Part shown: positions 1-64,000 of the stretch, piece after piece
How positions within the stretch are numbered: position 1 is the stretch's first letter
Layout: each line of letters opens with the position of its first letter
Virus record (IMG/VR): IMGVR_UViG_3300008110_000034
Coordinates: 1-64,000 of that record
Source: a virus
Length of the DNA: 64,000 nucleotides
Reading direction: 5' to 3' (one strand)
The notes under the pieces: model-generated
Databases searched by the model: none
Seen by the model: the letters and a program-made list of their open reading frames with translations, nothing else
Told to the model about the DNA's origin: nothing
Position numbers and translations under genes: made by a program

Positions 1-2
1 AC

Positions 3-2036
3 TGCTCAGGAGCAGATGCTGACATTGACAGCAATGGCAATATCTACATTTGCGGACAATTTGACATTACCGACGGCCCTTTTCCTGGTACTGGTATAGC
101 CTTGGTTAAATTTGACAGCACGGGTGTTAAACAATGGAGTCGTCGTGTGGAAGGCGACTGTATTTCAACCGCTACTAGTATAGTAGTTGGACCTGATGAC
201 AAACTTTATATATCAGGCGTTAATGGCGACGAGATTGCGGAAACGTTTACTTGGGTAGTGGCCAAATACAGTCTTGATGGTCTAGTGGAATGGCAACGAT
301 TTATTGAAAACACTGATAGTTGGACATTTGCTGGTACGTTGTTTGGCCCAGAAAGTGGTGGCAGCAACATAGCAGTTAGACAGGGTTATGTGGCACTGGC
401 AGGCGGATTTGGTAGTGTTGACCAGCAAGTTTATGCCGCTGTGCTACAAATCTCAGACACGGGCAATGTGTTCGCAGCGGGCCCTTGGAGCGTTACAGTC
501 GCAAACCTCAGCGGCACACTCAACGGCACAGCCAGTGACATTGGAGTAGTCAACGCCGATCTAACTGACTCAGACAATGCGTTAACTGTCAGTGCTGACT
601 CAGTTACTCTTGAAACAGAAGTTGGCGCCTTCCTCATAGGTACTTTATACACAGCACCTGGCGGCGACAACAGTTTAGTTAACGGTGTGTATTCCGTTGT
701 TTTAGGCGATACTGGCACAGTGACATTGCCAGCAGGTGGTACTATCACAGAAGGTTATGTTACCAGCAATCCCACAATTCAACTTACTCCAGCAAGTCCA
801 GATGTGGCCAGTCAGAAGTTGGTGATCAAAGGCGGCGGAGCACCCAACTATACCTATACCGACAATGGTATAAACATAAACTATTATAATAACACCGCTC
901 TAGTTGGTGATACTCTTACTTTCTACATATATTCACCTACTTACGCTGACCAAACGCTCTACTGGTGGATCTATCCAGAGGGTGCTAACATATCAGATCC
1001 AGGATCAGGCACAGTAGTATTGACTGGCAGTAACGGCACTATTAGTTTTGAACTAGACAGTGATGACAATGAGTTTACTATTCGTGTATCACCTGAAGAG
1101 AATAACTATGACCCTTCGAGTTTAGGTGTTCAATCAGGATTGATCAACGCTGACGCACCTACTTTTAATGTTGAGCATCACTTACATTTGACCACAGGCG
1201 ACTTGGCTGAGACCAGTATCTTCTTGGGCACTGATGATCACAATGTTCGCACAACAGTCAACGGTGGTATTGAAATAACCACTCCTAACGAAACTAATAA
1301 TGTTTGGCAGTTTGGCACAGATGGTTCATTAACCATACCAGGCCATATACACAGTGAAGGCAACATCAATATTGACATCAACTTGTCAGACTCAACTCTG
1401 CGTAGATGGACATTTGGTGAAGATGGTTCACTGACATTGCCAGGCGATATGGCCATAGAAACTACCTACGGTGGAGGCCCTACACTGGTTATAGACGGCA
1501 GAGCAAACACAGTAGAACTTAGATCAGATACTACTATTCTTATTGGCTACAATAGCAGCAGTGGTAACGTGTTTATTGGTAATCAAGAAAGCGGCCAAGT
1601 TGATATAGTAAGTAATAAGTTTAGAGTATTTGCACCGGCACCGGCAACCAGCATAGGAGCAGCTGGAGATCAAGCAGGGCAAGTAGCATTTAATGGTTCC
1701 TACATATACTATTGTACCTCAAACTACGTTTTAGTAGGACATCAGATCACTGTTGCTACTGCTTACAATGGTGAGACAGTGTTTAACACCAACGTTTTCC
1801 AATTGACCAAAAATGCTAACACACTTCAAATCACAGAAGGAGATATTATCTCTGACAGTGACGGTGGGGCAACCAGCACAGTGGTAAATTTATCCAGCGA
1901 TGACAATTACATCTATATAGGCACAGGTGCTGAGACACCTTATAACGCGGTATTTCCTTTGACTTTTACCAGCACAAATTATGCGTCTAGCGGTAATATT
2001 TGGAAGCGTTTGGCCTGGAGTGGGGATACTTGGTAA
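3..2036 (+). CDS. Virion surface/fibre-like protein, N-terminus outside window
   Basis: The frame is open from base 3, so the true start lies upstream; a TTG at 102 is unlikely to be the start. The visible N-terminal part (about bases 3-460) has beta-propeller-type repeats with the pattern D-x-x-G-N-x-Y...K-F-D-x-x-G...W. The middle is Gly/Thr/Asp-rich. Around bases 1290-1450 there are two copies of a W-x-F-G-x-D-G-S-L-T-x-P-G unit, a repeat style seen in phage fibre or decoration proteins. No enzymatic motif is visible. A tail-fibre or capsid-decoration role is inferred from repeats and from the structural genes that follow. GC content looks higher than in the next genes. Confidence 0.6.
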   Translation, partial: CSGADADIDSNGNIYICGQFDITDGPFPGTGIALVKFDSTGVKQWSRRVEGDCISTATSIVVGPDDKLYISGVNGDEIAETFTWVVAKYSLDGLVEWQRFIENTDSWTFAGTLFGPESGGSNIAVRQGYVALAGGFGSVDQQVYAAVLQISDTGNVFAAGPWSVTVANLSGTLNGTASDIGVVNADLTDSDNALTVSADSVTLETEVGAFLIGTLYTAPGGDNSLVNGVYSVVLGDTGTVTLPAGGTITEGYVTSNPTIQLTPASPDVASQKLVIKGGGAPNYTYTDNGININYYNNTALVGDTLTFYIYSPTYADQTLYWWIYPEGANISDPGSGTVVLTGSNGTISFELDSDDNEFTIRVSPEENNYDPSSLGVQSGLINADAPTFNVEHHLHLTTGDLAETSIFLGTDDHNVRTTVNGGIEITTPNETNNVWQFGTDGSLTIPGHIHSEGNINIDINLSDSTLRRWTFGEDGSLTLPGDMAIETTYGGGPTLVIDGRANTVELRSDTTILIGYNSSSGNVFIGNQESGQVDIVSNKFRVFAPAPATSIGAAGDQAGQVAFNGSYIYYCTSNYVLVGHQITVATAYNGETVFNTNVFQLTKNANTLQITEGDIISDSDGGATSTVVNLSSDDNYIYIGTGAETPYNAVFPLTFTSTNYASSGNIWKRLAWSGDTW

Positions 2037-2098
2037 TCAATAACAAATGACAATAATTTTAATCACACTACTGGGTAAAATAAGGTTTAATAAAAATT

Positions 2099-2860
2099 AT
2101 GATTAACTTTAATAAAAACAATATAAATTTTTCTTTACCCCGTGATAAATTTGATTCTAGAGATTACACCTATAATAGATCTGTAGTTCCTAGTGTAAAT
2201 TATATTGATTTTAGAAACGAATGTAGTCCTATTGAAAATCAAGGACAGTTAGGAAGCTGTACTGGTCAGGCACTAGCAGGAGCCATTGAATTAGTAAACA
2301 GAAAACTTAATAAAAAACATGATGTAAGTAGACTTTTTATCTATTATCAAGAACGTGTACTAATGAACACCGTAAATGAAGATAGCGGAGCTAGTATTAG
2401 AGATGGTATTAGAGCTGTCAGTAAATGGGGAGCTCCGCTTGAAACTTTTTGGCCTTATACTATTAAAAGATTTGCTCAGGCTCCTAATAAACAAGCTTAT
2501 ACAGATGCGTTGAAAAGAAAAGTAACAGAATATCGTAGAATATTAACATTTAGTGATGTTATAAATGCGGTTTCACAAAAAACTCCTGTTATTTTTGGAT
2601 TTGCAGTTTACGAAAGTTTTGTCAGCAACAAAGTAGCATACACAGGAGTTATGCCTATGCCGTCTGCAAACGAAGAATTTTTAGGAGGTCATGCTGTAAT
2701 GCTAGTAGGTTTTGATAAATCTAGTAGAAGATTTATAGTTAGAAACAGTTGGGGAGCTAATTGGGGACTAAAAGGTTACTTTTATATGCCGTTTAGCGTA
2801 GTTGAGAATTCAGATTTATCCTGGGATTTCTGGGCTATTACCCGAGTTCAGAATCCTTGA
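2099..2860 (+). CDS. Papain-like (C1 family) cysteine peptidase
   Basis: A 253-aa protein with the complete catalytic set of the papain family in the right order: Gln50 (NQGQ) and Cys54 in NQGQLGSCTGQA, His198 in GGHAVMLVGFD, and Asn216 in RNSWGANWG. No signal peptide and no long propeptide are seen, so it looks like the catalytic domain alone, typical of bacterial and phage C1 peptidases. It sits between two tail/fibre genes, so a virion-associated or morphogenetic protease is possible, but the substrate is unknown. Start at ATG 2099; only a weak Shine-Dalgarno (ataaggt) upstream. Confidence 0.85.
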   Translation: MINFNKNNINFSLPRDKFDSRDYTYNRSVVPSVNYIDFRNECSPIENQGQLGSCTGQALAGAIELVNRKLNKKHDVSRLFIYYQERVLMNTVNEDSGASIRDGIRAVSKWGAPLETFWPYTIKRFAQAPNKQAYTDALKRKVTEYRRILTFSDVINAVSQKTPVIFGFAVYESFVSNKVAYTGVMPMPSANEEFLGGHAVMLVGFDKSSRRFIVRNSWGANWGLKGYFYMPFSVVENSDLSWDFWAITRVQNP

Positions 2861-2881
2861 ACAGGTCTAAATTCATTTTTT

Positions 2882-2889
2882 GATAAATA
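2882..2889 (+). promoter_or_regulatory. T4-type late promoter box GATAAATA
   Basis: GATAAATA lies 20 bases before the ATG at 2910, matching the T4 late consensus TATAAATA at 7 of 8 positions. Predicted transcription start is near 2895, giving a leader of about 15 nt. This supports 2910 as the real start over the upstream TTG at 2880. Confidence 0.6.
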
Positions 2890-2909
2890 AAAAAAAGAGA
2901 TTAATTATT

Positions 2910-3353
2910 ATGCCCATAGATACAATTAATTTAGGAAACTATGCCAATGACGGAACTGGAGATGATCTGCGTTCTGCATTTAGTAAAGTTAACAGTGCAT
3001 TTGACACTTTAAATCAATTCATTACTAATAATGCTGGTACAGTCAACACCGGTTCAAGCGGACGACTTGCGTACTATCCCACTAATGGGACTACCGTTTC
3101 AGCTAGTAATAATCAATTAGTGTGGAACAATGGACTTGGATTATTAACAGTTAATCAAGTTAATGCTAACAATATCGAATCAACAGTGTACGGTATCGAT
3201 GTTAGAAATATATTATCTTGGGATTTTGGAAATTTTGGAAATAGTTTTGATAATCCAATACAGTATTTACTGACTCAGCAGGATATTGATTTTGGGTCAT
3301 TCATTCCTACATCGTTCGATCAGGACATTGATCTTGATCTTGGAATATTTTAA
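2910..3353 (+). CDS. Virion structural protein with T4-like fibre N-terminal motif
   Basis: A 147-aa protein. Its first 30 residues contain NLGNYANDGTGDDLRSAF, a motif that recurs at the N-terminus of tail-fibre and structural proteins of T4-like marine phages. A segment around SGRLAYYPTNGTTV is nearly repeated in the next gene (AGRLAYYATTGTTV), so the two are probably related parts of one appendage. The acidic C-terminus (DIDFGS, DIDLDLGIF) is unusual. Start chosen at ATG 2910 because it follows the late promoter box. Confidence 0.6.
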   Translation: MPIDTINLGNYANDGTGDDLRSAFSKVNSAFDTLNQFITNNAGTVNTGSSGRLAYYPTNGTTVSASNNQLVWNNGLGLLTVNQVNANNIESTVYGIDVRNILSWDFGNFGNSFDNPIQYLLTQQDIDFGSFIPTSFDQDIDLDLGIF

Positions 3354-3366
3354 TTAGGAGATTACG

Positions 3367-4737
3367 ATGGTTTTAAGAATTAGACAAGGTTTAGACTCCG
3401 ATAGGGAATCATTTACTCCTGCTAGCGGTGAACTAATTTATACCACAGACCAAAAAGAAGTCTGGGTTGGAGATGGAACAACTGCAGGTGGTATTGCAGT
3501 CAGTGGCGGAGGTGGTGGTGGAGGTGCAACTACATTAGGAGCACTAAATGATGTAGTAATATCAGATCCCACAGTTGGGGAAGTTTTAAAATACGACGGA
3601 ACTAACTGGGTAAACGATACTGATGCATCAGGCGGTGGCGGATTAACTACTGAAGAAGTAGAAGATATCGTAGCTGCTATGTTTGCAGACGGTTCACAAA
3701 CAAATATTACTATTACGTATAATGATAATGGCACAGGTAACGGAACGTTTGATGTTACTGCCAATGCAGGTGGCGGTGGTTCAGGAAATGTGGGAGCAGG
3801 TATCGCTGGACGTTTAGCCTATTATGCAACCACTGGTACAACTGTTACTGATGTAGGTTCGGGTGTTAATTGGGATAATGACACTAACACACTTACTTTA
3901 AATAACCTAGTGTTCAACGGTAGCTCAATTAGCACAGATGATTCAGGCGCAATTGAATTAGCTAATGTAGTACACATGTTAAGTGATATTCAAGTTGACG
4001 GGGATATTTTTATCTCCCCAGGTTATCATGTATATGCAGACGGTTTCCATAACGACGATAACATTGCTATCGTACCAACGGGCGGTGAAGGTGTAGTAGC
4101 CATTGGTGGTTTCTTAAACGGTGAAGATTACGGAGCAAAATTAGAAGTTAGAGCATGGGAAACACAAGTTGGATTTAATCCAATCTATGGCGGCAATTCA
4201 ATGACATCGTTTATCAATATATTTGGTAATCCAGGCGACCCAAGTGTTCAACCACCTTCCGTTGCTCTTTGCCGTGCTAGAGGTACTCCGACGGCACAAT
4301 TACCAGTTGAAAATTATGATAGTGCAGGTATCCTAAGCTTTAACTTATGGGACGGTGATAATTTTGTACTGTCTGCAGGCTTTGGTCATATTCTTACTGG
4401 TGCACCAAGCAGTAATGTTATGCCAGGCGGTCTTGGATGCTTTGTTGCTAACAGTAGTGGAGTTTCAACACAAATTTGGTTCGTTGACGGACAAAATGAG
4501 AGATTTGACGTACAAAGAAACTTAGTAATGTCAGAAATCAATCCTATAACATTTGTTAACGATCCTTCTAAAACATTAAGTATTACAACTCCAAGAGTAA
4601 AATTTACTCCATTAACTTCTGTTGAAAGAGATGCACTTACAGGTGTAGAGGTTGGAGAAGTTATTTTTAATACAACTTCAACTAAATTACAAGTATGCAG
4701 CGCAATTGGCCCAGTTGTCTGGGACGATCTAAACTGA
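3367..4737 (+). CDS. Tail-fibre/appendage protein
   Basis: A 456-aa protein beginning MVLRIRQGLDSDRESFTPASGELIYTTDQ..VWVGDGTT, an N-terminal module common in phage tail fibres and tropism determinants. Gly-rich hinges (GGGGGGG near residue 50, SGGGG near 90, GGGGSG near 136) separate domains; the C-terminal end (SVERDALTGVEVGEVIFNTT) is the type often seen before fibre trimerisation tips. It follows an AGGAG Shine-Dalgarno and ends just before a strong terminator. Receptor binding is inferred, not shown. Confidence 0.65.
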   Translation: MVLRIRQGLDSDRESFTPASGELIYTTDQKEVWVGDGTTAGGIAVSGGGGGGGATTLGALNDVVISDPTVGEVLKYDGTNWVNDTDASGGGGLTTEEVEDIVAAMFADGSQTNITITYNDNGTGNGTFDVTANAGGGGSGNVGAGIAGRLAYYATTGTTVTDVGSGVNWDNDTNTLTLNNLVFNGSSISTDDSGAIELANVVHMLSDIQVDGDIFISPGYHVYADGFHNDDNIAIVPTGGEGVVAIGGFLNGEDYGAKLEVRAWETQVGFNPIYGGNSMTSFINIFGNPGDPSVQPPSVALCRARGTPTAQLPVENYDSAGILSFNLWDGDNFVLSAGFGHILTGAPSSNVMPGGLGCFVANSSGVSTQIWFVDGQNERFDVQRNLVMSEINPITFVNDPSKTLSITTPRVKFTPLTSVERDALTGVEVGEVIFNTTSTKLQVCSAIGPVVWDDLN

Positions 4738-4751
4738 TCTAGTTAATTTAT

Positions 4752-4782
4752 AAAAAGGCGAGTTTTTAGCTCGCCTTTTTTT
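4752..4782 (+). terminator. Rho-independent terminator
   Basis: An 11-bp perfect stem (4752-4762 with 4770-4780: aaaaaggcgag / ctcgccttttt), 7-nt loop and a T run to 4782, placed 15 bases after the fibre gene stop. Confidence 0.9.
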
Positions 4783-4807
4783 ACGATTAAAAATAACATC
4801 AAAATAG

Positions 4808-4815
4808 GGTAAATA
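4808..4815 (+). promoter_or_regulatory. Late promoter-like box GGTAAATA
   Basis: GGTAAATA sits directly after the terminator and 20 bases before ATG 4835, the same spacing as other late boxes in the window. It has one more mismatch than the NATAAATA copies. Confidence 0.4.
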
Positions 4816-4834
4816 TATTATTATAGGAATAGAT

Positions 4835-7693
4835 ATGAGTTTATTACCGTCGTGGACTGTTAAATCTGGTTACAAATTTCCAAGTATTGAGGAAAGAACA
4901 GTTGTTGACTTGCCCTTGCCCTTGGACTTTACAAATCTTGATGCGGGTGACGACAGTACAGATGTGACATTTACAAAAATATCAGGAAATCTTCCTCCAG
5001 GTCTAAGACTCGAAAGTAGTAGCATAGTAGGAACACCTTTTGAAGTAGCTAGACCTACTGATTTTGAATTTGTTATTAGAGCTAGTAGAGGATCTGCAAT
5101 TTCAGATCGAACTTTAATAATTACAATCAACGGAGCAGATCCTCCAGTTTGGATTACACCTTCGGGCGATTTACCAATTGGTACTAATCAAAACTATTTT
5201 ATATTAGACAGTAGTTTAGTAGAGTTTCCGCTTACAGCTATAGACTTTGACACTCCAACAGGACAAACTCTAAAATATTTTATTGACAAGGGCGCAGGTG
5301 AACTACCTCCTGGTTTAATTTTAACTGAAGATGGAAGAATTACCGGATTTATTCAACCGGCACTAATTATTAGACAAACTGACGACAAAGGATATTATGA
5401 TCAAGGATTATATGACAGTGTAGGATATGACTTTGGCTATAGATCTAGTAACGGTTATGATAGTTTTGTTTATGATAGTGTTTTTTATGATTTTGCAAAC
5501 AATTCAACTACACCAAGAAAACTTAACAGAAAATATCAATTTATTGTTAGTGTAAGCGACGGTGACGTTGTTGCTAAAAGACAATTCAACATTTATGTAG
5601 TTGGTGATGATTTCTTAAGAGCAGATAACGTTATTACTACTGCCGGTAATGGAGTCTTTACTGTTGACAGCACTTATCTTAGATCTCCGTTGTGGTTAAC
5701 TTCTACTGATCTAGGAATAAAAAGAGCTAATAATTATCTTACATTCTTACTTGACGTATATGAAGGTCCAGGTATAGTTGATCCAGTTTTTTATAACTTA
5801 GAAATTGTAGATAGATCATGGGTAGCTCAACAAACTTTTGAAACACTAATTAGAAAAACTAATACTGTTACAGTAACACAAAGTTACAATCACGGACTAA
5901 AAACTGGCGATAAAATTAAAATTGTCAGTAGTATTCCTAACCTTACAGTTGACTCTGCTGAAGTAACTGTAATAAATTCTAGAAAATTTAGATTTCAAAA
6001 CAGAGGAAAACCATATGTAGGAGAATGGCAACCTAGTACTGTTTATATCTTTAATCAAATTGTGTTACACAATACAAAACTTTATCAATGTAGTAAAGGA
6101 CACACTTCTACTAGTAATTTTAATGACGACAATGATCTCCTTTATTGGATTGAGGTAGCCGACAGTGTTTCAAATCTTGGAACTTTTAGCAAAGTTTACG
6201 AACTTAACGATCGTGCAAGTTATTTAGGAAAAGATTATATTTGTAAAATACCGCATGTTACAGGACTTGGATTTCAATTAGTGCAATGGGAGTTATATGG
6301 ATTACCTCCAGGTATGATGTTTGATTCAAGAAACGGGGAAGTATTCGGAGTAGTACCTTATCAATCAGCTATAACTAAAAATTATAAATTTACAATCACT
6401 GCAACTAGGTATAGTTCAGGAACAGAAACTGCGTCTACTGCAAGAACTTTTAGTGTAAAAATTCTTGGAGAAATTGACAGCACAATGTCTTGGATCACTG
6501 ACACCGACTTAGGTTCTATTGGCGGAAACTTTTTCAGTACTTTTAAAATAGAAGCTACTTCAATTGCTAAAAATCCGTTAATAAATTACGCTATTATACA
6601 AGGTAGCTTACCTCCCGGCCTAAGTCTAAATCTTGACGGGGAGATTGTTGGTAGAGTTAATCAATTTGAGTTTCCAAATAACCCAGGTCTAACAACATTT
6701 GATAACAGAGATTTTATCTTAGACGGAGGTACAACCACTGTTGATAGAGTGTTTACATTTACAGTATTGGCTCAAGATCAATATCTTTATAGTGCTATAA
6801 CTAAAGAATTTAATATAATAGTTACTACACCTAATGATAAGCCTTATAGCTACATTTATGTGCAACCATTTTTATCGTTAGATCAACGCGAAAAATTTAA
6901 AAACTTTATAAATGACTCAAACGTTTTTACTCCTAATAAGCTTTGGAGATTAAATGATTCGTTATTTGGAGTTCAAAAAGATTTAAGAATGCTAGTGTAC
7001 GCAGGCATTGAAACAAAAACTGCTGCTGAATACGTAAGTGCGATTGGATTGAATCACAAAAAGAAAAGATTCATTTTTGGAGAGGTTAAAAAAGCTTACG
7101 GAATTCCATTAGATACACAAAGAATTGCATATGAGGTAATTTACGTAGAAATGATTGATCCATTAGAAATAGGGAAAAAACATCTACCTCCTACAATACT
7201 AACTAAAGAAAAAGATTATCCGCCAATTACTGTAGATAATTCTGATATACAATGGTATGGACTAGACAGAATTGACGACTTAAATAAAAAAGAACCCTAC
7301 GCACCAAGACCAACTACAAGAATAAGCGTAGATCAAACTAATTTACAGGTCAGCGATCCCGAGCCAAGAACACGTTATCCAAACAGCGTTAGTAACTGGC
7401 AATATCGATTAAAGAATATGCCGAACGCCAGTACTGAAAGAAACTATCTATTTTCGTGGATGAGGACTGTACAGCCGGGATCTAAACAAGAATTAGGATA
7501 TGTCAAGGCGGTAATATTATGCTATTGCAAGCCCGGAGAAGGTGACTACATACTGTTAAACATAAAGAACAGTGGTTTTAATTTTAAAGATTTAGATTAT
7601 ACTGTAGATAGATATTATATTGATTACGTTCTTGATCAAAATACATTAGGTAAATATATCGCATTTAAAGATGATAAGGTAACAATAACATGA
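4835..7693 (+). CDS. Large tail structural protein with He_PIG (Ig-like) and CBM-like modules
   Basis: A 952-aa protein. Several He_PIG-type Ig motifs of the form LPPGL-x-L..G-x-I-x-G are visible (NLPPGLRLESSSIVGTP near residue 50, ELPPGLILTEDGRITGF near 155, GLPPGMMFDSRNGEVFGV near 490, SLPPGLSLNLDGEIVGR near 590). A segment around residues 395-430 (W-x-P-S-T-V-Y..V..N-x-K-L-Y-Q-C) resembles CBM5/12-type carbohydrate-binding modules. The last 280 residues have no recognised domain and may anchor it to the virion. The gene is translationally coupled by ATGA to the next one. A host-binding tail or baseplate appendage is inferred. Confidence 0.6.
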   Translation: MSLLPSWTVKSGYKFPSIEERTVVDLPLPLDFTNLDAGDDSTDVTFTKISGNLPPGLRLESSSIVGTPFEVARPTDFEFVIRASRGSAISDRTLIITINGADPPVWITPSGDLPIGTNQNYFILDSSLVEFPLTAIDFDTPTGQTLKYFIDKGAGELPPGLILTEDGRITGFIQPALIIRQTDDKGYYDQGLYDSVGYDFGYRSSNGYDSFVYDSVFYDFANNSTTPRKLNRKYQFIVSVSDGDVVAKRQFNIYVVGDDFLRADNVITTAGNGVFTVDSTYLRSPLWLTSTDLGIKRANNYLTFLLDVYEGPGIVDPVFYNLEIVDRSWVAQQTFETLIRKTNTVTVTQSYNHGLKTGDKIKIVSSIPNLTVDSAEVTVINSRKFRFQNRGKPYVGEWQPSTVYIFNQIVLHNTKLYQCSKGHTSTSNFNDDNDLLYWIEVADSVSNLGTFSKVYELNDRASYLGKDYICKIPHVTGLGFQLVQWELYGLPPGMMFDSRNGEVFGVVPYQSAITKNYKFTITATRYSSGTETASTARTFSVKILGEIDSTMSWITDTDLGSIGGNFFSTFKIEATSIAKNPLINYAIIQGSLPPGLSLNLDGEIVGRVNQFEFPNNPGLTTFDNRDFILDGGTTTVDRVFTFTVLAQDQYLYSAITKEFNIIVTTPNDKPYSYIYVQPFLSLDQREKFKNFINDSNVFTPNKLWRLNDSLFGVQKDLRMLVYAGIETKTAAEYVSAIGLNHKKKRFIFGEVKKAYGIPLDTQRIAYEVIYVEMIDPLEIGKKHLPPTILTKEKDYPPITVDNSDIQWYGLDRIDDLNKKEPYAPRPTTRISVDQTNLQVSDPEPRTRYPNSVSNWQYRLKNMPNASTERNYLFSWMRTVQPGSKQELGYVKAVILCYCKPGEGDYILLNIKNSGFNFKDLDYTVDRYYIDYVLDQNTLGKYIAFKDDKVTIT

Positions 7694-8265
7694 CAAGTCA
7701 AATAGATCCAAGTGGGATCGATCCCACTTATCCAAAAGCTGGAAAAGATAATAACAGTCAAGGATTCAGAGATAATTTTGGTTATATACAAACTGCTTTA
7801 GAAGTTGCAGCAGGTGAACTTAGTGATTTACAATCCAAAGTAGTGTTGAAAGAACCCTTAGAAGGTGACATAGCAGTTGATAATGATCTTCTTGGTAATA
7901 CCCTATATAACGCAATTTATGCAGAATTACATGGAAAAGTATATGGACCAGTTAATACTAACGGAACTGTAAATGTTAGTATTGTCGACGGTCCTTATCA
8001 AGTGTTTACTGCTACGGGAAATACAACTCTTAGATTTGAAGATTGGCCAGAAGAAGGTTGGGCAAAACTAACAGTTGAAATTAAGGGCGATACCCTCGGA
8101 GAGTACATTCTTAATTTTAGTACAGAAGGTGGCGGTACTATTAAAAAAGATACAGGATTTCCAGTAACATTTACATTACCAATTCCTGGAACAATTAGAA
8201 TTATAGAAGTATGGTCTAGGGACGGTGGTACTAATGTCTTTTTAAAATACATTGGAGATTGGTAA
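7690..8265 (+). CDS. Virion structural protein, small appendage type
   Basis: A 191-aa protein whose start (IDPTYPKAGKDNNSQGFRDNF) resembles the short N-terminal motif that opens T4-like phage fibre proteins (compare the gene at 2910). The remainder is beta-rich (GNTTLRFEDWPEEGWAKLTVEI, TFTLPIPGTIRIIEVWSRD). It overlaps the upstream gene by 4 bases (ATGA), which suggests production in fixed ratio with the 952-aa protein. Confidence 0.55.
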   Translation: MTSQIDPSGIDPTYPKAGKDNNSQGFRDNFGYIQTALEVAAGELSDLQSKVVLKEPLEGDIAVDNDLLGNTLYNAIYAELHGKVYGPVNTNGTVNVSIVDGPYQVFTATGNTTLRFEDWPEEGWAKLTVEIKGDTLGEYILNFSTEGGGTIKKDTGFPVTFTLPIPGTIRIIEVWSRDGGTNVFLKYIGDW

Positions 8266-8495
8266 TGCACCCTTTAGCAGTCGATTGTTCTAATCTTAAA
8301 GATTCTGAAATCGAAACTAAAATACAAGATTTGTCTAGGAAATATTGGATGACAAGAAATCCAGATATACAGCGACAAGTTGTTAGTTTATTAGAACATT
8401 ACAAAATGGAAATTGCACAACGACGTGCAAAATATTGGCAAGAGCAAAACGAAAAAAGAGATACAGATCTTGACAACTTGATTAAAATAAATTAA
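8265..8495 (+). CDS. Small conserved-type hypothetical protein
   Basis: A 76-aa, largely helical, charged protein. The start is ATG 8265, which overlaps the previous stop as TAATG; the in-frame TTG at 8259 is not needed. No motif recognised. Its place at the end of the tail-gene run suggests an assembly role, but nothing in the sequence proves it. Confidence 0.55.
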   Translation: MHPLAVDCSNLKDSEIETKIQDLSRKYWMTRNPDIQRQVVSLLEHYKMEIAQRRAKYWQEQNEKRDTDLDNLIKIN

Positions 8496-8504
8496 AATAG
8501 TGCT

Positions 8505-9005
8505 ATGCATTATGATAAATTTAAACGTCCAATATTTAATGACTCAGATCTAATCGAAATTTTATATGAAAAAAATCTCGAGTGTCTAAATAATACATTA
8601 GTTGAAGCTAGTTCGGATGTTTTAAAATTTAACACTTTCACTGATAATCTACTAAAAGTCCGTTCAAATGATACTATTGATCAGGAAACCTTTGATCAAA
8701 CATCGCAACAAGAATGGTTTATGCCCGAAGAATATAAAAAAATGGACATCGAAAGCTACTTAGTACAGACATGTCCTGAAGAAAATTATCAAAGATTAAT
8801 CGAAGAATTACAAGAATTTCGGAAAAGAAATATGTTGGATCTACTACGTTGGCTTAAATATTTTGTAGATACTGCTAAACAAAGAAACATAATTTGGGGA
8901 GTAGGACGAGGATCTAGTGTGGCAAGTTATGTACTCTATCTAATTGGTGTACATAAAATTGATAGTATAAAGTACAAATTAGATTGGAAAGAATTCTTAA
9001 GATAA
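8505..9005 (+). CDS. Orphan fragment resembling DNA polymerase III alpha (DnaE)
   Basis: A 166-aa protein. Residues about 130-166 (WGVGRGSSVASYVLYLIGV followed by K-x-D-S-I-K-Y-K-L-D-W-K-E-F-L) match the conserved DnaE segment G-P-G-R-G-S-A-A-G-S-L-V-A-Y-x-L-G-I-T..D-P-L-x-Y-x-L-L-F-E-R-F-L. In DnaE the catalytic aspartates follow this point (PDFDIDF), and here the protein stops, so it cannot be a polymerase by itself. The phage already has a family B polymerase at 32110. Function unknown; a domain reused for another role or a decaying remnant are both possible. The gene has its own start (ATG 8505) and a normal neighbour with Shine-Dalgarno at 9004. Confidence 0.6.
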   Translation: MHYDKFKRPIFNDSDLIEILYEKNLECLNNTLVEASSDVLKFNTFTDNLLKVRSNDTIDQETFDQTSQQEWFMPEEYKKMDIESYLVQTCPEENYQRLIEELQEFRKRNMLDLLRWLKYFVDTAKQRNIIWGVGRGSSVASYVLYLIGVHKIDSIKYKLDWKEFLR

Positions 9006-9017
9006 GGAGAGCATATT

Positions 9018-9353
9018 ATGAGCATGAAATCACCAGGACGCACAGTGTATAAAACTATGCAAGGAAAAGAAATTGATTTAGAAAAATTACGCAAAAAAAA
9101 TGAACTTACTTTAGCAGTTGGTAATGTTAGAGTCAATGCCCGAGGTGACGAACTTGGTCCAGGAGGAAAGATAGTTAAAAAACGAGAAGATGCTGTTAAA
9201 GAATATTACACAACTCATGCAGATTCTGTTCCTCATTCTGAGCCAACTGTATCTGTTCCAGGTGCAAAGTTTGCTGAACAAAAAGACCTAATTGATAAAA
9301 AGTTCCAAAAACCATTAAAGAAAAAAAGTGTAACTAATAAGGTCCAAAAATGA
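9018..9353 (+). CDS. Hypothetical protein, lysine-rich
   Basis: A 111-aa basic protein with an AAGGAG Shine-Dalgarno at 9004-9009. The central part (LAVGNVRVNARGDELGPGG) looks structured while the C-terminus is Lys-rich and probably disordered. It overlaps the GroES-like gene by 4 bases (ATGA). No family recognised; co-translation with a folding factor may mean a morphogenetic partner. Confidence 0.5.
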   Translation: MSMKSPGRTVYKTMQGKEIDLEKLRKKNELTLAVGNVRVNARGDELGPGGKIVKKREDAVKEYYTTHADSVPHSEPTVSVPGAKFAEQKDLIDKKFQKPLKKKSVTNKVQK

Positions 9354-9688
9354 ACGTTGTAAAAGGAACTATAAAACCTCTTCGAAAAAATATTCTAGTA
9401 ACGAATATGAATTTTGACGGGATCACTACAACTGGTGGAATTTATATTCCTAGTGACGACGGAAAGACTAGAGGAGTTAAGCCACGGTGGGGTCAAGTAT
9501 GGGCAATTGGGCCAGAACAAAACGATGTTGAGGTCGGTGATTGGATTCTAATAGAACACGGCCGTTGGACTAGAGGTGTTAAGGTCGAAGAGGATGGTAA
9601 AGAATTTGTTATTCGAAGAGTAGACATTGATGCTGTTTTGATTAAAACAGATCAAAAACCAAGTGACGAATACATTGCCTACGATTAA
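9350..9688 (+). CDS. GroES-like co-chaperonin (gp31 type)
   Basis: A 112-aa protein with the GroES/gp31 pattern: KPLRKNILVT at the start, the mobile-loop region G-I-T-T-T-G-G-I-Y-I-P near residues 25-36, and G-x-V-W-A-I-G-P then V-G-D-W-I-L-I-E in the beta-barrel. In T4, gp31 replaces GroES so that the host GroEL can fold the large capsid protein. The length is close to gp31 (111 aa). It is followed immediately by a terminator. The GGI in the mobile loop fits binding to GroEL. Confidence 0.8.
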   Translation: MNVVKGTIKPLRKNILVTNMNFDGITTTGGIYIPSDDGKTRGVKPRWGQVWAIGPEQNDVEVGDWILIEHGRWTRGVKVEEDGKEFVIRRVDIDAVLIKTDQKPSDEYIAYD

Positions 9689-9703
9689 AAGATAAAAAAT
9701 CTT

Positions 9704-9733
9704 AATAGGGCCATTGACAGGCCCTATTTTTTT
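9704..9733 (+). terminator. Terminator overlapping a promoter
   Basis: Stem aatagggc (9704-9711) pairs with gccctatt (9721-9728), 9-nt loop, T run to 9733. The loop carries the -35 box and the 3' arm plus T run form most of the spacer of the promoter at 9714-9742. Confidence 0.85.
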
Positions 9734-9742
9734 CTGTATAAT
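9714..9742 (+). promoter_or_regulatory. Perfect sigma70-type promoter
   Basis: TTGACA at 9714-9719, a 17-base spacer and TATAAT at 9737-9742. Predicted start near 9749; the ATG at 9765 follows with GGAG at about 9756. The promoter is nested in the preceding terminator. Confidence 0.8.
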
Positions 9743-9764
9743 ATCTAAACAATATGGAGAAACT

Positions 9765-9941
9765 ATGTCAGTGCTTGATATACAACCTAAAGATACTAGT
9801 AAAGGGCATTTTTATGTTAGCCTTGCTAAAAGTGGAATTAGAATATTTGCTGGCGGTGTATTAATGGCCGGAAACATTTGGCTAGCTGGTGTGTGCATTG
9901 TACTAGCCGAAGTGCTAGGTGTAATTGAAGAAATTGTATGA
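9765..9941 (+). CDS. Small membrane protein
   Basis: A 58-aa protein with one hydrophobic segment (about residues 27-52: IRIFAGGVLMAGNIWLAG, then VCIVLAEVLGVI). The start is ATG 9765, downstream of the promoter; an upstream TTG at 9714 lies inside the -35 box and is excluded. It is the first gene of an early-type operon that runs into the clamp loader. No family recognised; a role in host takeover or superinfection exclusion is only a guess. Confidence 0.55.
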   Translation: MSVLDIQPKDTSKGHFYVSLAKSGIRIFAGGVLMAGNIWLAGVCIVLAEVLGVIEEIV

Positions 9942-10390
9942 AGATCGGATTTACTTGTAGCACTTTTGACTTATTTCATGCCGGGCATATCATGATGCTC
10001 AAAGAAGCTAAAAGTGTATGTGATCATTTAATTGTAGGACTTCAAACAGACCCTACTATTGATCGTCCAAGAGAAAAAAATAAACCAATACAGACTATCT
10101 TTGAAAGATATGTGCAATTAGAAGCTTGTAAGTATGTAGACGAAATCGTAGTGTACGGCACTGAAAAAGAGTTAGTAGACATCTTGCTTAGTTATCCTAT
10201 TAATGTTAGAATACTAGGTATAGAATACATAGATAAAGATTTTACAGGAAAAAAAGAATGTAATGCTAGAGGAATCGAATTGTATTTTAATAATAGACAA
10301 CATAGTTTCAGCACCACAGAATTAAGAAATCGTGTTGTATATGCCGAAGACATTAAGCGTGTACAAAATCAACCACCGTTAGGAACATAA
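9938..10390 (+). CDS. Cytidylyltransferase-like protein (TagD/RfaE type)
   Basis: A 150-aa protein with the nucleotidyltransferase signature G-F-T-C-S-T-F-D-L-F-H-A-G-H (HAGH at residues 14-17) and a late STTELR motif near residue 124, which corresponds to the ISTTxLR motif of glycerol-3-phosphate cytidylyltransferases. Such enzymes join CTP or ATP to a phosphorylated alcohol or sugar. The length (about 130-150 aa) fits a single-domain enzyme. Substrate unknown; it overlaps both neighbours (ATGA and TAATG), so it belongs to the clamp-loader operon. Confidence 0.8.
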   Translation: MKIGFTCSTFDLFHAGHIMMLKEAKSVCDHLIVGLQTDPTIDRPREKNKPIQTIFERYVQLEACKYVDEIVVYGTEKELVDILLSYPINVRILGIEYIDKDFTGKKECNARGIELYFNNRQHSFSTTELRNRVVYAEDIKRVQNQPPLGT

Positions 10391-10536
10391 TGACCGATAG
10401 AGAATATACAGATGCAATCATGATGTTACATCAAATTGCTCGCATGATTGAAACAAAAATGGGTAAAGGAAATCTCAGCGAAGACATCCGTGACTGCGCT
10501 GATCGATTACACGAATTAACTAAAAAGGTTGTATAA
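10390..10536 (+). CDS. Small hypothetical protein (48 aa)
   Basis: ATG 10390 overlaps the previous stop as TAATG and the frame closes at 10536, itself overlapping the next ATG as TAATG. The 48-residue product (MTDREYTDAIMMLHQIARMI at the start) is predicted helical and charged. Perfect coupling on both sides is the main support that it is a real gene. Confidence 0.55.
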   Translation: MTDREYTDAIMMLHQIARMIETKMGKGNLSEDIRDCADRLHELTKKVV

Positions 10537-10760
10537 TGGTATATAAAACAATTTCAACTGAAGTTGATGTAGATATCGACTTATCAGATTTTGACACTGA
10601 GGATTTGATTGAAGAACTAGAAAGTCGTGGTACCGGCGTCGATAGCTTCGGTGATGGTACTGAAGTTTTACAGACTATATACCAGAAGCGTAGACTAGGT
10701 AAAGATTATCAGCAAGAGCTAGACGAACTTATTTGGTTAGGATTAGGAAAAATTATATGA
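10536..10760 (+). CDS. Small acidic hypothetical protein
   Basis: A 74-aa acidic protein (STEVDVDIDLSDFDTEDLIE near the N-terminus). It starts in the TAATG of the previous gene and overlaps the clamp loader by ATGA. No family recognised. Position directly before the clamp loader suggests replication, unproven. Confidence 0.5.
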   Translation: MVYKTISTEVDVDIDLSDFDTEDLIEELESRGTGVDSFGDGTEVLQTIYQKRRLGKDYQQELDELIWLGLGKII

Positions 10761-11680
10761 AAGAACTATGGGTAGAAAAGTATCGCCCGAATACAATCGA
10801 CGGATATGTCTTTAGAGATACTCATCAGCGAGAGCAAATTGAAAGTTGGATTAAGCAAGGCAGTATTCCACATTTGCTTTTTAGCGGTAATGCTGGTATT
10901 GGAAAAACAACTCTAGCAAAAATACTGTTAAATGAATTAGAAATTAATGACTTAGATATTTTAGAAATCAATGCTAGTCGTACAAATAGTGTTGAAGATG
11001 TAAGAGACAAAATTGTAAACTTTGTACAAATGATTCCTTTTGGAAATTTTAAGGTGGTATTATTAGATGAAGCCGATTATCTTAGCCCTAATGCACAAGC
11101 TGCTCTCCGCGGAGTTATGGAAGAGTATCATACAACTGCTCGTTTTATCCTCACCTGCAACTACCCTAATCGCATTATCCCTGCTATACATTCACGATGT
11201 CAAGGATTTCACATTGAACGAACGGATATTACTGAGTTTACCGCTCGTGTTGCTACAATACTTGTTAGCGAAGAAGTTGATTTCGACTTGGATACGCTTG
11301 ACACGTTCGTAAAGGCAACGTATCCAGACTTACGTAAATGCATTAACACTGTTCAAATGAATAGTATGGATAAGTGTTTACATACTCCGGAAAAAGGAGA
11401 CACTGGTGAACAAGACTACAAGTTGGAAATGGTAGAACTATTCAAAAAAGGAAAAATATCAGAAGCACGTAAGCTTGTATGCAGTCAGGCCAGACCTGAG
11501 GAAATGGAGGAAATTTTCCGATGGTTATATGACAACGTTAGTATATTCGGAGATGAAGAAAAGCAAGAAAAGGCTATTTTAATTATCAAACAAGGACTAG
11601 TTGATCATACACTAGTTATTGATCCGGAAATTAACCTTGCAGCAACCTTAATTAGATTAAGTCATATTAATGAAATTTGA
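10757..11680 (+). CDS. Clamp loader ATPase subunit (gp44/RFC type)
   Basis: A 307-aa AAA+ protein starting MKELWVEKYRPNTIDGYV, the classical N-terminus of RFC small subunits and T4 gp44. Walker A GNAGIGKT at residues 44-51, Walker B LLDEAD at 102-107, sensor 1 region LTCNYPNRI near 132-140 and the SRC motif at 146-148 are all present. It loads the sliding clamp (gene at 34813) onto primer-template DNA. The start is ATG 10757, which overlaps the previous stop; an upstream GTG at 10733 would add 8 unlikely residues. In T4 the small subunit gp62 follows; here a different gene follows. Confidence 0.92.
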   Translation: MKELWVEKYRPNTIDGYVFRDTHQREQIESWIKQGSIPHLLFSGNAGIGKTTLAKILLNELEINDLDILEINASRTNSVEDVRDKIVNFVQMIPFGNFKVVLLDEADYLSPNAQAALRGVMEEYHTTARFILTCNYPNRIIPAIHSRCQGFHIERTDITEFTARVATILVSEEVDFDLDTLDTFVKATYPDLRKCINTVQMNSMDKCLHTPEKGDTGEQDYKLEMVELFKKGKISEARKLVCSQARPEEMEEIFRWLYDNVSIFGDEEKQEKAILIIKQGLVDHTLVIDPEINLAATLIRLSHINEI

Positions 11681-12107
11681 GCCAGAAGATCCAGCAAGAA
11701 AAAATCTTCTTCCATATCCAATTGATATTGGATCTCCTAAATTTGATTTAGTTCCCGTAACTAAGCAAAAAGATATCATGATCAATGTTGCCAGATTACA
11801 TGCGCAACAAGAATATGATAGAATAATGGAACTGGTAAAGGTACTACAAAAGCAAGCAGAACAAATTAAACGTCGTTTAGAAATCACAGATGCTGTTCAT
11901 GCCGCAGAGTATCAATTCCAAGTATACCATAATCAAATATATTGGATAGCGTTTGATCATAAAATAAACAAGACTAGACTTTGCCATCAAGGCCCAAATG
12001 ATTGGACGACTGGGGCTCCGGCACATTATGATTATATTGCTAGAGTAAAGTGGCTAGGAGATCATACTTGGTTAGAAGTTGACGATAATGGAAATCCAGT
12101 ACCATGA
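11670..12107 (+). CDS. DUF2452-like hypothetical protein
   Basis: A 145-aa protein that overlaps the clamp loader by 11 bases. It begins with a proline-rich segment (NLLPYPIDIGSPKFDLV), then a long helix (residues 35-75) and a C-terminal beta part with W-I-A-F-D-H and G-P-N-D-W. The arrangement resembles DUF2452 proteins from memory; this is not verified. It occupies the place of gp62 in T4 but shows no visible similarity to gp62. Confidence 0.45.
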   Translation: MKFEPEDPARKNLLPYPIDIGSPKFDLVPVTKQKDIMINVARLHAQQEYDRIMELVKVLQKQAEQIKRRLEITDAVHAAEYQFQVYHNQIYWIAFDHKINKTRLCHQGPNDWTTGAPAHYDYIARVKWLGDHTWLEVDDNGNPVP

Positions 12108-12583
12108 AACAAAAGTTTATTGATTTGTATATGGATTGGGCGAAACGTCTTGCTCAGTTAAGCTATGCAAAAAGATTACAAGTGGGAGCAGTGATTGTCA
12201 AAGATGATACTGTAATCAGTTACGGTTACAATGGTATGCCTGCAGATTGGAATAATGACTGCGAAGATCGTATATATGCCAACGAATGGACTATTGATGC
12301 TGCTGAGTGGCAGTACACAGACGAAACTGGCAAACCGTATAATTTAAAAACTAAGCCAGAAGTGCTTCATGCAGAGTCAAACGCCATTAGCAAACTTGCT
12401 CGTAGTAGCAACAGTGGCGCTGGTGCTGATATTTTTATCACACATAGTCCATGTCTTGAATGTGCCAAACTTATATACCAATCAGGAATTGGGCGTGTTT
12501 ATTACTGCCAAGACTATCGTGATCGTTCGGGAATTAATTTCTTATTATCTTCAGGAATATTGGTAAACAAAATAGGGGAGTAA
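12104..12583 (+). CDS. Deoxycytidylate (dCMP) deaminase
   Basis: A 159-aa zinc deaminase. H89-A-E91 (VLHAESNAI) and PCLEC with Cys117 and Cys120 form the zinc and catalytic site of the ComEB/T4 Cd family. The N-terminal AKRLQVGAVIVKDD..GYNGMP is typical. It converts dCMP to dUMP, which ThyX (53506) can then methylate to dTMP. It overlaps its upstream neighbour by ATGA; its last codons lie inside the shared terminator. Confidence 0.92.
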   Translation: MKQKFIDLYMDWAKRLAQLSYAKRLQVGAVIVKDDTVISYGYNGMPADWNNDCEDRIYANEWTIDAAEWQYTDETGKPYNLKTKPEVLHAESNAISKLARSSNSGAGADIFITHSPCLECAKLIYQSGIGRVYYCQDYRDRSGINFLLSSGILVNKIGE

Positions 12584-12600
12584 TCTCCCCTATTATTTTA
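12571..12600. terminator. Bidirectional terminator between convergent genes
   Basis: A perfect 10-bp stem aataggggag / ctcccctatt (12571-12580 with 12585-12594) with a TAAT loop, flanked by T-rich sequence on the plus strand and by TTTG on the minus strand. It serves the dCMP deaminase operon and phoH, which converge here. Confidence 0.85.
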
Positions 12601-13317
12601 ATCTCCGTAAATATCTAGAATTTCTTTTACTGCATTATGTCTTTCTATATCTAATTTGTCAAAGTGGACAATATCAAGATGTTCTAAATTTTGTTTTTGT
12701 TCAATTAAATTACAAAAATCCATCAATCCGTTGTCTCTTAATCTATCTGCTTGTGCCAGATCTCCTGTTACAACCATTTTAGAATTTTCTCCTAATCTAG
12801 TTAATAACATTTTCATTTGACTCTTTGTAGCATTTTGCATTTCGTCTGCTACAATATAAGAATTTTTAAAAGTTCGTCCTCGCATATACGCAAGCGGACT
12901 TATTTCGATCACTCCTTCCTCTAACATTTTAGCGATGTCTTTATTTTGATAATACTCAAGTAACACATCAAATATAGGTCTAGTCCAGGGCGCCATTTTT
13001 TCTTCTAATGTTCCTGGTAAAAATCCTAAATCTTCGTCTACTGAAATGGCGGGTCGTGTAATAACAATTTTTTCAACTCTTCCCTCTTGCAAATATTTGA
13101 TTCCTGCTTGTACTGCCAACAGGGTTTTTCCTGTTCCAGCAGGCCCAACAGCAAACACTATGTCTTTTCTGCTATCTTTTAGTTTTGATACATAAGTTTC
13201 TTGGTGCTTGTTGCGAGGGATTAAAGATACTTGCTTCTTTTTAAGAGGCAAAAATGTTGGGAAATTGATTATATTATCTTCTGAGGTAAAACGTTTTTTC
13301 ACTCGTTGTTTACTCAT
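12598..13317 (-). CDS. phoH: PhoH-like ATPase
   Basis: A 239-aa protein with Walker A GPAGTGKT at 58-65, Walker B-like VADEMQNAT at 156-164 and the VVTGDLAQ motif near 182-189, all typical of PhoH. PhoH-type ATPases are very common in marine phages; the biochemical role is not settled, with RNA-linked and phosphate-stress roles proposed. The gene stands alone on the minus strand with AGGAG at 13328-13324 before the ATG. Its leader contains two competing hairpins, one of which covers this Shine-Dalgarno. Confidence 0.9.
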   Translation of the reverse strand: MSKQRVKKRFTSEDNIINFPTFLPLKKKQVSLIPRNKHQETYVSKLKDSRKDIVFAVGPAGTGKTLLAVQAGIKYLQEGRVEKIVITRPAISVDEDLGFLPGTLEEKMAPWTRPIFDVLLEYYQNKDIAKMLEEGVIEISPLAYMRGRTFKNSYIVADEMQNATKSQMKMLLTRLGENSKMVVTGDLAQADRLRDNGLMDFCNLIEQKQNLEHLDIVHFDKLDIERHNAVKEILDIYGD

Positions 13318-13323
13318 TAAGTT

Positions 13324-13384
13324 CTCCTACTTTAAAGTAAAAGTAGGACTTGTAGGTACCCACCAGTAACTACAGAGGTCCTAC
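13324..13384 (-). promoter_or_regulatory. phoH leader with two mutually exclusive hairpins
   Basis: Hairpin A: 13325-13333 pairs with 13340-13348 (9 bp, 6-nt loop) and includes most of the AGGAG Shine-Dalgarno (13324-13328). Hairpin B: 13343-13349 pairs with 13378-13384 (7 bp, GTAGGAC/GTCCTAC), plus an inner 4-bp stem 13352-13355 with 13370-13373. Both use bases 13343-13348, so they cannot form together. That is the layout of a translational switch; function is inferred. Confidence 0.5.
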
Positions 13385-13440
13385 ACAGATATTTAATGTT
13401 TTATCAAAATAATAATATAGTATGATATCGTTTAAAAGCA

Positions 13441-13448
13441 GATAAATA
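13441..13448 (+). promoter_or_regulatory. Late promoter box GATAAATA
   Basis: GATAAATA 25 bases before ATG 13474, opening the plus-strand structural run after phoH. Predicted start near 13454. A purine-rich AGGA lies at 13464-13467. Confidence 0.6.
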
Positions 13449-13473
13449 ATTGTGCAAATTATAGGATCCAACA

Positions 13474-14013
13474 ATGCATGATATTTTAGATGTAATAAAG
13501 AACGTCGAATCTCTTTATTCTACAAATAATAGCCTCTCTATTCTTAAAGATTTTGAGCGTGTTTTAGACGAAATGAATATGTATGTTTACGAAAATTGGG
13601 AAGACGGCGAGCTAGCCGAAGGACCTATCGTAGAAAGACATTGGATAACTGCTAGTTTTATGTGGCCTCACAAAAAAATGCCGGATCCAATGGCAGCTAA
13701 AAGACTTCTTGAATACGGATGCAAAGTAAACTATAAAAAAAGTTCCTTAATTGAACCAAGACAAATTAAAACACCGGATGATGTAAGACCAGGAACTAGA
13801 AAAGGTAAACTAGATCGTACATCTATTTGGATTGTTGAAATCATGATGCCAAAAAAATTGGTAGAAGACATATACGAAGGTTATATGTCAAAATTAAAAG
13901 AAACTAAATTTGGTCGTACAAGTAAAGTTTCAGCTAGTCCTGCAGAGCCAGCAGATGCTACTGCAATGGCTGCTCCTGCTGCTCCTGCTGCTCCTGCTGC
14001 GCCGGCAGTATAA
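13474..14013 (+). CDS. Hypothetical virion-associated protein with Ala/Pro tail
   Basis: A 179-aa protein: a helical N-terminus, a middle region (residues 55-140) with several W and P residues, and a C-terminal tail of Ala-Pro repeats (AAPAAPAAPAAP). It is driven by a late promoter box, which suggests a structural or assembly role. Similar Ala/Pro tails occur at 15774 and 26972. No family recognised. Confidence 0.5.
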   Translation: MHDILDVIKNVESLYSTNNSLSILKDFERVLDEMNMYVYENWEDGELAEGPIVERHWITASFMWPHKKMPDPMAAKRLLEYGCKVNYKKSSLIEPRQIKTPDDVRPGTRKGKLDRTSIWIVEIMMPKKLVEDIYEGYMSKLKETKFGRTSKVSASPAEPADATAMAAPAAPAAPAAPAV

Positions 14014-14022
14014 AGGATTTAC

Positions 14023-14757
14023 ATGAATAGTTTAAACGAAGACCTACGCAAAGGCGATTTAAAATTACTAGTAGATAATATCTTTGAAGTTGACAGTTAT
14101 GTTAGCAAAATGGGGTCTGACCAAGATGTATCAACGATCTCATTTACGGTAACTGGTCAAGCTGCTGCTAAAGATTTAGTTAAGTTTTTAGAAAACGGAT
14201 ATAGTTTTATTTTAGATGCTGACATAAGCTCAGGACAAGTAAAAGATGACAAATATAAAGTATTTGTAGAAATTGAAAGAAACAAAGATACTGCTAAAAA
14301 TATTACAGAGATGTTAGACGGTGTTGGTAAGTTAGCCGATGTTGAAAACTTTAAATTTAGATATTATAAAAGCTTTCAGTCTGAAGAAGCAGAAATGTCA
14401 AGATTAAATGAAATCATTCCTACTAGTCCAGATGCTTACGATTTAAGAATTAAAGAAAGTTATATGAACAATTTCAGTAACTTTTTTAATAGGAGTTTTA
14501 TTGAAAATATTGATGTCAATGATGATACCCTGGTATTTCAAAAAATGTATGCTGAGCCTTTAAGAATGAAAATAAAAAACTTTGGACAGAAAAATGCTGT
14601 CTACGACAGTACACCTGGTGCATTCATGCTTGAAAGTAAAGACATGGCTGAAATCTTGTATCTAACAAAATATTTAGGCAACTATAATATTACTAAAATT
14701 GGAAATACTTTTATTTTTGAAAATAACAATCATGCAGTATCTCTGGAGAAATTATAA
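14023..14757 (+). CDS. Hypothetical protein, probable late gene
   Basis: A 244-aa protein with alternating alpha/beta character and no recognised motif. Shine-Dalgarno AAAGGA precedes ATG 14023. It overlaps the next gene by one base (TAATG), so it is co-translated with the spanin-like pair. A virion or morphogenesis role is inferred from the late operon only. Confidence 0.5.
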   Translation: MNSLNEDLRKGDLKLLVDNIFEVDSYVSKMGSDQDVSTISFTVTGQAAAKDLVKFLENGYSFILDADISSGQVKDDKYKVFVEIERNKDTAKNITEMLDGVGKLADVENFKFRYYKSFQSEEAEMSRLNEIIPTSPDAYDLRIKESYMNNFSNFFNRSFIENIDVNDDTLVFQKMYAEPLRMKIKNFGQKNAVYDSTPGAFMLESKDMAEILYLTKYLGNYNITKIGNTFIFENNNHAVSLEKL

Positions 14758-15212
14758 TGTGGATGTTTAATTTTATACCTGATAGTTGGTTAATATGGTT
14801 AACTTATTCAATGTTAACAGTTGGTGTGGTTTTATATATTGCTAGTAAATTAATTTCCTGGATACCTATGATTAAAAACTACAAGATTCCTATGGAACTT
14901 GTTGGTATTATTTTATACGGTGCTTCGGCATATTTTCTAGGAGGTTTTTCAAACGAAGAAAAATGGCAGCAACGTATAAAAGAATTAGAAGAACAAATTA
15001 GAGTAGCAGAAGAAAAAAGTCAACAAGTTAATACAGTAATTAAAGAAAAGATTGTGTATAGAACTAAAGTTATTAAACAAAAAGAAACTGTGTATGTTGA
15101 TAAGATAAAAGAAATAGCCAAAGAAGTTGATGCTAAATGCGAAGTGGATCCTAGAGTGATTGAACTGTTAAATGAAGCATCTGAGAATCCGGTAAAAGGA
15201 GAAGATAAATGA
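14757..15212 (+). CDS. Inner-membrane spanin-like protein (Rz type)
   Basis: A 151-aa protein with two hydrophobic segments (about residues 9-31 and 40-62), then a long coiled coil (about 65-125: QRIKELEEQIRVAEEKSQQV and following) and a short C-terminal part with CEVDPRVIELLNEA. A membrane anchor plus periplasmic coiled coil followed by a coupled lipoprotein gene is the Rz/Rz1 layout used to disrupt the outer membrane at lysis. Two rather than one N-terminal segments is unusual for an i-spanin. Confidence 0.6.
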   Translation: MWMFNFIPDSWLIWLTYSMLTVGVVLYIASKLISWIPMIKNYKIPMELVGIILYGASAYFLGGFSNEEKWQQRIKELEEQIRVAEEKSQQVNTVIKEKIVYRTKVIKQKETVYVDKIKEIAKEVDAKCEVDPRVIELLNEASENPVKGEDK

Positions 15213-15475
15213 AATTTCCTATAATCCTCGTTAGTCTGATGTTAGTAGGATGTTCTACTCCAGTTCCTGTTAAAATGAAATTTCCGGATGTACCATCTGA
15301 GTTATTAGAAGCTTGTCCAGATCTTGAAAAAGTTCCTGCAGGTACTAAACAATTAAGTACAACCGCAGAAGTGGTAATTAAAAATTATTCAAAATATCAC
15401 GGGTGCAAAGGCAAAGTTGATGACTGGATTGAGTGGTACAAAAATCAAAAATCTATATCAGATTCAATAAAATAA
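15209..15475 (+). CDS. Outer-membrane lipoprotein, spanin-like (Rz1 type)
   Basis: An 88-aa protein with signal peptide and lipobox (LMLVGC, lipid-modified Cys about residue 15), overlapping the coiled-coil gene by ATGA. The mature part is short and proline-containing at its start (STPVPVKMKFPDVP). Pairing with the upstream gene supports an o-spanin. It lacks the very high proline content of lambda Rz1. Confidence 0.6.
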   Translation: MKFPIILVSLMLVGCSTPVPVKMKFPDVPSELLEACPDLEKVPAGTKQLSTTAEVVIKNYSKYHGCKGKVDDWIEWYKNQKSISDSIK

Positions 15476-15501
15476 TCAAAACTTGATTAGTTCCAAAATT
15501 G

Positions 15502-15509
15502 GATAAATA
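15502..15509 (+). promoter_or_regulatory. Late promoter box GATAAATA
   Basis: GATAAATA 25 bases before ATG 15535, followed by the strong Shine-Dalgarno AAGGAAGGAG. Predicted start near 15515. Confidence 0.6.
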
Positions 15510-15534
15510 TTAGCATATTAAGGAAGGAGCGATT

Positions 15535-15777
15535 ATGAACCTAAAATGGATCGTACTATTACCCGTTTTAATGTTCTTATCTGGATGTGAAGAGCGATAC
15601 AGATATCCATGTCAAGACCCAGACAACTGGGAAGAAAAACAATGTAAAAAACCCTACTGTAGTGCCAATGGAACCTGTCCAGAAGACTTAACAAACTACG
15701 AAAAAAAAAACGTAATGATTAATAAAGAAGGAAATGCTGTATTTGTACCAGCGCCAAGTAAAGGAGAATGTAAATGA
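15535..15777 (+). CDS. Small Cys-rich lipoprotein
   Basis: An 80-aa protein with a signal peptide and lipobox (LMFLSGC, Cys about residue 18). The mature part has six further cysteines (in YPCQD, KQCKKPYC, GTCPED and the C-terminal ECK), suggesting disulfides in the periplasm or outside. It overlaps the next gene by ATGA. Function unknown; superinfection exclusion or lysis support are possibilities. Confidence 0.6.
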   Translation: MNLKWIVLLPVLMFLSGCEERYRYPCQDPDNWEEKQCKKPYCSANGTCPEDLTNYEKKNVMINKEGNAVFVPAPSKGECK

Positions 15778-16265
15778 TTAAAGAATTATGGGACGGACCA
15801 AGATATACGTCTGAAGAGCTTCAAGCTCGTTTAAAGTTTTTTATTGGTATAGTTCTAGGCCTAACACTATTTGGAATTGTTTTTGTAGTGTTATACAGTC
15901 TAATTTTTGTAACTCAACCAATGAATGGAATGAGCCCTGTTGATAATAAGTTTTTTGAACTCATTATACCTATCGCAACATTCTTAACTGGTACACTGTC
16001 TGGCATTATGCTAGCAGGTGACGACAAAGATTTAAGAATGAAAGCTATAGAAGCAGCTAATAAACCTCCTCCACCGAGTGCTCCTACACCTTCGCCGTCG
16101 ATTTCACCAAGACCAGTTGGACCTAGTCCAATGATGCCTATGGCTGCTGCTCCGGCTGCAGGAATGGGAGTTGTTTCTGCTACGGGCGTTGGTGATCTTC
16201 CAGCTTTTGGAAAACCTGCTATTCCAAATACCCCGCTAGATGACACAATGAATCCATTAGAGTAG
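15774..16265 (+). CDS. Two-TM membrane protein, possible holin
   Basis: A 163-aa protein with two membrane segments (about residues 20-48 and 63-84) and a Pro/Ala-rich C-terminal tail (residues 98-160). Two-TM proteins beside spanin-like genes can be holins, but the tail and lack of a known family make this a weak call. It is co-translated with the lipoprotein upstream. Confidence 0.45.
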   Translation: MIKELWDGPRYTSEELQARLKFFIGIVLGLTLFGIVFVVLYSLIFVTQPMNGMSPVDNKFFELIIPIATFLTGTLSGIMLAGDDKDLRMKAIEAANKPPPPSAPTPSPSISPRPVGPSPMMPMAAAPAAGMGVVSATGVGDLPAFGKPAIPNTPLDDTMNPLE

Positions 16266-16294
16266 TTGACATTGTGATTTTTGTAGTGTATAAT
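16266..16294 (+). promoter_or_regulatory. Perfect sigma70-type promoter for the chaperone operon
   Basis: TTGACA 16266-16271, 17-base spacer, TATAAT 16289-16294. The -35 begins on the base after the previous stop codon. Predicted start near 16301, one base before the dnaJ ATG at 16302. Confidence 0.8.
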
Positions 16295-16301
16295 GTTTAT
16301 C

Positions 16302-17132
16302 ATGAACCATTACGAAACTTTAGGAATCTCAGAAAACGCTAGTCAGGATGATGTTAAAAAAGCCTATAAAAAATTGGCTATGAAACATCATCCCGACAGA
16401 GGCGGAGACACAAAATATTTTCAGTCATTATCCGAAGCATATGAAACTCTAAGCGACACACACAAGCGCAGAGAGTACGATATGAGTCGAAACGGATCCC
16501 CCTTTATTAATATTAATACCGGAAATATGAATGATATTTTCGGATTCGGTATGGGAGATATGTTTGGCCATTTCTTTAGACACGAAATGCGTCAAAAAAA
16601 TAGGGATCTAAATATTCAATGCACCATTACATTTAAACAAGCATTCACTGGAACTCAACTAGAAGCAAATTATAGGCTTCCGTCTGGTAAAGATCAAAGT
16701 TTAACCATTGATGTACCTCCTGGCATTGCTAACGGTCAAACCATTAGATATGCAAAATATGGAGACGATTCTTTCGCCCACCTACCTAGAGGCGATTTAA
16801 ATGTTACTGTACTTGTTACACCTGATGAAAGATTTGAACGAAAAGGAGATGATATTTTTTCGCATCTCAAAATAAGCCCGTTTGAAGCTATGACAGGGTG
16901 TATAAAAGAGATAACATCTGTTACTGATGAAATTAGTACTATTACTATTAATCCTGGAACTCAATCAAACAGTCATTATGTTAAAAGAGGATTAGGATTT
17001 AGAAGTATTCATAACGGACAGTTAGGAAATTTTATTGTAGTAGTTGATATAGAAATACCAGCTATTACTGATCCAATTCTAAAAAACAAGATACAGGAAC
17101 TTCATGCTGAAATTACTCAAAAGCACAGATAA
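16302..17132 (+). CDS. DnaJ-like co-chaperone (type II, no zinc finger)
   Basis: A 276-aa protein with a J domain (residues 1-60, HPD at 30-32), a short G/F-rich linker (FGFGMGDMFGHFF) and a DnaJ C-terminal substrate domain. The CxxCxGxG zinc repeats of classical DnaJ are absent, as in CbpA. It would stimulate host DnaK. The ATG at 16302 is preferred to the ATG at 16293, which lies inside the -10 box; the message is then almost leaderless. The end overlaps peptide deformylase by 29 bases. Confidence 0.88.
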   Translation: MNHYETLGISENASQDDVKKAYKKLAMKHHPDRGGDTKYFQSLSEAYETLSDTHKRREYDMSRNGSPFININTGNMNDIFGFGMGDMFGHFFRHEMRQKNRDLNIQCTITFKQAFTGTQLEANYRLPSGKDQSLTIDVPPGIANGQTIRYAKYGDDSFAHLPRGDLNVTVLVTPDERFERKGDDIFSHLKISPFEAMTGCIKEITSVTDEISTITINPGTQSNSHYVKRGLGFRSIHNGQLGNFIVVVDIEIPAITDPILKNKIQELHAEITQKHR

Positions 17133-17616
17133 TTTTTTAAAAGAAGTCTTACCAGACTTTGACTTTGATAATCCCGTTATTAATCCTCTAACACTAGAAG
17201 AGGAAATGGTCAAGTTAATGGCAGAAGAAAACGGTATTGGTCTTGCTGCAAGTCAAGTAGGAGTCAATGCCAGGGTATTCGTTATGCATCTTAAAAATAT
17301 GCCTGAAGTGTATACACCATTTGCTCTATTCAATCCTGTAATAATCAGTGCAAGTTCAGAACAAGTTGAAGATGAAGAAGGATGTTTAAGCTTTCCAGGA
17401 TTATTTTTTAAAGTTAAAAGACCTAAAACTATAGTAGTCGAGTTTCTTGACAGAAATAAAAAATCTTATATACTAACACTAGAAGGAATCGATGCTAGAT
17501 GTTTTTTACACGAGTTGGATCATTTAAATGGTGTCTGTTTTACAGACCGAATAAGTAAATTAAAACTAGATTTAGCAATTAAAAAACAAAGGAAAAGATA
17601 TGGTAGAACCAAGTGA
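17104..17616 (+). CDS. def: Peptide deformylase
   Basis: A 170-aa enzyme with the three deformylase motifs: GIGLAASQ (44-51), EGCLSFP with metal ligand Cys94, and HELDH with ligands His136 and His140 and catalytic Glu137. It removes the N-formyl group from new proteins. The C-terminus retains a helix (KLKLDLAIKKQRKRY) like full-length bacterial enzymes, unlike the short phage forms described in marine phages. It lies between dnaJ and clpA in a protein-quality operon. Confidence 0.92.
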   Translation: MLKLLKSTDNFLKEVLPDFDFDNPVINPLTLEEEMVKLMAEENGIGLAASQVGVNARVFVMHLKNMPEVYTPFALFNPVIISASSEQVEDEEGCLSFPGLFFKVKRPKTIVVEFLDRNKKSYILTLEGIDARCFLHELDHLNGVCFTDRISKLKLDLAIKKQRKRYGRTK

Positions 17617-19846
17617 CAATTTGCAGTTGGTATTTGAAGCAGCAATCGATGTAGCTAAAAAACTCAATCATGAATATCTTACAATCGAACATTTGCTGTA
17701 TGCTATGTTATGCGATGAAAGTTTTACTAATTGCATTAGCGGATATGGTTCAGATCCAGAAAGCTTAAAAAAGGATGTCGAACTCTATATCAAAAATAAA
17801 TTAAATGATATAGTAATCAGCGATAATACTAAGCCAAAAAAAACTCAAGCAGTTGAGCGAGTGTTAAACAGAGCATTTACTCAAGTGCTGTTTCATGGAA
17901 GACAAAAAATTGAGTCTACAGATGTTTTTGTCTCGATTATGAGCGAAAAAAAATCTTGGGCACATTTTTATATTCAACAAGCAGACATTGATAAAGATAA
18001 ATTCCTCGATTATATTAATAATGCAGCAGAAGAGGAAGAGATTGAATCACATGACACACAGAGCGATCGTGCTCTAAAAGCTTTTACTACAAATCTAAAT
18101 GAAGCTGTTAAGAAGAATAAAGTTGATCCTGTTATTGGACGCATTGACGAGTTAGAAAATATCTCTCTAGCACTTGGACGTAGATCAAAGAGTAATGTAA
18201 TTCTTGTAGGCGATCCAGGTGTAGGTAAAACTGCAATAGCTGAAGGACTTGCATATAATATTGTTAAAGGTGCAGTTCCAGATTTCCTTAAAGAATATAC
18301 AGTTTATAATTTAGATATTAGTGCTATGTTAGCAGGTAGCAAGTATCGTGGAGACTTTGAAGAACGCTTTAAAGCAGTATTAAAAGGCCTAAGCAAAAAA
18401 GGAAAAACTGTCCTGTTCATCGATGAAGCACATATGATCAGCGGAGCAGGAAGTGCAAATAATAGTGCAAATGATCTCAGTAATATGATGAAACCTGCAC
18501 TGAGCAAAGGTAATATTAAAGTTGTTGCTAGTACTACTTGGGAAGAATATCGTAAGTACTTTGAAAAGGATCGCGCACTAATGCGTCGATTCCAACGAAT
18601 TACAGTAGAAGAACCTACTGCAGAAATGACTATACAAATCCTTAAAGGAATTAAAAAATACTACGAAACTTTTCATAAAGTTAAAATTAAAGATGATGCA
18701 ATTCATTCTGCCGTAAAACTTAGCATTAAGTATCAAGCAGATAAGAAATTACCAGATAAGGCAATTGATTTAATTGACTGTGCTGCAAGTAGATTTAATC
18801 TTAAATTAGCTGATGAAAGAATAATCACTACTAATGAAATTGAATACGAAATTAGTAAAATGGTTAATATTCCTGCAGAGACAATTGCAGAACAAGAATC
18901 TTCAAATCTAGCTAATTTAGAATCTCAAATTAAAGAAGACGTCTATGGACAAGATTTTGCAATTACCGAAGTTGTAGATAAGATTCTTGTAAGCAGAGCA
19001 GGGTTAAAATCTGAAAATAAACCAGTTGGTAGTTTTGTGTTCATGGGACCAACGGGTTGCGGTAAAACTGAGACTGCTAAAGCACTGTCCAAGCACCTCG
19101 GAGTCAAGCTAATTAGATTTGATATGAGTGAATATCAAGAAAAACATTCAGTATCTAAACTAATTGGCAGTCCGCCTGGGTATGTAGGTTTCGAAGAAAA
19201 TGCCGGATTATTAATTACACAGATCCAAGAATCCCCGAACTGTATACTACTGCTAGACGAGATTGAAAAAGCTCATCCGGATGTGGCAACTATTTTGTTG
19301 CAAATTATGGACAACGGATTTGTTACAGGCAGTAATGGTAAAAAGGCAGATTGTAGAAATATTATTCTAATCTTAACTACTAATGCAGGTGCAGCAGAGT
19401 CTGAAAAGAATGTTATTGGGTTTGGTGATCAAGAAAAAGTCTACGAAGATAAAGAACTTAAGAAATTCTTTGCTCCAGAATTTAGAAATCGTCTTGATGG
19501 CATTGTTACATTCAACAAGCTTGGAAAAGAAACAATGATCAAGATTGTTGGAAAATTCATGTCAGAAGTGCGTGATCAAATTAGAGAAAAAGGCGTTAAA
19601 CTAAAAATCAATAACGACGCAATTGACTGGTTAGTAGAAAAAGGGTTTGATAAGAAAATGGGTGCTCGTCCTTTACAGCGTGTAATTGATAAAGAAATTA
19701 AACGTCCGTTAGCTAAGATGATACTATTTGGTGATCTTAAGAAGGGCGGAATATTGAATATTTCTATAGAAGATGATAAAATAGCACTACGACCAAAAGT
19801 TAGTAAGTCTAAAATTGTAACAAATGAAATTCCTGAAATCTCATAA
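17600..19846 (+). CDS. clpA: ClpA-type AAA+ unfoldase
   Basis: A 748-aa Hsp100 protein: Clp N domain (residues 1-145), AAA-1 (Walker A GDPGVGKT 204-211, Walker B FIDEAH 273-278), AAA-2 (Walker A GPTGCGKT 483-490, LLDEIEKAHP 551-560). There is no ClpB-type middle coiled coil, so it is ClpA-like. VIGFG near 605-609 supplies the I-G-F tripeptide in the position of the ClpP-docking loop, so it should deliver substrates to ClpP, presumably the host's. Length is close to E. coli ClpA (758 aa). Overlaps both neighbours. Confidence 0.93.
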   Translation: MVEPSDNLQLVFEAAIDVAKKLNHEYLTIEHLLYAMLCDESFTNCISGYGSDPESLKKDVELYIKNKLNDIVISDNTKPKKTQAVERVLNRAFTQVLFHGRQKIESTDVFVSIMSEKKSWAHFYIQQADIDKDKFLDYINNAAEEEEIESHDTQSDRALKAFTTNLNEAVKKNKVDPVIGRIDELENISLALGRRSKSNVILVGDPGVGKTAIAEGLAYNIVKGAVPDFLKEYTVYNLDISAMLAGSKYRGDFEERFKAVLKGLSKKGKTVLFIDEAHMISGAGSANNSANDLSNMMKPALSKGNIKVVASTTWEEYRKYFEKDRALMRRFQRITVEEPTAEMTIQILKGIKKYYETFHKVKIKDDAIHSAVKLSIKYQADKKLPDKAIDLIDCAASRFNLKLADERIITTNEIEYEISKMVNIPAETIAEQESSNLANLESQIKEDVYGQDFAITEVVDKILVSRAGLKSENKPVGSFVFMGPTGCGKTETAKALSKHLGVKLIRFDMSEYQEKHSVSKLIGSPPGYVGFEENAGLLITQIQESPNCILLLDEIEKAHPDVATILLQIMDNGFVTGSNGKKADCRNIILILTTNAGAAESEKNVIGFGDQEKVYEDKELKKFFAPEFRNRLDGIVTFNKLGKETMIKIVGKFMSEVRDQIREKGVKLKINNDAIDWLVEKGFDKKMGARPLQRVIDKEIKRPLAKMILFGDLKKGGILNISIEDDKIALRPKVSKSKIVTNEIPEIS

Positions 19847-20456
19847 TGTAAAATATAGCACTAAGCTATTCCAGAACAAATACAAATATAAAGTTGTATT
19901 CACTTCTGGAGTAGCTGGCTGGTTTCGAGGATCCAATGTTGAAAGAATAAACAAGTTTTATCATAGTAATGATGATCTTTATTATTCAAGACGTGCATCT
20001 TCTTCTGACAAAAATCGCGCACACAAATTAGCATCAACACTGGCTGCTATTGAAAATTGGCAGTCAAGAGTAGAAACTCCAACAGTTAGTATCTATATCA
20101 ATACTGAAAAAGATCTAGAAGCAATAGTTAATGTTTGTAAAAATGAAATAAAATACATAGAAATTCCAGATCCTAATCATGTAAATTCGTTGACAGAAGG
20201 TACAATTTTAGTTAAAAAGTTAAATTTTGGTTTTAAAGTAACACTAGGTGTATCTGGACAGTGCCATGCTAATTTTGTACAATGGTGCGAAAACAATCCA
20301 AAAATAAGATTGCCTAAACGTGCAGCCAAGGATCTAAGCAAGGATCGAAGTTCGGGCGGTGGGTTTTTTTATGTCAAAGATGAAAAAAGTCTCACTATGG
20401 TTAAAATGTTCCTAGGACGTACAATTACTAAAGTAGAAACTGTAGTTCAAGCTTAA
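19824..20456 (+). CDS. Hypothetical protein
   Basis: A 210-aa basic protein overlapping clpA by 23 bases. It has a mixed alpha/beta pattern, a GVAGWFRG segment near residue 30 and a Gly-Gly-Gly turn near 174 (SSGGGFFYVKDEKS). No family recognised. Coupling to clpA suggests a partner or adaptor, but there is no motif evidence. Confidence 0.5.
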   Translation: MKFLKSHNVKYSTKLFQNKYKYKVVFTSGVAGWFRGSNVERINKFYHSNDDLYYSRRASSSDKNRAHKLASTLAAIENWQSRVETPTVSIYINTEKDLEAIVNVCKNEIKYIEIPDPNHVNSLTEGTILVKKLNFGFKVTLGVSGQCHANFVQWCENNPKIRLPKRAAKDLSKDRSSGGGFFYVKDEKSLTMVKMFLGRTITKVETVVQA

Positions 20457-20468
20457 AAGCTGTTTATT

Positions 20469-20508
20469 AAGAGTCTCGATACGATAAATATCGTAAAGGG
20501 GCTTTTTT
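20469..20508 (+). terminator. Terminator with a nested late promoter
   Basis: AAGAGTCTC (20469-20477) pairs with GGGGCTTTT (20498-20506) as a 9-bp stem with G-U pairs, capped by an inner perfect hairpin ACGATA/TATCGT (20481-20486 with 20489-20494), then T run to 20508. It ends the clpA operon. The late box at 20483-20490 and the Shine-Dalgarno of the next gene lie inside it. Confidence 0.65.
20483..20490 (+). promoter_or_regulatory. Late promoter box GATAAATA inside a terminator hairpin
   Basis: GATAAATA 18 bases before ATG 20509; predicted start near 20496. The transcript would start after most of the 5' arm, so its own leader cannot form the terminator. Confidence 0.6.
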
Positions 20509-22185
20509 ATGACTACATCATTACTAAGAAATTATATAGATATTTTAAACGAACAACAATCTAATCAAGTCAAAGTACCTCCAATTCCTGCTCTTCCTCC
20601 AACTGATGGGGAACTTAATGGAGGCGAAAAAGTCTATTCTAATCCCGATGGCACAAGATCATATGCTGGAGCATTTGGCAAATTTACATATGATAAATCC
20701 GGCAAGGCAATAAAATATGCCACTCCTAATCTAGGCGGATTTGGAAAAGAGATTGATTTGCAAACCGGCCTTGTTAATACAGATGCGCAGGTAGGCGACA
20801 TTAAAATGTCTACTAAACAGCGTCCAGATCAGAGCACAGTCACTAGTGCTAGTACTTCTGTTGGTGCTAATACTGTTTCTATGGATCAAGGTATAGGATT
20901 TGGTGGTGCAGGCAAGGATGTTGAACAAGGTGGGAATAAAATTTATAGCGTAACTGGTCCTGATCCAGAAGATAAAAGACAAGAACCAGATAAACAAAGT
21001 TTCGTTGGTAGAAAACCATCGCAACAAGAGCTAGGTGTGTTAATGAAGGAATCTAATAAAATGTCATTAAGAAAATATTTAGATATACTAAATGAAGGTC
21101 CTCCTCCGGGAGTAGGGCCCAATGCTGCTCCTAAAAAACAAGCAGCACCAACTATGCAACAAAGAGCAGATCAATTAGCCGCAGCAGATTCTCAAACAGG
21201 ACAAGGCATGAGAGATATTGAAAAAGGTAATTATGCTGGCGGAGCAGTAGGAGTAGCTAAAGGTGTAAACCAAATGGCCAATGCTGCTGGTTTGTCGTTT
21301 TTAGATAAACTAAAAATGGGCTGGATGTTTGCCAAGGCTGGAGTAAGAGGACTAATCACTGGATTAAAAGCAGGAGATGCCGGTGCAGGAGCAAATGCGG
21401 CTGCTGCTAGTCTGATAGGCGAAGTTATTCCAGAAGTACACAAGTATGTAAATAGTCCTAATTTTGCAAAAGAATTCGAAGCTGGCGTAATGAAGATGAA
21501 GGATAGTCCTGATCCTAAAAATAAAGAAATGTATCAAAAATATATGTCAGGAGAGCTAACTGCTAATAGTTTCAAAGCCTATGTAAATCGTCAATATGAT
21601 GATTATTTAAAGATGCAAAAAGGTCAGAATGCATCAGGAGATGTAGATGATAATATGTATACAACACCTTCTGCTCCTATGAATACTAGTAATTACTCGG
21701 CACAAACTCCGACTCCAGCAGAAGGAATACAATATAAAAATAAAAGTCTTCTAGAGCATATCGAAGAAATAGAAAATGAAGGGTCGTTAAGTTCTGGAGA
21801 TTATTTCCATATAGAACTAGCAGAAGATGAAGGCATTGAAACTTGGGTCATTGCTGAGTGGAGTGAATCTGTATTGATCGAAGCAGACTCTGCTACTCTT
21901 AAATTATTAGAAGAACACGGCTGTACCTTCCATGATGAATTAACAGAAGCAGAATACCAAGGACGCAGCGTGTCATTAGGCAAACCCATGGCTGGCGATG
22001 TTAAAAAATCTAAAGTTTATGTTAAGAAGCCAAATGGCAAAGTAGTTAAAGTAAATTTCGGCGACAAAAAGTTAAGTATTAAAAAACATATTCCTGGTCG
22101 CAGAAAATCTTTTAGAGCAAGACACAATTGTGCTAATCCAGGACCACGTTGGAAGGCACGTTACTGGTCATGCAGAGCATGGTAA
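20509..22185 (+). CDS. Prohead-core/structural protein with several processing-type sites
   Basis: A 558-aa protein. Its N-terminus LLRNYIDILNE recurs as LRKYLDILNE at residues 187-196 and in weaker form (SLLEHIEEIENE) near 412. Each ends in hydrophobic-x-Glu, the cleavage signature of T4 gp21-type prohead protease. The C-terminal 80 residues (ending RHNCANPGPRWKARYWSCRAW in overlapping parts) are of a kind I recognise from T4-like marine phage structural proteins. Central Ala-rich and helical regions fit a core or scaffold. No enzyme motif. Start at ATG 20509 with AAAGGGG Shine-Dalgarno. Confidence 0.6.
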   Translation: MTTSLLRNYIDILNEQQSNQVKVPPIPALPPTDGELNGGEKVYSNPDGTRSYAGAFGKFTYDKSGKAIKYATPNLGGFGKEIDLQTGLVNTDAQVGDIKMSTKQRPDQSTVTSASTSVGANTVSMDQGIGFGGAGKDVEQGGNKIYSVTGPDPEDKRQEPDKQSFVGRKPSQQELGVLMKESNKMSLRKYLDILNEGPPPGVGPNAAPKKQAAPTMQQRADQLAAADSQTGQGMRDIEKGNYAGGAVGVAKGVNQMANAAGLSFLDKLKMGWMFAKAGVRGLITGLKAGDAGAGANAAAASLIGEVIPEVHKYVNSPNFAKEFEAGVMKMKDSPDPKNKEMYQKYMSGELTANSFKAYVNRQYDDYLKMQKGQNASGDVDDNMYTTPSAPMNTSNYSAQTPTPAEGIQYKNKSLLEHIEEIENEGSLSSGDYFHIELAEDEGIETWVIAEWSESVLIEADSATLKLLEEHGCTFHDELTEAEYQGRSVSLGKPMAGDVKKSKVYVKKPNGKVVKVNFGDKKLSIKKHIPGRRKSFRARHNCANPGPRWKARYWSCRAW

Positions 22186-22532
22186 AAGAGATGGATAAAA
22201 TGAACCCTTTAGATATTACAAGAAAAAAAGATAAAGATACATTAGATTTTGATCTAATTGAAGATGTTATCTATTTTATGAACAATGATCCAGAATTTTA
22301 TAGGAAAACCTATTTTCCATTTATTCATAAATTTAAAAGTTATATAGATGCAGGTCGCAGATTAAAACCTGTAGTGTTTGCACCTATGTGTAAAAAGGCT
22401 TTTGATTTATATCAAAATAAATTTCCTCAAGAAAGTATGCATTTAGAATTATCTAAATCAGATTATAAAGACATGTGCGGTAAATTACACGAAAAAGAAA
22501 TGACCAATATTAAAGAGGGTCATTATGATTAA
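22179..22532 (+). CDS. Hypothetical protein in head-core island
   Basis: A 117-aa helical protein. Start chosen at ATG 22179, which overlaps the previous stop by 7 bases; upstream TTG 22149 is less likely. The sequence contains MNNDPEFYRKTYFPFIHKFK and is rich in Lys, Tyr and Met. No family recognised. It overlaps the next gene by 8 bases. Confidence 0.5.
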   Translation: MVKEMDKMNPLDITRKKDKDTLDFDLIEDVIYFMNNDPEFYRKTYFPFIHKFKSYIDAGRRLKPVVFAPMCKKAFDLYQNKFPQESMHLELSKSDYKDMCGKLHEKEMTNIKEGHYD

Positions 22533-23268
22533 TGTAAATGAAGGTGGAAACGTAATTCCAGGTGCTAAAGAAATTAATAAGAGAAATTTCCAAAGTGCAA
22601 TGCAAAATCTTCAACAGGTATTACCAGATGGCATCAATGTCTATCCTATTGGCAGTGCAGGTAAGAAAGAAATCAGTAGTGATATTGATGCACTGATTGA
22701 CGCAAAAGAATTAATGTCAGTTTTTCCTGCAAAAGAATTAAAATTAAGTCGTAAGGCTCTAGAGGACTATTTTAAAGAAAACGGATACTTTGCCGCAAGA
22801 ACAGGTGTTAGTATTCACGTAGGCATTCCTACTGGCGAAGGCGAGGAAATTGTACAAGTTGATCTTATGGCTGTAGAAAATGCTGCTGAAGTCCAACCTT
22901 TACACACTCATGACTACGACGAACCTACAATGAAGGGCGGAACCTTACACGCTATATGGGCAGATTTAGCTAATATGAGTCAACTTCCTGGTCATGAAAG
23001 TCTAATGATGAGTCCTTATAAAGGATTGGTTGATAGAAATACTAAAGAATTAATAACCAGCGATAAAGACAAAATCGCAAAAGTAATTATTGGATCAACG
23101 GCAAGTGCAGATGACATGGGATCACCTAAAAAAATGCTAAAGGCTCTAGAACCATATACTGAAAAGTATCAAGCAATTAAAACAAAATATTTTCCACAAA
23201 CAGAAAGTTATGTTCCTGGAACAACTACTTGGTTTAGGCAAATGATTAATATAGCGAGTGTCCGATGA
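22525..23268 (+). CDS. DNA polymerase beta-superfamily nucleotidyltransferase
   Basis: A 247-aa protein with the Pol-beta NTase signature: YPIGSAGKKEISSDIDALI with G43-S44 and the acidic pair D53/D55, and a third acidic residue D113 in IVQVDLMAV. These are the metal ligands of the superfamily that includes CCA-adding, aminoglycoside and HEPN-linked NTases. The N-terminus MINVNE-GG ends in x-N-E, possibly a processing site. It is followed at once by a ligase-like and then an HxGH-type nucleotidyltransferase. Substrate unknown. Confidence 0.7.
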   Translation: MINVNEGGNVIPGAKEINKRNFQSAMQNLQQVLPDGINVYPIGSAGKKEISSDIDALIDAKELMSVFPAKELKLSRKALEDYFKENGYFAARTGVSIHVGIPTGEGEEIVQVDLMAVENAAEVQPLHTHDYDEPTMKGGTLHAIWADLANMSQLPGHESLMMSPYKGLVDRNTKELITSDKDKIAKVIIGSTASADDMGSPKKMLKALEPYTEKYQAIKTKYFPQTESYVPGTTTWFRQMINIASVR

Positions 23269-24419
23269 AATTAAGAGAATTGTTTGAAGCTGCTGCTCCT
23301 AAAGTTGGTAGAAAATATCAACACGTAGAAGACCTTGTAATTACTAATGGAGTACAGGGCGGGCTTCACGCAGTCGAAAGACTTAGAGATATGGTAGATG
23401 ATCCTAAGACTATTGAATTAAAGTGGGACGGAAATCCAGTAGTCTATTGGGGCAGAGATGCTGAAGGACGGTTTAGTCTTATACCTAAAAATGCTTGGGA
23501 ATACTTAAAAAGAGGCAAGCAGGAATTAGAAAACGGTATTAAAACTGTGATGTACGATCCCGAAGATATAAAAGATTTTATATTAGGCACAGGAAAACTA
23601 GATCCAGCAAAACAAAAAGAAAGAGAAAAGTTTGCTCAAGAAATTTCTGGATTATGGAATTATTTTGAAAAAGCCAGTCCACAAAAGGGATATGTTGAAG
23701 GCGGAATACTTTTTAGACCTGGACAGCCTGGCTGGTCCGGAGATCCTAATCCTTCAACGGGTGAATTTGATTTTACTCCAAATATAACTTCGTTTCATAT
23801 AGGACCAGAATCACAACTATATGAAAAAATTAAAAGAGCTAAAATAATGGTAGCAGTGACCGGCTATTACGAAGAACTTGGTAGCAGTGACGAGTTAAGA
23901 TATCCAGATGCAGAAGCACTCAGCACAGAAGATGTTATAGTTCAAGGTACTACTTACATTGAAAAACTAGAAGGATTAGAAGTTCCAGAATTAGATCAAA
24001 TAGAAGAATACTTAAATAATCCAAAAGTTTCTAGTGCTATTTCAAGGTACTTGTCTCCAAAGCCTGGACTGAGTAATCCGGGAAGTGTTTTATATACGTT
24101 TTTAAATGCTAATCTTAGAAAAAATAATCTTACTCAAGCATTTCAAAGTTGGTCGCCAACAAAATTAAGTGCTGGACAAAATCAAAAAATGTTGTCAGAC
24201 ATGGAAGGATTAGATTCTACTCTAAAAGCTGTAGAGATGCTTACAAATGCTAAAATGAAAGTGATTGCTGCTGCTAGTTTAGGAACACACGGCGGTATAA
24301 GACAAACTAAACCAGAAGGATATGCACAAGCACATCCAGGTAAAAAATTTAAATATGACATTCCTGGTCAATTTATAAAAGCGATTGATCAAGATACTTG
24401 GTCTCCAAAAAAGGATTGA
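23265..24419 (+). CDS. Ligase-like covalent nucleotidyltransferase candidate
   Basis: A 384-aa protein. IELKWDGNPVVYWGRD matches motif I K-x-D-G of RNA/DNA ligases and capping enzymes (K53, D55, G56) with the downstream Arg64; E145 in VEGGILFRPG is in place for motif IV, and KIKRAKIMVAV near residue 190 may be motif V. The call rests on these motifs only. The N-terminus MKLRELFE-AAAPK resembles T4 capsid-targeting sequences. The C-terminal 130 residues are helical and unassigned. It is coupled by ATGA to the Pol-beta NTase. Confidence 0.55.
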   Translation: MKLRELFEAAAPKVGRKYQHVEDLVITNGVQGGLHAVERLRDMVDDPKTIELKWDGNPVVYWGRDAEGRFSLIPKNAWEYLKRGKQELENGIKTVMYDPEDIKDFILGTGKLDPAKQKEREKFAQEISGLWNYFEKASPQKGYVEGGILFRPGQPGWSGDPNPSTGEFDFTPNITSFHIGPESQLYEKIKRAKIMVAVTGYYEELGSSDELRYPDAEALSTEDVIVQGTTYIEKLEGLEVPELDQIEEYLNNPKVSSAISRYLSPKPGLSNPGSVLYTFLNANLRKNNLTQAFQSWSPTKLSAGQNQKMLSDMEGLDSTLKAVEMLTNAKMKVIAAASLGTHGGIRQTKPEGYAQAHPGKKFKYDIPGQFIKAIDQDTWSPKKD

Positions 24420-24420
24420 A

Positions 24421-26094
24421 ATGAAAATTAATAATTTATTTGAAGATTTAACAAGAACAGGCGAGAGTAAAAGTGCAGTAGTAGGCTGGGGACGTGGTAT
24501 GGGACATAAAGGCCACATGTTCTTAGCCAGTAGCGTAGTAACTCATGCAGATGAACTTTCAGCAGATCCGTATTTTGTAGTTAGCAAAACAGTGGGCAAG
24601 GATGATCCAATAACCCCAGAAGAAAAATTAGAAATTTATAAAAAAGTTTTCCCAGAAAAAGGACATATTTTTCAAACTGCTAGCGACGAGATGCCAGACC
24701 TTACGAGAGTGTTATCAAAATTAAATAGTTTAGGCTATGATAATGTTACTGTAGTTGTAGGCGCAGATCAAAAAAAAGCACTGAGCTATGTTCAAAATTA
24801 TAATGGAACTCCTGATAAAAAAGGAAATATTCCATATAGTTTTAAAGAATTGAATGTAATTAGTAGACAAGAAACTAATGATCCTAATGCAGGAGAGGAA
24901 GGACCAAGGGCCACACCAATGAGAGATATATTAAAAAATCCAAATGCAAGCGAAGAAGAAAAATTTAAATTATGGCGATCATCAATGAGCCCCGAATTAA
25001 GCGACCAAGAAGTAAAAGACTTAATGAGTAAGGCTTCGGATCGCATGGGGGAATTCACTGGGAAAAAAGATAAGGTTGCAGAATCAGTAACTCCTGATCA
25101 ATTTAAAAAAACTATGCTTTCTGAAGTAAAAAGACTTGTAGAAGAAATAAAGAAAGACCCTTATATCTCTAAAATGTTAAAAGAAGATAATCAGGATGAA
25201 GACTACTATTATGTAGTTCGTCGTCAGACTGAACAAGACATTGAATTAGAAATGCCTTCAAAGATGTGGACCGGTCTTAAACCTAAACATGCCACATACG
25301 AAGAAGCCAAAGCAGCATACGAAGAACTAAAGAACAAGCATCCTAGAGAAAAGTTCACAGTTACAAGACATCCTAGGACATCTCACATAGGTGGCAAACC
25401 TAATCGAGAGTTTCCAGAAGGTGTGGCGGAAGGCTCTGACAATATTGAACAAATCAAAGCCAAAATTCGAGAGTTAGAAGCAGAACAGGAAGAAAACAAA
25501 TATGGTTCTTTTGCCTATGACAGTGTAGACGCTGAACTGCAATTTTTATACGGAAAGTTAGATAAAATTAAAAAGCAAGGTGTGGCGGAAGGCTCAGATG
25601 ATATTGAGGATACACGACAATGGAGAGATGCTATTGCTTTAGCCAAATCACAAAAGGCGATCCGTCAGGCTCGATATGGCAAAGACCAAAAGTTTTATGC
25701 CGACGGCACACCAGTAACTCCTGAGGAAGTTGCTCGCAGAGCCGCAGAAAGAAAAGCCAAAAAGAAAGGTGTGGCGGAAGGCTCTGGCGGTGCCAGATAT
25801 AAAATAAAAAGCATTGGTAAAGACAAGAACGGTGATTATTACATCAGCCCTAACACAGGCAAAAAAGTTTACAAGAATGCTAAAGTGGGTGATCACGAAA
25901 CTCCACGCGGGGAAGTAAAACCTAATGTGGCGGAAGGTAAAATTAAAATAAAAATTAAACATCCGCCAGAAACTGCTCAAGAAAAGTTATATAAGAAGCA
26001 TCAAGAATTAAGAAAGAAAAGTGGCTTACCTGATCCAGAAGAATATAAAAAGAAAGCAGCCGAGCTGAGCCACCTAAACCAAGAAACTTTGTAG
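24421..26094 (+). CDS. HxGH-type nucleotidyltransferase with modular repeat tail
   Basis: A 557-aa protein. Residues 18-200 form a cytidylyltransferase/NMNAT-like domain (VVGWGRGMGHKGH with GHKGH at 28-32, and VTVVVGADQKKA near 112). The rest is low-complexity and modular, divided by four copies of VAEG. The N-terminus MKINNLFE-DLTR looks like a capsid-targeting peptide. The real start is ATG 24421 rather than an upstream ATG overlapping the previous gene. The natural C-terminus appears to be frameshifted (see 26049-26249). Confidence 0.65.
   Translation: MKINNLFEDLTRTGESKSAVVGWGRGMGHKGHMFLASSVVTHADELSADPYFVVSKTVGKDDPITPEEKLEIYKKVFPEKGHIFQTASDEMPDLTRVLSKLNSLGYDNVTVVVGADQKKALSYVQNYNGTPDKKGNIPYSFKELNVISRQETNDPNAGEEGPRATPMRDILKNPNASEEEKFKLWRSSMSPELSDQEVKDLMSKASDRMGEFTGKKDKVAESVTPDQFKKTMLSEVKRLVEEIKKDPYISKMLKEDNQDEDYYYVVRRQTEQDIELEMPSKMWTGLKPKHATYEEAKAAYEELKNKHPREKFTVTRHPRTSHIGGKPNREFPEGVAEGSDNIEQIKAKIRELEAEQEENKYGSFAYDSVDAELQFLYGKLDKIKKQGVAEGSDDIEDTRQWRDAIALAKSQKAIRQARYGKDQKFYADGTPVTPEEVARRAAERKAKKKGVAEGSGGARYKIKSIGKDKNGDYYISPNTGKKVYKNAKVGDHETPRGEVKPNVAEGKIKIKIKHPPETAQEKLYKKHQELRKKSGLPDPEEYKKKAAELSHLNQETL
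25418..25939 (+). repeat. Four-copy coding repeat aaggtgtggcggaaggctc
   Basis: The 19-base unit is exact at 25418-25436, 25577-25595 and 25766-25784, with a shortened copy (aatgtggcggaaggt) at 25924-25938. Spacing is 159, 189 and 156 bases, all multiples of three. It encodes G-V-A-E-G-S linkers. DNA identity is higher than protein need alone requires, hinting at modular duplication. Confidence 0.8.
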
Positions 26095-26249
26095 CTAAAA
26101 ACGCAAAAACAGCAGGTGCAGGCAAGCATAAAGATGCTAAGAAAGCAGAAAAGCAAGGAAAAGTTAAGCACAAAGCACAGAGCATACCATTAGATGAATC
26201 TAAATGGGGGCCTGCTATGAAAGCATATGCTAAAAGAAACATACCCTAG
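26049..26249 (+). pseudogene. Frameshifted C-terminal tail of the upstream nucleotidyltransferase gene
   Basis: After codon disruption near 26062-26070 (GAGCTGAGCC, a near-tandem 5-base duplication) the coding sense continues in the -1 frame to a stop at 26247-26249. The product is Lys/Ala-rich, including EPPKPRNFVAKNAKTAGAG and later SKWGPAMKAYAKRNIP, consistent in style with the tails of this protein class. The overlapping frame stops at 26094. From 26250 to 26320 I see only a higher-GC stretch without a clear gene. Confidence 0.5.
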
Positions 26250-26320
26250 GACCGTTTGGGGTTATGTGGCCGGCTGCTGGCCCGATCAACGGATTCGCTA
26301 CCCTGAAGATCTAAAGTGAG

Positions 26321-26328
26321 CATAAATA
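26321..26328 (+). promoter_or_regulatory. Late promoter box CATAAATA
   Basis: CATAAATA only 7 bases before ATG 26336. With a T4-like start 6 bases after the box, transcription would begin near 26334, giving an almost leaderless message. Confidence 0.5.
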
Positions 26329-26335
26329 TTACACT

Positions 26336-26770
26336 ATGGACAAATTAGAGAACGCACTTAAAATTGCCTTTGCAAGCGAATTTAGCTTTTATTTAAAAGC
26401 TCATAACTATCACTGGAATGTCACAGGACCTATGTTCCCACAACTTCACGACCTATTTGGAAAAATATATGAAGAAGTTTACGAAAGTATAGATCAGTTC
26501 GCTGAAGAAATTCGTGTTCTAGGCACATTTGTTCCAGCTAGTTATACTCGTTTTAGTATGTTAAGTCAAATTGAAGACGAGACTAGTATTCCAGAAGCTC
26601 AAGGTATGATTAAAGAATTGTTTGAAGATTCAGAGCGTATGATAAAAATCTTAAAATTATCCTTTGACCTAGCTAACTCCAGCGGAGAAGATGGTCTAGC
26701 TGATTTCTTGGCTGGTCGACTTGATGCTCATAAAAAGCATTCCTGGATGCTACGTTCAACTCTACAATGA
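26336..26770 (+). CDS. Dps-like ferritin-family protein
   Basis: A 144-aa four-helix protein with the Dps signature: LKAHNYHWNVTGPMFPQLHDLF, then EEVYESIDQFAEEIRVLG. His in HNYHW and His/Asp/Glu further on match the inter-subunit ferroxidase site of Dps. It may sequester iron or protect DNA. It lies in the head-protein island, so packaging in the virion is conceivable but unproven. No Shine-Dalgarno is visible, in line with leaderless translation. Confidence 0.85.
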   Translation: MDKLENALKIAFASEFSFYLKAHNYHWNVTGPMFPQLHDLFGKIYEEVYESIDQFAEEIRVLGTFVPASYTRFSMLSQIEDETSIPEAQGMIKELFEDSERMIKILKLSFDLANSSGEDGLADFLAGRLDAHKKHSWMLRSTLQ

Positions 26771-26985
26771 CCCTAGAAGAATTAAAAAAATTATCCGGTA
26801 TAAGTTCACATAAAGGATACCAAGTGTGGGAAGGTAGTAATATTAGTCTCACAGGGAATGAAAAAGGCGAACTTATGAAAAAACATAAGATTAAACCAGG
26901 AACTCCAGAATGGTTCCAACTATGGTTTAGCCTTCCTTATTTAACCGGTGAAAACCCTATAGGTCATTCCAATGAAAGTTTATGA
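26767..26985 (+). CDS. Small hypothetical protein
   Basis: A 72-aa protein coupled to the Dps gene by ATGA and overlapping the next gene by 14 bases. It contains KIKPGTPEWFQLWFSLPYLT, a well-structured looking segment with several aromatic residues. No family recognised. Confidence 0.55.
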   Translation: MTLEELKKLSGISSHKGYQVWEGSNISLTGNEKGELMKKHKIKPGTPEWFQLWFSLPYLTGENPIGHSNESL

Positions 26986-27574
26986 AATCGTCTCCGAAGC
27001 TGCTGTTCTGCAACGTGTACCTAAACTAGGTGCAGATGCTATCATAAATGTTGTCAAACAACGATTATCAGGAAAAATTGCCAGTGTTGTAGCTAAAAGT
27101 ATTCCTGTTGTAGGAACTGTAATTGCACTTAAAGGTGCGTATGATAAACTAAAGAGTGTTTGGCAAAGTGGACAAAGTATCAGTCAGGGGGATATAATTG
27201 GCGCAGGACTTGATGTAGCAAGTACCTTTGGGTCATTCGTAACTACTATTCCCGCTACTGCCTACAGCATGGCTAGAGAATTATATGCAGAAGCCTATGC
27301 TGGCATCAAAGGGGAAGCAGTTACTCTTGAACAAGACCTAGCATCGGACCCGCAAGGAACTAAACAACGACTTAACACATTAGTGGCTAGTATTGCAGAT
27401 ACAATTAAAAAAGAAGTAGATTTAGCCATGGCTAAAGTTAGAGGAACACCTCAAACACCCCCTACTGCTGTAGCACAAGCACCTGCTGCTAGACCTGCTG
27501 CTGCACCTGCTGCTGCACCTGCTGCTGCGCCTGTAGCACAAGCACCTGCCCCTAAACCCGTAGCTCGGGTTTAA
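26972..27574 (+). CDS. Putative internal head protein with capsid-targeting N-terminus
   Basis: A 200-aa protein starting MKVYEIVSE-AAV, very similar in form to the T4 internal-protein leader (MKTYxEFIxE-A) that is cut by the prohead protease after Glu. The mature part has two Gly/Ala-rich hydrophobic stretches (about residues 37-55 and 75-98) that could insert in a membrane, and a Pro/Ala-rich tail (AAAPAAAPAAAP). It may be packaged and injected with DNA. No enzyme motif. Confidence 0.55.
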   Translation: MKVYEIVSEAAVLQRVPKLGADAIINVVKQRLSGKIASVVAKSIPVVGTVIALKGAYDKLKSVWQSGQSISQGDIIGAGLDVASTFGSFVTTIPATAYSMARELYAEAYAGIKGEAVTLEQDLASDPQGTKQRLNTLVASIADTIKKEVDLAMAKVRGTPQTPPTAVAQAPAARPAAAPAAAPAAAPVAQAPAPKPVARV

Positions 27575-27612
27575 AAGTTAAAAATATCAAAGATATAATA
27601 ACATAAAAAAAG

Positions 27613-27620
27613 GTTAAATA
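27613..27620 (+). promoter_or_regulatory. Late promoter-like box GTTAAATA
   Basis: GTTAAATA 19 bases before ATG 27639, followed by TAAGGAGA Shine-Dalgarno. Two mismatches to TATAAATA; same variant at 31201. Confidence 0.45.
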
Positions 27621-27638
27621 TACTGTAAGGAGAACAGT

Positions 27639-28268
27639 ATGTTTGAATTTGATTTCACCCTAAATAAATTAAAAAAAGTAGTACACAAAAACAAAGAGTT
27701 GGATATTTGGTATAATGCATTTAATACCTATCTTCCGCAATTTTACATCACAACTCCTGCTCGAGTAGCAGGATTCATTGCACAATGCCAGCACGAAAGT
27801 GCCGATTTTACTGCTCTGCAAGAGAATCTAAACTACGGTGCTAAAGGCCTAAGAGGATTATTTGGTAAGTACTTCCCAGATGACGCATCAGCAAAGGCAT
27901 ACGAACGTAAGCCTGAAAAAATTGCTAACAAAATATATGGCGGACGAATGGGGAACGGTCCAGAATCAAGTGGTGATGGATGGAAATATCGTGGACGTGG
28001 TATTCTACAAATAACAGGTAAAGACAATTACACAAAATGTAGTCGTGATCTGTTTAAAGATGATACCTTAATAGAAAATCCAGATTATGTAAGATATCCA
28101 GAATATGCGGTTTTAACAGCCTGTTGGTTCTGGTATAAAAATCAACTCAATGCAATTTGCGACAAAGGTGATATTGTACTACTAAGTAAAAGAATTAACG
28201 GTGGTACTATTGGTATGGAAGATCGTATCAAGCACTGGAACGATGCATTGGATGCATTTGAAGGATAA
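27639..28268 (+). CDS. GH19-type endolysin
   Basis: A 209-aa protein with the GH19 chitinase/lysozyme pattern: FIAQCQHESADF (catalytic Glu in QHES), the second acid region around ENLNYGAKGLRGLFGKYF, and GWKYRGRGILQITGKDNY. It cuts peptidoglycan glycan strands. No signal peptide is seen, so release would need a holin. It has its own late-type promoter and Shine-Dalgarno and lies 11 kb from the spanin-like genes. Confidence 0.88.
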   Translation: MFEFDFTLNKLKKVVHKNKELDIWYNAFNTYLPQFYITTPARVAGFIAQCQHESADFTALQENLNYGAKGLRGLFGKYFPDDASAKAYERKPEKIANKIYGGRMGNGPESSGDGWKYRGRGILQITGKDNYTKCSRDLFKDDTLIENPDYVRYPEYAVLTACWFWYKNQLNAICDKGDIVLLSKRINGGTIGMEDRIKHWNDALDAFEG

Positions 28269-28270
28269 TT

Positions 28271-28528
28271 ATGAGGTTAAGGGAGCTTCTTGGCGAAACT
28301 GCAACTGCTGGAGCCACTACCGCTGCTAATGTAGGCACGGTAGTTAGTCCTCATATTGCCATAGGTAAAGATCGAGGAAAGAAAAGTTATACAGGTAGTC
28401 CAGGCAAATCAGGTACAAAAGCACCAAGTGTACCAAAAGCAGTTCAAGCTAAAAACTCTGACGGCACTGCTAAAAATGCTCTTGATATGAAGGGCAACAT
28501 TTTTGGCGGCGGCGCTGTCAAACGATAA
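28271..28528 (+). CDS. Small head-core/internal protein
   Basis: An 85-aa Gly/Lys-rich protein starting MRLRELLGE-TATAG, a T4 capsid-targeting-like leader ending in L-x-E. The remainder (GKKSYTGSPGKSGTKAPS, then KNALDMKGNIFGGG) is disordered and basic, as expected for a DNA-associated internal or scaffold protein. The 3' end contains the next late promoter box. Confidence 0.55.
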   Translation: MRLRELLGETATAGATTAANVGTVVSPHIAIGKDRGKKSYTGSPGKSGTKAPSVPKAVQAKNSDGTAKNALDMKGNIFGGGAVKR

Positions 28529-28531
28529 ATA
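28524..28531 (+). promoter_or_regulatory. Late promoter box GATAAATA
   Basis: GATAAATA overlaps the stop codon of the previous gene and is 22 bases before ATG 28554, with TTGGAGA as Shine-Dalgarno. It supports 28554 as the start. Confidence 0.6.
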
Positions 28532-28553
28532 TAGAATAAATTTGGAGAAACTC

Positions 28554-29612
28554 ATGCATCACGATTTAATTCCGTCTGAAAGAGATCACGAAGGTAAAAT
28601 GGCCCGTGCTGACCTTTTTAAACTAGCACAATATAGTTTTAAGTTATTTAAAATGCTCGATGACAATCAGCAGTTAGATGGCTGGGTACAAGCTAAGATT
28701 ACCAAAGCTGCAGACTATATTGCTAGTGTATATCACTATTTAGAGTACGAAATGAAATTTAGTGATTACGGACAAAAGCTTGAAAATAGCGATCTTTATG
28801 TTGAGTCAATTCGCAATGTCTATACACAAAAACTCACAGAAGCCAAAAAGAAAATGGATAAGCTTAAAGCCTCTTTAGATAAAAAAGAAAAAGAGATGCA
28901 AGAAGGCTTTGACGAAATGGAAAAGTATCTAAAAGATAAAAAAGGTCCTCAGCCAAGTGGCAGTGCTGGTAAGAAGCAAGGATCCAGATACGGCGGCAGC
29001 AAGCAAAAAGACGATGAAGATAAAGAGAAAGACGTTAAAGAAGGTTTTCCAACTGTAGCAGATGCTAAAGCACGCCACGAAAAAGAAAAAGGCACCGGCA
29101 AGTTTGATAAAAAGAAAATTAGTACTGGCACAGTTTACACTCGTAAAGCTGATAAAGATGTTGACGATGAAGAAGATACTCCGAAGAAAAACAAAAAAGT
29201 TAAAGAAGGTGCTAAGCCAGATTTCTTAGACATGGACAAAGATGGCAACAAAAAAGAGCCTATGAAAAAGGCAGTTGCTGATAAGAAGAAAAATCCGTTT
29301 GCTAAAAAAGTCAAAGAAGACACTCGTCTTGCAATGAGCCCTGCTCCTGCTCAGAAAAAATCTGGGATACCAAGTACAGCAACAACTACAGTACCAGGTA
29401 TGAGAGCCACACCTGCTGATTTAAAGAAAGCAAATTCTAGTGCTGCGCTAGGCGAAGGAAAATGCAATCATAGTGCCAAAGGTAAAAAGTGTCCAGTACA
29501 TGGCCTAAAAGAATGTGGTAGTATGTATGAAAGTAAAAAAGTAGTACCTGTAATACAAGAAAGTGCTGAAGTTGCAAGACTTAAAGACTTAACTAAAAAG
29601 CTGTTAGGATAA
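28554..29612 (+). CDS. Prohead core/scaffold-like protein
   Basis: A 352-aa, highly charged protein. An N-terminal helical domain (1-90) is followed by a Lys/Glu-rich coiled coil (about 90-130) and a long disordered tail. LDMDKDGNKKEPMKKA is an EF-hand-like D-x-D-x-D-G loop. Several hydrophobic-x-Glu sites followed by small residues occur (ALGE-GK, VIQE-SA). The composition matches T4-like core proteins. The start is ATG 28554 after the late promoter, not the upstream in-frame TTG. Confidence 0.6.
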   Translation: MHHDLIPSERDHEGKMARADLFKLAQYSFKLFKMLDDNQQLDGWVQAKITKAADYIASVYHYLEYEMKFSDYGQKLENSDLYVESIRNVYTQKLTEAKKKMDKLKASLDKKEKEMQEGFDEMEKYLKDKKGPQPSGSAGKKQGSRYGGSKQKDDEDKEKDVKEGFPTVADAKARHEKEKGTGKFDKKKISTGTVYTRKADKDVDDEEDTPKKNKKVKEGAKPDFLDMDKDGNKKEPMKKAVADKKKNPFAKKVKEDTRLAMSPAPAQKKSGIPSTATTTVPGMRATPADLKKANSSAALGEGKCNHSAKGKKCPVHGLKECGSMYESKKVVPVIQESAEVARLKDLTKKLLG

Positions 29613-29615
29613 ACC

Positions 29616-30791
29616 ATGGATTTAAAAAATTTAATTAATAAACTAGATACAATTTCTAGCAAAAAAATATTACTAGAATCCACAGATACAGATGTAAAAT
29701 TAGAAACTGAAATACAATCTGTAAAAAAGGAAAACAAAAATGTGCCTAGTATGTCTGACAAACTCATTGAAAGTTTTGGCTATATCGCGGAAGCTAGTCC
29801 AGAGGAACTAATTAGACAACAACCTGCAATGAGTTATGCAGCAAACAAACTAAGCGGTGCAAATGCGACTGGAAGAGATACTACTGCAAACCCTACAGGA
29901 TATGATCCTAAAAAAGTCCAATACTCATATCAAGACGGTAAAGCTAATCCTGACTGGCCTGGAAACAAGCCACCAGAAGATCAAAAAGATACTCCTACTG
30001 ATCAAACCAATCCCACTGATCAAGACAAGCCTAAACCTAAATCAAAATACAATGTAAATCCTGGAACTCGTGCTTATCAACACTGGTTAAACTCGCATGG
30101 TGTCAAGGTTGCTATAGATGGCAAATATGGTCCAGCAACACAAGCTGCTGCCAGCACTATGTTTGAAAAGATCAAGGCAGCTAAAGAAAAAGATCTGTAC
30201 GAGCCAAGATTTCAAGAATCACAGACTATGCTAGGAGTTGGCACAGCCCATAATGTTAAGCCAAGCCCAGGAACAAGTTACATGTGGTTAAACAGTCCTA
30301 AATACTTAGAAGCTATGAAGAAGTATGGATATGATCCTAAGACTGGTAATCCTATTCCTGGTTTCCAACATCCGAATCCAAAACTATGGGTAGGGTTTGA
30401 CAGTGCCACTTCAGGACGGGGAACTCAACCAACTGACCCTAATGCCGCTACTTCAGGAGGCACTGATGCTAAAAGTAAAGCGTCGGCTATCAGTAAGGCT
30501 ATCAGTGGAGCAGGAACAGACGAACAGGCCGTGTACGGTGTATTAGATACAATTAAAAATGCAGAAGAATTTAATCAAGTTGCAGCATCCTACAAAACAC
30601 TCTGGGGAGGGAGTAGAGAGTTAGGCCAAGAACTTGCAGGCGATTTTAGTGGTTATGATCTAGTTATGCTAAATCAAAGATTGATGAAAATTGGATTAAT
30701 TTTGAATACGCAAGGCCAAATAGTTCCAAGAAAAGCCGCAGCAGAATCAGTAGAACTAGATACAATTAAGTTTTTATCAGGACTCAAATAA
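29616..30791 (+). CDS. Internal/virion protein with peptidoglycan-binding-like and annexin-like parts
   Basis: A 391-aa protein. The N-terminus has two hydrophobic-x-Glu sites (KILLE-S near 22, YIAE-AS near 60). A region near residues 150-172 (AYQHWLNSHGVKVAIDGKYG) resembles peptidoglycan-binding type 1 modules. Residues about 288-362 follow the annexin repeat pattern (AISGAGTDEQAVYGVL, then Y-K-T-L...L-x-x-E-L-x-G-D-F-S-G). Linkers are Pro/Thr/Asp-rich. Function unknown; packaging in the head is inferred from context. Confidence 0.5.
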   Translation: MDLKNLINKLDTISSKKILLESTDTDVKLETEIQSVKKENKNVPSMSDKLIESFGYIAEASPEELIRQQPAMSYAANKLSGANATGRDTTANPTGYDPKKVQYSYQDGKANPDWPGNKPPEDQKDTPTDQTNPTDQDKPKPKSKYNVNPGTRAYQHWLNSHGVKVAIDGKYGPATQAAASTMFEKIKAAKEKDLYEPRFQESQTMLGVGTAHNVKPSPGTSYMWLNSPKYLEAMKKYGYDPKTGNPIPGFQHPNPKLWVGFDSATSGRGTQPTDPNAATSGGTDAKSKASAISKAISGAGTDEQAVYGVLDTIKNAEEFNQVAASYKTLWGGSRELGQELAGDFSGYDLVMLNQRLMKIGLILNTQGQIVPRKAAAESVELDTIKFLSGLK

Positions 30792-30816
30792 AAAAGCGCC
30801 GAGGGGCGCTTTTTTA
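30790..30816. terminator. Bidirectional terminator
   Basis: Stem aaaaaagcgcc / ggcgctttttt (30790-30800 with 30805-30815), GAGG loop, between convergent genes. A-rich 5' arm and T-rich 3' arm let it work on both strands. Confidence 0.9.
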
Positions 30817-31131
30817 ATGCCAACTACCTTGAAAACAATGTCTTACTTCATGTCCAAGTGTGTGCATGTTTAACTGTTTTGAAGTATAGATATCACAACG
30901 GTTACCATTAAAAAAACTACAAGCCTTCACTGACCAACTAATTCCGCCATATCCACGCTTCTTAGATTCTGTATCACAGGTCTTTTGAACATTATCTACT
31001 GGAAACCACTGAATAGTAGAGTTAGTAGTATAGTTATTGTTAGTGCTAAACAGTGCATTTGGATCATCATTAAAAGCATGACCGGTAGTTGTATAAAAAG
31101 CAAGCACAATCAACGATACAGTTTTTTTCAT
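30814..31131 (-). CDS. Exported small protein with HxxGHExxHC motif
   Basis: A 105-aa protein from ATG 31131 with a signal peptide (MKKTVSLIVLAFYTTTGHA, cleavage about residue 19). The C-terminus contains MHTLGHEVRHCFQGSWH, an H-E-x-x-H zinc-site-like pattern, and four other cysteines. A tiny periplasmic metalloprotein is likely; protease activity is unproven. It has its own minus-strand sigma70-type promoter. An ATG 12 bases upstream in frame is also possible. Confidence 0.6.
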   Translation of the reverse strand: MKKTVSLIVLAFYTTTGHAFNDDPNALFSTNNNYTTNSTIQWFPVDNVQKTCDTESKKRGYGGISWSVKACSFFNGNRCDIYTSKQLNMHTLGHEVRHCFQGSWH

Positions 31132-31163
31132 AAAGTCCACCATAGTTCGTTTAAGAAGTTTGT

Positions 31164-31192
31164 ATTATACATGATTTTGATATCGAATACAA
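31164..31192 (-). promoter_or_regulatory. Sigma70-type promoter on the minus strand
   Basis: Minus strand TTGTAT (31192-31187), 17-base spacer and TATAAT (31169-31164). Predicted start near 31157, 26 bases before ATG 31131. Confidence 0.6.
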
Positions 31193-31200
31193 TATTTTTG

Positions 31201-31208
31201 GTTAAATA
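31201..31208 (+). promoter_or_regulatory. Late promoter-like box GTTAAATA
   Basis: GTTAAATA 21 bases before ATG 31229, divergent to the minus-strand promoter at 31164-31192. Confidence 0.4.
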
Positions 31209-31228
31209 TCGATTTACATAATTACAAT

Positions 31229-31714
31229 ATGCTGAAAACATTAGAATCCATAGATACAGAACCGTTGTTAAATTGTTACTATAAATTAGAACCAGAAATA
31301 AGTTGGGTAGTATCAAATTGGAGTCAACAAACTGGGATTCAATATAGACGAGATGCTGTTAGTCAAACTGAACCTTGCGAAAGTCTTAAAAACGGACGAA
31401 CAGAATGGGACTACTGTTTTTTACACGACATTTATAAAAACACAATTATTGAAGAATTAGTAACCAAATATAACTTATTTAGAACTAGGCTAATGTGGGT
31501 AGAACCAAAAAGTTGTTATACTATTCACAAGGATCATTCTACTAGAATACACGTACCGATTATAACCAATCCAGGCGCACTTTTTGTTTTTAGAAAAGGC
31601 TTTATGTTTAATTTAGAAGCAGGCAAAATTTATTGGACTGATACAACACTCGAACATACTTTTGCCAATTTCAGTGAACATCCAAGATTACATTTGGTTG
31701 GTTGCATAAAATAA
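31229..31714 (+). CDS. Aspartyl/asparaginyl hydroxylase-like 2OG-Fe(II) protein
   Basis: A 161-aa protein with an iron-binding pattern: YTIHKDHSTRIHVPIITNPG (H-x-D and second His), and a later His and Arg in FSEHPRLHLVG. This fits the cupin-like Asp/Asn hydroxylase group. The substrate is unknown. Related folds occur at 58359. It stands alone between a late box and the dsbA promoter. Confidence 0.6.
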   Translation: MLKTLESIDTEPLLNCYYKLEPEISWVVSNWSQQTGIQYRRDAVSQTEPCESLKNGRTEWDYCFLHDIYKNTIIEELVTKYNLFRTRLMWVEPKSCYTIHKDHSTRIHVPIITNPGALFVFRKGFMFNLEAGKIYWTDTTLEHTFANFSEHPRLHLVGCIK

Positions 31715-31719
31715 AACAG

Positions 31720-31748
31720 TTGACATTTACTTTTTAATAACATATAAT
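31720..31748 (+). promoter_or_regulatory. Perfect sigma70-type promoter
   Basis: TTGACA 31720-31725, 17-base spacer, TATAAT 31743-31748; predicted start near 31755. The dsbA-like ATG at 31776 follows with AAGGAG. Confidence 0.8.
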
Positions 31749-31775
31749 TACTCAGTCTAGGCAAGGAGAAAAACT

Positions 31776-32039
31776 ATGGCAAGAATGTATGGACCAGAAG
31801 AAAAAGCTAAACTTGAAAGATTAATCAACGAAGGCTTTCAAGTACTTAGAGAAGTTGAAGATCTGCAAGAAGGATTGAAAGAAACTGTTAAGGCAGTTGC
31901 AGAGGAACTAAATATTAAACCTTCAGTAATCACAAAAGCAATTAAAATTGCACACAAGGATAACTGGAAGGTACACGAAGAAGAGTGGGAAGAAGTTGAA
32001 GCTATACTTGGTATAACCAATAATCTTCCTAAAGACTAA
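31776..32039 (+). CDS. dsbA: DsbA-like late transcription regulator
   Basis: An 87-aa protein. Its second half (LNIKPSVITKAIKIAHKDNW, then V-H-E-E-E-W-E-E-V-E) resembles T4 DsbA, a double-strand DNA-binding protein that enhances late transcription; the length matches (about 89 aa). It has an early-type promoter, sensible for a factor needed before late genes, and is directly upstream of the polymerase. Confidence 0.7.
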   Translation: MARMYGPEEKAKLERLINEGFQVLREVEDLQEGLKETVKAVAEELNIKPSVITKAIKIAHKDNWKVHEEEWEEVEAILGITNNLPKD

Positions 32040-32079
32040 TAAGAAGGTTGTTCCAGCCATAAATGGATCTGTTGGTATT

Positions 32080-32103
32080 TGCGAGCCGAAAATCGCATAG
32101 GAG
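32080..32103 (+). promoter_or_regulatory. Putative gp43 translational operator hairpin and Shine-Dalgarno
   Basis: TGCGA (32080-32084) pairs with TCGCA (32093-32097), leaving an 8-nt loop GCCGAAAA; AGGAG (32099-32103) starts two bases later and is 6 bases before the TTG start. A 5-bp stem with an 8-nt loop next to the ribosome site is the T4/RB69 gene 43 autoregulatory operator geometry. The loop sequence differs from T4. Confidence 0.6.
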
Positions 32104-32109
32104 ATATAT

Positions 32110-34779
32110 TTGTACGTAGACGCTTATTTTGATAGAGATTCTGATGTCATCAAAATAGTAGAAAGAAACAACAAGGGAAAAAGAGAATTTAAAGATTTTC
32201 CAGTTCGTTATACTTTTTACTATCCCGATCCTCGTGGTAAATTTACAAGCATTTACGGAGACCCGCTGTCTCGCGTAGTTTGTAGAAATTCAAAAGATTT
32301 CCGTAAGGAAATGGCTATCCACAGTAATAAAAAACTTTATGAAGCAGACATCAATCCAGTATTTGTATGTCTTAGTGAGAACTACCTTAATCAAGATGCA
32401 CCAAAACTAAACATTGCATTCTTTGACATCGAGGTAGACTTCGACCCTGAAAGAGGATACAGTACTCCGGAAGATGCTTTTATGCCTATTACGGCAATCA
32501 CTGTATACTTAAAATGGCTTAATCAATTAATCACTTTAGCTATTCCACCTAAAACTTTAAAAATAGATCAAGCTAGAGATCTTATTAAAGACGTACCTGA
32601 TACACATCTTTTTGAAAACGAAGGAGATATGTTAGAAACATTTCTTGATCTTATCGAAGATGCAGACATTTTAAGTGGATGGAACAGTGAAGGATATGAT
32701 ATTCCTTATACTGTTAATCGTGTTACTCGTGTACTAAGTAAGGAAGATACTAAAAGATTCTGTCTGTTCGGACAGTATCCTAAAAAACGAGAATACGAAA
32801 AATACGGTAAATCTGCCGTGACCTATGATCTGATAGGGAGAGTTCATTTAGACAGTCTTGAACTTTATAGAAAATACACCTATGAAGAAAGGCATTCTTA
32901 TAGACTTGATGCTATTGGAGAAATGGAAGTCGGTGAAACCAAGACTGTTTATGAAGGTACCTTAGATCAATTATACAACAATGACTTTCATAAATTTATT
33001 GTCTATAACAGACAAGACGTAGCACTACTGAATAAACTAGACAATAAACTAAAATTTATAGATCTAGCCAACACACTTGCACATGAATGTACTGTGTTAC
33101 TGCAGACTACTATGGGTGCAGTAGCAGTTACAGAGCAGGCTATCATTAATGAAGCACATCAACGTGGCTTTCAGGTGCCTAATAGACCAAGGCGTGATGA
33201 AGATGAAGATACACAAGCAGCAGGTGCTTATGTTGCATATCCTAAAGAAGGCTTGCAAGACTGGGTTGGTTCATTAGATATTAACAGTCTTTATCCTAGT
33301 GCTATTAGAGCATTAAACATGGGTCCGGAAACTATTGTTGGACAACTAAGGCCTGTATATACAGAAACATACGTCCATGAACAAATGACTCTTAAAAAGA
33401 AATCATTTGCAGCAGCATGGGAAGGCATGTTTGGTAGTTTAGAATTTGAATCTGTAATTAAAAAAGACAAAGCGACGGCTATCACTATTGACTTTGAAAA
33501 CGGTGAAGAAGTTGTCATGAGTGGTGCAGAAATTTATAAATTAATCTACGACAGTAATCAACCGTGGATGATGTCTGCAAATGGAACTATTTTTACCTAT
33601 GAAAAAGAAGGTATTATTCCAGGTTTGTTAAAGCGTTGGTATGCAGAACGTAAAGAAATGCAGGCTAAACTTAAAGAGTGTATAAATGCTAGTAACAAAA
33701 TTGAAGAGGAATATTGGGATAAGCGACAGTTGGTTAAGAAGATTAATCTTAATAGTTTGTATGGTGCTATTCTTAATCCTGGCTGTAGGTTTTTCGATAA
33801 AAGAATCGGTCAATCAACGACGCTTACCGGACGGCAAATTGCCAAACACATGGCAAGTAAAGTCAACGAAATAATTACTGGAGAATACGATCATGTTGGA
33901 AAAGCTATTATCTACGGCGATACTGATAGCTGTTATTTTTCTGCTTATCGGTCGCTTAAAAAAGATATCGACTCGGGCGCGATCCCGTGGACCAAAGAAA
34001 CAGTAGTACAGCTTTACGATCAGATTGGCCAAGAGGTAAACAATACATTTGCCGGATTTATGGAAAATACATTTCATTGTCCTAAATCCAGAGGCGAAGT
34101 AATTAAAGCTGGTCGAGAAATTGTTGGTTCAAAAGCATTGTTCATTACTAAGAAACGTTATGCAGTATTGTATTACGATAAAGAAGGCAAGCGCACAGAC
34201 ACAGATGGAAAGCCTGGTAAGATTAAGGCCATGGGTCTGGATCTTAAACGTAGCGATACGCCAGAATTTATTCAGAACTTTCTGAGCGATGTACTTGAAA
34301 AAGTATTAACAGGTGCCAATGAAGAACAAGTGCTAGAGCATATTTCTAAATTTAGGACTGAATTTAAATCTCGTCCTGGTTGGGAAAAAGGTAGTCCAAA
34401 ACGTGCTAACAATATTACTGACTATGAAGCTAAAGAAAAGCGGCAGGGTAAAGCTAATATGCCTGGACATGTTCGTGCAAGCATAAATTGGAATACGCTA
34501 AAGCGTATGTACGATGACAAATATTCTATGCAGATTGTCGACGGAATGAAAGTCATTGTATGCAAATTAAAAGAAAATCCATTAGGGTTTACATCAGTAG
34601 CTTATCCTACAGATGAACTACGATTGCCTAAGTGGTTCCAGGAGCTGCCATTTGATCATTTAGAAATGGAAGCAACTATTATAGATAACAAGCTAGAAAA
34701 CTTAATCGGGGTCCTAAATTGGGATGTTCGATCAACTGAACAAAATAATACGTTTAACAATTTATTTGATTTTAGTTGA
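32110..34779 (+). CDS. 43: Family B DNA polymerase (gp43 type)
   Basis: An 889-aa replicative polymerase, full length compared with T4 gp43 (898 aa). The 3'-5' exonuclease has FFDIEVDF (D106, E108) and W-N-S-E-G-Y-D-I-P-Y; the polymerase has motif A SLDINSLYPS near residue 390, motif B KKINLNSLYG near 546 and motif C YGDTDS near 602, and the C-terminus is clamp-binding length. The start is TTG 32110, 6 bases after AGGAG; no in-frame ATG fits. A weak start plus an upstream hairpin suggests translational control. Confidence 0.95.
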   Translation: MYVDAYFDRDSDVIKIVERNNKGKREFKDFPVRYTFYYPDPRGKFTSIYGDPLSRVVCRNSKDFRKEMAIHSNKKLYEADINPVFVCLSENYLNQDAPKLNIAFFDIEVDFDPERGYSTPEDAFMPITAITVYLKWLNQLITLAIPPKTLKIDQARDLIKDVPDTHLFENEGDMLETFLDLIEDADILSGWNSEGYDIPYTVNRVTRVLSKEDTKRFCLFGQYPKKREYEKYGKSAVTYDLIGRVHLDSLELYRKYTYEERHSYRLDAIGEMEVGETKTVYEGTLDQLYNNDFHKFIVYNRQDVALLNKLDNKLKFIDLANTLAHECTVLLQTTMGAVAVTEQAIINEAHQRGFQVPNRPRRDEDEDTQAAGAYVAYPKEGLQDWVGSLDINSLYPSAIRALNMGPETIVGQLRPVYTETYVHEQMTLKKKSFAAAWEGMFGSLEFESVIKKDKATAITIDFENGEEVVMSGAEIYKLIYDSNQPWMMSANGTIFTYEKEGIIPGLLKRWYAERKEMQAKLKECINASNKIEEEYWDKRQLVKKINLNSLYGAILNPGCRFFDKRIGQSTTLTGRQIAKHMASKVNEIITGEYDHVGKAIIYGDTDSCYFSAYRSLKKDIDSGAIPWTKETVVQLYDQIGQEVNNTFAGFMENTFHCPKSRGEVIKAGREIVGSKALFITKKRYAVLYYDKEGKRTDTDGKPGKIKAMGLDLKRSDTPEFIQNFLSDVLEKVLTGANEEQVLEHISKFRTEFKSRPGWEKGSPKRANNITDYEAKEKRQGKANMPGHVRASINWNTLKRMYDDKYSMQIVDGMKVIVCKLKENPLGFTSVAYPTDELRLPKWFQELPFDHLEMEATIIDNKLENLIGVLNWDVRSTEQNNTFNNLFDFS

Positions 34780-34783
34780 AAAT

Positions 34784-34791
34784 TCTAAATA
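34784..34791 (+). promoter_or_regulatory. Weak late-promoter-like box TCTAAATA
   Basis: TCTAAATA 21 bases before the sliding-clamp ATG at 34813. Two mismatches to TATAAATA; supported only by its position. Confidence 0.25.
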
Positions 34792-34812
34792 CAATCAGAA
34801 AAGGAAAATAAA

Positions 34813-35544
34813 ATGAAAGATATTTTAACAGACATCGTAGCACATACACATAGCCTGTCTATTTTACCTTTGGTAAAAATTACAGGAACTGAGACTGAGA
34901 CTGCCATTGAAGCAATGGCTGAAGATAGATCAGTTATACTCTCTGCAAAATCACATGAGCCGGTTGAAGAGTTCCAAGGAGTTTTTGGAATGCCTAATCT
35001 TGATAAACTAAAACTTCACTTAAACTATGAGGAATACAAAGAAGATGCTAAAATCGAATTAACTAGAGCTGTGCGTAATGGCGAAGAAATTCCAACAGGC
35101 ATTCACTTTGAAAATACAACTGGTGACTTTAAAAACGATTATCGTTTTATGAACGCCGACATTATTAACGAAAAACTTAAAACAGTTAAATTCAAAGGGG
35201 CCAATTGGGATGTTAGTATTGAACCGAGCATTAGTTCAATTCAAAGACTAAAGTATCAAGCTCAAGCACATAGTGAAGAGTCGACTTTCCAAGTAAAAAC
35301 TGAAAACAACAATTTAGTGTTATTCTTTGGTGATGCAGGCACTCACGCAGGAAGCTTTGTATTCCAATCAGATATAGAAAGTAAACTAAAACAGACATGG
35401 GCATGGCCAGTGTCGCAAGTGTTAAGTATTTTAAATCTAAGCGGAGACAAAAAACTGATGATTAGCGATGCTGGAGCTATGATGATCAGTGTAGACAGTG
35501 GTCTGGTAAACTACAACTACATTCTCCCAGCACAGACAAAATAA
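34813..35544 (+). CDS. 45: DNA polymerase sliding clamp (gp45 type)
   Basis: A 243-aa protein, close to T4 gp45 (228 aa). The overall beta-alpha repeat pattern and the C-terminus SGLVNYNYILPAQTK match the T4-type clamp. It gives processivity to gp43 and, in T4, is the mobile activator of late transcription with gp33 and gp55, which fits the late boxes here. Shine-Dalgarno AAAAGGA at 34799-34805. Confidence 0.85.
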   Translation: MKDILTDIVAHTHSLSILPLVKITGTETETAIEAMAEDRSVILSAKSHEPVEEFQGVFGMPNLDKLKLHLNYEEYKEDAKIELTRAVRNGEEIPTGIHFENTTGDFKNDYRFMNADIINEKLKTVKFKGANWDVSIEPSISSIQRLKYQAQAHSEESTFQVKTENNNLVLFFGDAGTHAGSFVFQSDIESKLKQTWAWPVSQVLSILNLSGDKKLMISDAGAMMISVDSGLVNYNYILPAQTK

Positions 35545-35553
35545 GGGATAACG

Positions 35554-35817
35554 ATGACATTCGTATTAAACTATGTTAAAGATCATATTCCTCAAATGGA
35601 AATGATTGGAGTAGTAATGCGTATTATAAGTTTTACATTAGTATCATGGTTAGGGCCAGCAAGTCCTTTTATGTTTGTTTGGATTTTTAACACTATAGAT
35701 GCTGTACTTTTAACGTATTGTGCAACTATAAAGAAAGACAAAGCATATACACTTTTAAATGGATTTTGGATCATAGTTGGTCTAATTGGAATTGCTAGGG
35801 CAGGAGGATTGTTATGA
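35554..35817 (+). CDS. Small integral membrane protein
   Basis: An 87-aa protein with about three hydrophobic segments (residues 15-33, 36-56, 65-85). It lies right after the clamp and overlaps the next gene by ATGA. No family recognised. Confidence 0.55.
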   Translation: MTFVLNYVKDHIPQMEMIGVVMRIISFTLVSWLGPASPFMFVWIFNTIDAVLLTYCATIKKDKAYTLLNGFWIIVGLIGIARAGGLL

Positions 35818-36272
35818 GTGGAATGAGAGAAAAAGATCAAGCAGATTTTGATTTAGAGACATTTGTGGACTTATTTGATACAGCGATGAGTTCAGATAAT
35901 CCAGCAGTACAACGTGCATTAAAGAATCTGATTCTTATTAGTGCTATGGTTAATGCGCAAAATGATCCTAGTGGTTTGACTAAAGGACCACTACGTAGAG
36001 TAGTCGAAGATATGAGACATCTAAGTAGAAGAATAGAGCAACTGGAAAGTGCAGGCGCATATAGATCTACATATACTACAAAAACTACTACAGGTACTGG
36101 AACTCCATACACGCCTAATCAGACTCAGTGGCCTAATGTATTGCCTGGAACTATTCCCCCTGGAACTATAATTGGTGGGCAAAGTATCAGTGGTGGTCCT
36201 AGTAATCTAGCAGCAACTAGTCAAATAGATGTTAAAGTAGGCAATTTATTAGATAAGTTAGAATTAAAATGA
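35814..36272 (+). CDS. Hypothetical protein with Thr/Pro-rich tail
   Basis: A 152-aa protein: a helical domain (1-78, ending RRVVEDMRHLSRRIEQLES) and a Thr/Gly/Pro-rich linker (TTKTTTGTGTPYTPN and beyond), then a short terminal helix. It overlaps both neighbours by 4 bases. No family recognised. Confidence 0.5.
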   Translation: MSGMREKDQADFDLETFVDLFDTAMSSDNPAVQRALKNLILISAMVNAQNDPSGLTKGPLRRVVEDMRHLSRRIEQLESAGAYRSTYTTKTTTGTGTPYTPNQTQWPNVLPGTIPPGTIIGGQSISGGPSNLAATSQIDVKVGNLLDKLELK

Positions 36273-37801
36273 ATAAAAATTTAACTGCATCTCAAAACGA
36301 TTATGCATATTTTTTGCCGGCAACTAGCGGGTTTTACGCAACCTTTATTGGTAAGCAACGGTACGGAAATTACGTTGACCCTGCACGTATTCCTAAAAGT
36401 TTTGTCAATGGTATAGAAAGTTTAAATTATCTTGAACCAGAAAAAGGATTATTTTATTATGATCACTGTCTGTATTCAGCAGGTCATGCTAACTTAGATC
36501 TTAACAAACAAGACGAAAGTGAAGACATGTTTCGTAATCGTGACCGCAGTACTTCATGGGTACTAGGTGACTCGGGCGGTTTCCAAATTGGTAAAGGTGT
36601 CTGGGAAGCAGATTGGAAAGATCCTAACTGTCCTAAAGCACAAAAGAAACGCAGTCAAGTGTTAAATTGGATGGATACACTTATGGACTACGGTATGTGC
36701 CTTGATATTCCAGCATGGGTCGCTCGTAGTCCGGAAGGACAAAAGGCTACCGGTATTACTACATATGCAGAAGCAGTGCAAGGAACGTATATCAATAATG
36801 ATTACTTCGTAAACAACAGAAATGGTAATTGTAAATTCTTAAATGTTCTGCAAGGCGAAAATCACGCAGATGCCGAAGATTGGTATCAGCGTATGAAAAA
36901 GTATTGTGACCCTAAGCAGTACAGTGACCGTGCATTTAACGGTTGGGCCATGGGCGGTCAAAACATGTGTGATATACATCTAGTTCTAAAAAGAATCAAC
37001 TCTTTAAGATTCGACGGCTTGCTAGAAAAAGATCAACAAGACTGGATGCACTTTTTAGGAACCAGTAAACTAGAATGGGCTACCTTACTAACTGATTTAC
37101 AACGTGCTATAAGAAAACACCATAACGAAAACTTTACTATATCATTTGACTGTGCAAGTCCATTCCTTGCAACCGCAAACGGTCAAATTTATGTTCAAAC
37201 AGAAATCGAAGATAGAACTAAATGGGTATATAGAATGGTTCCGTCAGTTGACGACAAAAAGTATGCCAACGATACTAGACTATTCAAAGACGTAGTGATC
37301 CAAGATGCAGTTTTTGAAAATTTTGAATCTAGTCCAATTATTGATCAATGTAGTATAAAAGATGTATGTATATATGCACCTGGTGATTTAAACAAAATTG
37401 GTAAAGAAGGCAGTACTAGTTGGGATTCATTTAGCTATGCCATTCAAATGGGGCATAATGTTTGGGCGCATATTAATGCTGTACAAGAAGCCAATCGGCA
37501 ATATGATTTGGGGAAAATTCCGTCAATGTTAGTTGACGAACGCTTTGATAGAGTTTATTATAAGGACATTGTTAACGAAATATTTTCTACAAGCGACAAA
37601 GGAAAGTCAGATAAAATCATTGAAGATTATTCCAAATATTGGATGAGTATTATTGGCACTAGAGGAGCAACAGGAAAAAGAACTGTAAACGCTCATACCT
37701 ATGCAGATAAACTATTCGATATTGACGCCAACGTTGCTAATATTAAAATTCCTAAACTAACCGAACCTGTTCAAACAACCTTTGATACATTATTTGAATG
37801 A
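36269..37801 (+). CDS. TGT-family transglycosylase, DpdA-like
   Basis: A 510-aa protein with the tRNA-guanine transglycosylase active-site pattern: DSGGFQ (101-106), LQGEN (194-198), GWAMGG (225-230), HFLGTS (261-266) and FDCASP (293-298), which corresponds to the nucleophilic Asp of TGT (FDCVxP). The TGT zinc site C-x-C-x2-C is not seen. Phage TGT paralogues (DpdA) insert 7-deazaguanine bases in DNA to block restriction. folE and queE nearby support this. tRNA modification is the alternative. Confidence 0.7.
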   Translation: MNKNLTASQNDYAYFLPATSGFYATFIGKQRYGNYVDPARIPKSFVNGIESLNYLEPEKGLFYYDHCLYSAGHANLDLNKQDESEDMFRNRDRSTSWVLGDSGGFQIGKGVWEADWKDPNCPKAQKKRSQVLNWMDTLMDYGMCLDIPAWVARSPEGQKATGITTYAEAVQGTYINNDYFVNNRNGNCKFLNVLQGENHADAEDWYQRMKKYCDPKQYSDRAFNGWAMGGQNMCDIHLVLKRINSLRFDGLLEKDQQDWMHFLGTSKLEWATLLTDLQRAIRKHHNENFTISFDCASPFLATANGQIYVQTEIEDRTKWVYRMVPSVDDKKYANDTRLFKDVVIQDAVFENFESSPIIDQCSIKDVCIYAPGDLNKIGKEGSTSWDSFSYAIQMGHNVWAHINAVQEANRQYDLGKIPSMLVDERFDRVYYKDIVNEIFSTSDKGKSDKIIEDYSKYWMSIIGTRGATGKRTVNAHTYADKLFDIDANVANIKIPKLTEPVQTTFDTLFE

Positions 37802-38052
37802 CTTTACCAGACGAAAGATTTCGAGCTGTGCTTAGAACAAGAGAGCTTTTAGTAAACTTGTGTAACCCGCAGCATACTCCCCGAGTTCCTAAAATTATCA
37901 GAGATGAAGCAAGATGGTGTCTACGACACTATCCTGATCATTACGATATGAATAAAACATCTCAAACAAGTCCGGATATTTTTCAAGAAAGAATGGAACC
38001 TGTAACTAAACTTTTTAAACAGTACGAGGAAAGTAAAAATGATCACAATTAA
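37798..38052 (+). CDS. BPSL0761-like small protein
   Basis: An 84-aa protein: LPDERFRAVLRTRELLVNLC followed by PRVPKIIRDEARWCLRHYP. This pattern is that of a small bacterial family I know as BPSL0761, of unknown function. It is coupled by ATGA to the transglycosylase and overlaps the next gene by 14 bases, so it may be part of the same pathway or a transferred host gene. Confidence 0.5.
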   Translation: MTLPDERFRAVLRTRELLVNLCNPQHTPRVPKIIRDEARWCLRHYPDHYDMNKTSQTSPDIFQERMEPVTKLFKQYEESKNDHN

Positions 38053-38554
38053 AGATTTTATGGAAGTTGTTGATTACCGTATCACCGAAGGTAGTCAATA
38101 CATGTGGAAATGCTACGGTTCCGATGCTTATAGATTAGACTCATGGAACGGTGACCACGACGGACATAGTGTTAGTATTGTATTCGATACCAAAACTCAA
38201 GAATTTTATGAAGTTAGTGTATATGATTATAAAAATCAACGTGCCTACAGATTAATTAATCCCAATTATAAATTTGCACACGACGACGAAGCTAGTAGTC
38301 GTGGTGTTGATCTTAATCAAGCATGGGACGATGTTAATTACACTGATTTGGATATTGCTGAAGATTTCTTAGAAAAGGCCGAGGCCATTGTTAATGGACA
38401 ACCTTATGATGAAAGAGTAATGATTGAACTTGACTTACCAGAGAATTTAATGCTAAAATTATACGAGTTAGCACACAAACAAGACATTACACTCAATCAA
38501 TTAGTTGAAAACATTATTAAGTTCGAAATAGAAAATAGAAAAAATGCAGCGTAA
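38039..38554 (+). CDS. Hypothetical protein with ribbon-helix-helix-like C-terminus
   Basis: A 171-aa protein. Residues 1-115 are an unassigned beta-rich domain; the last 45 (MIELDLPENLMLKLYELAHK, then T-L-N-Q-L-V-E-N-I-I) match the strand-helix-helix of RHH DNA-binding proteins. It could be a regulator or a protein that acts on DNA. It overlaps the next gene by 11 bases. Confidence 0.5.
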   Translation: MITIKDFMEVVDYRITEGSQYMWKCYGSDAYRLDSWNGDHDGHSVSIVFDTKTQEFYEVSVYDYKNQRAYRLINPNYKFAHDDEASSRGVDLNQAWDDVNYTDLDIAEDFLEKAEAIVNGQPYDERVMIELDLPENLMLKLYELAHKQDITLNQLVENIIKFEIENRKNAA

Positions 38555-39086
38555 TTATAAAGACGGTATTAAAAACGATGTAAATTTTTTCATCGGAAAT
38601 GAAGTTGAACACACTCCTGCATTCGGAATGCGTACAATGTTTGTTACTGGAGTACACAACATAGACGATATAGAAAATATCGTTAATGAAGAAAATTCAA
38701 AACTAGATAGATCATATCACATCAAGCATATTTTCTTTGGGGCTAATCATAGTTTCAATCCTCAAACATACGAGGAACATAAATTATGGGAAGAAATGAT
38801 ATTTTATTTCCTCAGAAAAGATTATCTGTGTTCTCTTGATATTCCTATAAATCAAGTAGAGGAATTCCATGAATCAGGTTACTGTGAATATGATAATTTT
38901 ATTCCTCAAATTCGTGTGCCGATTCCATATATAAAACTATGGAACTATAACACAATGGTTAAAATTGATGATAAAGATTTTAAAGCAACTAATCCTGGCG
39001 TATGGTCACACAGTCTACATACGCTAATGAATCGTAACAAATTTACAGACTGGTCGCAATACAATAATGACGAGATCGTTAAATGA
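38544..39086 (+). CDS. Hypothetical protein beside QueD-like gene
   Basis: A 180-aa protein with FFIGNEVEHTPAFGMRTMFV near the start and several His, Tyr and acidic residues. No family recognised. It is coupled (ATGA) to the QueD-like gene downstream, so a related role is possible. Confidence 0.5.
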   Translation: MQRNYKDGIKNDVNFFIGNEVEHTPAFGMRTMFVTGVHNIDDIENIVNEENSKLDRSYHIKHIFFGANHSFNPQTYEEHKLWEEMIFYFLRKDYLCSLDIPINQVEEFHESGYCEYDNFIPQIRVPIPYIKLWNYNTMVKIDDKDFKATNPGVWSHSLHTLMNRNKFTDWSQYNNDEIVK

Positions 39087-39478
39087 TTATTAAACAAGAT
39101 GTACGTCCAAATAAAATGATTTGGGTTACCTTTCGTAAGGAAGGGATCCATTGTTACCCGGCAGCAGCCACAGACACTAACCTAGCAACAGGAGATGAAT
39201 ATGATGTATCGTTCCTTGCTCATCCTCACCGTCATATTTTTCACTTTCGTGTGTGGATCAGCGTTACTCATAACGACAGAGATATCGAGTTTATCCAATT
39301 TAAAAGATGGCTTGAAAAATTGTATAATAGCGAACAAGCTGTATTGTCGCTAGATCATAAAAGTTGCGAAATGATGTCAGATGAATTGTATGACATGATT
39401 TCCAATAAGTATCCAGGCAGAGAAGTTTGGATTGAAGTCTCCGAAGATGGAGAAAATGGTAGTTTTATCAAATATTAA
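39083..39478 (+). CDS. Possible QueD/6-pyruvoyl-tetrahydropterin synthase-like protein
   Basis: A 131-aa protein with features of the T-fold QueD family: Cys24 (GIHCYPAA), a His cluster H47-x-H49-x-H51 in FLAHPHRHIFHFRVWI, IEFIQFKRWLEKL where QueD has D-F-x-x-L-K, LDHKSCE at 90-96, and a terminal V-W-I-E-V-S-E-D-G. The match is by pattern only. With folE and queE near by it would fill the second step of preQ0 synthesis. It could equally be an unrelated family. Confidence 0.4.
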   Translation: MIIKQDVRPNKMIWVTFRKEGIHCYPAAATDTNLATGDEYDVSFLAHPHRHIFHFRVWISVTHNDRDIEFIQFKRWLEKLYNSEQAVLSLDHKSCEMMSDELYDMISNKYPGREVWIEVSEDGENGSFIKY

Positions 39479-39500
39479 TAATTAACAACTAAGGAAAAAT

Positions 39501-39740
39501 ATGTCTCAAGAACGTCTTAAAAAATATTTTGTTATGAAACCTGAAGTAACAAAAATTTTCGATGATCTAGAAGCTTATCATAATTTTTGCAGATTCGAAT
39601 TGCTGCCTTTTAATCCGGCAGATCTATATAACAAATCAAGCACTATCTGGAATCAATATCTGCAATCAACTAGACCTCGTAGATGGAAAAACGACAGACC
39701 TGGATCATATAACGGTCATAAAAAACACTATACAAGATAA
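39501..39740 (+). CDS. Small hypothetical protein
   Basis: A 79-aa basic protein with Shine-Dalgarno AAGGAAA before ATG 39501, coupled by TAATG to the glycosyltransferase. Rich in Tyr, Arg and Trp. No family recognised. Confidence 0.5.
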   Translation: MSQERLKKYFVMKPEVTKIFDDLEAYHNFCRFELLPFNPADLYNKSSTIWNQYLQSTRPRRWKNDRPGSYNGHKKHYTR

Positions 39741-40837
39741 TGACAGTCTATATAGTAGATCTTGAGGCAGTAGAAACAAGGTATACTGCCCAATGGAAAT
39801 CTCATTTACCTAGTATTTTAAAAAAGAAAGGTTATGATGTTCAAGTTATATCTGGCCCTGAGGATATTCCTAGTGCCACTACTCCTGGCGCCTTCCTTAA
39901 TTTTGGCGGCACTAATGTCTATAAGTCTCGTCAAACTGAAGAGATTAGTAGACTGTTTACTACCGGTAAGATAAAATCATTTGATCACTTTGTGTTTACT
40001 GATGCCTGGCATCCCGGTATCATTAATTTAAAGTATATGAGCAGTCTGCTTAGTGTTCCAATTAAGATACACGCACTATGGCATGCCGGCAGTTATGACC
40101 CTCAGGACTTCTTAGGTCGTCTAATTGGTAACGAACCTTGGGTAAGACATGCCGAGAAGTCATTTTTTTATGCTATTGATTATAATTACTTTGCTACAAA
40201 CTTTCATATTGATATGTTTGTACGCAATTTATTGAACAACGGGCTGACGGAAAATCCATGGCTAGAAGATGATTTGCAGGATGCGTTAAAGGGTGATTGG
40301 CCTAATGTTGTACGCACAGGATGGCCTATGGAATATTTTCATGACATTTTCACACAATATCAAGGAATGCCTAAGCGTGATTTAATTCTCTTTCCTCACA
40401 GACTGGCTCCCGAGAAGCAGGTCAATATTTTTAGAGATTTAAAAGAACTGTTACCACAATATGAATTTGTAATTTGTCAAGAACAAGAATTAACAAAAAA
40501 CGAATATCATAACTTATTAGGCGAAGCTAAGATTGTGTTTAGTGCTAACCTACAAGAAACCCTAGGCATCAGCTGTTATGAAGGATGCGTACTCAATGCT
40601 ATTCCTATGGTTCCAGACAGACTTTCATATACAGAAATGTATTTTGACACATTCAAATATCCTAGCAACTGGACAGATACTTGGGACAATTATTTGGACC
40701 ATAGGCAAATGTTGGTAAAAACAATAATAGATCATATGACTTTTTACGAAACTAGACTGCCAATGTTGCATAAACAAACGGAGGCATTACGTGAGCAATA
40801 CTTCGCAGGAACCAATTTATACAATAACCTTAGATGA
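39740..40837 (+). CDS. GT-B type glycosyltransferase
   Basis: A 365-aa protein with the C-terminal half of GT-B enzymes: LFPHRLAPEKQVNIFRDL near residues 213-231 and ETLGISCYEGCVLNAIPMVP near 272-291 (the E-x7-E donor-site pattern). The N-terminal half has a Rossmann-like opening (TVYIVDLEAVE). Acceptor unknown: phage DNA, surface glycan or protein. A UDP-glucose dehydrogenase lies 3 kb downstream, which may supply the sugar. Confidence 0.65.
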   Translation: MTVYIVDLEAVETRYTAQWKSHLPSILKKKGYDVQVISGPEDIPSATTPGAFLNFGGTNVYKSRQTEEISRLFTTGKIKSFDHFVFTDAWHPGIINLKYMSSLLSVPIKIHALWHAGSYDPQDFLGRLIGNEPWVRHAEKSFFYAIDYNYFATNFHIDMFVRNLLNNGLTENPWLEDDLQDALKGDWPNVVRTGWPMEYFHDIFTQYQGMPKRDLILFPHRLAPEKQVNIFRDLKELLPQYEFVICQEQELTKNEYHNLLGEAKIVFSANLQETLGISCYEGCVLNAIPMVPDRLSYTEMYFDTFKYPSNWTDTWDNYLDHRQMLVKTIIDHMTFYETRLPMLHKQTEALREQYFAGTNLYNNLR

Positions 40838-41186
40838 ACTTGAGCCGTTAAAGCCCGAGGACATTACTGTTACTTGGGATATGAATAGTCTTCCAAGTTT
40901 GACTACATCAGACATTATAACATTAACAGGTACACCTTATAATTCAGGATCTTATACAATAGGCAATATAGAAACAGTAGATTTATCTGGTATTGATTCT
41001 TTTACTACTTTTAGTAATTTTTATAAAGACGAGTTTGATGGTAGATTTCCAGATTACGAACGTGTTCAAGAAATGTGTAAAGAATATCCTGGACTGGAAA
41101 TCGCATATCGAAAATTTAAAGAAGTTTATAAAATGGTTAAAGAAGATTTTGACGGAAAAGAAAGAGAACGTAAAGGATACAAGTAG
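40791..41186 (+). CDS. Hypothetical protein
   Basis: A 131-aa protein starting at GTG 40791, overlapping the glycosyltransferase by 47 bases. The N-terminal half is Thr/Ser/Leu-rich; the C-terminal half is helical and charged (FPDYERVQEMCKEYPGLEIA). No family recognised. Start uncertain because of the long overlap. Confidence 0.45.
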   Translation: MSNTSQEPIYTITLDELEPLKPEDITVTWDMNSLPSLTTSDIITLTGTPYNSGSYTIGNIETVDLSGIDSFTTFSNFYKDEFDGRFPDYERVQEMCKEYPGLEIAYRKFKEVYKMVKEDFDGKERERKGYK

Positions 41187-41187
41187 T

Positions 41188-41556
41188 ATGACGACGTTTA
41201 CTATACCTACCACAACTACTGGCCAAATTTATGTGTCTGCTGGTAACGGTGGAAGCGGTGGAACAGGTTCGTTTACTACAAGTACAAGTACAACTACTCA
41301 ATTCAATAACAGTAAGGGCAAACCTGTTATGGAAATTCCAAATAGCGACGACCCTAGTATCAAAATTAACGGCAGAATAGAATGGAATGGTGAAGACCTC
41401 CATAATAGATTAAAACGAATAGAAACTATGTTGAACATTCCTACAAGAGATGTTATAATGGAAGAGAAGTATTCAAAACTTAAGAAGATTAATGATGAAT
41501 ACAACAAAGCGTTAGCAGAATATAAAACTTGGGAAACTTTAAAGGGGTCAAAATGA
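41188..41556 (+). CDS. Hypothetical protein, Thr/Gly-rich N-terminus and coiled coil
   Basis: A 122-aa protein starting ATG 41188, one base after the previous stop. N-terminal TIPTTTTGQIYVSAGNGGSG is beta/low-complexity; the middle (IKINGRIEWNGEDLHNRLKR) and C-terminal coiled coil (about 90-120) are better structured. Possibly virion-associated. Coupled by ATGA to the next gene. Confidence 0.5.
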   Translation: MTTFTIPTTTTGQIYVSAGNGGSGGTGSFTTSTSTTTQFNNSKGKPVMEIPNSDDPSIKINGRIEWNGEDLHNRLKRIETMLNIPTRDVIMEEKYSKLKKINDEYNKALAEYKTWETLKGSK

Positions 41557-41765
41557 TTGAACAATTAATAACAGATCAAGCTGCATGGAAGCTTCGGTTA
41601 AAAATTAACGACTGTGTAAAGCCAGACGGCTTTAACCATCTTATGTTTACTGGAGAACAGTATAACGACGAAGGTGAATTAACTAATACTAGCACTTACG
41701 ATTTTTTCCTTAGCAAAGAGGAAATTGGAAAGCTTTGGACAACCTTAGCAAACGGTGTACGATGA
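41553..41765 (+). CDS. Small hypothetical protein
   Basis: A 70-aa protein from ATG 41553 (ATGA overlap), coupled by ATGA to the phosphoribosyltransferase. Includes HLMFTGEQYNDEGELTNTST. No family recognised. Confidence 0.5.
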   Translation: MIEQLITDQAAWKLRLKINDCVKPDGFNHLMFTGEQYNDEGELTNTSTYDFFLSKEEIGKLWTTLANGVR

Positions 41766-42307
41766 AAAAAATTTACTTAACTTGGAGAAACGTTCAAGGA
41801 CACGTTCTCGAACTAGCTAAACAAATTAACAATGATAATTGGCGTCCGGATTATGTTGTAGGTATCACAAGAGGAGGTGCTGTTCCAGCAGTAATGCTTA
41901 GTCAATATCTTGATGTTCCTATGCGACCATTACAGGTCAGTTTACGCGACGGTGGAGATTGTGTCAGCGACTTAGGTATGGCCGAAGATGCATTTGGTTA
42001 TGTTCCTGAAGAAGTACGAGGGGAGTCGGGTACTCAAACCGATCCTGCTTATCGAAAAAAAATTCTTATTGTTGACGACATCAACGACACCGGTGCTACT
42101 ATAGCGTGGATTAAGAAAGATTGGCCTAGCGGATGTTTACCAAATCATTTTGCTTGGGATACTGTTTGGAACAATAATGTTCGTTTTGCTGTAATTCATA
42201 ATAATCTTGCCAGCAAAGAAGAAGTAGATTACTCAGCTAATGAAATTAACAAGGCTGAAGAGGATTGCTGGATAGTATATCCTTGGGAGAACTTTTGGCG
42301 TGGATAA
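41762..42307 (+). CDS. Phosphoribosyltransferase
   Basis: A 181-aa type I PRTase: YVVGITRGGAVPAVMLSQYL and the PRPP loop ILIVDDINDTGATI (acidic pair then T-G). The pattern is close to Gpt-like purine salvage enzymes. It makes nucleotides from a free base and PRPP, or the base could be a modified purine. The start is ATG 41762, overlapping the previous stop; an in-frame upstream start is unnecessary. Confidence 0.82.
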   Translation: MKKIYLTWRNVQGHVLELAKQINNDNWRPDYVVGITRGGAVPAVMLSQYLDVPMRPLQVSLRDGGDCVSDLGMAEDAFGYVPEEVRGESGTQTDPAYRKKILIVDDINDTGATIAWIKKDWPSGCLPNHFAWDTVWNNNVRFAVIHNNLASKEEVDYSANEINKAEEDCWIVYPWENFWRG

Positions 42308-42680
42308 TAAAGAACTAGATCGTTTCTGCTGTAATTGGGATATTCAATTGAGGCCTAGTTCACGCACTATTAGAAAGGCTAAACCACCACAGGTTAGCAC
42401 TTATCAGGATGCACATGATTTTTATTTTGCTACAGAAGATTTAGAGTGTTATGATATTCTAATACCTAAAGATAACTTTCATGCCTTAGCCGAAATTGAT
42501 CAAAGAATGAATGACGTAATTGTTAAATCTCGTGGAGATCAAGATTACATCAATCATATAAAGCGTAAAGAAATGATTGAGATTAAAGCAAGAAATAATA
42601 ACCCTGCTGTTAAAAAGGCCTGGGATAATTATTCTACATTAATGAATATGGTTTGGAACGAGTATGCTGACAGATATTGA
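42300..42680 (+). CDS. Hypothetical protein
   Basis: A 126-aa protein starting at GTG 42300 inside the end of the PRTase gene. Contains WDIQLRPSSRTIRKAKPP near the start, then a helical part. No family recognised. It overlaps the HIT gene by 17 bases. Confidence 0.45.
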   Translation: MDNKELDRFCCNWDIQLRPSSRTIRKAKPPQVSTYQDAHDFYFATEDLECYDILIPKDNFHALAEIDQRMNDVIVKSRGDQDYINHIKRKEMIEIKARNNNPAVKKAWDNYSTLMNMVWNEYADRY

Positions 42681-43068
42681 AAAGGCCTTAAATGAAAAAA
42701 GAGCACCGTGGACAGAAATTGAATACAGAACTAAAGACTTCTGGGTCTTCAGAGACGCTTATGCAGTTACCCCAGGGCATTTGTTATTTGTGCCTACCCA
42801 AGAAAACTGGACTAATCTCTGGGAGTGCTACAAAGCAGCCTACAAGTTCGGACACGAGGGTGTTGAAGCTGAAAGGTGGGATGCTTTTAACATCGGCCAA
42901 AATGTTGGAGAAGCAGCTGGACAAACAGTGATGTATCCCCACGTACACATGATACCACGACGTATAGGCGATATGGAGGATCCAAGAGGTGGAGTTAGAC
43001 ATGTTATACCCGAAAAAGGAAACTATAAAAAATCCACACACAGTATGGATCAATTGGCAGCACCCTGA
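42664..43068 (+). CDS. HIT-family hydrolase/transferase
   Basis: A 134-aa protein with the histidine-triad end YPHVHMIPRRIGDMEDPRGG (H-V-H-M) and the helix NIGQNVGEAAGQTV before it. HIT proteins hydrolyse or transfer nucleotides at alpha-phosphates. The triad here reads H-x-H followed by Met-Ile rather than H-x-H-x-H, as in some phage members. Confidence 0.75.
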   Translation: MLTDIEKALNEKRAPWTEIEYRTKDFWVFRDAYAVTPGHLLFVPTQENWTNLWECYKAAYKFGHEGVEAERWDAFNIGQNVGEAAGQTVMYPHVHMIPRRIGDMEDPRGGVRHVIPEKGNYKKSTHSMDQLAAP

Positions 43069-43225
43069 TATGCCGTGGACTGAAATCTGTGCTAAGGTAA
43101 TGGAAGTATTTGGATTACCTGGTCACAGATATACTAGTCATCCTACTACACACTTTATGACATTTACATTTAAATCAGAAAAAGATCGTGTATTATGTGA
43201 AATATTATTAAGCGAGTATTTGTAA
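43001..43225 (+). CDS. Small hypothetical protein
   Basis: A 74-aa protein from ATG 43001, overlapping the HIT gene by 68 bases (an ATG 12 bases earlier is also possible), joined to the next gene by TAATG. Contains VFGLPGHRYTSHPTTHFMTF. No family recognised. The large overlap makes the start uncertain. Confidence 0.45.
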   Translation: MLYPKKETIKNPHTVWINWQHPDMPWTEICAKVMEVFGLPGHRYTSHPTTHFMTFTFKSEKDRVLCEILLSEYL

Positions 43226-44022
43226 TGTATGAAAAAATAGGAATTATTGGTCATGGCTATGTTGGAGAAGCAATAGCACAAAGCATAGTGCCTCCATTTC
43301 AAGCAGTTATTATTGATCCAGCCAAGGGATGGAACACAACTTACTATGATCTAAAAAAAGAATGTTCTTGTGTGTTTATATGTGTCCCAAGTCCGCAAGG
43401 TGCAGACGGACAATGTGATACTAGTATTATTGAGAGTGTTTTAAAAGAATTGCAATTTGGATTTACTGGAACTATTATTAGTAAAGTAACTGCGCCGCCA
43501 GACTTTTACGAAGACTGGGGTAAACTGTTACCTAATTTAGTTTACGTTCCAGAATTTCTTAGAGCCTCATCTGGTATAACAGACTTTGCTAGAGCAGAAT
43601 GGACTATAGTTGGCGGCACTGTTGGTGCTTATCAAAGAGAAGCAATAAGAATTATTAAACAACTGCAAACCGAACTTAGGCATATTGAACTATGCGGTAT
43701 CGGTGAAGCAGCATTTGTCAAATATTCCATTAACAGTTTCCTTGCTACAAAAGTTGTCTTTATGAATGAACTATATCAATTATCCGATAAGAAAGGTTAC
43801 AATTGGAGGCAACTGTCTAATTTGATTAATATGGACAAGCGCATAGGCGATAGTCATATGCAAGTGCCCGGGCCTGACAAGTATTATGGGTTCGGTGGAG
43901 CATGTTTTCCTAAAGATACAGAAGCACTATTAAAATATGCAGATGATCATAGTGTAAACCTAAATACTCTTGATGCAGCCGTAAAGAAAAATACTCTTTT
44001 AAGGTTGACTAAACCTAAATAA
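43225..44022 (+). CDS. UDP-glucose/GDP-mannose dehydrogenase-like protein
   Basis: A 265-aa protein with the NAD-binding start IGIIGHGYVGEAIA, the conserved V-P-E-F-L-R and the catalytic Cys in GGACFPKDTEALL. It is shorter than cellular UDP-glucose dehydrogenases (about 390-430 aa) and lacks their C-terminal UDP-binding domain, so activity or substrate may differ. It could feed an oxidised sugar to a glycosyltransferase. Confidence 0.8.
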   Translation: MYEKIGIIGHGYVGEAIAQSIVPPFQAVIIDPAKGWNTTYYDLKKECSCVFICVPSPQGADGQCDTSIIESVLKELQFGFTGTIISKVTAPPDFYEDWGKLLPNLVYVPEFLRASSGITDFARAEWTIVGGTVGAYQREAIRIIKQLQTELRHIELCGIGEAAFVKYSINSFLATKVVFMNELYQLSDKKGYNWRQLSNLINMDKRIGDSHMQVPGPDKYYGFGGACFPKDTEALLKYADDHSVNLNTLDAAVKKNTLLRLTKPK

Positions 44023-44033
44023 CATTGTAAAAT
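44005..44033 (+). promoter_or_regulatory. Sigma70-type promoter before folE
   Basis: TTGACT 44005-44010, 17-base spacer, extended -10 TGTAAAAT with TAAAAT at 44028-44033; predicted start near 44040, ATG at 44052 preceded by AAAGGAAA. Confidence 0.6.
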
Positions 44034-44051
44034 AGCAATAAAGGAAAACTT

Positions 44052-44387
44052 ATGGTATATAACAAAATGTATGAAAGCAACGACGAGACTGGCTTAGATG
44101 CTATGGCCGGAGATGGTGGCTACCAAGAATCAACATTATCTGCTGTACTACGTGCTAAAATGAAAAGAGAAGGAAAGCGTTTCTGGGCAGGAGACAATAT
44201 CAGCGACTATCTTCATGACAGCGACAAAGAGCACTTAATTAATGAAGCTACAGAAGCATTTGAAGGTGTACTAGACACACTGCTGATTGATCGCGAAAAC
44301 GATCCTAACAGTAAAGGCACAGCCCGCAGGCTTGCTAAAATGTATTTCAACGAAATAATGGCAGGAAGATATGAGAAGGAATGTTAG
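44052..44387 (+). CDS. folE: GTP cyclohydrolase I, N-terminal part (split gene)
   Basis: A 111-aa protein matching the N-terminal half of FolE: a helical region ending with GTARRLAKMYFNEIMAGRY, which corresponds to T-P-x-R-V-A-K-M-Y-x-E-I-F-x-G-Y. The frame stops at 44387 just after this, before the zinc and catalytic residues. The rest follows in the -1 frame. About 20 residues of the family between these segments seem to be missing. See the next entry. Confidence 0.7.
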   Translation: MVYNKMYESNDETGLDAMAGDGGYQESTLSAVLRAKMKREGKRFWAGDNISDYLHDSDKEHLINEATEAFEGVLDTLLIDRENDPNSKGTARRLAKMYFNEIMAGRYEKEC

Positions 44388-44767
44388 TAGTACGTAGCGA
44401 ATTAAGAAGTATGTGTAGTCATCATCATCAACCAGTTAATGGTGTAGCATATATTGGTATCATTGCTGCTAATAAACTTATTGGCTTATCTAAGTACACT
44501 CGAATCGCTCAATGGTGTGCTAGACGCGGTACTCTACAAGAAGAACTGGCCAACGATATTGCAAGAGAAATTAGTCGAGCTACTGACGCTAAAGATGTAG
44601 GTGTGTACATTCAGGCCACACATGGCTGCTGTGAGAATCGAGGTATTATGGCACATAGTAGTCTTACACAGACTACAGTATTAAAAGGTGCGTTCAAAGA
44701 TGATCAAGGCACTAAAAAAGAATTCTTTGATAACATCAAACTACAACAAGATTTTGCTCCAAGATAA
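44381..44767 (+). CDS. folE: GTP cyclohydrolase I, C-terminal catalytic part (split gene)
   Basis: A 128-aa protein with MLVVRSELRSMCSHHHQPVN (zinc Cys and His motif C-x-H-H), GVAYIGIIAANKLIGLSKYTRI, and HGCCENRGIMAHSSLTQTT near the end, i.e. the catalytic half of FolE. ATG 44381 overlaps the stop of the first half by 7 bases, so it can be made by re-initiation and join the first half as a two-chain enzyme. It makes dihydroneopterin triphosphate, precursor of preQ0 or folate. Confidence 0.75.
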   Translation: MLVVRSELRSMCSHHHQPVNGVAYIGIIAANKLIGLSKYTRIAQWCARRGTLQEELANDIAREISRATDAKDVGVYIQATHGCCENRGIMAHSSLTQTTVLKGAFKDDQGTKKEFFDNIKLQQDFAPR

Positions 44768-44788
44768 TAAAATGAAAGAAACTTAAAT

Positions 44789-45067
44789 GTGACTTTAATT
44801 AACAAAGATGATATAATAGAAGTAGATGAAGATCAGTATCTTTGTTTAACAGGAACACTTGAAGAACAATTTAGTTTTCAAATTATAAATGGAGAAAAAT
44901 GGGATCTACTAGGAGATGAGGAATTTCCTGTCGACTGGTGGCCCGAAAGAAGAGAAGCTAACGATTACTATATTGGATGGACTGCCGAAGAATTTTTATT
45001 ATGGGGGCATTCGCCGTTAATAGATGATCTATGCAACTATCGTAATTTATTAAACAAGGAGAAATAA
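44789..45067 (+). CDS. Small acidic hypothetical protein
   Basis: A 92-aa acidic protein with many aromatic residues (FPVDWWPERREANDYYIGW). GTG 44789 is the apparent start; it lies after a very short reading frame and its Shine-Dalgarno is weak, so the start is uncertain. No family recognised. Confidence 0.45.
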   Translation: MTLINKDDIIEVDEDQYLCLTGTLEEQFSFQIINGEKWDLLGDEEFPVDWWPERREANDYYIGWTAEEFLLWGHSPLIDDLCNYRNLLNKEK

Positions 45068-45068
45068 A

Positions 45069-45257
45069 ATGAATATAGGCGACAAGCTAGCAAAAGTAGG
45101 AGATAGTTTTACTATCAATATGTATGACAACGGATTTATGGTAGAAGTGTCGGGACGTAATTCCGACGGCGACTGGGCAACTGCTAAAGTACTTTGTCAA
45201 AATTTAGAACAGGTAGTTTCTATAGTTACTGAAGTTTCATCAATGGAAAGAGAGTAA
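45069..45257 (+). CDS. Small hypothetical protein
   Basis: A 62-aa protein with Shine-Dalgarno AAGGAG at 45056-45061, coupled by TAATG to the next gene. Pattern of strands (SFTINMYDNGFMVEVSGRN). No family recognised. Confidence 0.5.
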   Translation: MNIGDKLAKVGDSFTINMYDNGFMVEVSGRNSDGDWATAKVLCQNLEQVVSIVTEVSSMERE

Positions 45258-45475
45258 TGGACAAAAAAGTCGAAGATGTTATTCATAGGATGAAAAATCT
45301 TAGAGAGTACAAAGTAGTACGTAATGTCTCCGAAGGATTTGTTCTTAATGGCAAGATGCCGTATGATGTTAAGCTTGACAAAAACAATGTATTGACAGTA
45401 ACATTAATGGCTGTTGATAGAGAAGAAGCAGAACGTCGCGTTAGCGAATTTATTGCAGGAATGAACGATGATTAA
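45257..45475 (+). CDS. Small hypothetical protein
   Basis: A 72-aa protein, charged alpha/beta, overlapping both neighbours. No family recognised. Confidence 0.5.
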   Translation: MDKKVEDVIHRMKNLREYKVVRNVSEGFVLNGKMPYDVKLDKNNVLTVTLMAVDREEAERRVSEFIAGMNDD

Positions 45476-45773
45476 AAAATGGTTTAAGAAAAAATTCAGA
45501 GATTGGTCTAAGGAAGCGTGGGACGCCGGTATGGAAAAATCACAATCTTTAGGCATTGGTATTCCTAACAGTGTTTATGAAACTCGTCAATTGAATAGCG
45601 ATGCTGTTTTACAGTTTACTGTATACAATGCTGTTGGCGGTAAAGTAGTAGAATTTAGATATCATGATCGTAACAGTGATCGTAGTCATAATCAGATGTA
45701 TGTTATTGGTAAGGATGAAGACTTTGGAGAGAAAATAGCTAAGATAGCCACATTAGAGGTATTAAAGCAATGA
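45468..45773 (+). CDS. Small hypothetical protein
   Basis: A 101-aa basic protein (KKWFKKKFRDWSKEAWDAG near the start) with a beta-rich second half (VLQFTVYNAVGGKVVEFRYH). Coupled by overlap to both neighbours. No family recognised. Confidence 0.5.
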   Translation: MIKKWFKKKFRDWSKEAWDAGMEKSQSLGIGIPNSVYETRQLNSDAVLQFTVYNAVGGKVVEFRYHDRNSDRSHNQMYVIGKDEDFGEKIAKIATLEVLKQ

Positions 45774-46123
45774 CACCGCAGATACCTGCAGAAGGAATTT
45801 ATAAAACGGGCGAATGGGGGGACTCAGTGTCTTACCGTATTGCCTGTAATTGTCACGATGCAAATCATTCTCACGATCTTTGGGTAGAAGCCAGCGACAT
45901 AGGTATAGATATTACAATCTATACCACAGTTAAATCTAAATGGTGGTCTATTAATCGACTAAAACAAATTTGGATATTATTAACTAAGGGCTATATAGAG
46001 ACAGAGTCGTCGATTTCTCTTACAACACAACAAGCTCTTAATTATTCTGAAGTTTTAAAATCTTCTATAGAATATGTAGACAAATTAAGAGAAAGTTATA
46101 TTAGAAAGAAAAAAGATGAGTAA
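45770..46123 (+). CDS. Small hypothetical protein upstream of queE
   Basis: A 117-aa protein with SYRIACNCHDANHSHDLWVEA (Cys and His residues spaced like a possible metal site) near the N-terminus and a helical C-terminal part. It overlaps queE by 8 bases. No family recognised. Confidence 0.5.
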   Translation: MTPQIPAEGIYKTGEWGDSVSYRIACNCHDANHSHDLWVEASDIGIDITIYTTVKSKWWSINRLKQIWILLTKGYIETESSISLTTQQALNYSEVLKSSIEYVDKLRESYIRKKKDE

Positions 46124-46973
46124 AATAAAAATAGCAGAGCTTTTTTATAGCATACAAGGCGAAGGACGCTTTATGGGTGTTCCTTCTGTTTTCTTACGTA
46201 CATACGGTTGTAATTTTAAATGCGCCGGATTTGGTATGCCACGCGGTGAGATTAGTATTGAAGCAGATGATATTGCATATACACATGCCAATATTGAATC
46301 TTTTCATAAGTACGAAGAACTGCCGTTAGTTACTACAGGCTGTGATAGTTATGCAAGTTGGCATCCAGCATTTAAAGATCTAAGCCCTATGCTAACTGTA
46401 GATGCTATAGTTGATAGAATAATGGAATTACTTCCTTATAATAAATGGCGCAGTGAGCATCTTGTTATTACAGGCGGTGAACCTTTGCTAGGTTGGCAAC
46501 GTGCTTATCCAGATTTGTTAAGTCACGATAAAATGAAAAAATTAAAAGATATAACATTTGAAACAAATGGTACTCAAGAAATATCTAAAGATTTTAGAAA
46601 GTACTTAGAAAAGTGGACACACAAACAAGGGTATCACAATCTTACGTTTAGCGTGAGTCCAAAACTAGGTGTAAGCGGAGAGAAGAAAGAAGACGCTATA
46701 CGTCCAGATATCGTTAGAGAATATGAAGAACTAGGACACACTTATCTAAAATTCGTAGTCGCCACTGAAGAGGATCTTAAAGATGCAGAACAGGCAGTTC
46801 AAGAATATCGCGATAACGGTTTCGAAGGTCACATTTATCTTATGCCTGTCGGGGGTGTTGAACGGGTGTACAATCTTAATAATAGAACAGTGGCACAGAT
46901 GGCAATGCAAAAAGGATGGCGGTACAGTGATCGACTTCAAGTGCCGTTATTTAAAAACGAATGGGGAACCTAA
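46116..46973 (+). CDS. queE: 7-carboxy-7-deazaguanine synthase (QueE-like radical SAM)
   Basis: A 285-aa protein: FYSIQGEGRFMGVPSVFLRT is the QueE N-terminal signature. The cluster cysteines are Cys32 and Cys36 (GCNFKC) and, after an insertion of about 39 residues, Cys76 in TTGCDSYASWH, which lines up with the C-D-x-x-Y-x-W of QueE. ITGGEPLL follows at 118-125. The reaction turns 6-carboxytetrahydropterin into the 7-deazaguanine core. It works after FolE and QueD. QueC is not seen in the window. Confidence 0.85.
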   Translation: MSKIKIAELFYSIQGEGRFMGVPSVFLRTYGCNFKCAGFGMPRGEISIEADDIAYTHANIESFHKYEELPLVTTGCDSYASWHPAFKDLSPMLTVDAIVDRIMELLPYNKWRSEHLVITGGEPLLGWQRAYPDLLSHDKMKKLKDITFETNGTQEISKDFRKYLEKWTHKQGYHNLTFSVSPKLGVSGEKKEDAIRPDIVREYEELGHTYLKFVVATEEDLKDAEQAVQEYRDNGFEGHIYLMPVGGVERVYNLNNRTVAQMAMQKGWRYSDRLQVPLFKNEWGT

Positions 46974-47422
46974 TGAAAAACTTTATTAAAAAAATAACGG
47001 GCATCGAACGATTAGAAAAAGAAAGAGCTGAATCATTAGCTCGTTTAGCTGAAGCTAAAGCTAGCGAAGAAGCAGCTAAAAAGGCAGAAGAAGAAGCTCG
47101 TCAACAAGAAGAATTGGCTAAAATGACGCCAAAAGAACGAGCTACTGCTAACCAAGAACCTTATATTGCTGTTTTAGATACTAAGGTCAATCCAGAAAAT
47201 CCTAGAAATGGCTTTTTTGAACTTGACTGGAACGAATACTTTATTGTACAATTAAGACAAGCGGGTTATGGTTTAGATGGTGATCCAGACGAGCTTGTTG
47301 TTGATTTATGGTTCCGTGACCTTGCTCGTAATATCTTAGCCGAAGAAGGTCAAGATATTACTCGAGGAGCCGGATATATTAACGTTGTTCCAATTTCAAA
47401 AGGCAAATTAGAAGTTTCATGA
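46973..47422 (+). CDS. Hypothetical protein with N-terminal coiled coil
   Basis: A 149-aa protein from ATG 46973 (TAATG overlap). Residues 10-55 form an Ala/Glu/Lys coiled coil; the C-terminal domain (FFELDWNEYFIVQLRQAGY) is structured. Coupled by ATGA to the RNase H gene. No family recognised. Confidence 0.5.
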   Translation: MKNFIKKITGIERLEKERAESLARLAEAKASEEAAKKAEEEARQQEELAKMTPKERATANQEPYIAVLDTKVNPENPRNGFFELDWNEYFIVQLRQAGYGLDGDPDELVVDLWFRDLARNILAEEGQDITRGAGYINVVPISKGKLEVS

Positions 47423-48423
47423 CATATATTCTAGTAGATACTGCTAATACATTTTTCCGTGCTAGGCACGTAGTTCGTGGAGATGCTGATACTAAACTTG
47501 GTATGGCTCTCCATATTACTTTTAACAGTATTAAAAAGGCCTGGCAAGATTTTGAGGGCAAGCATGTTGTATTCTGTCTTGAAGGTCGATCATGGCGTAA
47601 AGACGTTTATACGCCCTATAAGGCTAATAGAGCCGAAACTCGAGCTGCTATGACTCCAAAAGAAGCAGAAGAAGATAAACTCTTTTGGGAAACCTTTGAT
47701 AAGTTTAAGGAATTCATTACTGAGAAATCTAATTGTACTGTGTTACAACACCCACAGTTAGAAGCAGATGATCTTATTGCAGGATGGATACAAAGTCATC
47801 CTCACGACAGTCATGTTATTATTAGCACTGACAGCGACTTTGCACAACTAATTTCTCCAACTGTTCGGCAATACAACGGCGTAGCAAATGTAACTACTAC
47901 GCACAAAGGATATTTTGACGATCGAGGAAAAGAAGTAATTGATAAAAAAACTAAGCAGCCGAAGCCGGCACCTAATCCACAATGGCTGCTATTCGAAAAA
48001 TGTATGCGAGGTGATACAAGCGATAATGTGTTTTCAGCATACCCAGGAGTTCGCGTTAAAGGAACAAAAAATAAAGTAGGACTAACAGAAGCGTTTGAAG
48101 ATAGAAACTCAAAAGGATTCGCGTGGAACAATCTCATGTTACAACGTTGGATGGATCATAACGGTGTTGAACATAGAGTGCTCGACGACTATAATAGAAA
48201 TGTACAGCTCTGTGATCTAACTGCACAACCTGATCATATTAGATCTTTGATTAAAGAAACTATTCATGCACAGACTAGTTCTCCTAAGAAAATTGACCAA
48301 GTTGGAATTCGAATGTTAAAATTTTGTAATTTATTTGACTTACAAAAAATTTCAGACAACATTCAACAATATGCAGAACCATTCGCTGCCAAATATACTA
48401 GTAAAGAAGTTGAACTAATTTAA
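47419..48423 (+). CDS. rnh: T4-type RNase H / 5'-3' exonuclease (FEN family)
   Basis: A 334-aa protein with the FEN/PIN acidic site: VDTAN (D7), LEADDLI (E115, D117, D118), STDSDFAQL (136-144) and KCMRGDTSDN. The length is near T4 RNase H (305 aa). It removes RNA primers from lagging strands together with gp43 and the clamp. A DNA ligase is not seen in the window. Confidence 0.85.
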   Translation: MTYILVDTANTFFRARHVVRGDADTKLGMALHITFNSIKKAWQDFEGKHVVFCLEGRSWRKDVYTPYKANRAETRAAMTPKEAEEDKLFWETFDKFKEFITEKSNCTVLQHPQLEADDLIAGWIQSHPHDSHVIISTDSDFAQLISPTVRQYNGVANVTTTHKGYFDDRGKEVIDKKTKQPKPAPNPQWLLFEKCMRGDTSDNVFSAYPGVRVKGTKNKVGLTEAFEDRNSKGFAWNNLMLQRWMDHNGVEHRVLDDYNRNVQLCDLTAQPDHIRSLIKETIHAQTSSPKKIDQVGIRMLKFCNLFDLQKISDNIQQYAEPFAAKYTSKEVELI

Positions 48424-48440
48424 ATCTATAAAGGATACAA

Positions 48441-48911
48441 ATGAATTTAAAAGCTAAACCCATTATAGAAGGAAAGTATTGGATAATAGAAAAAGATGGT
48501 GAAAAGGTTGCTATCTTACATAAAAAAGAAAACAACAAGTTTATGTTAAGTTCCAAAGACGGCGAAAAATATTTTAATCGTAAAGACGAACTAACTAAAA
48601 TTTTTGGAAAAGATTTCTTTGGAAAATCTATCAAAACTAAAATCTCTTCAATAGAAGTAAGAGATGTTTACGGATTTCCTACACCATGTCATCCATACAA
48701 TCCTCTTTTTGATATTAAGAGAAAATTACCTTTGTTTACAAAGAGTAGTCAAAGTAAAAGTTTATACTGTGCAGGATATTATACCATTAGATTTGATAAA
48801 GGATGGGTAAAATCGTTCTGTCCTAAACTAATCACTATTGAAAGATATGAATCCAGAGGACCTTTTAAAACTGAATTAGAAATGAAACAGGTACTTAGTC
48901 ATGCAAAATAA
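48441..48911 (+). CDS. Hypothetical protein
   Basis: A 156-aa basic protein with Shine-Dalgarno AAAGGA before ATG 48441. Contains EVRDVYGFPTPCHPYNPLFD and SKSLYCAGYYTIRF. No family recognised. It overlaps the next gene by 11 bases. Confidence 0.5.
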   Translation: MNLKAKPIIEGKYWIIEKDGEKVAILHKKENNKFMLSSKDGEKYFNRKDELTKIFGKDFFGKSIKTKISSIEVRDVYGFPTPCHPYNPLFDIKRKLPLFTKSSQSKSLYCAGYYTIRFDKGWVKSFCPKLITIERYESRGPFKTELEMKQVLSHAK

Positions 48912-49137
48912 TACTATTAACACATTACCTATTCAGCAGTTTATACAACAGGTAAGGGCTGCAGAACTAAGCCAACAAAGAGAAATTAAGTTAGATATAA
49001 AAACTGCTAAAAATTTAGCATTTTGTTTAGGTGAAATTAGTGCTAAACTGCTGCAAGACTATACAGAAGTTCTTTCTGCACTACAAAAAACATCTGGAGA
49101 ATCGGTTACTATAAAAATGGACGGTGGTGGTTTTTAA
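48901..49137 (+). CDS. Small hypothetical protein
   Basis: A 78-aa protein, helical (FIQQVRAAELSQQREIKLDI), ending IKMDGGGF. No family recognised. Confidence 0.5.
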   Translation: MQNNTINTLPIQQFIQQVRAAELSQQREIKLDIKTAKNLAFCLGEISAKLLQDYTEVLSALQKTSGESVTIKMDGGGF

Positions 49138-49147
49138 CTAAAAAATG

Positions 49148-49155
49148 GATAAATA
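49148..49155 (+). promoter_or_regulatory. Late promoter box GATAAATA
   Basis: GATAAATA 26 bases before ATG 49182; predicted start near 49161, with CGGAGACG as Shine-Dalgarno. Confidence 0.6.
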
Positions 49156-49181
49156 TATACGTACATTTCGGAGACGTATAT

Positions 49182-49466
49182 ATGTCGAGACCAAAACCAA
49201 AAGTTCTTCTGGAACAAGTAAATAAAAAAAATTATAAATGCGATCAAATTTTAGAAGCAGAAGCAGTTTGGGCTGTCTTCTATAAAGGTAGTCCTTTCAA
49301 TTTAAAAAGTTTTAATAGTTTAACTAGTTACCCTGGACCAAAATATAAAAAAGTCAGTTTTAGTAACCCCGGACATGCACACAATCTTGCTAAAAAATTA
49401 AATCAAATGTTTAATTGTAAAGATTTTCAAGTTTATAAATTAACATCCGGCGATCCAGTTAAATGA
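49182..49466 (+). CDS. Small hypothetical protein, late gene
   Basis: A 94-aa basic protein under a late box, coupled by ATGA to the next gene. Contains KVSFSNPGHAHNLAKKLNQM. No family recognised. Confidence 0.5.
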   Translation: MSRPKPKVLLEQVNKKNYKCDQILEAEAVWAVFYKGSPFNLKSFNSLTSYPGPKYKKVSFSNPGHAHNLAKKLNQMFNCKDFQVYKLTSGDPVK

Positions 49467-49858
49467 TAGCCAAGGAAACATACACAAAAATTTTTCTTAA
49501 ACAAAAAGAAAAATCTTGTGATCCTGCTAACATAAAAATTCATATGTTCAAATGGTGGCAAAGTCACCGTTCAAAAAAAGAAGGCGGATTGAGATTATCC
49601 GATGAAGGATACGATTTCTTAACCAAAGAGCTAGAGTTAAGAAGTTACGAAGTTAAGTTCACTGAACCAATCGAACTAAGTCCCCAAACAATCATATTTT
49701 TTGATAGATATATTGATTGTCCTTATTATCTTACTAACAGTTATTTGGTTGTTTTTTCTGAAAAAAAAGCTTTTGAACTTTACATGTTTTCGGACGACAT
49801 TCGAAAATACGGATTGGTTAAAGCTATGAAAAACAGAGAAGAAGTCCAAAATGGCTAA
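49463..49858 (+). CDS. Hypothetical protein
   Basis: A 131-aa protein with a basic N-terminus and IIFFDRYIDCPYYLTNSYLV in the second half. It ends just before the moxR promoter. No family recognised. Confidence 0.5.
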   Translation: MIAKETYTKIFLKQKEKSCDPANIKIHMFKWWQSHRSKKEGGLRLSDEGYDFLTKELELRSYEVKFTEPIELSPQTIIFFDRYIDCPYYLTNSYLVVFSEKKAFELYMFSDDIRKYGLVKAMKNREEVQNG

Positions 49859-49865
49859 AAAGTAT

Positions 49866-49894
49866 TTGACAGTTGCCTAACTCTGTCATATAAT
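49866..49894 (+). promoter_or_regulatory. Perfect sigma70-type promoter for the MoxR gene
   Basis: TTGACA 49866-49871, 17-base spacer, TATAAT 49889-49894; predicted start near 49901. A 40-base leader with AAAGGA follows. Confidence 0.8.
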
Positions 49895-49940
49895 ACTGAC
49901 TGTAACACAATTTAACCACAATTTTTTTAAAGGATAATAA

Positions 49941-51029
49941 ATGAGCGAAATCTCATCTCGACAAGTTGGACCCAATGCTGCTAAAAAAGGTTTGCGTAAA
50001 GCATTCAAGCACAAGCGTCCTGTATTCCTTTGGGGACCTCCGGGTATCGGTAAGTCGGACATTATTAAGCAGTTGGGCGTCGAGCTTGATGCTCATGTAA
50101 TTGATGTTCGTTTGAGCCTCTGGGAGCCGACTGACATCAAAGGTATTCCGTACTTTGATTCTAACAATAGTACAATGGCATGGGCTCCCCCATCTGAATT
50201 GCCCAGTAAAGCACTAGCATCAAAATATAAAAATGTCATTTTGTTCCTAGACGAAATGAATTCTGCGGCGCCCACAGTACAGGCTGCTGCCTATCAGTTG
50301 ATTCTTAATCGTCGTGTTGGCACATATGAATTGCCTGACAATGTTTTTCTAGTTGCCGCTGGTAACCGCGAAAGCGACAAGGGTGTTACTTATCGTATGC
50401 CTGCTCCATTGGCGAACCGTTTTGTTCACTTGGAAATGCGTGTAGACTGGGACGACTACTTTGGTTGGGCTACTGAAAATAAGATCAATAAGGATGTCGT
50501 TGGTTTCCTTTCTTTCAGCAAAAAAGATCTTTATGATTTTGATCCTAAGTCTGCTAGTCGTGCATTTGCTACTCCTCGTACTTGGAGTTTTGTAAGTGAA
50601 TTACTCGACGACGAAGACGGTGACGAGAACACTCTTACTGACTTGGTATCAGGTGCAGTGGGCGAAGGTCTTGCTATTAAATTTATGGCACATCGTAAAG
50701 TGGCTAGCAAGATGCCTAAGCCTGAAGATGTGTTAACTGGCAAGGTTAAAAAGATGGAATCAAAAGAGATTTCAGCTATGTACTCTTTGACTATTAGTTT
50801 GTGCTATGAACTCAAAGATGCATGTGATAAAAACGATAAGGATTGGAACAAAAAAGTTAACAATTTCTTTAACTTTATCATGAATAACTTTGAAACTGAA
50901 TTGGTTATTATGGGTACTAAGTTAGCACTTACACAGTATCAGCTGCCATTAGATCCAGACGAGATCGAATGTTTTGACGATTTCCATGCTAAATATGGCA
51001 AATATATTAGCCAAGCGACCGATCGATAA
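49941..51029 (+). CDS. MoxR-type AAA+ ATPase
   Basis: A 362-aa protein: Walker A GPPGIGKS (32-39), Walker B LFLDEM (101-106), then the sensor region VAAGNRESD and an arginine-finger-type LANRF. These are MoxR features. MoxR ATPases act as chaperones for VWA-domain proteins, and a VWA gene follows, so they should form one system. Transcribed from its own strong promoter. Confidence 0.88.
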   Translation: MSEISSRQVGPNAAKKGLRKAFKHKRPVFLWGPPGIGKSDIIKQLGVELDAHVIDVRLSLWEPTDIKGIPYFDSNNSTMAWAPPSELPSKALASKYKNVILFLDEMNSAAPTVQAAAYQLILNRRVGTYELPDNVFLVAAGNRESDKGVTYRMPAPLANRFVHLEMRVDWDDYFGWATENKINKDVVGFLSFSKKDLYDFDPKSASRAFATPRTWSFVSELLDDEDGDENTLTDLVSGAVGEGLAIKFMAHRKVASKMPKPEDVLTGKVKKMESKEISAMYSLTISLCYELKDACDKNDKDWNKKVNNFFNFIMNNFETELVIMGTKLALTQYQLPLDPDEIECFDDFHAKYGKYISQATDR

Positions 51030-51048
51030 TTGTTTGGTCCATTAAACA

Positions 51049-51077
51049 TTGACACCGCCTACGGGCGGTGTTATAAT
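51049..51077 (+). promoter_or_regulatory. Perfect sigma70-type promoter with a hairpin in the spacer
   Basis: TTGACA 51049-51054, 17-base spacer, TATAAT 51072-51077. ACACCGCC (51052-51059) and GGCGGTGT (51064-51071) form an 8-bp inverted repeat with a TACG loop that fills the spacer. It may be an operator or the terminator of the upstream gene; the T run is poor. Confidence 0.75.
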
Positions 51078-51105
51078 ATGTACATACTAACAGTTAAGGA
51101 AAAAT

Positions 51106-52287
51106 ATGTATAATACTGATCCAATCGTTGATAAAATTGTTGTAGCTCGAGTTGGTCTCCTGCTACGTCATCCGTTTTTTGGTAACATGGCTACTCGTCT
51201 ACAAATTAAAGAAGCAGACGATTGGTGTCCTACTGCGGCTACTGACGGACGTCATTTATACTATAATACTAAATTTTTCGAAACTCTAAATATCAAACAA
51301 ATTGAATTTGTTGTTGCACACGAAATTCTACATAATGTGTTTGATCATATGAGTCGTGTCGAAGGCCGTGATCGATTCATTTGGAACGCGGCTGCTGACT
51401 ATTGTGTAAATGGTCAATTAGTTCGAGACAAGATCGGAGAAGTTCCGCCAGAAATTAAAATATTTCATGACTCCAAATATTACGGTTGGGGTGCAGAACA
51501 AGTGTATGATGAAATCTTTTCAAACATGGATGAAGAGCAACTTAAAGCTCTAGGTCAGTTACTTGACGAACACATTGACTGGAATAAAGATAACGGCGAC
51601 GGTAGGCCGTCATATTCAAAAGAAGAATTGAAAAAAATTCGTGACGAGATCAGAGATGCTACTATTCAAGCAGCTCAAGGTGCAGGCGCAGGTAATGTGC
51701 CATCGGGTGTAGAACGATTAATTAAAGAATTAACAGAACCTAAAATAAATTGGCGCACATTGCTACGTCAACAAATCCAAAGCACTATTAAAAACGATTA
51801 TACTTTTATGCGTCCAAATCGAAAAGGTTGGCACACTGGTGCTGTTTTACCAGGTATGCGATTTGACGAAACTATCGATATAGCTATTTCTTTAGATATG
51901 AGTGGATCCATTGGCGATGATCAAGCTAGAGATTTCCTTTCAGAAATTAAAGGAATTATGGAAGAGTACAAAGATTTTAAGTTAAAGATTTGGTGCTTTG
52001 ATACAAGTGTTTACAACGAGGCAGATTTTGACGGGTATAATGACGACATCGGAGGATACGAAGTCAAAGGTGGCGGTGGTACTGACTTTGATGCTAATTG
52101 GCATTATATGAAAGAAAACAATATTGAACCAAAGAAATTTATCATGTTTACTGATGGATATCCTTGGGGTAGTTGGGGTGACGAAAATTACTGCGATACT
52201 GTCTTTATTATTCACGGTAATGATAAAATTGTTCCGCCGTTTGGAACATATGCCTACTACGAAAATCCAAAATTTCAAGAATCATAA
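51106..52287 (+). CDS. VWA-domain metallopeptidase-like protein (DUF2201 type)
   Basis: A 393-aa protein: an N-terminal zinc-peptidase-like domain with VVAHEILHNVFDH (HEILH at 72-76) and a C-terminal von Willebrand A domain with the MIDAS motif LDMSGSIGDD near residue 262. This combination is the DUF2201-type metallopeptidase partner of MoxR. It would be switched by MoxR. Substrate unknown; host protein or virion maturation are options. Confidence 0.85.
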   Translation: MYNTDPIVDKIVVARVGLLLRHPFFGNMATRLQIKEADDWCPTAATDGRHLYYNTKFFETLNIKQIEFVVAHEILHNVFDHMSRVEGRDRFIWNAAADYCVNGQLVRDKIGEVPPEIKIFHDSKYYGWGAEQVYDEIFSNMDEEQLKALGQLLDEHIDWNKDNGDGRPSYSKEELKKIRDEIRDATIQAAQGAGAGNVPSGVERLIKELTEPKINWRTLLRQQIQSTIKNDYTFMRPNRKGWHTGAVLPGMRFDETIDIAISLDMSGSIGDDQARDFLSEIKGIMEEYKDFKLKIWCFDTSVYNEADFDGYNDDIGGYEVKGGGGTDFDANWHYMKENNIEPKKFIMFTDGYPWGSWGDENYCDTVFIIHGNDKIVPPFGTYAYYENPKFQES

Positions 52288-52349
52288 TTTTGCTCATTTC
52301 TGTTCTATGAAACAAATTTTTATCATATATAGTGTATAAGGAGATTATT

Positions 52350-52604
52350 ATGGAACACGAAACACAAGAAAATCAAATTAATTTAACTGCACAGTCTGCC
52401 GAAGCTCAGTCCGAGGCAGGCTCTCAAAATGCTGCTGGTACCGAATTAAACATCAATGATCTGGCTGCAATGAAAATGATTGTTGACATTGCTAGTTCAA
52501 GAGGTGCATTTAAGCCTGCAGAAATGATGGCAGTTGGACAAACTTATAATAAACTTACTGCATTCTTAAATGCTGTATCTAAAGGAGCATCTAATGGATC
52601 TTAA
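52350..52604 (+). CDS. Small acidic hypothetical protein
   Basis: An 84-aa protein from ATG 52350, after a strong AAGGAG. Gln/Glu-rich start, then a helical segment (INDLAAMKMIVDIASSRGAF). Not recognised. Bases 52288-52349 hold only this Shine-Dalgarno and an AT-rich leader. Confidence 0.55.
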   Translation: MEHETQENQINLTAQSAEAQSEAGSQNAAGTELNINDLAAMKMIVDIASSRGAFKPAEMMAVGQTYNKLTAFLNAVSKGASNGS

Positions 52605-53214
52605 ACACGTAGGTCGCGTTAAGGCTGATGCAAAAAAATGCTTAGTCGTTTTTCGAACACTGCCTGGTGACTCTAGTTATTGCCTTATAGTTCCTACAGA
52701 GTTATTATCAGACAGTCAACACGACGCGATTATTAGCTGCGTCGAAGGTAATACTGCACAAGCTTCCTTTGAGTTTGGCGAGGTATTAGCTAGGGTTCCA
52801 TTTTCAGATGGTAGAATGATGTTACCAGCTTTACATGCTGAAGGAAAGCTAGTTAGAATAGCTACTAAAGATATTGAAATGATTCCTAATCATACTACTG
52901 CTATTCAGCTGTCTGAGTTAAATCAAATGATTGCCGAGCAAAGAGGAACCACTGTAGATGAATTAGCTCTTAAATCGCCTAGTAAATCAGAAGGTCCAAA
53001 ATCTGAAACAGTAGATGTGGCTACTATTCAAGAAGTACCGAAAGTTTCTGAACCTGATTTAGTTACTCCTAATCCAAATGCAACACCAGAGGAGACTGCA
53101 AAACTATACAGAAGTCAAGCAGACAAACTAAGTAAGGAAGCTGCAAACTTAAGAAGACTGGCGGAAGATCTTGTCCCAACGAAAAAACCAGAGCGAAAAC
53201 AAATGGTTTCCTAA
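52594..53214 (+). CDS. Hypothetical protein with Pro/Glu-rich tail
   Basis: A 206-aa protein from ATG 52594, overlapping the previous gene by 11 bases. The N-terminal 110 residues look folded (KKCLVVFRTLPGDSSYCLIV), the remainder is a Pro/Glu/Lys-rich linker with a terminal helix. No family recognised. Confidence 0.5.
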   Translation: MDLKHVGRVKADAKKCLVVFRTLPGDSSYCLIVPTELLSDSQHDAIISCVEGNTAQASFEFGEVLARVPFSDGRMMLPALHAEGKLVRIATKDIEMIPNHTTAIQLSELNQMIAEQRGTTVDELALKSPSKSEGPKSETVDVATIQEVPKVSEPDLVTPNPNATPEETAKLYRSQADKLSKEAANLRRLAEDLVPTKKPERKQMVS

Positions 53215-53509
53215 AGATATCAACGATACTTGGTCTGAAATTTTTGAAGAAATTGAATTTGATGCTATACCAATTGAATACATACATGCCATTGATGTTG
53301 TTTTCAAAAATAAAAAAGTTTGGTCAATAGAAGTAGAAAAAAAATTATCCTATACATCGTGGAGTGATTTTGAGAAGGAAGTTCGAGAAATGCTCGGATC
53401 TTATAAAGATGACATAGAACATGTTAATTTTAAACTCGACACAGAGAGACTTAGAGTAGACATTACAAACAGTACTAAAAAATTCTTCAAAAATAGAAAG
53501 TTAAAATGA
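53171..53509 (+). CDS. Hypothetical protein upstream of thyX
   Basis: A 112-aa protein. TTG 53171 is the apparent start, inside the previous gene (44-base overlap); the start is uncertain. The sequence (WFPKDINDTWSEIFEEIEFD) resembles small conserved proteins of T4-like phages. Coupled by ATGA to thyX. Confidence 0.45.
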   Translation: MSQRKNQSENKWFPKDINDTWSEIFEEIEFDAIPIEYIHAIDVVFKNKKVWSIEVEKKLSYTSWSDFEKEVREMLGSYKDDIEHVNFKLDTERLRVDITNSTKKFFKNRKLK

Positions 53510-54174
53510 AAGTAAAGTTAATATCACATAGTACACCATCTCCTGAAATTCTTGCACAAGGGCTCGAAGATGCACAAGATCTTATAGCTTTTTGTGCAAG
53601 AGTAAGTAATCCAAGTAATCAGTTCAATACAGGAACCAGCGAAAAATTAATTAACTATCTAGTTAAACATAAACATTGGAGTCCGCTTGAAATGGTATCA
53701 GTGTGTTTAGAAATCGAAACAACACGAGACATTGCAAGGCAAATGCTACGACATCGTAGTTTTAGCTTTCAAGAATTTAGTCAACGCTACGCTGATCCAA
53801 CAAAGGACCTTAACTTTGTACATAGAGAGGCACGACTCCAGGATACTGCTAATCGACAGAACAGTATAGAAACCGACGATGACGACTTACAACAACAATG
53901 GCGTCGGTGGCAGAACAATGTTATTACTGAAGCACGTATGGCATATAATTGGGCTATTGAAAACGGTATAGCTAAAGAACAAGCTCGTGCTGTATTGCCG
54001 GAAGGGCTTATTGAAAGTCGTTTATATATGAACGGTACATTGCGTAGCTGGATACATTATATCGAACTTCGTTCCTCTAATGGAACACAAAAAGAACACA
54101 TGGAAATTGCTCGTGCATGTGCAGAAGTAATTTCTAAAGTAGTTCCTATGATCAATAATTTTATTACTGATTAA
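53506..54174 (+). CDS. thyX: Flavin-dependent thymidylate synthase
   Basis: A 222-aa enzyme with the ThyX motif RHRSFSFQEFSQRY (82-95), matching RHRxxSxxxxSxRY, and a C-terminal ESRLYMNGTLRSWIHYIELR. It makes dTMP from dUMP using FAD and methylene-THF, working with the phage dCMP deaminase. Its last 11 bases overlap the end of the convergent gene. Confidence 0.93.
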   Translation: MKVKLISHSTPSPEILAQGLEDAQDLIAFCARVSNPSNQFNTGTSEKLINYLVKHKHWSPLEMVSVCLEIETTRDIARQMLRHRSFSFQEFSQRYADPTKDLNFVHREARLQDTANRQNSIETDDDDLQQQWRRWQNNVITEARMAYNWAIENGIAKEQARAVLPEGLIESRLYMNGTLRSWIHYIELRSSNGTQKEHMEIARACAEVISKVVPMINNFITD

Positions 54175-55282
54175 ACCATTCAGTAAGTTTTTCTTTAAGA
54201 TTTTTTCCGATCTGCTCTTGAACAATCTGTCTATGCTGATTGTTCTTTTTTAGCCTCTCGTTGAGATTAGTAACGGACATTATGGAATCTTTGTTCTTTA
54301 AAAGACGTTCTAGCTCTTCTGCTACCATTTTTATTCGATTACCCGGATTTGGTTCTAAATCGTAAGAATGATCTACAATATCATCAAAGACATCAAACCC
54401 GTGATCCCTAACAGCTTGCACATGCCCTTTAACTGTTACAAATAATGGTATCTGATAAGATTGAAAAGCAAAAAACGTTTTCTCTGTTAAAAATACTCTA
54501 TCACTAAAAATACCTCCACAGTAGTTAGTACATTTTGTTCCAGGTATAATAGAATCGTCATAAGTAGATTCTAAAACTACTTTTACTATTGAATCTATTG
54601 CTTCGGGCGGGTAAGTGACTACATACTGATTTCTTTTTACTATTCCGTCAGCATACATTGGAAACAAATGTGTGTATTCTGCAGGTATTAATTCTTTATA
54701 TAATTCGTCCCCGTAATCGTCTGAAACTCCAAAACTCACACACCCTAAATTTAAAAGGTCTCGTTTAACTAATTCTAAAGTAAATAATAATCTAAAATTT
54801 TTTGGATTTCTTGATAAAGAATTGTAAAAAGTTTTTCTTTGAGAAATAGGCGTTAGTGCTCGCACTACACTTGTTAGATCCAATACAGGATTAATAACAA
54901 AAGGATTTGTACCTATGTGAGGGTAACTTCCGTCTGTAGTATATCCTGCATCAACAACCATTATATCTTCAATATTTTTTCCTGTTATTTCTAAAATAAA
55001 GTCTACTATTTCTTTCCATCTGTAATTTGGTAACGCTTCATTTCTGACCATTAATAAAAGTTTAGGGTATTCTTTTAATTTCTTTATGCTATGGCCAACA
55101 ATAAAAAGTTTTATCCTGCCAAGGTTATCCCAATATTTTAAAGCTGCTACATCAAAATTAATTACGCCTATTTTACGTTTTCCTCTACCTTCTAGAAGAT
55201 GAACTATGTCTCTGTTTAACCATACCCAATCTTTATCTTTAACTCTCTCTTGTAGTACGTTTAAATGAGATTTACTTAGCAT
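54164..55282 (-). CDS. Putative glycosyltransferase-like protein
   Basis: A 372-aa protein from ATG 55282, overlapping the radical-SAM gene by 11 bases. The C-terminal third has the pattern LTEKTFFAFQSYQIPLFVTV, then V-R-D-H-G-F-D-V-F-D-D-I-V-D-H-S-Y-D, of a group of phage and capsule-cluster proteins thought to be transferases. No firm family; an N-terminal extension from 55351 is less likely. Part of an SDR-radical SAM operon. Confidence 0.45.
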   Translation of the reverse strand: MLSKSHLNVLQERVKDKDWVWLNRDIVHLLEGRGKRKIGVINFDVAALKYWDNLGRIKLFIVGHSIKKLKEYPKLLLMVRNEALPNYRWKEIVDFILEITGKNIEDIMVVDAGYTTDGSYPHIGTNPFVINPVLDLTSVVRALTPISQRKTFYNSLSRNPKNFRLLFTLELVKRDLLNLGCVSFGVSDDYGDELYKELIPAEYTHLFPMYADGIVKRNQYVVTYPPEAIDSIVKVVLESTYDDSIIPGTKCTNYCGGIFSDRVFLTEKTFFAFQSYQIPLFVTVKGHVQAVRDHGFDVFDDIVDHSYDLEPNPGNRIKMVAEELERLLKNKDSIMSVTNLNERLKKNNQHRQIVQEQIGKNLKEKLTEWFNQ

Positions 55283-56432
55283 AAGTTTTATCTCCAGGAA
55301 ATAACGGTAGTTCAGTATTAGGTGCTCTTTTAGGAATTTTACTATCGGCACTACTTACACAACTTGGAGTAATACAAGGTTTAGGACTATCAAATAATCT
55401 AAAACCTGTTTCTATATTTCCCAATGGCACATCGTGACAGCTATAACTTCGTTTGATGCTTCCGTCTGGTTCGCGTATAATAATACCTCGATATCCACTA
55501 CTACATTCCCATCCTTCAAATTTGTTAAAATTAAAGGCATTAAATCGTTCGGCCTGATCCATGTACCACACCTTTTGTTCTTTATCTATAAATTCTACTT
55601 GAAAGTGTTGTGGGATATTTTGATTTTCTGCTTTATAAATTGGATCAGGCATCTTAACAAAAGTAGGAAATGGTCTTGAGACTAGTTTAGCAGTGGCAGC
55701 TTTAGCTTCAGTAAACGCCCGTTGAGGCATTCCGTTATGTAACTTTTCTAACATTTCAGAAGTATAACCATCTACTACCCGACTAGCAGTGGGATCGCTT
55801 TGAGGCTTTAATGTAACATTAATACCCCTATTATGAAAGTAAAGAGCGTTTTCATAATCTTTATCAAACCACTCTGGTACCATGACCATATTAATTGTAA
55901 CTTGTACATCATGGTCTTGACAAAGTTCTAATTTATCTCCAAATTCTTTTAGCTTCTCTTTAGTGTCAACATGTTCAGTGTGTAGACTAGCAGTTATACT
56001 TGCACGGTGGAATTTACTAACAGCAGGACAATATTCATCGTTAAACCATTTTACAGTTCTGCTCATATTAGTTGTCATATGAACACTGGTGTAATTTGTA
56101 TTTGGGGCATCATTATTCAAATGATTTAAAATATCTATGTACCCTGGATGAAAGGTTGGTTCGCCTCCACTAAGGCTAAAATGAAAACTATTAAATCCTC
56201 TTTCTCTAGCCTGTCGTTTAATTTCGTCTACAGTTTTAATACATAATTCTGTTGGTCTATGATCTTTTTTATCACTCCGTGCATAAGGCCAACAATAGCT
56301 ACAACGATAGTTACAATATCTGCCTAATAACCAACTTACTGTAAAAAGGTCTCTATATAACATATTTCGTTGTCCAACACGAACTATATTTTCAAACGGT
56401 ATTTTTTTAAAATCGTATTCTGATTTTTCCAT
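55272..56432 (-). CDS. Radical SAM enzyme with SPASM-like C-terminus
   Basis: A 386-aa protein. Cluster motif C40-x3-C44-x2-C47 in GRYCNYRCSYCWP, then LSGGEPT at 87-93 (SAM-binding). The C-terminal part has extra cysteines (WECSSG, SYSCHD, PCITPSC), suggesting further Fe-S clusters as in SPASM enzymes. Such enzymes often modify peptides or small molecules. It starts right after the SDR gene (TAACATG). Confidence 0.8.
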   Translation of the reverse strand: MEKSEYDFKKIPFENIVRVGQRNMLYRDLFTVSWLLGRYCNYRCSYCWPYARSDKKDHRPTELCIKTVDEIKRQARERGFNSFHFSLSGGEPTFHPGYIDILNHLNNDAPNTNYTSVHMTTNMSRTVKWFNDEYCPAVSKFHRASITASLHTEHVDTKEKLKEFGDKLELCQDHDVQVTINMVMVPEWFDKDYENALYFHNRGINVTLKPQSDPTASRVVDGYTSEMLEKLHNGMPQRAFTEAKAATAKLVSRPFPTFVKMPDPIYKAENQNIPQHFQVEFIDKEQKVWYMDQAERFNAFNFNKFEGWECSSGYRGIIIREPDGSIKRSYSCHDVPLGNIETGFRLFDSPKPCITPSCVSSADSKIPKRAPNTELPLFPGDKTYAK

Positions 56433-56433
56433 G

Positions 56434-56988
56434 TTAAACTTTCTGAATTGGGTCTATGCTTATTTCGTTTATATGAAATTCTTTAGGCTGTTCAATAACC
56501 CATTTTATGTAATTTGCTGCAAGACTAATATCCATACAAGTCCTAGTTGGATGTTTATGTTGTACATTAGATAAACTACCAAAACTTACTAAAGTGACTG
56601 TAGGACCTCCTTGCCATACACCGTTCATCGAAAGTGTATTACAATAATCTCTCAAAGCTTTTTTCTCTGCATTATATAACCATGCTCCGCCTTTTTTAAC
56701 TCGATCAGTTGTTGATCCTACACAAATTATTTTTAGATCTTTTTTGTTTTCTATGCAAGATTTATAAACTGCATCTAGTAGTACAGTTTGGTTAAATTTC
56801 CATAGTGCTGAACAATTTATAAAAATATCGTAATCTAAAACTTTTTTGGCTAGAGATAACTGTCCATCCGCTGAGGTTAAATCGTAGCCAGTTGTCCTTG
56901 ATACAAAAGTAGCGTCCGGATATATTTTAAATAGTTCAGAAGACAATCCAAAATTTTTATTTCCGGTTATTAGTATTTTGGAGCTCAC
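56434..56988 (-). CDS. Short-chain dehydrogenase/reductase-like protein
   Basis: A 184-aa protein from GTG 56988 (AGGAAG before it). Rossmann start ILITGNKNFGLSSEL, NCSAL in the N-A-G position, STTDR then YNAEK (the Y-x-x-x-K catalytic pair). It is shorter than usual (about 250 aa). Probable redox step for a sugar or other small molecule in the same operon as the radical SAM gene. Confidence 0.65.
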   Translation of the reverse strand: MSSKILITGNKNFGLSSELFKIYPDATFVSRTTGYDLTSADGQLSLAKKVLDYDIFINCSALWKFNQTVLLDAVYKSCIENKKDLKIICVGSTTDRVKKGGAWLYNAEKKALRDYCNTLSMNGVWQGGPTVTLVSFGSLSNVQHKHPTRTCMDISLAANYIKWVIEQPKEFHINEISIDPIQKV

Positions 56989-57022
56989 ATCTTCCTCTTA
57001 TTTTTACTTTGAAATAGTAGCA

Positions 57023-57050
57023 TATAAATATTTAGCTAGTAAAAACTAGC
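57023..57050 (+). promoter_or_regulatory. Perfect late promoter box TATAAATA with leader hairpin
   Basis: TATAAATA at 57023-57030 is an exact T4 late consensus, 41 bases before ATG 57071. Shortly after the expected start, GCTAGT (57035-57040) and ACTAGC (57045-57050) form a 6-bp stem with an AAAA loop. The minus-strand operon starts at 56988, so this is a divergent control region. Confidence 0.6.
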
Positions 57051-57070
57051 CAACATAATTTGAAGAACCC

Positions 57071-58423
57071 ATGAGAAAACTAGTTAAAAATACATACATC
57101 ATATACATTGTTGATGATAACAAGGATTATAAAGACACCTTAGGTCAGGAAATTGGTTATAATCTTCTAGAAGCATCTGTAAGGCACGACATGCTTTACA
57201 AATACTTTTTATCTTACGACGATGCATTTAAAAGTTTACAAACAGAAACAGCTCCTAAAGTCATTTTTACAAGACCAGGAAACACATTTGATCCAATATG
57301 GTTAGCACAGTTAGTTTCTAAAAATCCAGAGTATTCTCTAATTGGACATCTTTTAGACAAAGGTGAAGAATACTACGAACTACACAATCAATGTTTTATA
57401 TTAGATGTTAAAGATTGGAAACAATCCGGATCTCCTATGTATAATTCTCCTGGAGAGCAAACATGTACAAATATCAGTAGGAGCGAGAACAATTTTCATG
57501 ATCACCACACTCCTTTATCAGTTGATAAAGGTGATGGAACAAAGACCTATAAAAAGATAAAGCCAGGCGGATTAATTATTAGTAAATTGTTAGAACACGG
57601 ATTTAAAATTAGGCCGTGGACTTCAGAAGAAAGAAAGCATAAGTTTTACCTATACGATGATCTAGTTTTAAAGTACGGATCTTATCTACGTATAGAATGT
57701 ACGTTTGACGACACTATCTTTAATTGTACAAATGAACCAATTGTAAAATTTGAACTCCCGCAAATTAAAAGAATTGTAACTCCCGCAAACGGACTACAAG
57801 CCTTACAGATTATTGACAAGTGCCCTAATGCTACTACTGTAGATTTTAGAGATATTAGTCAATCTGCAATCAATTTTACAAAAAATGTTTTAGACAATTA
57901 TATCGGAAAAGATTATGACCAACTATGTTTTTCTAGCGGGTACAATCTTCAAGTTAGCAATCAAGAGTCTATTAGAAAATCAGAACAAGAATTTTTAAAC
58001 GGGCTTGTAGAACCTTATTCCGAAATGCAGTTTAGATTACTAGAACTGAATTGTAACTATTTCAAAGAAAGCTTCTTTGAAATAGAAGATTTAATTAATA
58101 GGATGAATGGTAATACATTGTATGCGTTTAGCAATATTCTGTCTTATAGGAAAACAGCATACTTGTACAGTCAAATTCATTTTAATTTAATGTTAAAAAC
58201 ATTAGCTAGTGCAGAAAGACTAGCAAAAAATGATAGTTATTTTTTAGGAATGTTACCTACTAGCGAAGCATCGACAAGAGGATATGCGTTAATGCATGTT
58301 AAAGATGTTAGTTTAGATCCTGATACAGAATTCAACTTTCCTTGGAGACAAAAATTATATGAATACTACACTGAATATCTCGGAATTCTTCGAGAAAAGG
58401 AAAGAAGAAAATCATTATCATAA
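57071..58423 (+). CDS. Large hypothetical protein in the accessory region
   Basis: A 450-aa protein. The first third has GLGQEIGYNLLEASVRHDML-type sequence in pieces and a block (VIFTRPGNTFDPIWLAQLV); the middle (PANGLQALQIIDKCPNATTV) and following V-D-F-R-D-I-S-Q faintly recall methyltransferase-like modules. No confident family. It has a late box and overlaps the oxygenase gene by 65 bases. Confidence 0.45.
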   Translation: MRKLVKNTYIIYIVDDNKDYKDTLGQEIGYNLLEASVRHDMLYKYFLSYDDAFKSLQTETAPKVIFTRPGNTFDPIWLAQLVSKNPEYSLIGHLLDKGEEYYELHNQCFILDVKDWKQSGSPMYNSPGEQTCTNISRSENNFHDHHTPLSVDKGDGTKTYKKIKPGGLIISKLLEHGFKIRPWTSEERKHKFYLYDDLVLKYGSYLRIECTFDDTIFNCTNEPIVKFELPQIKRIVTPANGLQALQIIDKCPNATTVDFRDISQSAINFTKNVLDNYIGKDYDQLCFSSGYNLQVSNQESIRKSEQEFLNGLVEPYSEMQFRLLELNCNYFKESFFEIEDLINRMNGNTLYAFSNILSYRKTAYLYSQIHFNLMLKTLASAERLAKNDSYFLGMLPTSEASTRGYALMHVKDVSLDPDTEFNFPWRQKLYEYYTEYLGILREKERRKSLS

Positions 58424-59099
58424 TTTAACTGAGATACCAAAACATCTAAATTTAGATGCTCAGTTAAAATGGATTATTGAAGAATCAAACTTAAGAACTC
58501 TTAGATTAAATGTTGAGATTCCCCATGAACAGATGTATCAAGAAGCTGAAATTCTTCTTGACGAATTTTATTCTCATCGAGACGAAGGCGAAGATCACAG
58601 AGGGTGGAAAAGTCTTGTTATTCACGGACGAGGAAAACATATTACTCAAGGTGACGAACAATACGAAAATTTAAAAGATCTTCCCGACTATCATTGGACT
58701 GAGATAGCCGACAAATGTCCTATAACAACTATGTGGTTAAAAAGTTGTTGGCCTTTAGATAAATTTCTCAGGGTACGATTTATGCTTTTAGAACCAGATG
58801 GCTACATTATGCCTCATAGAGATAACAATAAAAGAAAGTTACAAGCAATTAATATAGCGTTAAATAATCCAGTTGGTTGCGAATTTGGTATGGAAAACTA
58901 CGGAGTTATACCATGGAAATCTGGAGATGTTAGATTAATAGATATAAGCACGAATCATGCTGTTTGGAACAATAGTAAAACTCCCAGAATACATATTATT
59001 GTACATGGATGGCCAGTTCAACAATATAAAGAGTACAGAAATTTAGTTATAGAAAGTTATAAAAAAACATATGAAGAATATATTGCATCTTGGAAGTAG
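58359..59099 (+). CDS. Aspartyl/asparaginyl beta-hydroxylase-like 2OG-Fe(II) protein
   Basis: A 246-aa protein with H153-x-D155 in YIMPHRDNNKRKLQAINIAL and a second His in DISTNHAVWNNSKTPRIHII, with the Arg (PRIH) that binds 2-oxoglutarate. This is the Asp/Asn hydroxylase pattern. Substrate unknown. Start ATG 58359 overlaps the previous gene strongly; a later start is possible. Confidence 0.7.
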   Translation: MNTTLNISEFFEKRKEENHYHNLTEIPKHLNLDAQLKWIIEESNLRTLRLNVEIPHEQMYQEAEILLDEFYSHRDEGEDHRGWKSLVIHGRGKHITQGDEQYENLKDLPDYHWTEIADKCPITTMWLKSCWPLDKFLRVRFMLLEPDGYIMPHRDNNKRKLQAINIALNNPVGCEFGMENYGVIPWKSGDVRLIDISTNHAVWNNSKTPRIHIIVHGWPVQQYKEYRNLVIESYKKTYEEYIASWK

Positions 59100-59805
59100 T
59101 TGGAGTGAAGTAAATGGTGTACCTAATCATAGCTTACCATTTTTTGTAACAGAAGGCCTTATTAATCGAGGTATTGATGTAAACTATTATTCAACAGCTA
59201 TGGGCGGTTGTGGATTAGGTGTTCAATTTGAAATTTTATTAAACATTTTAAACGGTAAAGAAAAAATTGATTTTGTTTTATTTGAAGTAACTACATTTGA
59301 CAGATTTCATTGTCAACTATTAGACTCTGATATTGTATGGGAAAAAGAAGATAGTCATCCTAATATTGTACAATGTCGAAACTGGCTTATTAAAAACTAT
59401 ATTTTTTGGATGCCGCTGCATAAAGAAATTATTAATCAACATTGGCCTTATCTGTCGAATAAAGGAACATATTTAAAAATGGCCAAACTTTTAAATGCGG
59501 GCGACTTTAATTGGGAAAGTATTTTTTTAAGTAGAATAGTAACAATTAAAAATTTACTTAAAAAAAGAAATATTCCGTTTTTAATATATGCACACGATTC
59601 GAAACAAATGGTAGATAAAACTCGGATATCTCAATTAGTACTTAAAGAAATATACGACGAACTAGACTTTTGTGTTAACGAGTACATTGGTATTGAAACT
59701 TTTAAGAAATTTGCCATCGACAGAGGATTTCATATGTCGCCCAACGGTGACAGATATATAGCTGAAAATGTTTTAATACCAAAAATTATTGAAAAATTAA
59801 AATGA
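59071..59805 (+). CDS. SGNH-like protein, copy 1
   Basis: A 244-aa protein, paralogous to the next gene. N-terminal NILHLGSSWSE (a Gly-Ser-Ser where SGNH enzymes have Gly-Asp-Ser), a GGCGLGVQFEIL block near residue 47, and C-terminal RGFHMSPNGDRYIAENVL, matching the D-x-x-H-x-S-x-x-G pattern of SGNH hydrolases without the Asp. Possible esterase or acyltransferase; unproven. Confidence 0.5.
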   Translation: MKNILHLGSSWSEVNGVPNHSLPFFVTEGLINRGIDVNYYSTAMGGCGLGVQFEILLNILNGKEKIDFVLFEVTTFDRFHCQLLDSDIVWEKEDSHPNIVQCRNWLIKNYIFWMPLHKEIINQHWPYLSNKGTYLKMAKLLNAGDFNWESIFLSRIVTIKNLLKKRNIPFLIYAHDSKQMVDKTRISQLVLKEIYDELDFCVNEYIGIETFKKFAIDRGFHMSPNGDRYIAENVLIPKIIEKLK

Positions 59806-60509
59806 AAAAAATATTACATTTAGGGTGCAGTTGGAGTCAATTTAATCACGAAGGACAAAAAGGAGTACCTGAAAATACAGTCGAAGTATTAAAAGAGAAA
59901 AATGTTGATGTTCTCTATTACAGTGCATCCCATGGTGGTTGCGATCTTGGAACACAATTTGAAGTACTAAAATCAGAGATAGGTAAAGGCTACGATTTTA
60001 TTATATTTCAAGTTACTTCTGACAGTAGACATCATATAAGAACTGGTCATTATAATTTAGACTGGACTCCTACTGTTTCTCATCCAAACATTTATAAGTG
60101 TGATGTTTCTTTAAGAAAAAGTTTTGTGTTCTGGAATCCAAATTACGGAAAAGCTATAGATCAATTCTGGCATAAACATAACAGAGATTATCGAATGGCT
60201 GCTAAACTTAGTTACTCTTACGACTGGGATGATCAAAGTTTATACTTTGGTCAAATATGTTCGATTAAAAAAATATTAGAAAAATCTAATACTCCTTACA
60301 TAATCTATAGTCATCGGAATATCTGGTGGGAAAAACATAATAATATCTTTCAGGCTCACACAACTGATCTACTTGATTTTGATGTTGAAACACAATTAGG
60401 TGACAATTTTAATTCTTATATTGTAGACGACGGACACCATTTAAGTAGTCAAGGAAATAGGATAGTAGCCGAAGAATTAATTGTTCCTAGACTACTACCC
60501 TATCTATAA
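59802..60509 (+). CDS. SGNH-like protein, copy 2
   Basis: A 235-aa protein coupled by ATGA to copy 1. Same plan: KILHLGCSWSQ (Cys in place of the first Ser), GGCDLGTQFEVL, and VDDGHHLSSQGNRIVAEELI with the complete D-x-x-H-L-S-x-x-G end. Tandem duplication is likely. Stop at 60509 abuts the convergent gene. Confidence 0.55.
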   Translation: MKKILHLGCSWSQFNHEGQKGVPENTVEVLKEKNVDVLYYSASHGGCDLGTQFEVLKSEIGKGYDFIIFQVTSDSRHHIRTGHYNLDWTPTVSHPNIYKCDVSLRKSFVFWNPNYGKAIDQFWHKHNRDYRMAAKLSYSYDWDDQSLYFGQICSIKKILEKSNTPYIIYSHRNIWWEKHNNIFQAHTTDLLDFDVETQLGDNFNSYIVDDGHHLSSQGNRIVAEELIVPRLLPYL

Positions 60510-61412
60510 TTACATCTTAGCTTGTTCTTTTCGCCACTCTATAAGTAAATCATCATCGAGTTCAACTAAGAAAGTTAGTAATAAACCCATCTTAGCGTTC
60601 CATAATTTTTTACCTTTGCTCTTAGTACCTTCATTAGTATTATGCAACTGTACTGCATCGAACCACATAGGTTTACCTGGTTCCCAATCTAAAATAGTTT
60701 CAGCACTTAAACCTTTTAATCTTTCATACGGAGTATTCATTACCTGCTCAAAAACAGATTTATCAAAAGGTGTTGCATTGTTTTCTTTAGGAACAGCAGT
60801 TCCTTGACCGTCATAGAATTGAAGTTCAGTGTAATCAGTGGTAATTTTATACACACTAGCAATATTAGGAACTAGACCGCCACCATTATAAACATGCGCC
60901 CAGTCAATATGTCGCTGATCGAAGAATACAATTTGTCCACCATCTTCTTCATTAAGATGTGTTCCTATCCATAAAGGTAACAACCAATTTTTCCAACAAG
61001 TGTATTTTCGTTGTTCGTGATTCAACGGGACTTTATCAAATGTAGTTGTAAAATCTTCAGGCCTTATACTATCATTATGTAATCCATATTGTTGGGGAGT
61101 AATAAAATAATTACCGCCCACTTGTGGACTTTTTTCAGCAGGTATACCTAAACACTGATCGATTCTATCTTTAAATTTTAAATAAACTTCATGTAACTGT
61201 CCTGCTACTAACACAGTTCCGTTTTTATTCATTCTAACTTCTTTGCCTCCGGCAAATGCAAATTTCCAAATCCAATCTAATTCTTCTTTTGAAAACATTG
61301 CATCTTCAGATTTTGATGCTCGGCTAATATGCCTACGCATATTTTCAACTGCTATAGGATGATCCATTGGAAGCATATAATGCTCCCTTCTTAAACCTTT
61401 AGTGTACTCCAT
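60510..61412 (-). CDS. 2OG-Fe(II) oxygenase-like protein
   Basis: A 300-aa protein with H112-x-D114 in QQYGLHNDSIRPED and a distal His in WFDAVQLHNTNEG followed by a basic residue before GLLLTFLVEL, the 2OG oxygenase layout. It overlaps the radical SAM gene by 14 bases, so the two are made together. Substrate unknown. Confidence 0.6.
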   Translation of the reverse strand: MEYTKGLRREHYMLPMDHPIAVENMRRHISRASKSEDAMFSKEELDWIWKFAFAGGKEVRMNKNGTVLVAGQLHEVYLKFKDRIDQCLGIPAEKSPQVGGNYFITPQQYGLHNDSIRPEDFTTTFDKVPLNHEQRKYTCWKNWLLPLWIGTHLNEEDGGQIVFFDQRHIDWAHVYNGGGLVPNIASVYKITTDYTELQFYDGQGTAVPKENNATPFDKSVFEQVMNTPYERLKGLSAETILDWEPGKPMWFDAVQLHNTNEGTKSKGKKLWNAKMGLLLTFLVELDDDLLIEWRKEQAKM

Positions 61413-62805
61413 AAAATACTCCTGTCATTTCTGGAAAAATTTCTTCAAAATTTAAACCTCTATGTGTATCAAGTGCTTTTAAATATTCTGTTGTTTCAGG
61501 TAATCGGTTAGTCCAATCTTCTGATTTCATAAATTTAATCATGCCGCGCAATCTTTTGATACCATACTCGGCGTTAAGCCACTGTTCTTTTGTTACCTTA
61601 CCTTTATGCCATTCAGGAACACCTAGTTCCCAGTTTTCTATCCACCATGGTATAAATTCCTCATAGTGTTGTTCGCATTTGTCTTTAAACCATTGAGGTA
61701 AGATCTTGACATTTAGGTGTGGTGGCCAATATACAAAATGATGATTAATTCCACCTGCACCAAATGGCCACATGTTAATCTTTTTATAGTTCTGTTGTAA
61801 TTTCCATTTGATAAATTCTGGAATATAATAAATGTTCAATGCCTGTACTGCACATGCAACTGTAATTTCTACGTTGTCAGATGTTTGTGTATCTAGAATC
61901 TTAAATACTTCTTCTGTACGTTCCCATTTACTAGGATATCTAATATAGGCATTCTTTTCACCTATTGCATCAACACTATAATGGAATCGAACAAGTTTAA
62001 ATTCTTTCCATAACTCAAATAAATCTTCTCGCCATTCGACTCCGTTACTGTTATAACGAAGTTCTAAATTCTTAGCATGTCCTTGCTTTATACATTCTTC
62101 TAAAATTTCGTAATGTTCTTCTATGATTAATGGCTCGCCACCTGCAAAATAAAGCTGTTGCATATTCGGGATTTGTTCATAGAATTGCTGCCAAAAAAGA
62201 GGATTATTTTTATGCCAATTAAAACTTGAGCCGTTAACACTGCCCTTGTTTTCCCATGCCATGGTCTTGCTTAATTCTCTATTCTGTATAGTAGGATGGA
62301 TCTTATTCCATTCTGGAATCCAATTACTACTATCATGCGGACTGCACATTACACAGGCTAATTGACATTTAGATCCGAATCTAAGATCAATATATTTTAA
62401 ATTAGGAGGGACTTGTCCATCATCTGTTGTCTGTGCAATTAACTGATCGATGTCCACACGCTGAGCCCAATAGTTAGTTTCCCATTGTCTTTTGCTTACA
62501 TGACCAGATTCTTCTTCTTTATAACATTTTGAACAGCTTTCTGGCTGTCCATTATCTAACATAATTTTTCTTACATTTTTCATGTAAGTGCTGTTCCAGC
62601 TTGATTGGAAATCGCTAACATTTAAGTTAGCTGGTTTACCTTCTTCTGTCTTCAACATTCCGACATGACCCCCGGTTTCAGCATTTGTAGATCCAACACC
62701 GCTAGCATTAGCAGTGCAACATACTCTCATACTACCGTCAGGTCTTGTACTTAAATGTATCCAAGGAAGAATACAAAATGTGTCTGATGGATATTTTTGT
62801 GTCAT
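61399..62805 (-). CDS. Radical SAM enzyme with N-terminal SPASM/twitch-like cysteines
   Basis: A 468-aa protein. Core cluster C147-x3-C151-x2-C154 in GSKCQLACVMCSP and FAGGEPLI later. Before the core are C11 (FCILPWIHLS), C29-C30 (MRVCCTAN) and C91-x2-C94 (ESCSKCYKE), the order used by SPASM/twitch auxiliary clusters but placed N-terminally. This class is common in phages and surface-polysaccharide islands. The product is unknown. Confidence 0.8.
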   Translation of the reverse strand: MTQKYPSDTFCILPWIHLSTRPDGSMRVCCTANASGVGSTNAETGGHVGMLKTEEGKPANLNVSDFQSSWNSTYMKNVRKIMLDNGQPESCSKCYKEEESGHVSKRQWETNYWAQRVDIDQLIAQTTDDGQVPPNLKYIDLRFGSKCQLACVMCSPHDSSNWIPEWNKIHPTIQNRELSKTMAWENKGSVNGSSFNWHKNNPLFWQQFYEQIPNMQQLYFAGGEPLIIEEHYEILEECIKQGHAKNLELRYNSNGVEWREDLFELWKEFKLVRFHYSVDAIGEKNAYIRYPSKWERTEEVFKILDTQTSDNVEITVACAVQALNIYYIPEFIKWKLQQNYKKINMWPFGAGGINHHFVYWPPHLNVKILPQWFKDKCEQHYEEFIPWWIENWELGVPEWHKGKVTKEQWLNAEYGIKRLRGMIKFMKSEDWTNRLPETTEYLKALDTHRGLNFEEIFPEMTGVFYGVH

Positions 62806-62825
62806 GGAAATATTTAGTTATTATG

Positions 62826-64000
62826 TTAATTGGCAAATTGGTTACTGAACATATCGTTTTTTACACCACATGTTTTGGCACAGATTTGTAATTTCCCGTC
62901 AGCACAACTAGATTTGGTCCAACTATTAGGAACAATATCTTGAAAATATAATCCATTTACGATTGATTCTAAACTGTGATTTTTGGCATTTAAATTTTCT
63001 TTTCCTACTTTATTAATTGCTTGCCAAATTTGGCCGCCTTCTGGTAACCAATACCAAACATACATTTGTCCGGCGGTCCAACAACAAGGTTGAACAATAC
63101 CTTCAGCTGAAACATAAAGACTTTTTTCTTCTGCTACTTTACATTTTATTGGAACTTCGTCCCAATACTTCTCCATTGGTTTTTTCTTAGAGGGATCAAT
63201 ATGAAATTTTTGTTTACTTTGCACAATGAATGCTTCTTCTGCTTTACTTGGAACAAAAGAAATAGTATCTTCTAGTTTTTTATCAATTTTACTTAATTCT
63301 GCTAATGCTGTATTTTTATACTTGTCATCAGTAGGAGGTTTTAAAAGAGTAGTTGCTTGTCCTTTACGATTGGCCGCTTGATGAGTGTCTTTTGTTGCGC
63401 CCGAGGCATTGCTGAAAAATCTTGCTGATTTTTTAAATTGAAACTTTTCAAACCCCATTTTCCCACTTAATGCTCTGGCCTCGTCGACCTGATGTTCGTT
63501 GTGTTCAAATACAATATAATCCCATCTTGCCCTGCCGCCAGCATTTATAAAAGCCTGAGCATTTTCCATAATTTTAGACCATATAGTATTTTGTCTGTAC
63601 AGATGATTAGTATCTTCTAATCCGTCTAAACTAAACACTACATTAGAATTTTTTCCCATAACTTGAGCAAGACGTGCCCACCAATCCGGTTTCTTCGCAC
63701 TGCCGTTGGTGTGCATACTTAAATTCATTTTAGGATTAGATTGTCTAAAATATTCAAATATTTCTAAAGTATCTCTAGCAGCAATAGGATCTCCATAATT
63801 GCCACACATATATAGTCTGTCTAATTGCTGTATAAACTCAACTGTAAATATTCTTTTAACATCATCAAGATGTAATTCTGTGTTTGGTAACTGAGGATTG
63901 TCTTCGCCACCGTTAATGTTTCTAGCACACATTGGGCAGGCTGCGTTACAGCTATCTGTAACTTCTAAGTGTACAGTTCTAATGTCGTTATAGTGGTATA
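62826..64000 (-). CDS. Radical SAM enzyme, N-terminus outside window
   Basis: The frame is open to the window edge. Upstream of the internal ATG at 63932 the sequence reads TDSCNAACPMCAR, giving the C-x3-C-x2-C cluster motif, so the gene begins beyond 64000. The SAM-domain continues (LYMCGNYGDPIAA in place of G-G-E-P). C-terminal cysteines (VPIKCKV, VQPCCW, and C-x-x-x-C near the end) suggest a SPASM-like domain. Confidence 0.8.
   Translation of the reverse strand, partial: YHYNDIRTVHLEVTDSCNAACPMCARNINGGEDNPQLPNTELHLDDVKRIFTVEFIQQLDRLYMCGNYGDPIAARDTLEIFEYFRQSNPKMNLSMHTNGSAKKPDWWARLAQVMGKNSNVVFSLDGLEDTNHLYRQNTIWSKIMENAQAFINAGGRARWDYIVFEHNEHQVDEARALSGKMGFEKFQFKKSARFFSNASGATKDTHQAANRKGQATTLLKPPTDDKYKNTALAELSKIDKKLEDTISFVPSKAEEAFIVQSKQKFHIDPSKKKPMEKYWDEVPIKCKVAEEKSLYVSAEGIVQPCCWTAGQMYVWYWLPEGGQIWQAINKVGKENLNAKNHSLESIVNGLYFQDIVPNSWTKSSCADGKLQICAKTCGVKNDMFSNQFAN

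Follow-up and report, generated by a model that had tools for sequence, protein, structure and literature searches.

Three adjacent viral genes encoding nucleotidyltransferases of three different superfamilies plausibly form one functional unit delivered from the capsid, because the genes co-occur, are repeatedly fused, keep their active sites and carry leaders with sites of the T4 prohead-protease type. The record analysed was IMGVR_UViG_3300008110_000034, and its positions 1-64,000, the whole stretch of 64,000 nucleotides, are called the window here. The trio at 22525-26094 (P, D and C) was confirmed at the ORF positions given for it in an earlier reading made from the sequence alone, together with the assignment to three superfamilies. 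The features are as follows.

22149..22532, + strand: U, a small conserved neighbour, 127 amino acids as called from TTG, with ATG codons inside.
22525..23268, + strand: P, Pol-beta superfamily nucleotidyltransferase with a predicted family-X-like palm and thumb, 247 amino acids.
23265..24419, + strand: D, DUF6267, a putative K-x-D-G covalent nucleotidyltransferase (ligase-like), 384 amino acids.
24421..26094, + strand: C, HxGH (GHKGH) nucleotidyltransferase domain at about residues 1-220, followed by a long variable tail.
25421..25938, + strand: part of the C tail with four repeats that encode VAEG; three of them share the identical 14-mer GTGTGGCGGAAGGC.

The genes had been described as coupled by overlaps, which holds for P and D (4 nt, ATGA) but not for D and C, which lie 1 nt apart if C starts at the ATG at 24421. 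No tRNA genes were found in the window or in the remainder of the record.

The trio is conserved in other phages. All three genes were present in 66 of 73 C-seeded IMG/VR loci, so their adjacency is not due to chance, and they were likewise present in 72 of the best 80 of 326 D-seeded loci and in 69 of the best 80 of 277 P-seeded loci; the remaining 11 P-seeded loci were those where the contig ends just after D. Separate genes and every fusion state were represented among 129 distinct copies. P was never seen without D in 232 pooled loci, while some loci held D and C without P. One locus (L050) retained C with P and D absent, and two (L192 and L195) had a different HxGH enzyme beside D at the position of C.

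The pairing of D with C extends beyond these loci. D was found in 5/5 records chosen for C (HTVC008M, P-SSM2, S-SSM7, Vibrio 2.275.O and the contig of L096, where D is fused to C), and C in 12/12 named phages chosen for D, including DLP6, XaC1, C48C1, syn9 and XG4; the two genes lay at least 15 kb apart in 4 of these 17 records. The DUF6267/phrog_395 pair of Kyanoviridae (T4-GC71/T4-GC190) and some other phages consists of homologues of D and C, arranged as they are here; the two lie within about 4 kb of each other in 12 of 16 named phages and apart in P-SSM2, S-SSM7, Vibrio 2.275.O and XG4. These phages differ from the window in that P was found in none of 11 named phages with D and C, a search in which a window relative served as the positive control, that a gene with a nuclease-like motif (seen by eye) often precedes D, and that D is often leaderless. 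Judged from gene content, the core that reaches furthest consists of D and C, and P is an addition of the window's group. DUF6267 was found by tblastn in 471 of 50,697 phage records, where the rows listed were mostly annotated as 'hypothetical'. Attempts to name the genes preceding D, several of which showed the nuclease-like motif, gave no function with Pfam and PHROGs in those scanned. HTVC008M has a P-loop kinase two genes past D, and its gp129 is a Zeta_toxin/AAA_33 kinase which matched the L-seryl-tRNA(Sec) kinase model with an E value of 2.5e-10, under the cut-off of that model.

The active-site residues named in the sequence-only reading proved to be conserved (P D53/D55, D K53 and C H29/G31/H32, in alignments of 29, 35 and 37 relatives, respectively). 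In P, D113 was also invariant and G43 and S44 nearly so, and the family X catalytic triad GS..DxD..D is present. Structure predictions were run on P and D. The model of P (pLDDT 84.9) gave DNA pol mu as the top Foldseek match (E 3.3e-6), and with VIA its residues 12-201 were superimposed on pol beta 142-335 (Z 10.5, rmsd 3.3, 161 residues aligned). The VIA alignments covered 161 to 174 residues and ended at pol beta residue 335, a range which we take to be the palm and thumb. By predicted fold, P clearly belongs to the Pol-beta superfamily, and the view of P as a minimal nucleotidyltransferase was rejected since the model matches the family X palm and thumb. With regard to the 8 kDa lyase domain, P has 247 amino acids, and the alignments start at pol beta residue 98 in some cases and at 142 in others. 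The P of the window matched no Pfam family and gave no tblastn match in the phage collection (E<=0.01); the best nucleotidyltransferase family among the 29 P members was NTP_transf_2, hit by 7 of them (E 0.011).

D matched PF19782 (DUF6267) with 48.9 bits against a cut-off of 27, and with 30.9 bits, again above the cut-off, in the genome search. Besides K53, the residues D55, G56, G352 and K372 were invariant among the 35 relatives, and the K, D and G of motif I (K-x-D-G) were also invariant in a wider set (n=14). The same set kept E376, G377 and K389 (HTVC008M numbering) without exception, which by eye we take to be the E-G of motif IV and the K of motif V. The predicted model (pLDDT 88.5) had a top VIA match of Z 5.9 to a Naegleria RNA ligase, under the value of 8 advised for the tool, and 49 of 50 VIA rows were ligases or ligase complexes, as judged by title. 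Foldseek gave a best E value of only 0.28, with AsfvLIG among the rows. The model thus points weakly but consistently to a ligase-like fold. RNA ligases led the fold matches, with scores tied with those of DNA ligases, and what little of the chain follows motif V is too short to hold a C-terminal OB domain. Among Pfam families, E<=1 was reached by DUF6267 alone, no Rnl1/Rnl2 profile was matched, and the D of the window gave no tblastn match in the phage collection (E<=1e-5), where more distant D were reached by way of HTVC008M. The alignment of D, used to scan genome contigs, produced 178 pattern matches, none of them a relative. An ATP-dependent DNA ligase (PF01068) was absent from the record in a search that was positive in 6 of 14 control genomes, and a search with T4 Rnl1 was uninformative, as no match was obtained anywhere, controls included. 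Alignments of P, D and C gave no significant match to the sequences of solved structures.

C matched phrog_395 'cytidyltransferase' with an E value of 3.7e-11. T165 and R168 were invariant along with the residues of the GHKGH motif named above, and G31 and H32 of the (T/H)xGH motif were invariant also in a wider set (n=17). The only PADLOC match, a weak one of C to DruE (E 0.006, 12 bits), was taken as due to chance.

All three proteins had been proposed to carry a capsid-targeting leader. P starts with MINVNE followed by GGN, D with MKLRELFE followed by AAAP, and C with MKINNLFE. In T4, gp21 is reported to cleave after L/I-X-E, and IPIII to be targeted to the head by its first 10 residues (PMC9026906). 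Accepting L, I, V, M or F at the first position of the x-E motif, we found a site before P in 41/41 separate genes and 39/39 fusions and before D in 52/52 separate genes and 41/41 fusions (distinct copies), and by a looser test before C in 51/57 separate genes and 19/19 fusions. Such a site thus precedes every distinct P and D tested, but 6 of 57 separate C lack it. The record also encodes, at positions 114476-114916, a homologue of the prohead protease, Peptidase_S77 (PF03420; E 2.0e-27). The mature domains were poor in such sites, with pooled observed/expected ratios of 0.25 for P, 0.35 for D and 0.32 for C, in each case over sequences related to one another. The ratio was 1.16 for 65 ClpA-like sequences encoded at these loci, and 57 ORFs of the record of at least 300 amino acids gave 1.19. 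For C the avoidance was marginal with representatives at most 65% identical (10 observed, 16.5 expected), and the window's own C domain had 3 sites with 3 expected. Site avoidance as a general mark of packaged homologues failed for the leader-bearing cyanophage C (n=7; 22 sites observed against 20 expected, leaving out 3 more C in which the anchor motif was not located), and it was weak in the D of other phages (n=15; 65 versus 80, and 38 versus 40 for [LI]xE). The VAEG repeats, a motif confined to the C tail among the record's ORFs of at least 90 amino acids, are possibly further protease sites. A cytidylyltransferase homologous to C was detected in the S-CREM2 virion with 3 unique peptides (PMC10665884, Table 3), which the authors of that study regard as possible carry-over; the same table has no ORF between 147 and 154, a stretch in which D may lie.

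As the best explanation, held tentatively, we propose that the trio is packed in the head, delivered with the DNA and mends nucleic-acid ends early in infection. The prohead protease would trim or split P/D/C precursors inside the prohead, and the mature proteins would be ejected into the host. There, P could add the nucleotides missing from a broken end and D could become adenylylated on K53 and then seal the ends. C might either supply or recycle an adenylated cofactor by NMNAT-like chemistry or activate an end. The kinase after D in HTVC008M and the gene with the nuclease-like motif before D in several phages would fit such end processing. We lean slightly towards RNA as the substrate, for example tRNA cut by host defence, rather than incoming DNA, because of the missing room for an OB domain past motif V and the RNA ligases at the top of the fold matches of the model. 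If this is true, many marine and freshwater phages bring head-borne repair enzymes as protease-cut precursors, and repair could therefore precede any phage gene expression.

The earlier proposal of one pathway acting on a shared target agrees with the co-occurrence, the fusions and the conserved active sites, but is weakened by the D plus C core without P and by the fusions, which may partly be due to polyprotein packaging rather than to one pathway. In a reading that we consider rather unlikely, P, D and C are unrelated head-internal cargo of a polyprotein, neighbours or fused through common packaging and processing and with no pathway between them. The protease-type site retained at the fusion junctions would suit such cargo, as would the C tails, which vary from 0 to 989 amino acids (108 distinct tails, some ended by the contig edge), and the other domains in some C ORFs (a cytidine deaminase domain in L236 and a weak peptidoglycan-binding match in L195). 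It would leave unexplained, however, that D and C went together in 17/17 records even when at least 15 kb apart, that the C beside D can be replaced by a different HxGH enzyme, and that none of the 232 pooled loci had P without D.

It is in our estimate unlikely that C is an NMN adenylyltransferase which, once injected, increases host NAD+, with D and P acting on small molecules or in regulation. C shares the HxGH motif with NadM/NadR, and the NMN adenylyltransferase models of NCBIfam are the nearest named ones for its relatives (best E 7.2e-9 for L095, 2.5e-4 for HTVC008M); a NAD role was also suggested for the S-CREM2 cytidylyltransferase by its authors (PMC10665884). However, all of these scores were under the curated cut-offs, and the C of the window matched none of the models. 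According to a phage survey, all phages with NadM have NadV (PMC9503650), but this NAPRTase was not found in the record, which may be incomplete. The ligase motifs of D and the family-X fold predicted for P would also be left without explanation.

A cofactor cycle, which we regard as improbable, would instead make D a NAD+-using ligase releasing NMN, from which C, with ATP, would remake NAD+, while P would fill gaps before sealing, all three being capsid-delivered as a protease-cut polyprotein. If true, it would account for the linkage of D and C even far apart, with P optional. Transfer of an NMP group is possible for all three folds. Covalent transfer of AMP, UMP or CMP onto a host protein or small molecule as counter-defence would draw on this capability, and its delivery from the capsid would resemble that of T4 Alt, which is ejected (PMC9026906), but it is very unlikely given the ligase-like motifs IV and V kept in D and the lack of any AMPylator family in the Pfam, NCBIfam and PADLOC scans. 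Protein nucleotidylation, one of the targets suggested earlier, thus found no support.

Packaged end repair by the trio has partial parallels. African swine fever virus reportedly has PolX and a DNA ligase in one virus and is said to package both, which resembles the small family-X-like polymerase and ligase-like protein found here; the trio differs in that D is without an evident OB domain and a third, HxGH enzyme is present. Pairs of the Pol-beta protein RlaP with Rnl1/Rnl2, described for RNA repair in jumbo phages (PMC7824862), likewise partner a Pol-beta nucleotidyltransferase with an ATP-grasp ligase (PMC7824862). The trio is unlike them in its HxGH partner, its gene fusions and its head-targeting leaders, and no Rnl match, nor an RlaP match among the 29 P members, was seen in the Pfam scans, where the presence of the RlaP model in the library is unconfirmed. 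With T4 Alt and IPI-III the trio shares a short leader that terminates in a site of the L/I-x-E type, a genome-encoded prohead protease homologue and presumed ejection (PMC9026906), and it differs in its cargo of three nucleotidyltransferases and in the sites also within fused precursors. The trio had been thought not to be described, and the P/D/C triad was not found in the literature searched, mostly by titles and abstract openings, whereas the RlaP pairs (PMC7824862) and the cyanophage virion C (PMC10665884) are known. No publication was found under the name DUF6267. This family gains a testable identity as a putative lysine-adenylating ligase, and is now linked with the widespread and hitherto unexplained cyanophage 'cytidyltransferase'.

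A Dps-like ferritin lay at most 3.5 kb downstream of C and was rejected as a constant partner of the trio, as this was the case in 46 of 118 loci only. The small gene U gave no significant match in Pfam scans. Of 225 pooled loci with at least 600 nt of upstream sequence, loci on one contig being taken apart, 158 had U no more than 300 nt ahead of the trio's first gene.

The trio of nucleotidyltransferase-like genes is real, conserved and unusual. In the window, which belongs to a phage record 180,861 bases long, the features are arranged as follows.

22525-23268, + strand, P, Pol-beta-type nucleotidyltransferase
23265-24419, + strand, D, ligase-like protein (DUF6267 by Pfam)
24421 (ATG) to 26094, + strand, C, HxGH nucleotidyltransferase (phrog_395 match)
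25421-25938, + strand, four VAEG-coding repeats in the tail of C
26336-26770, Dps/ferritin-like gene (PF00210), 3' of the trio

The sequence-only reading had described the three genes as coupled by overlaps; this holds for P and D, which share ATGA on the + strand, and fails for D and C, which lie 1 nt apart. The residues it cited (D53/D55, K53, GHKGH) were found to be correct in the window's proteins. Of 118 related loci, 46 likewise carried a Dps/ferritin-like gene no more than 3.5 kb downstream of C.

Conservation in other phages was likewise confirmed: homologues co-occur, with P, D and C together in 66 of the 73 loci found with C as the query, and the catalytic residues are invariant. The remainder had D and C (3) or C only (4); three of these seven start at a contig end (L031, L057, L061), L089 is among them, L050 has kept C without P and D, and D is fused to C in L095 and L096. 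Searching with D, the best 80 of 326 loci contained all three in 72, D and C in 5, P and D at contig ends in 2 and D alone in 1 (C judged by profile). Inspection of the ORFs upstream of D in L236, L218 and L238 revealed none that was P, while the absence of P from L219 and the C of L218, L219 and L238 were judged by profile only. With P as the query, all three were found in 69 of the best 80 of 277 loci, and P and D ending at the contig end in 11. Pooling gave 232 loci, some contigs entering more than once, and 129 distinct copies defined by distinct D (or C) reading frames. With "=" denoting one open frame, these comprised P+D+C (42), P=D+C (36), P=D=C (14), P+D=C (12), P+D (11), D+C (7), P=D (3), C (3) and D (1).

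No Pfam match was obtained for the window's P, and NTP_transf_2 was matched weakly by 7 of 29 relatives. The predicted model (pLDDT 84.9) resembles DNA polymerases mu, lambda and beta as well as TdT, with a best Foldseek E of 3.3e-6. VIA gave Z 10.5 over alignments of 161 to 174 residues, which extend to pol beta residue 335 and cover palm and thumb. Residues D53, D55 and D113 were invariant in 29 sequences. Locus L089 carries two divergent P-like ORFs in tandem upstream of D (600-4495; profile E 1.2e-6 and 0.036), the P-like part of the first being the C-terminus of a 964-aa protein; DxD is visible by eye in both.

The D model (pLDDT 88.5) gave a weak Foldseek match (E 0.28), the top five rows all being RNA or DNA ligases, and 49 of 50 VIA rows were ligases or ligase complexes, judged by title. 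The highest VIA score, Z 5.9, went to Naegleria RNA ligase, ahead of a trypanosome editing ligase (5.3) and a fungal tRNA ligase (5.0); T4 Rnl1 scored 4.7 and DNA ligases 4.7 or lower. Since rows within Z 1 are tied, RNA and DNA ligase are not separable for D. In our reading of the model, helices at residues 242-338 precede the motif IV strands, and motif V lies close to the chain end. K53, D55, G56, G352 and K372 were invariant in 35 sequences. A wider set of 14, of which 5 came from the window and its IMG/VR relatives and 9 from cyanophages and phages of Pelagibacter and Methylophilales, showed no variation at K, D, G, E, G and K of the motifs.

D and C also occur together in other phages. 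D was found in all five records picked by C (HTVC008M, P-SSM2, S-SSM7, Vibrio 2.275.O and the contig of L096). D matched 471 records in all, and C was sought in 12 named phages chosen among them: it was present in 7/7 (Melnitz, ACG-2014e, S-CRM01, S-H9-1, S-SM1, Syn19, S-CAM9) and in a further 5/5 (DLP6, XaC1, C48C1, syn9, XG4), none of the latter being a row of the search alignment. The two genes are separated by roughly 15 to 120 kb in P-SSM2, S-SSM7, Vibrio 2.275.O and XG4. P was found in 0 of 11 named phages by a search that detected its positive control. In HTVC008M a Zeta_toxin/AAA_33 kinase is encoded two genes after D. The genes preceding D belong to several families, mostly unrelated by BLAST, which share, by eye, P-x-(T/S/C)-D or N-P-A-D followed by x-K, resembling PD-(D/E)XK nucleases, in these loci:

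L001, 4517-5575
L097, 4914-5999
L101, 5122-5955
L104, 5255-5995
L254, 4034-4951
L098, 4417-5913
L100, 4367-6010
L258, 2200-3930

A capsid-targeting leader had been proposed for each enzyme. T4 gp21 cleaves after L/I-X-E (PMC9026906). An [LIVMF]xE site was present at the junction that leads into the conserved domain in all distinct P (41/41 separate, 39/39 fused) and D (52/52 separate, 41/41 fused) tested, 10 entries lacking the anchor motif (5 P, 2 D, 3 C) having been left out. For C the number of copies with the site depended on the test: 41/53 separate and 3/18 fused by the stricter one, 51/57 and 19/19 by the looser one, whose wide slot may admit chance matches. Mature domains in the pool contained fewer sites than expected (P 73 vs 287, D 193 vs 551, C 100 vs 314), while the control motifs [LIVMF]xD and [LIVMF]xK gave observed/expected ratios between 0.93 and 1.23, and [LIVMF]xE itself gave 1.16 in ClpA-like sequences and 1.19 in the record's long ORFs. 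The window's own domains had 1 vs 5 (P), 3 vs 7 (D) and 3 vs 3 (C). Among representatives at most 65% identical, the counts were 6 vs 13.6 (6 P), 20 vs 38.1 (7 D) and 10 vs 16.5 (6 C); counts as low arose in 0%, 0% and 5% of 200 shuffles, respectively. The avoidance was not repeated in C of seven leader-bearing cyanophages (22 vs 20) or in five leaderless C of other phages (17 vs 12.5), the C of DLP6, C48C1 and XaC1 being excluded as the anchor had no match; it was weak in 15 D of other phages (65 vs 80). Avoidance was counted as support inside the window's group only. The window's own record encodes a T4-type protease, and so do 5 of the 11 other records that were searched, most of those 11 being fragments.

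The ligase motifs of D, the family-X fold of P, the HTVC008M kinase and the nuclease-like motif before D together point to a function in the processing of nucleic-acid ends. No tRNA genes were detected by ARAGORN in the window (1-64000) or the rest of its record (64001-180861). The nearest described logic is that of RlaP-type pairs (PMC7824862). C may instead act in NAD metabolism: its relatives matched nicotinamide-nucleotide adenylyltransferase models below cut-off. The window's C did not match them, and the record contains no NAPRTase match, which argues against that role. Within end processing, C might supply or recycle a cofactor, which is our guess. The trio is likely a head-delivered repair set, the mechanism of which we partly infer.

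In C, residues H29, G31, H32, T165 and R168 were invariant in 37 sequences, and R24, G31, H32, G114, D116 and R162 in a wider set of 17. An identical 14-mer occurs in three of the four VAEG repeats (0.03 window matches expected at up to 2 mismatches). The 11-mer GTGGCGGAAGG was present in 61 of the 232 pooled loci, a raw count with some contigs counted more than once, and its recurrence suggests conservation at the DNA level or exchange of modules. L192 (6352-8553) and L195 (6938-9127) have at C's position by D a canonical HxGH enzyme, with GRFQPPHFGH instead of the GWGRGMGHKGH type; the L195 tail weakly matched a peptidoglycan-binding family, scoring below the cut-off (E 0.0015). A tandem pair annotated as cytidyltransferase follows D in syn9 (L258 4908-7647), S-SM1 (L101 6932-9518) and Syn19 (L103 6905-9866), and the tail of the C ORF in L236 (7128-9401) includes a domain resembling cytidine/dCMP deaminases, with a Pfam match above the cut-off (E 3e-6).
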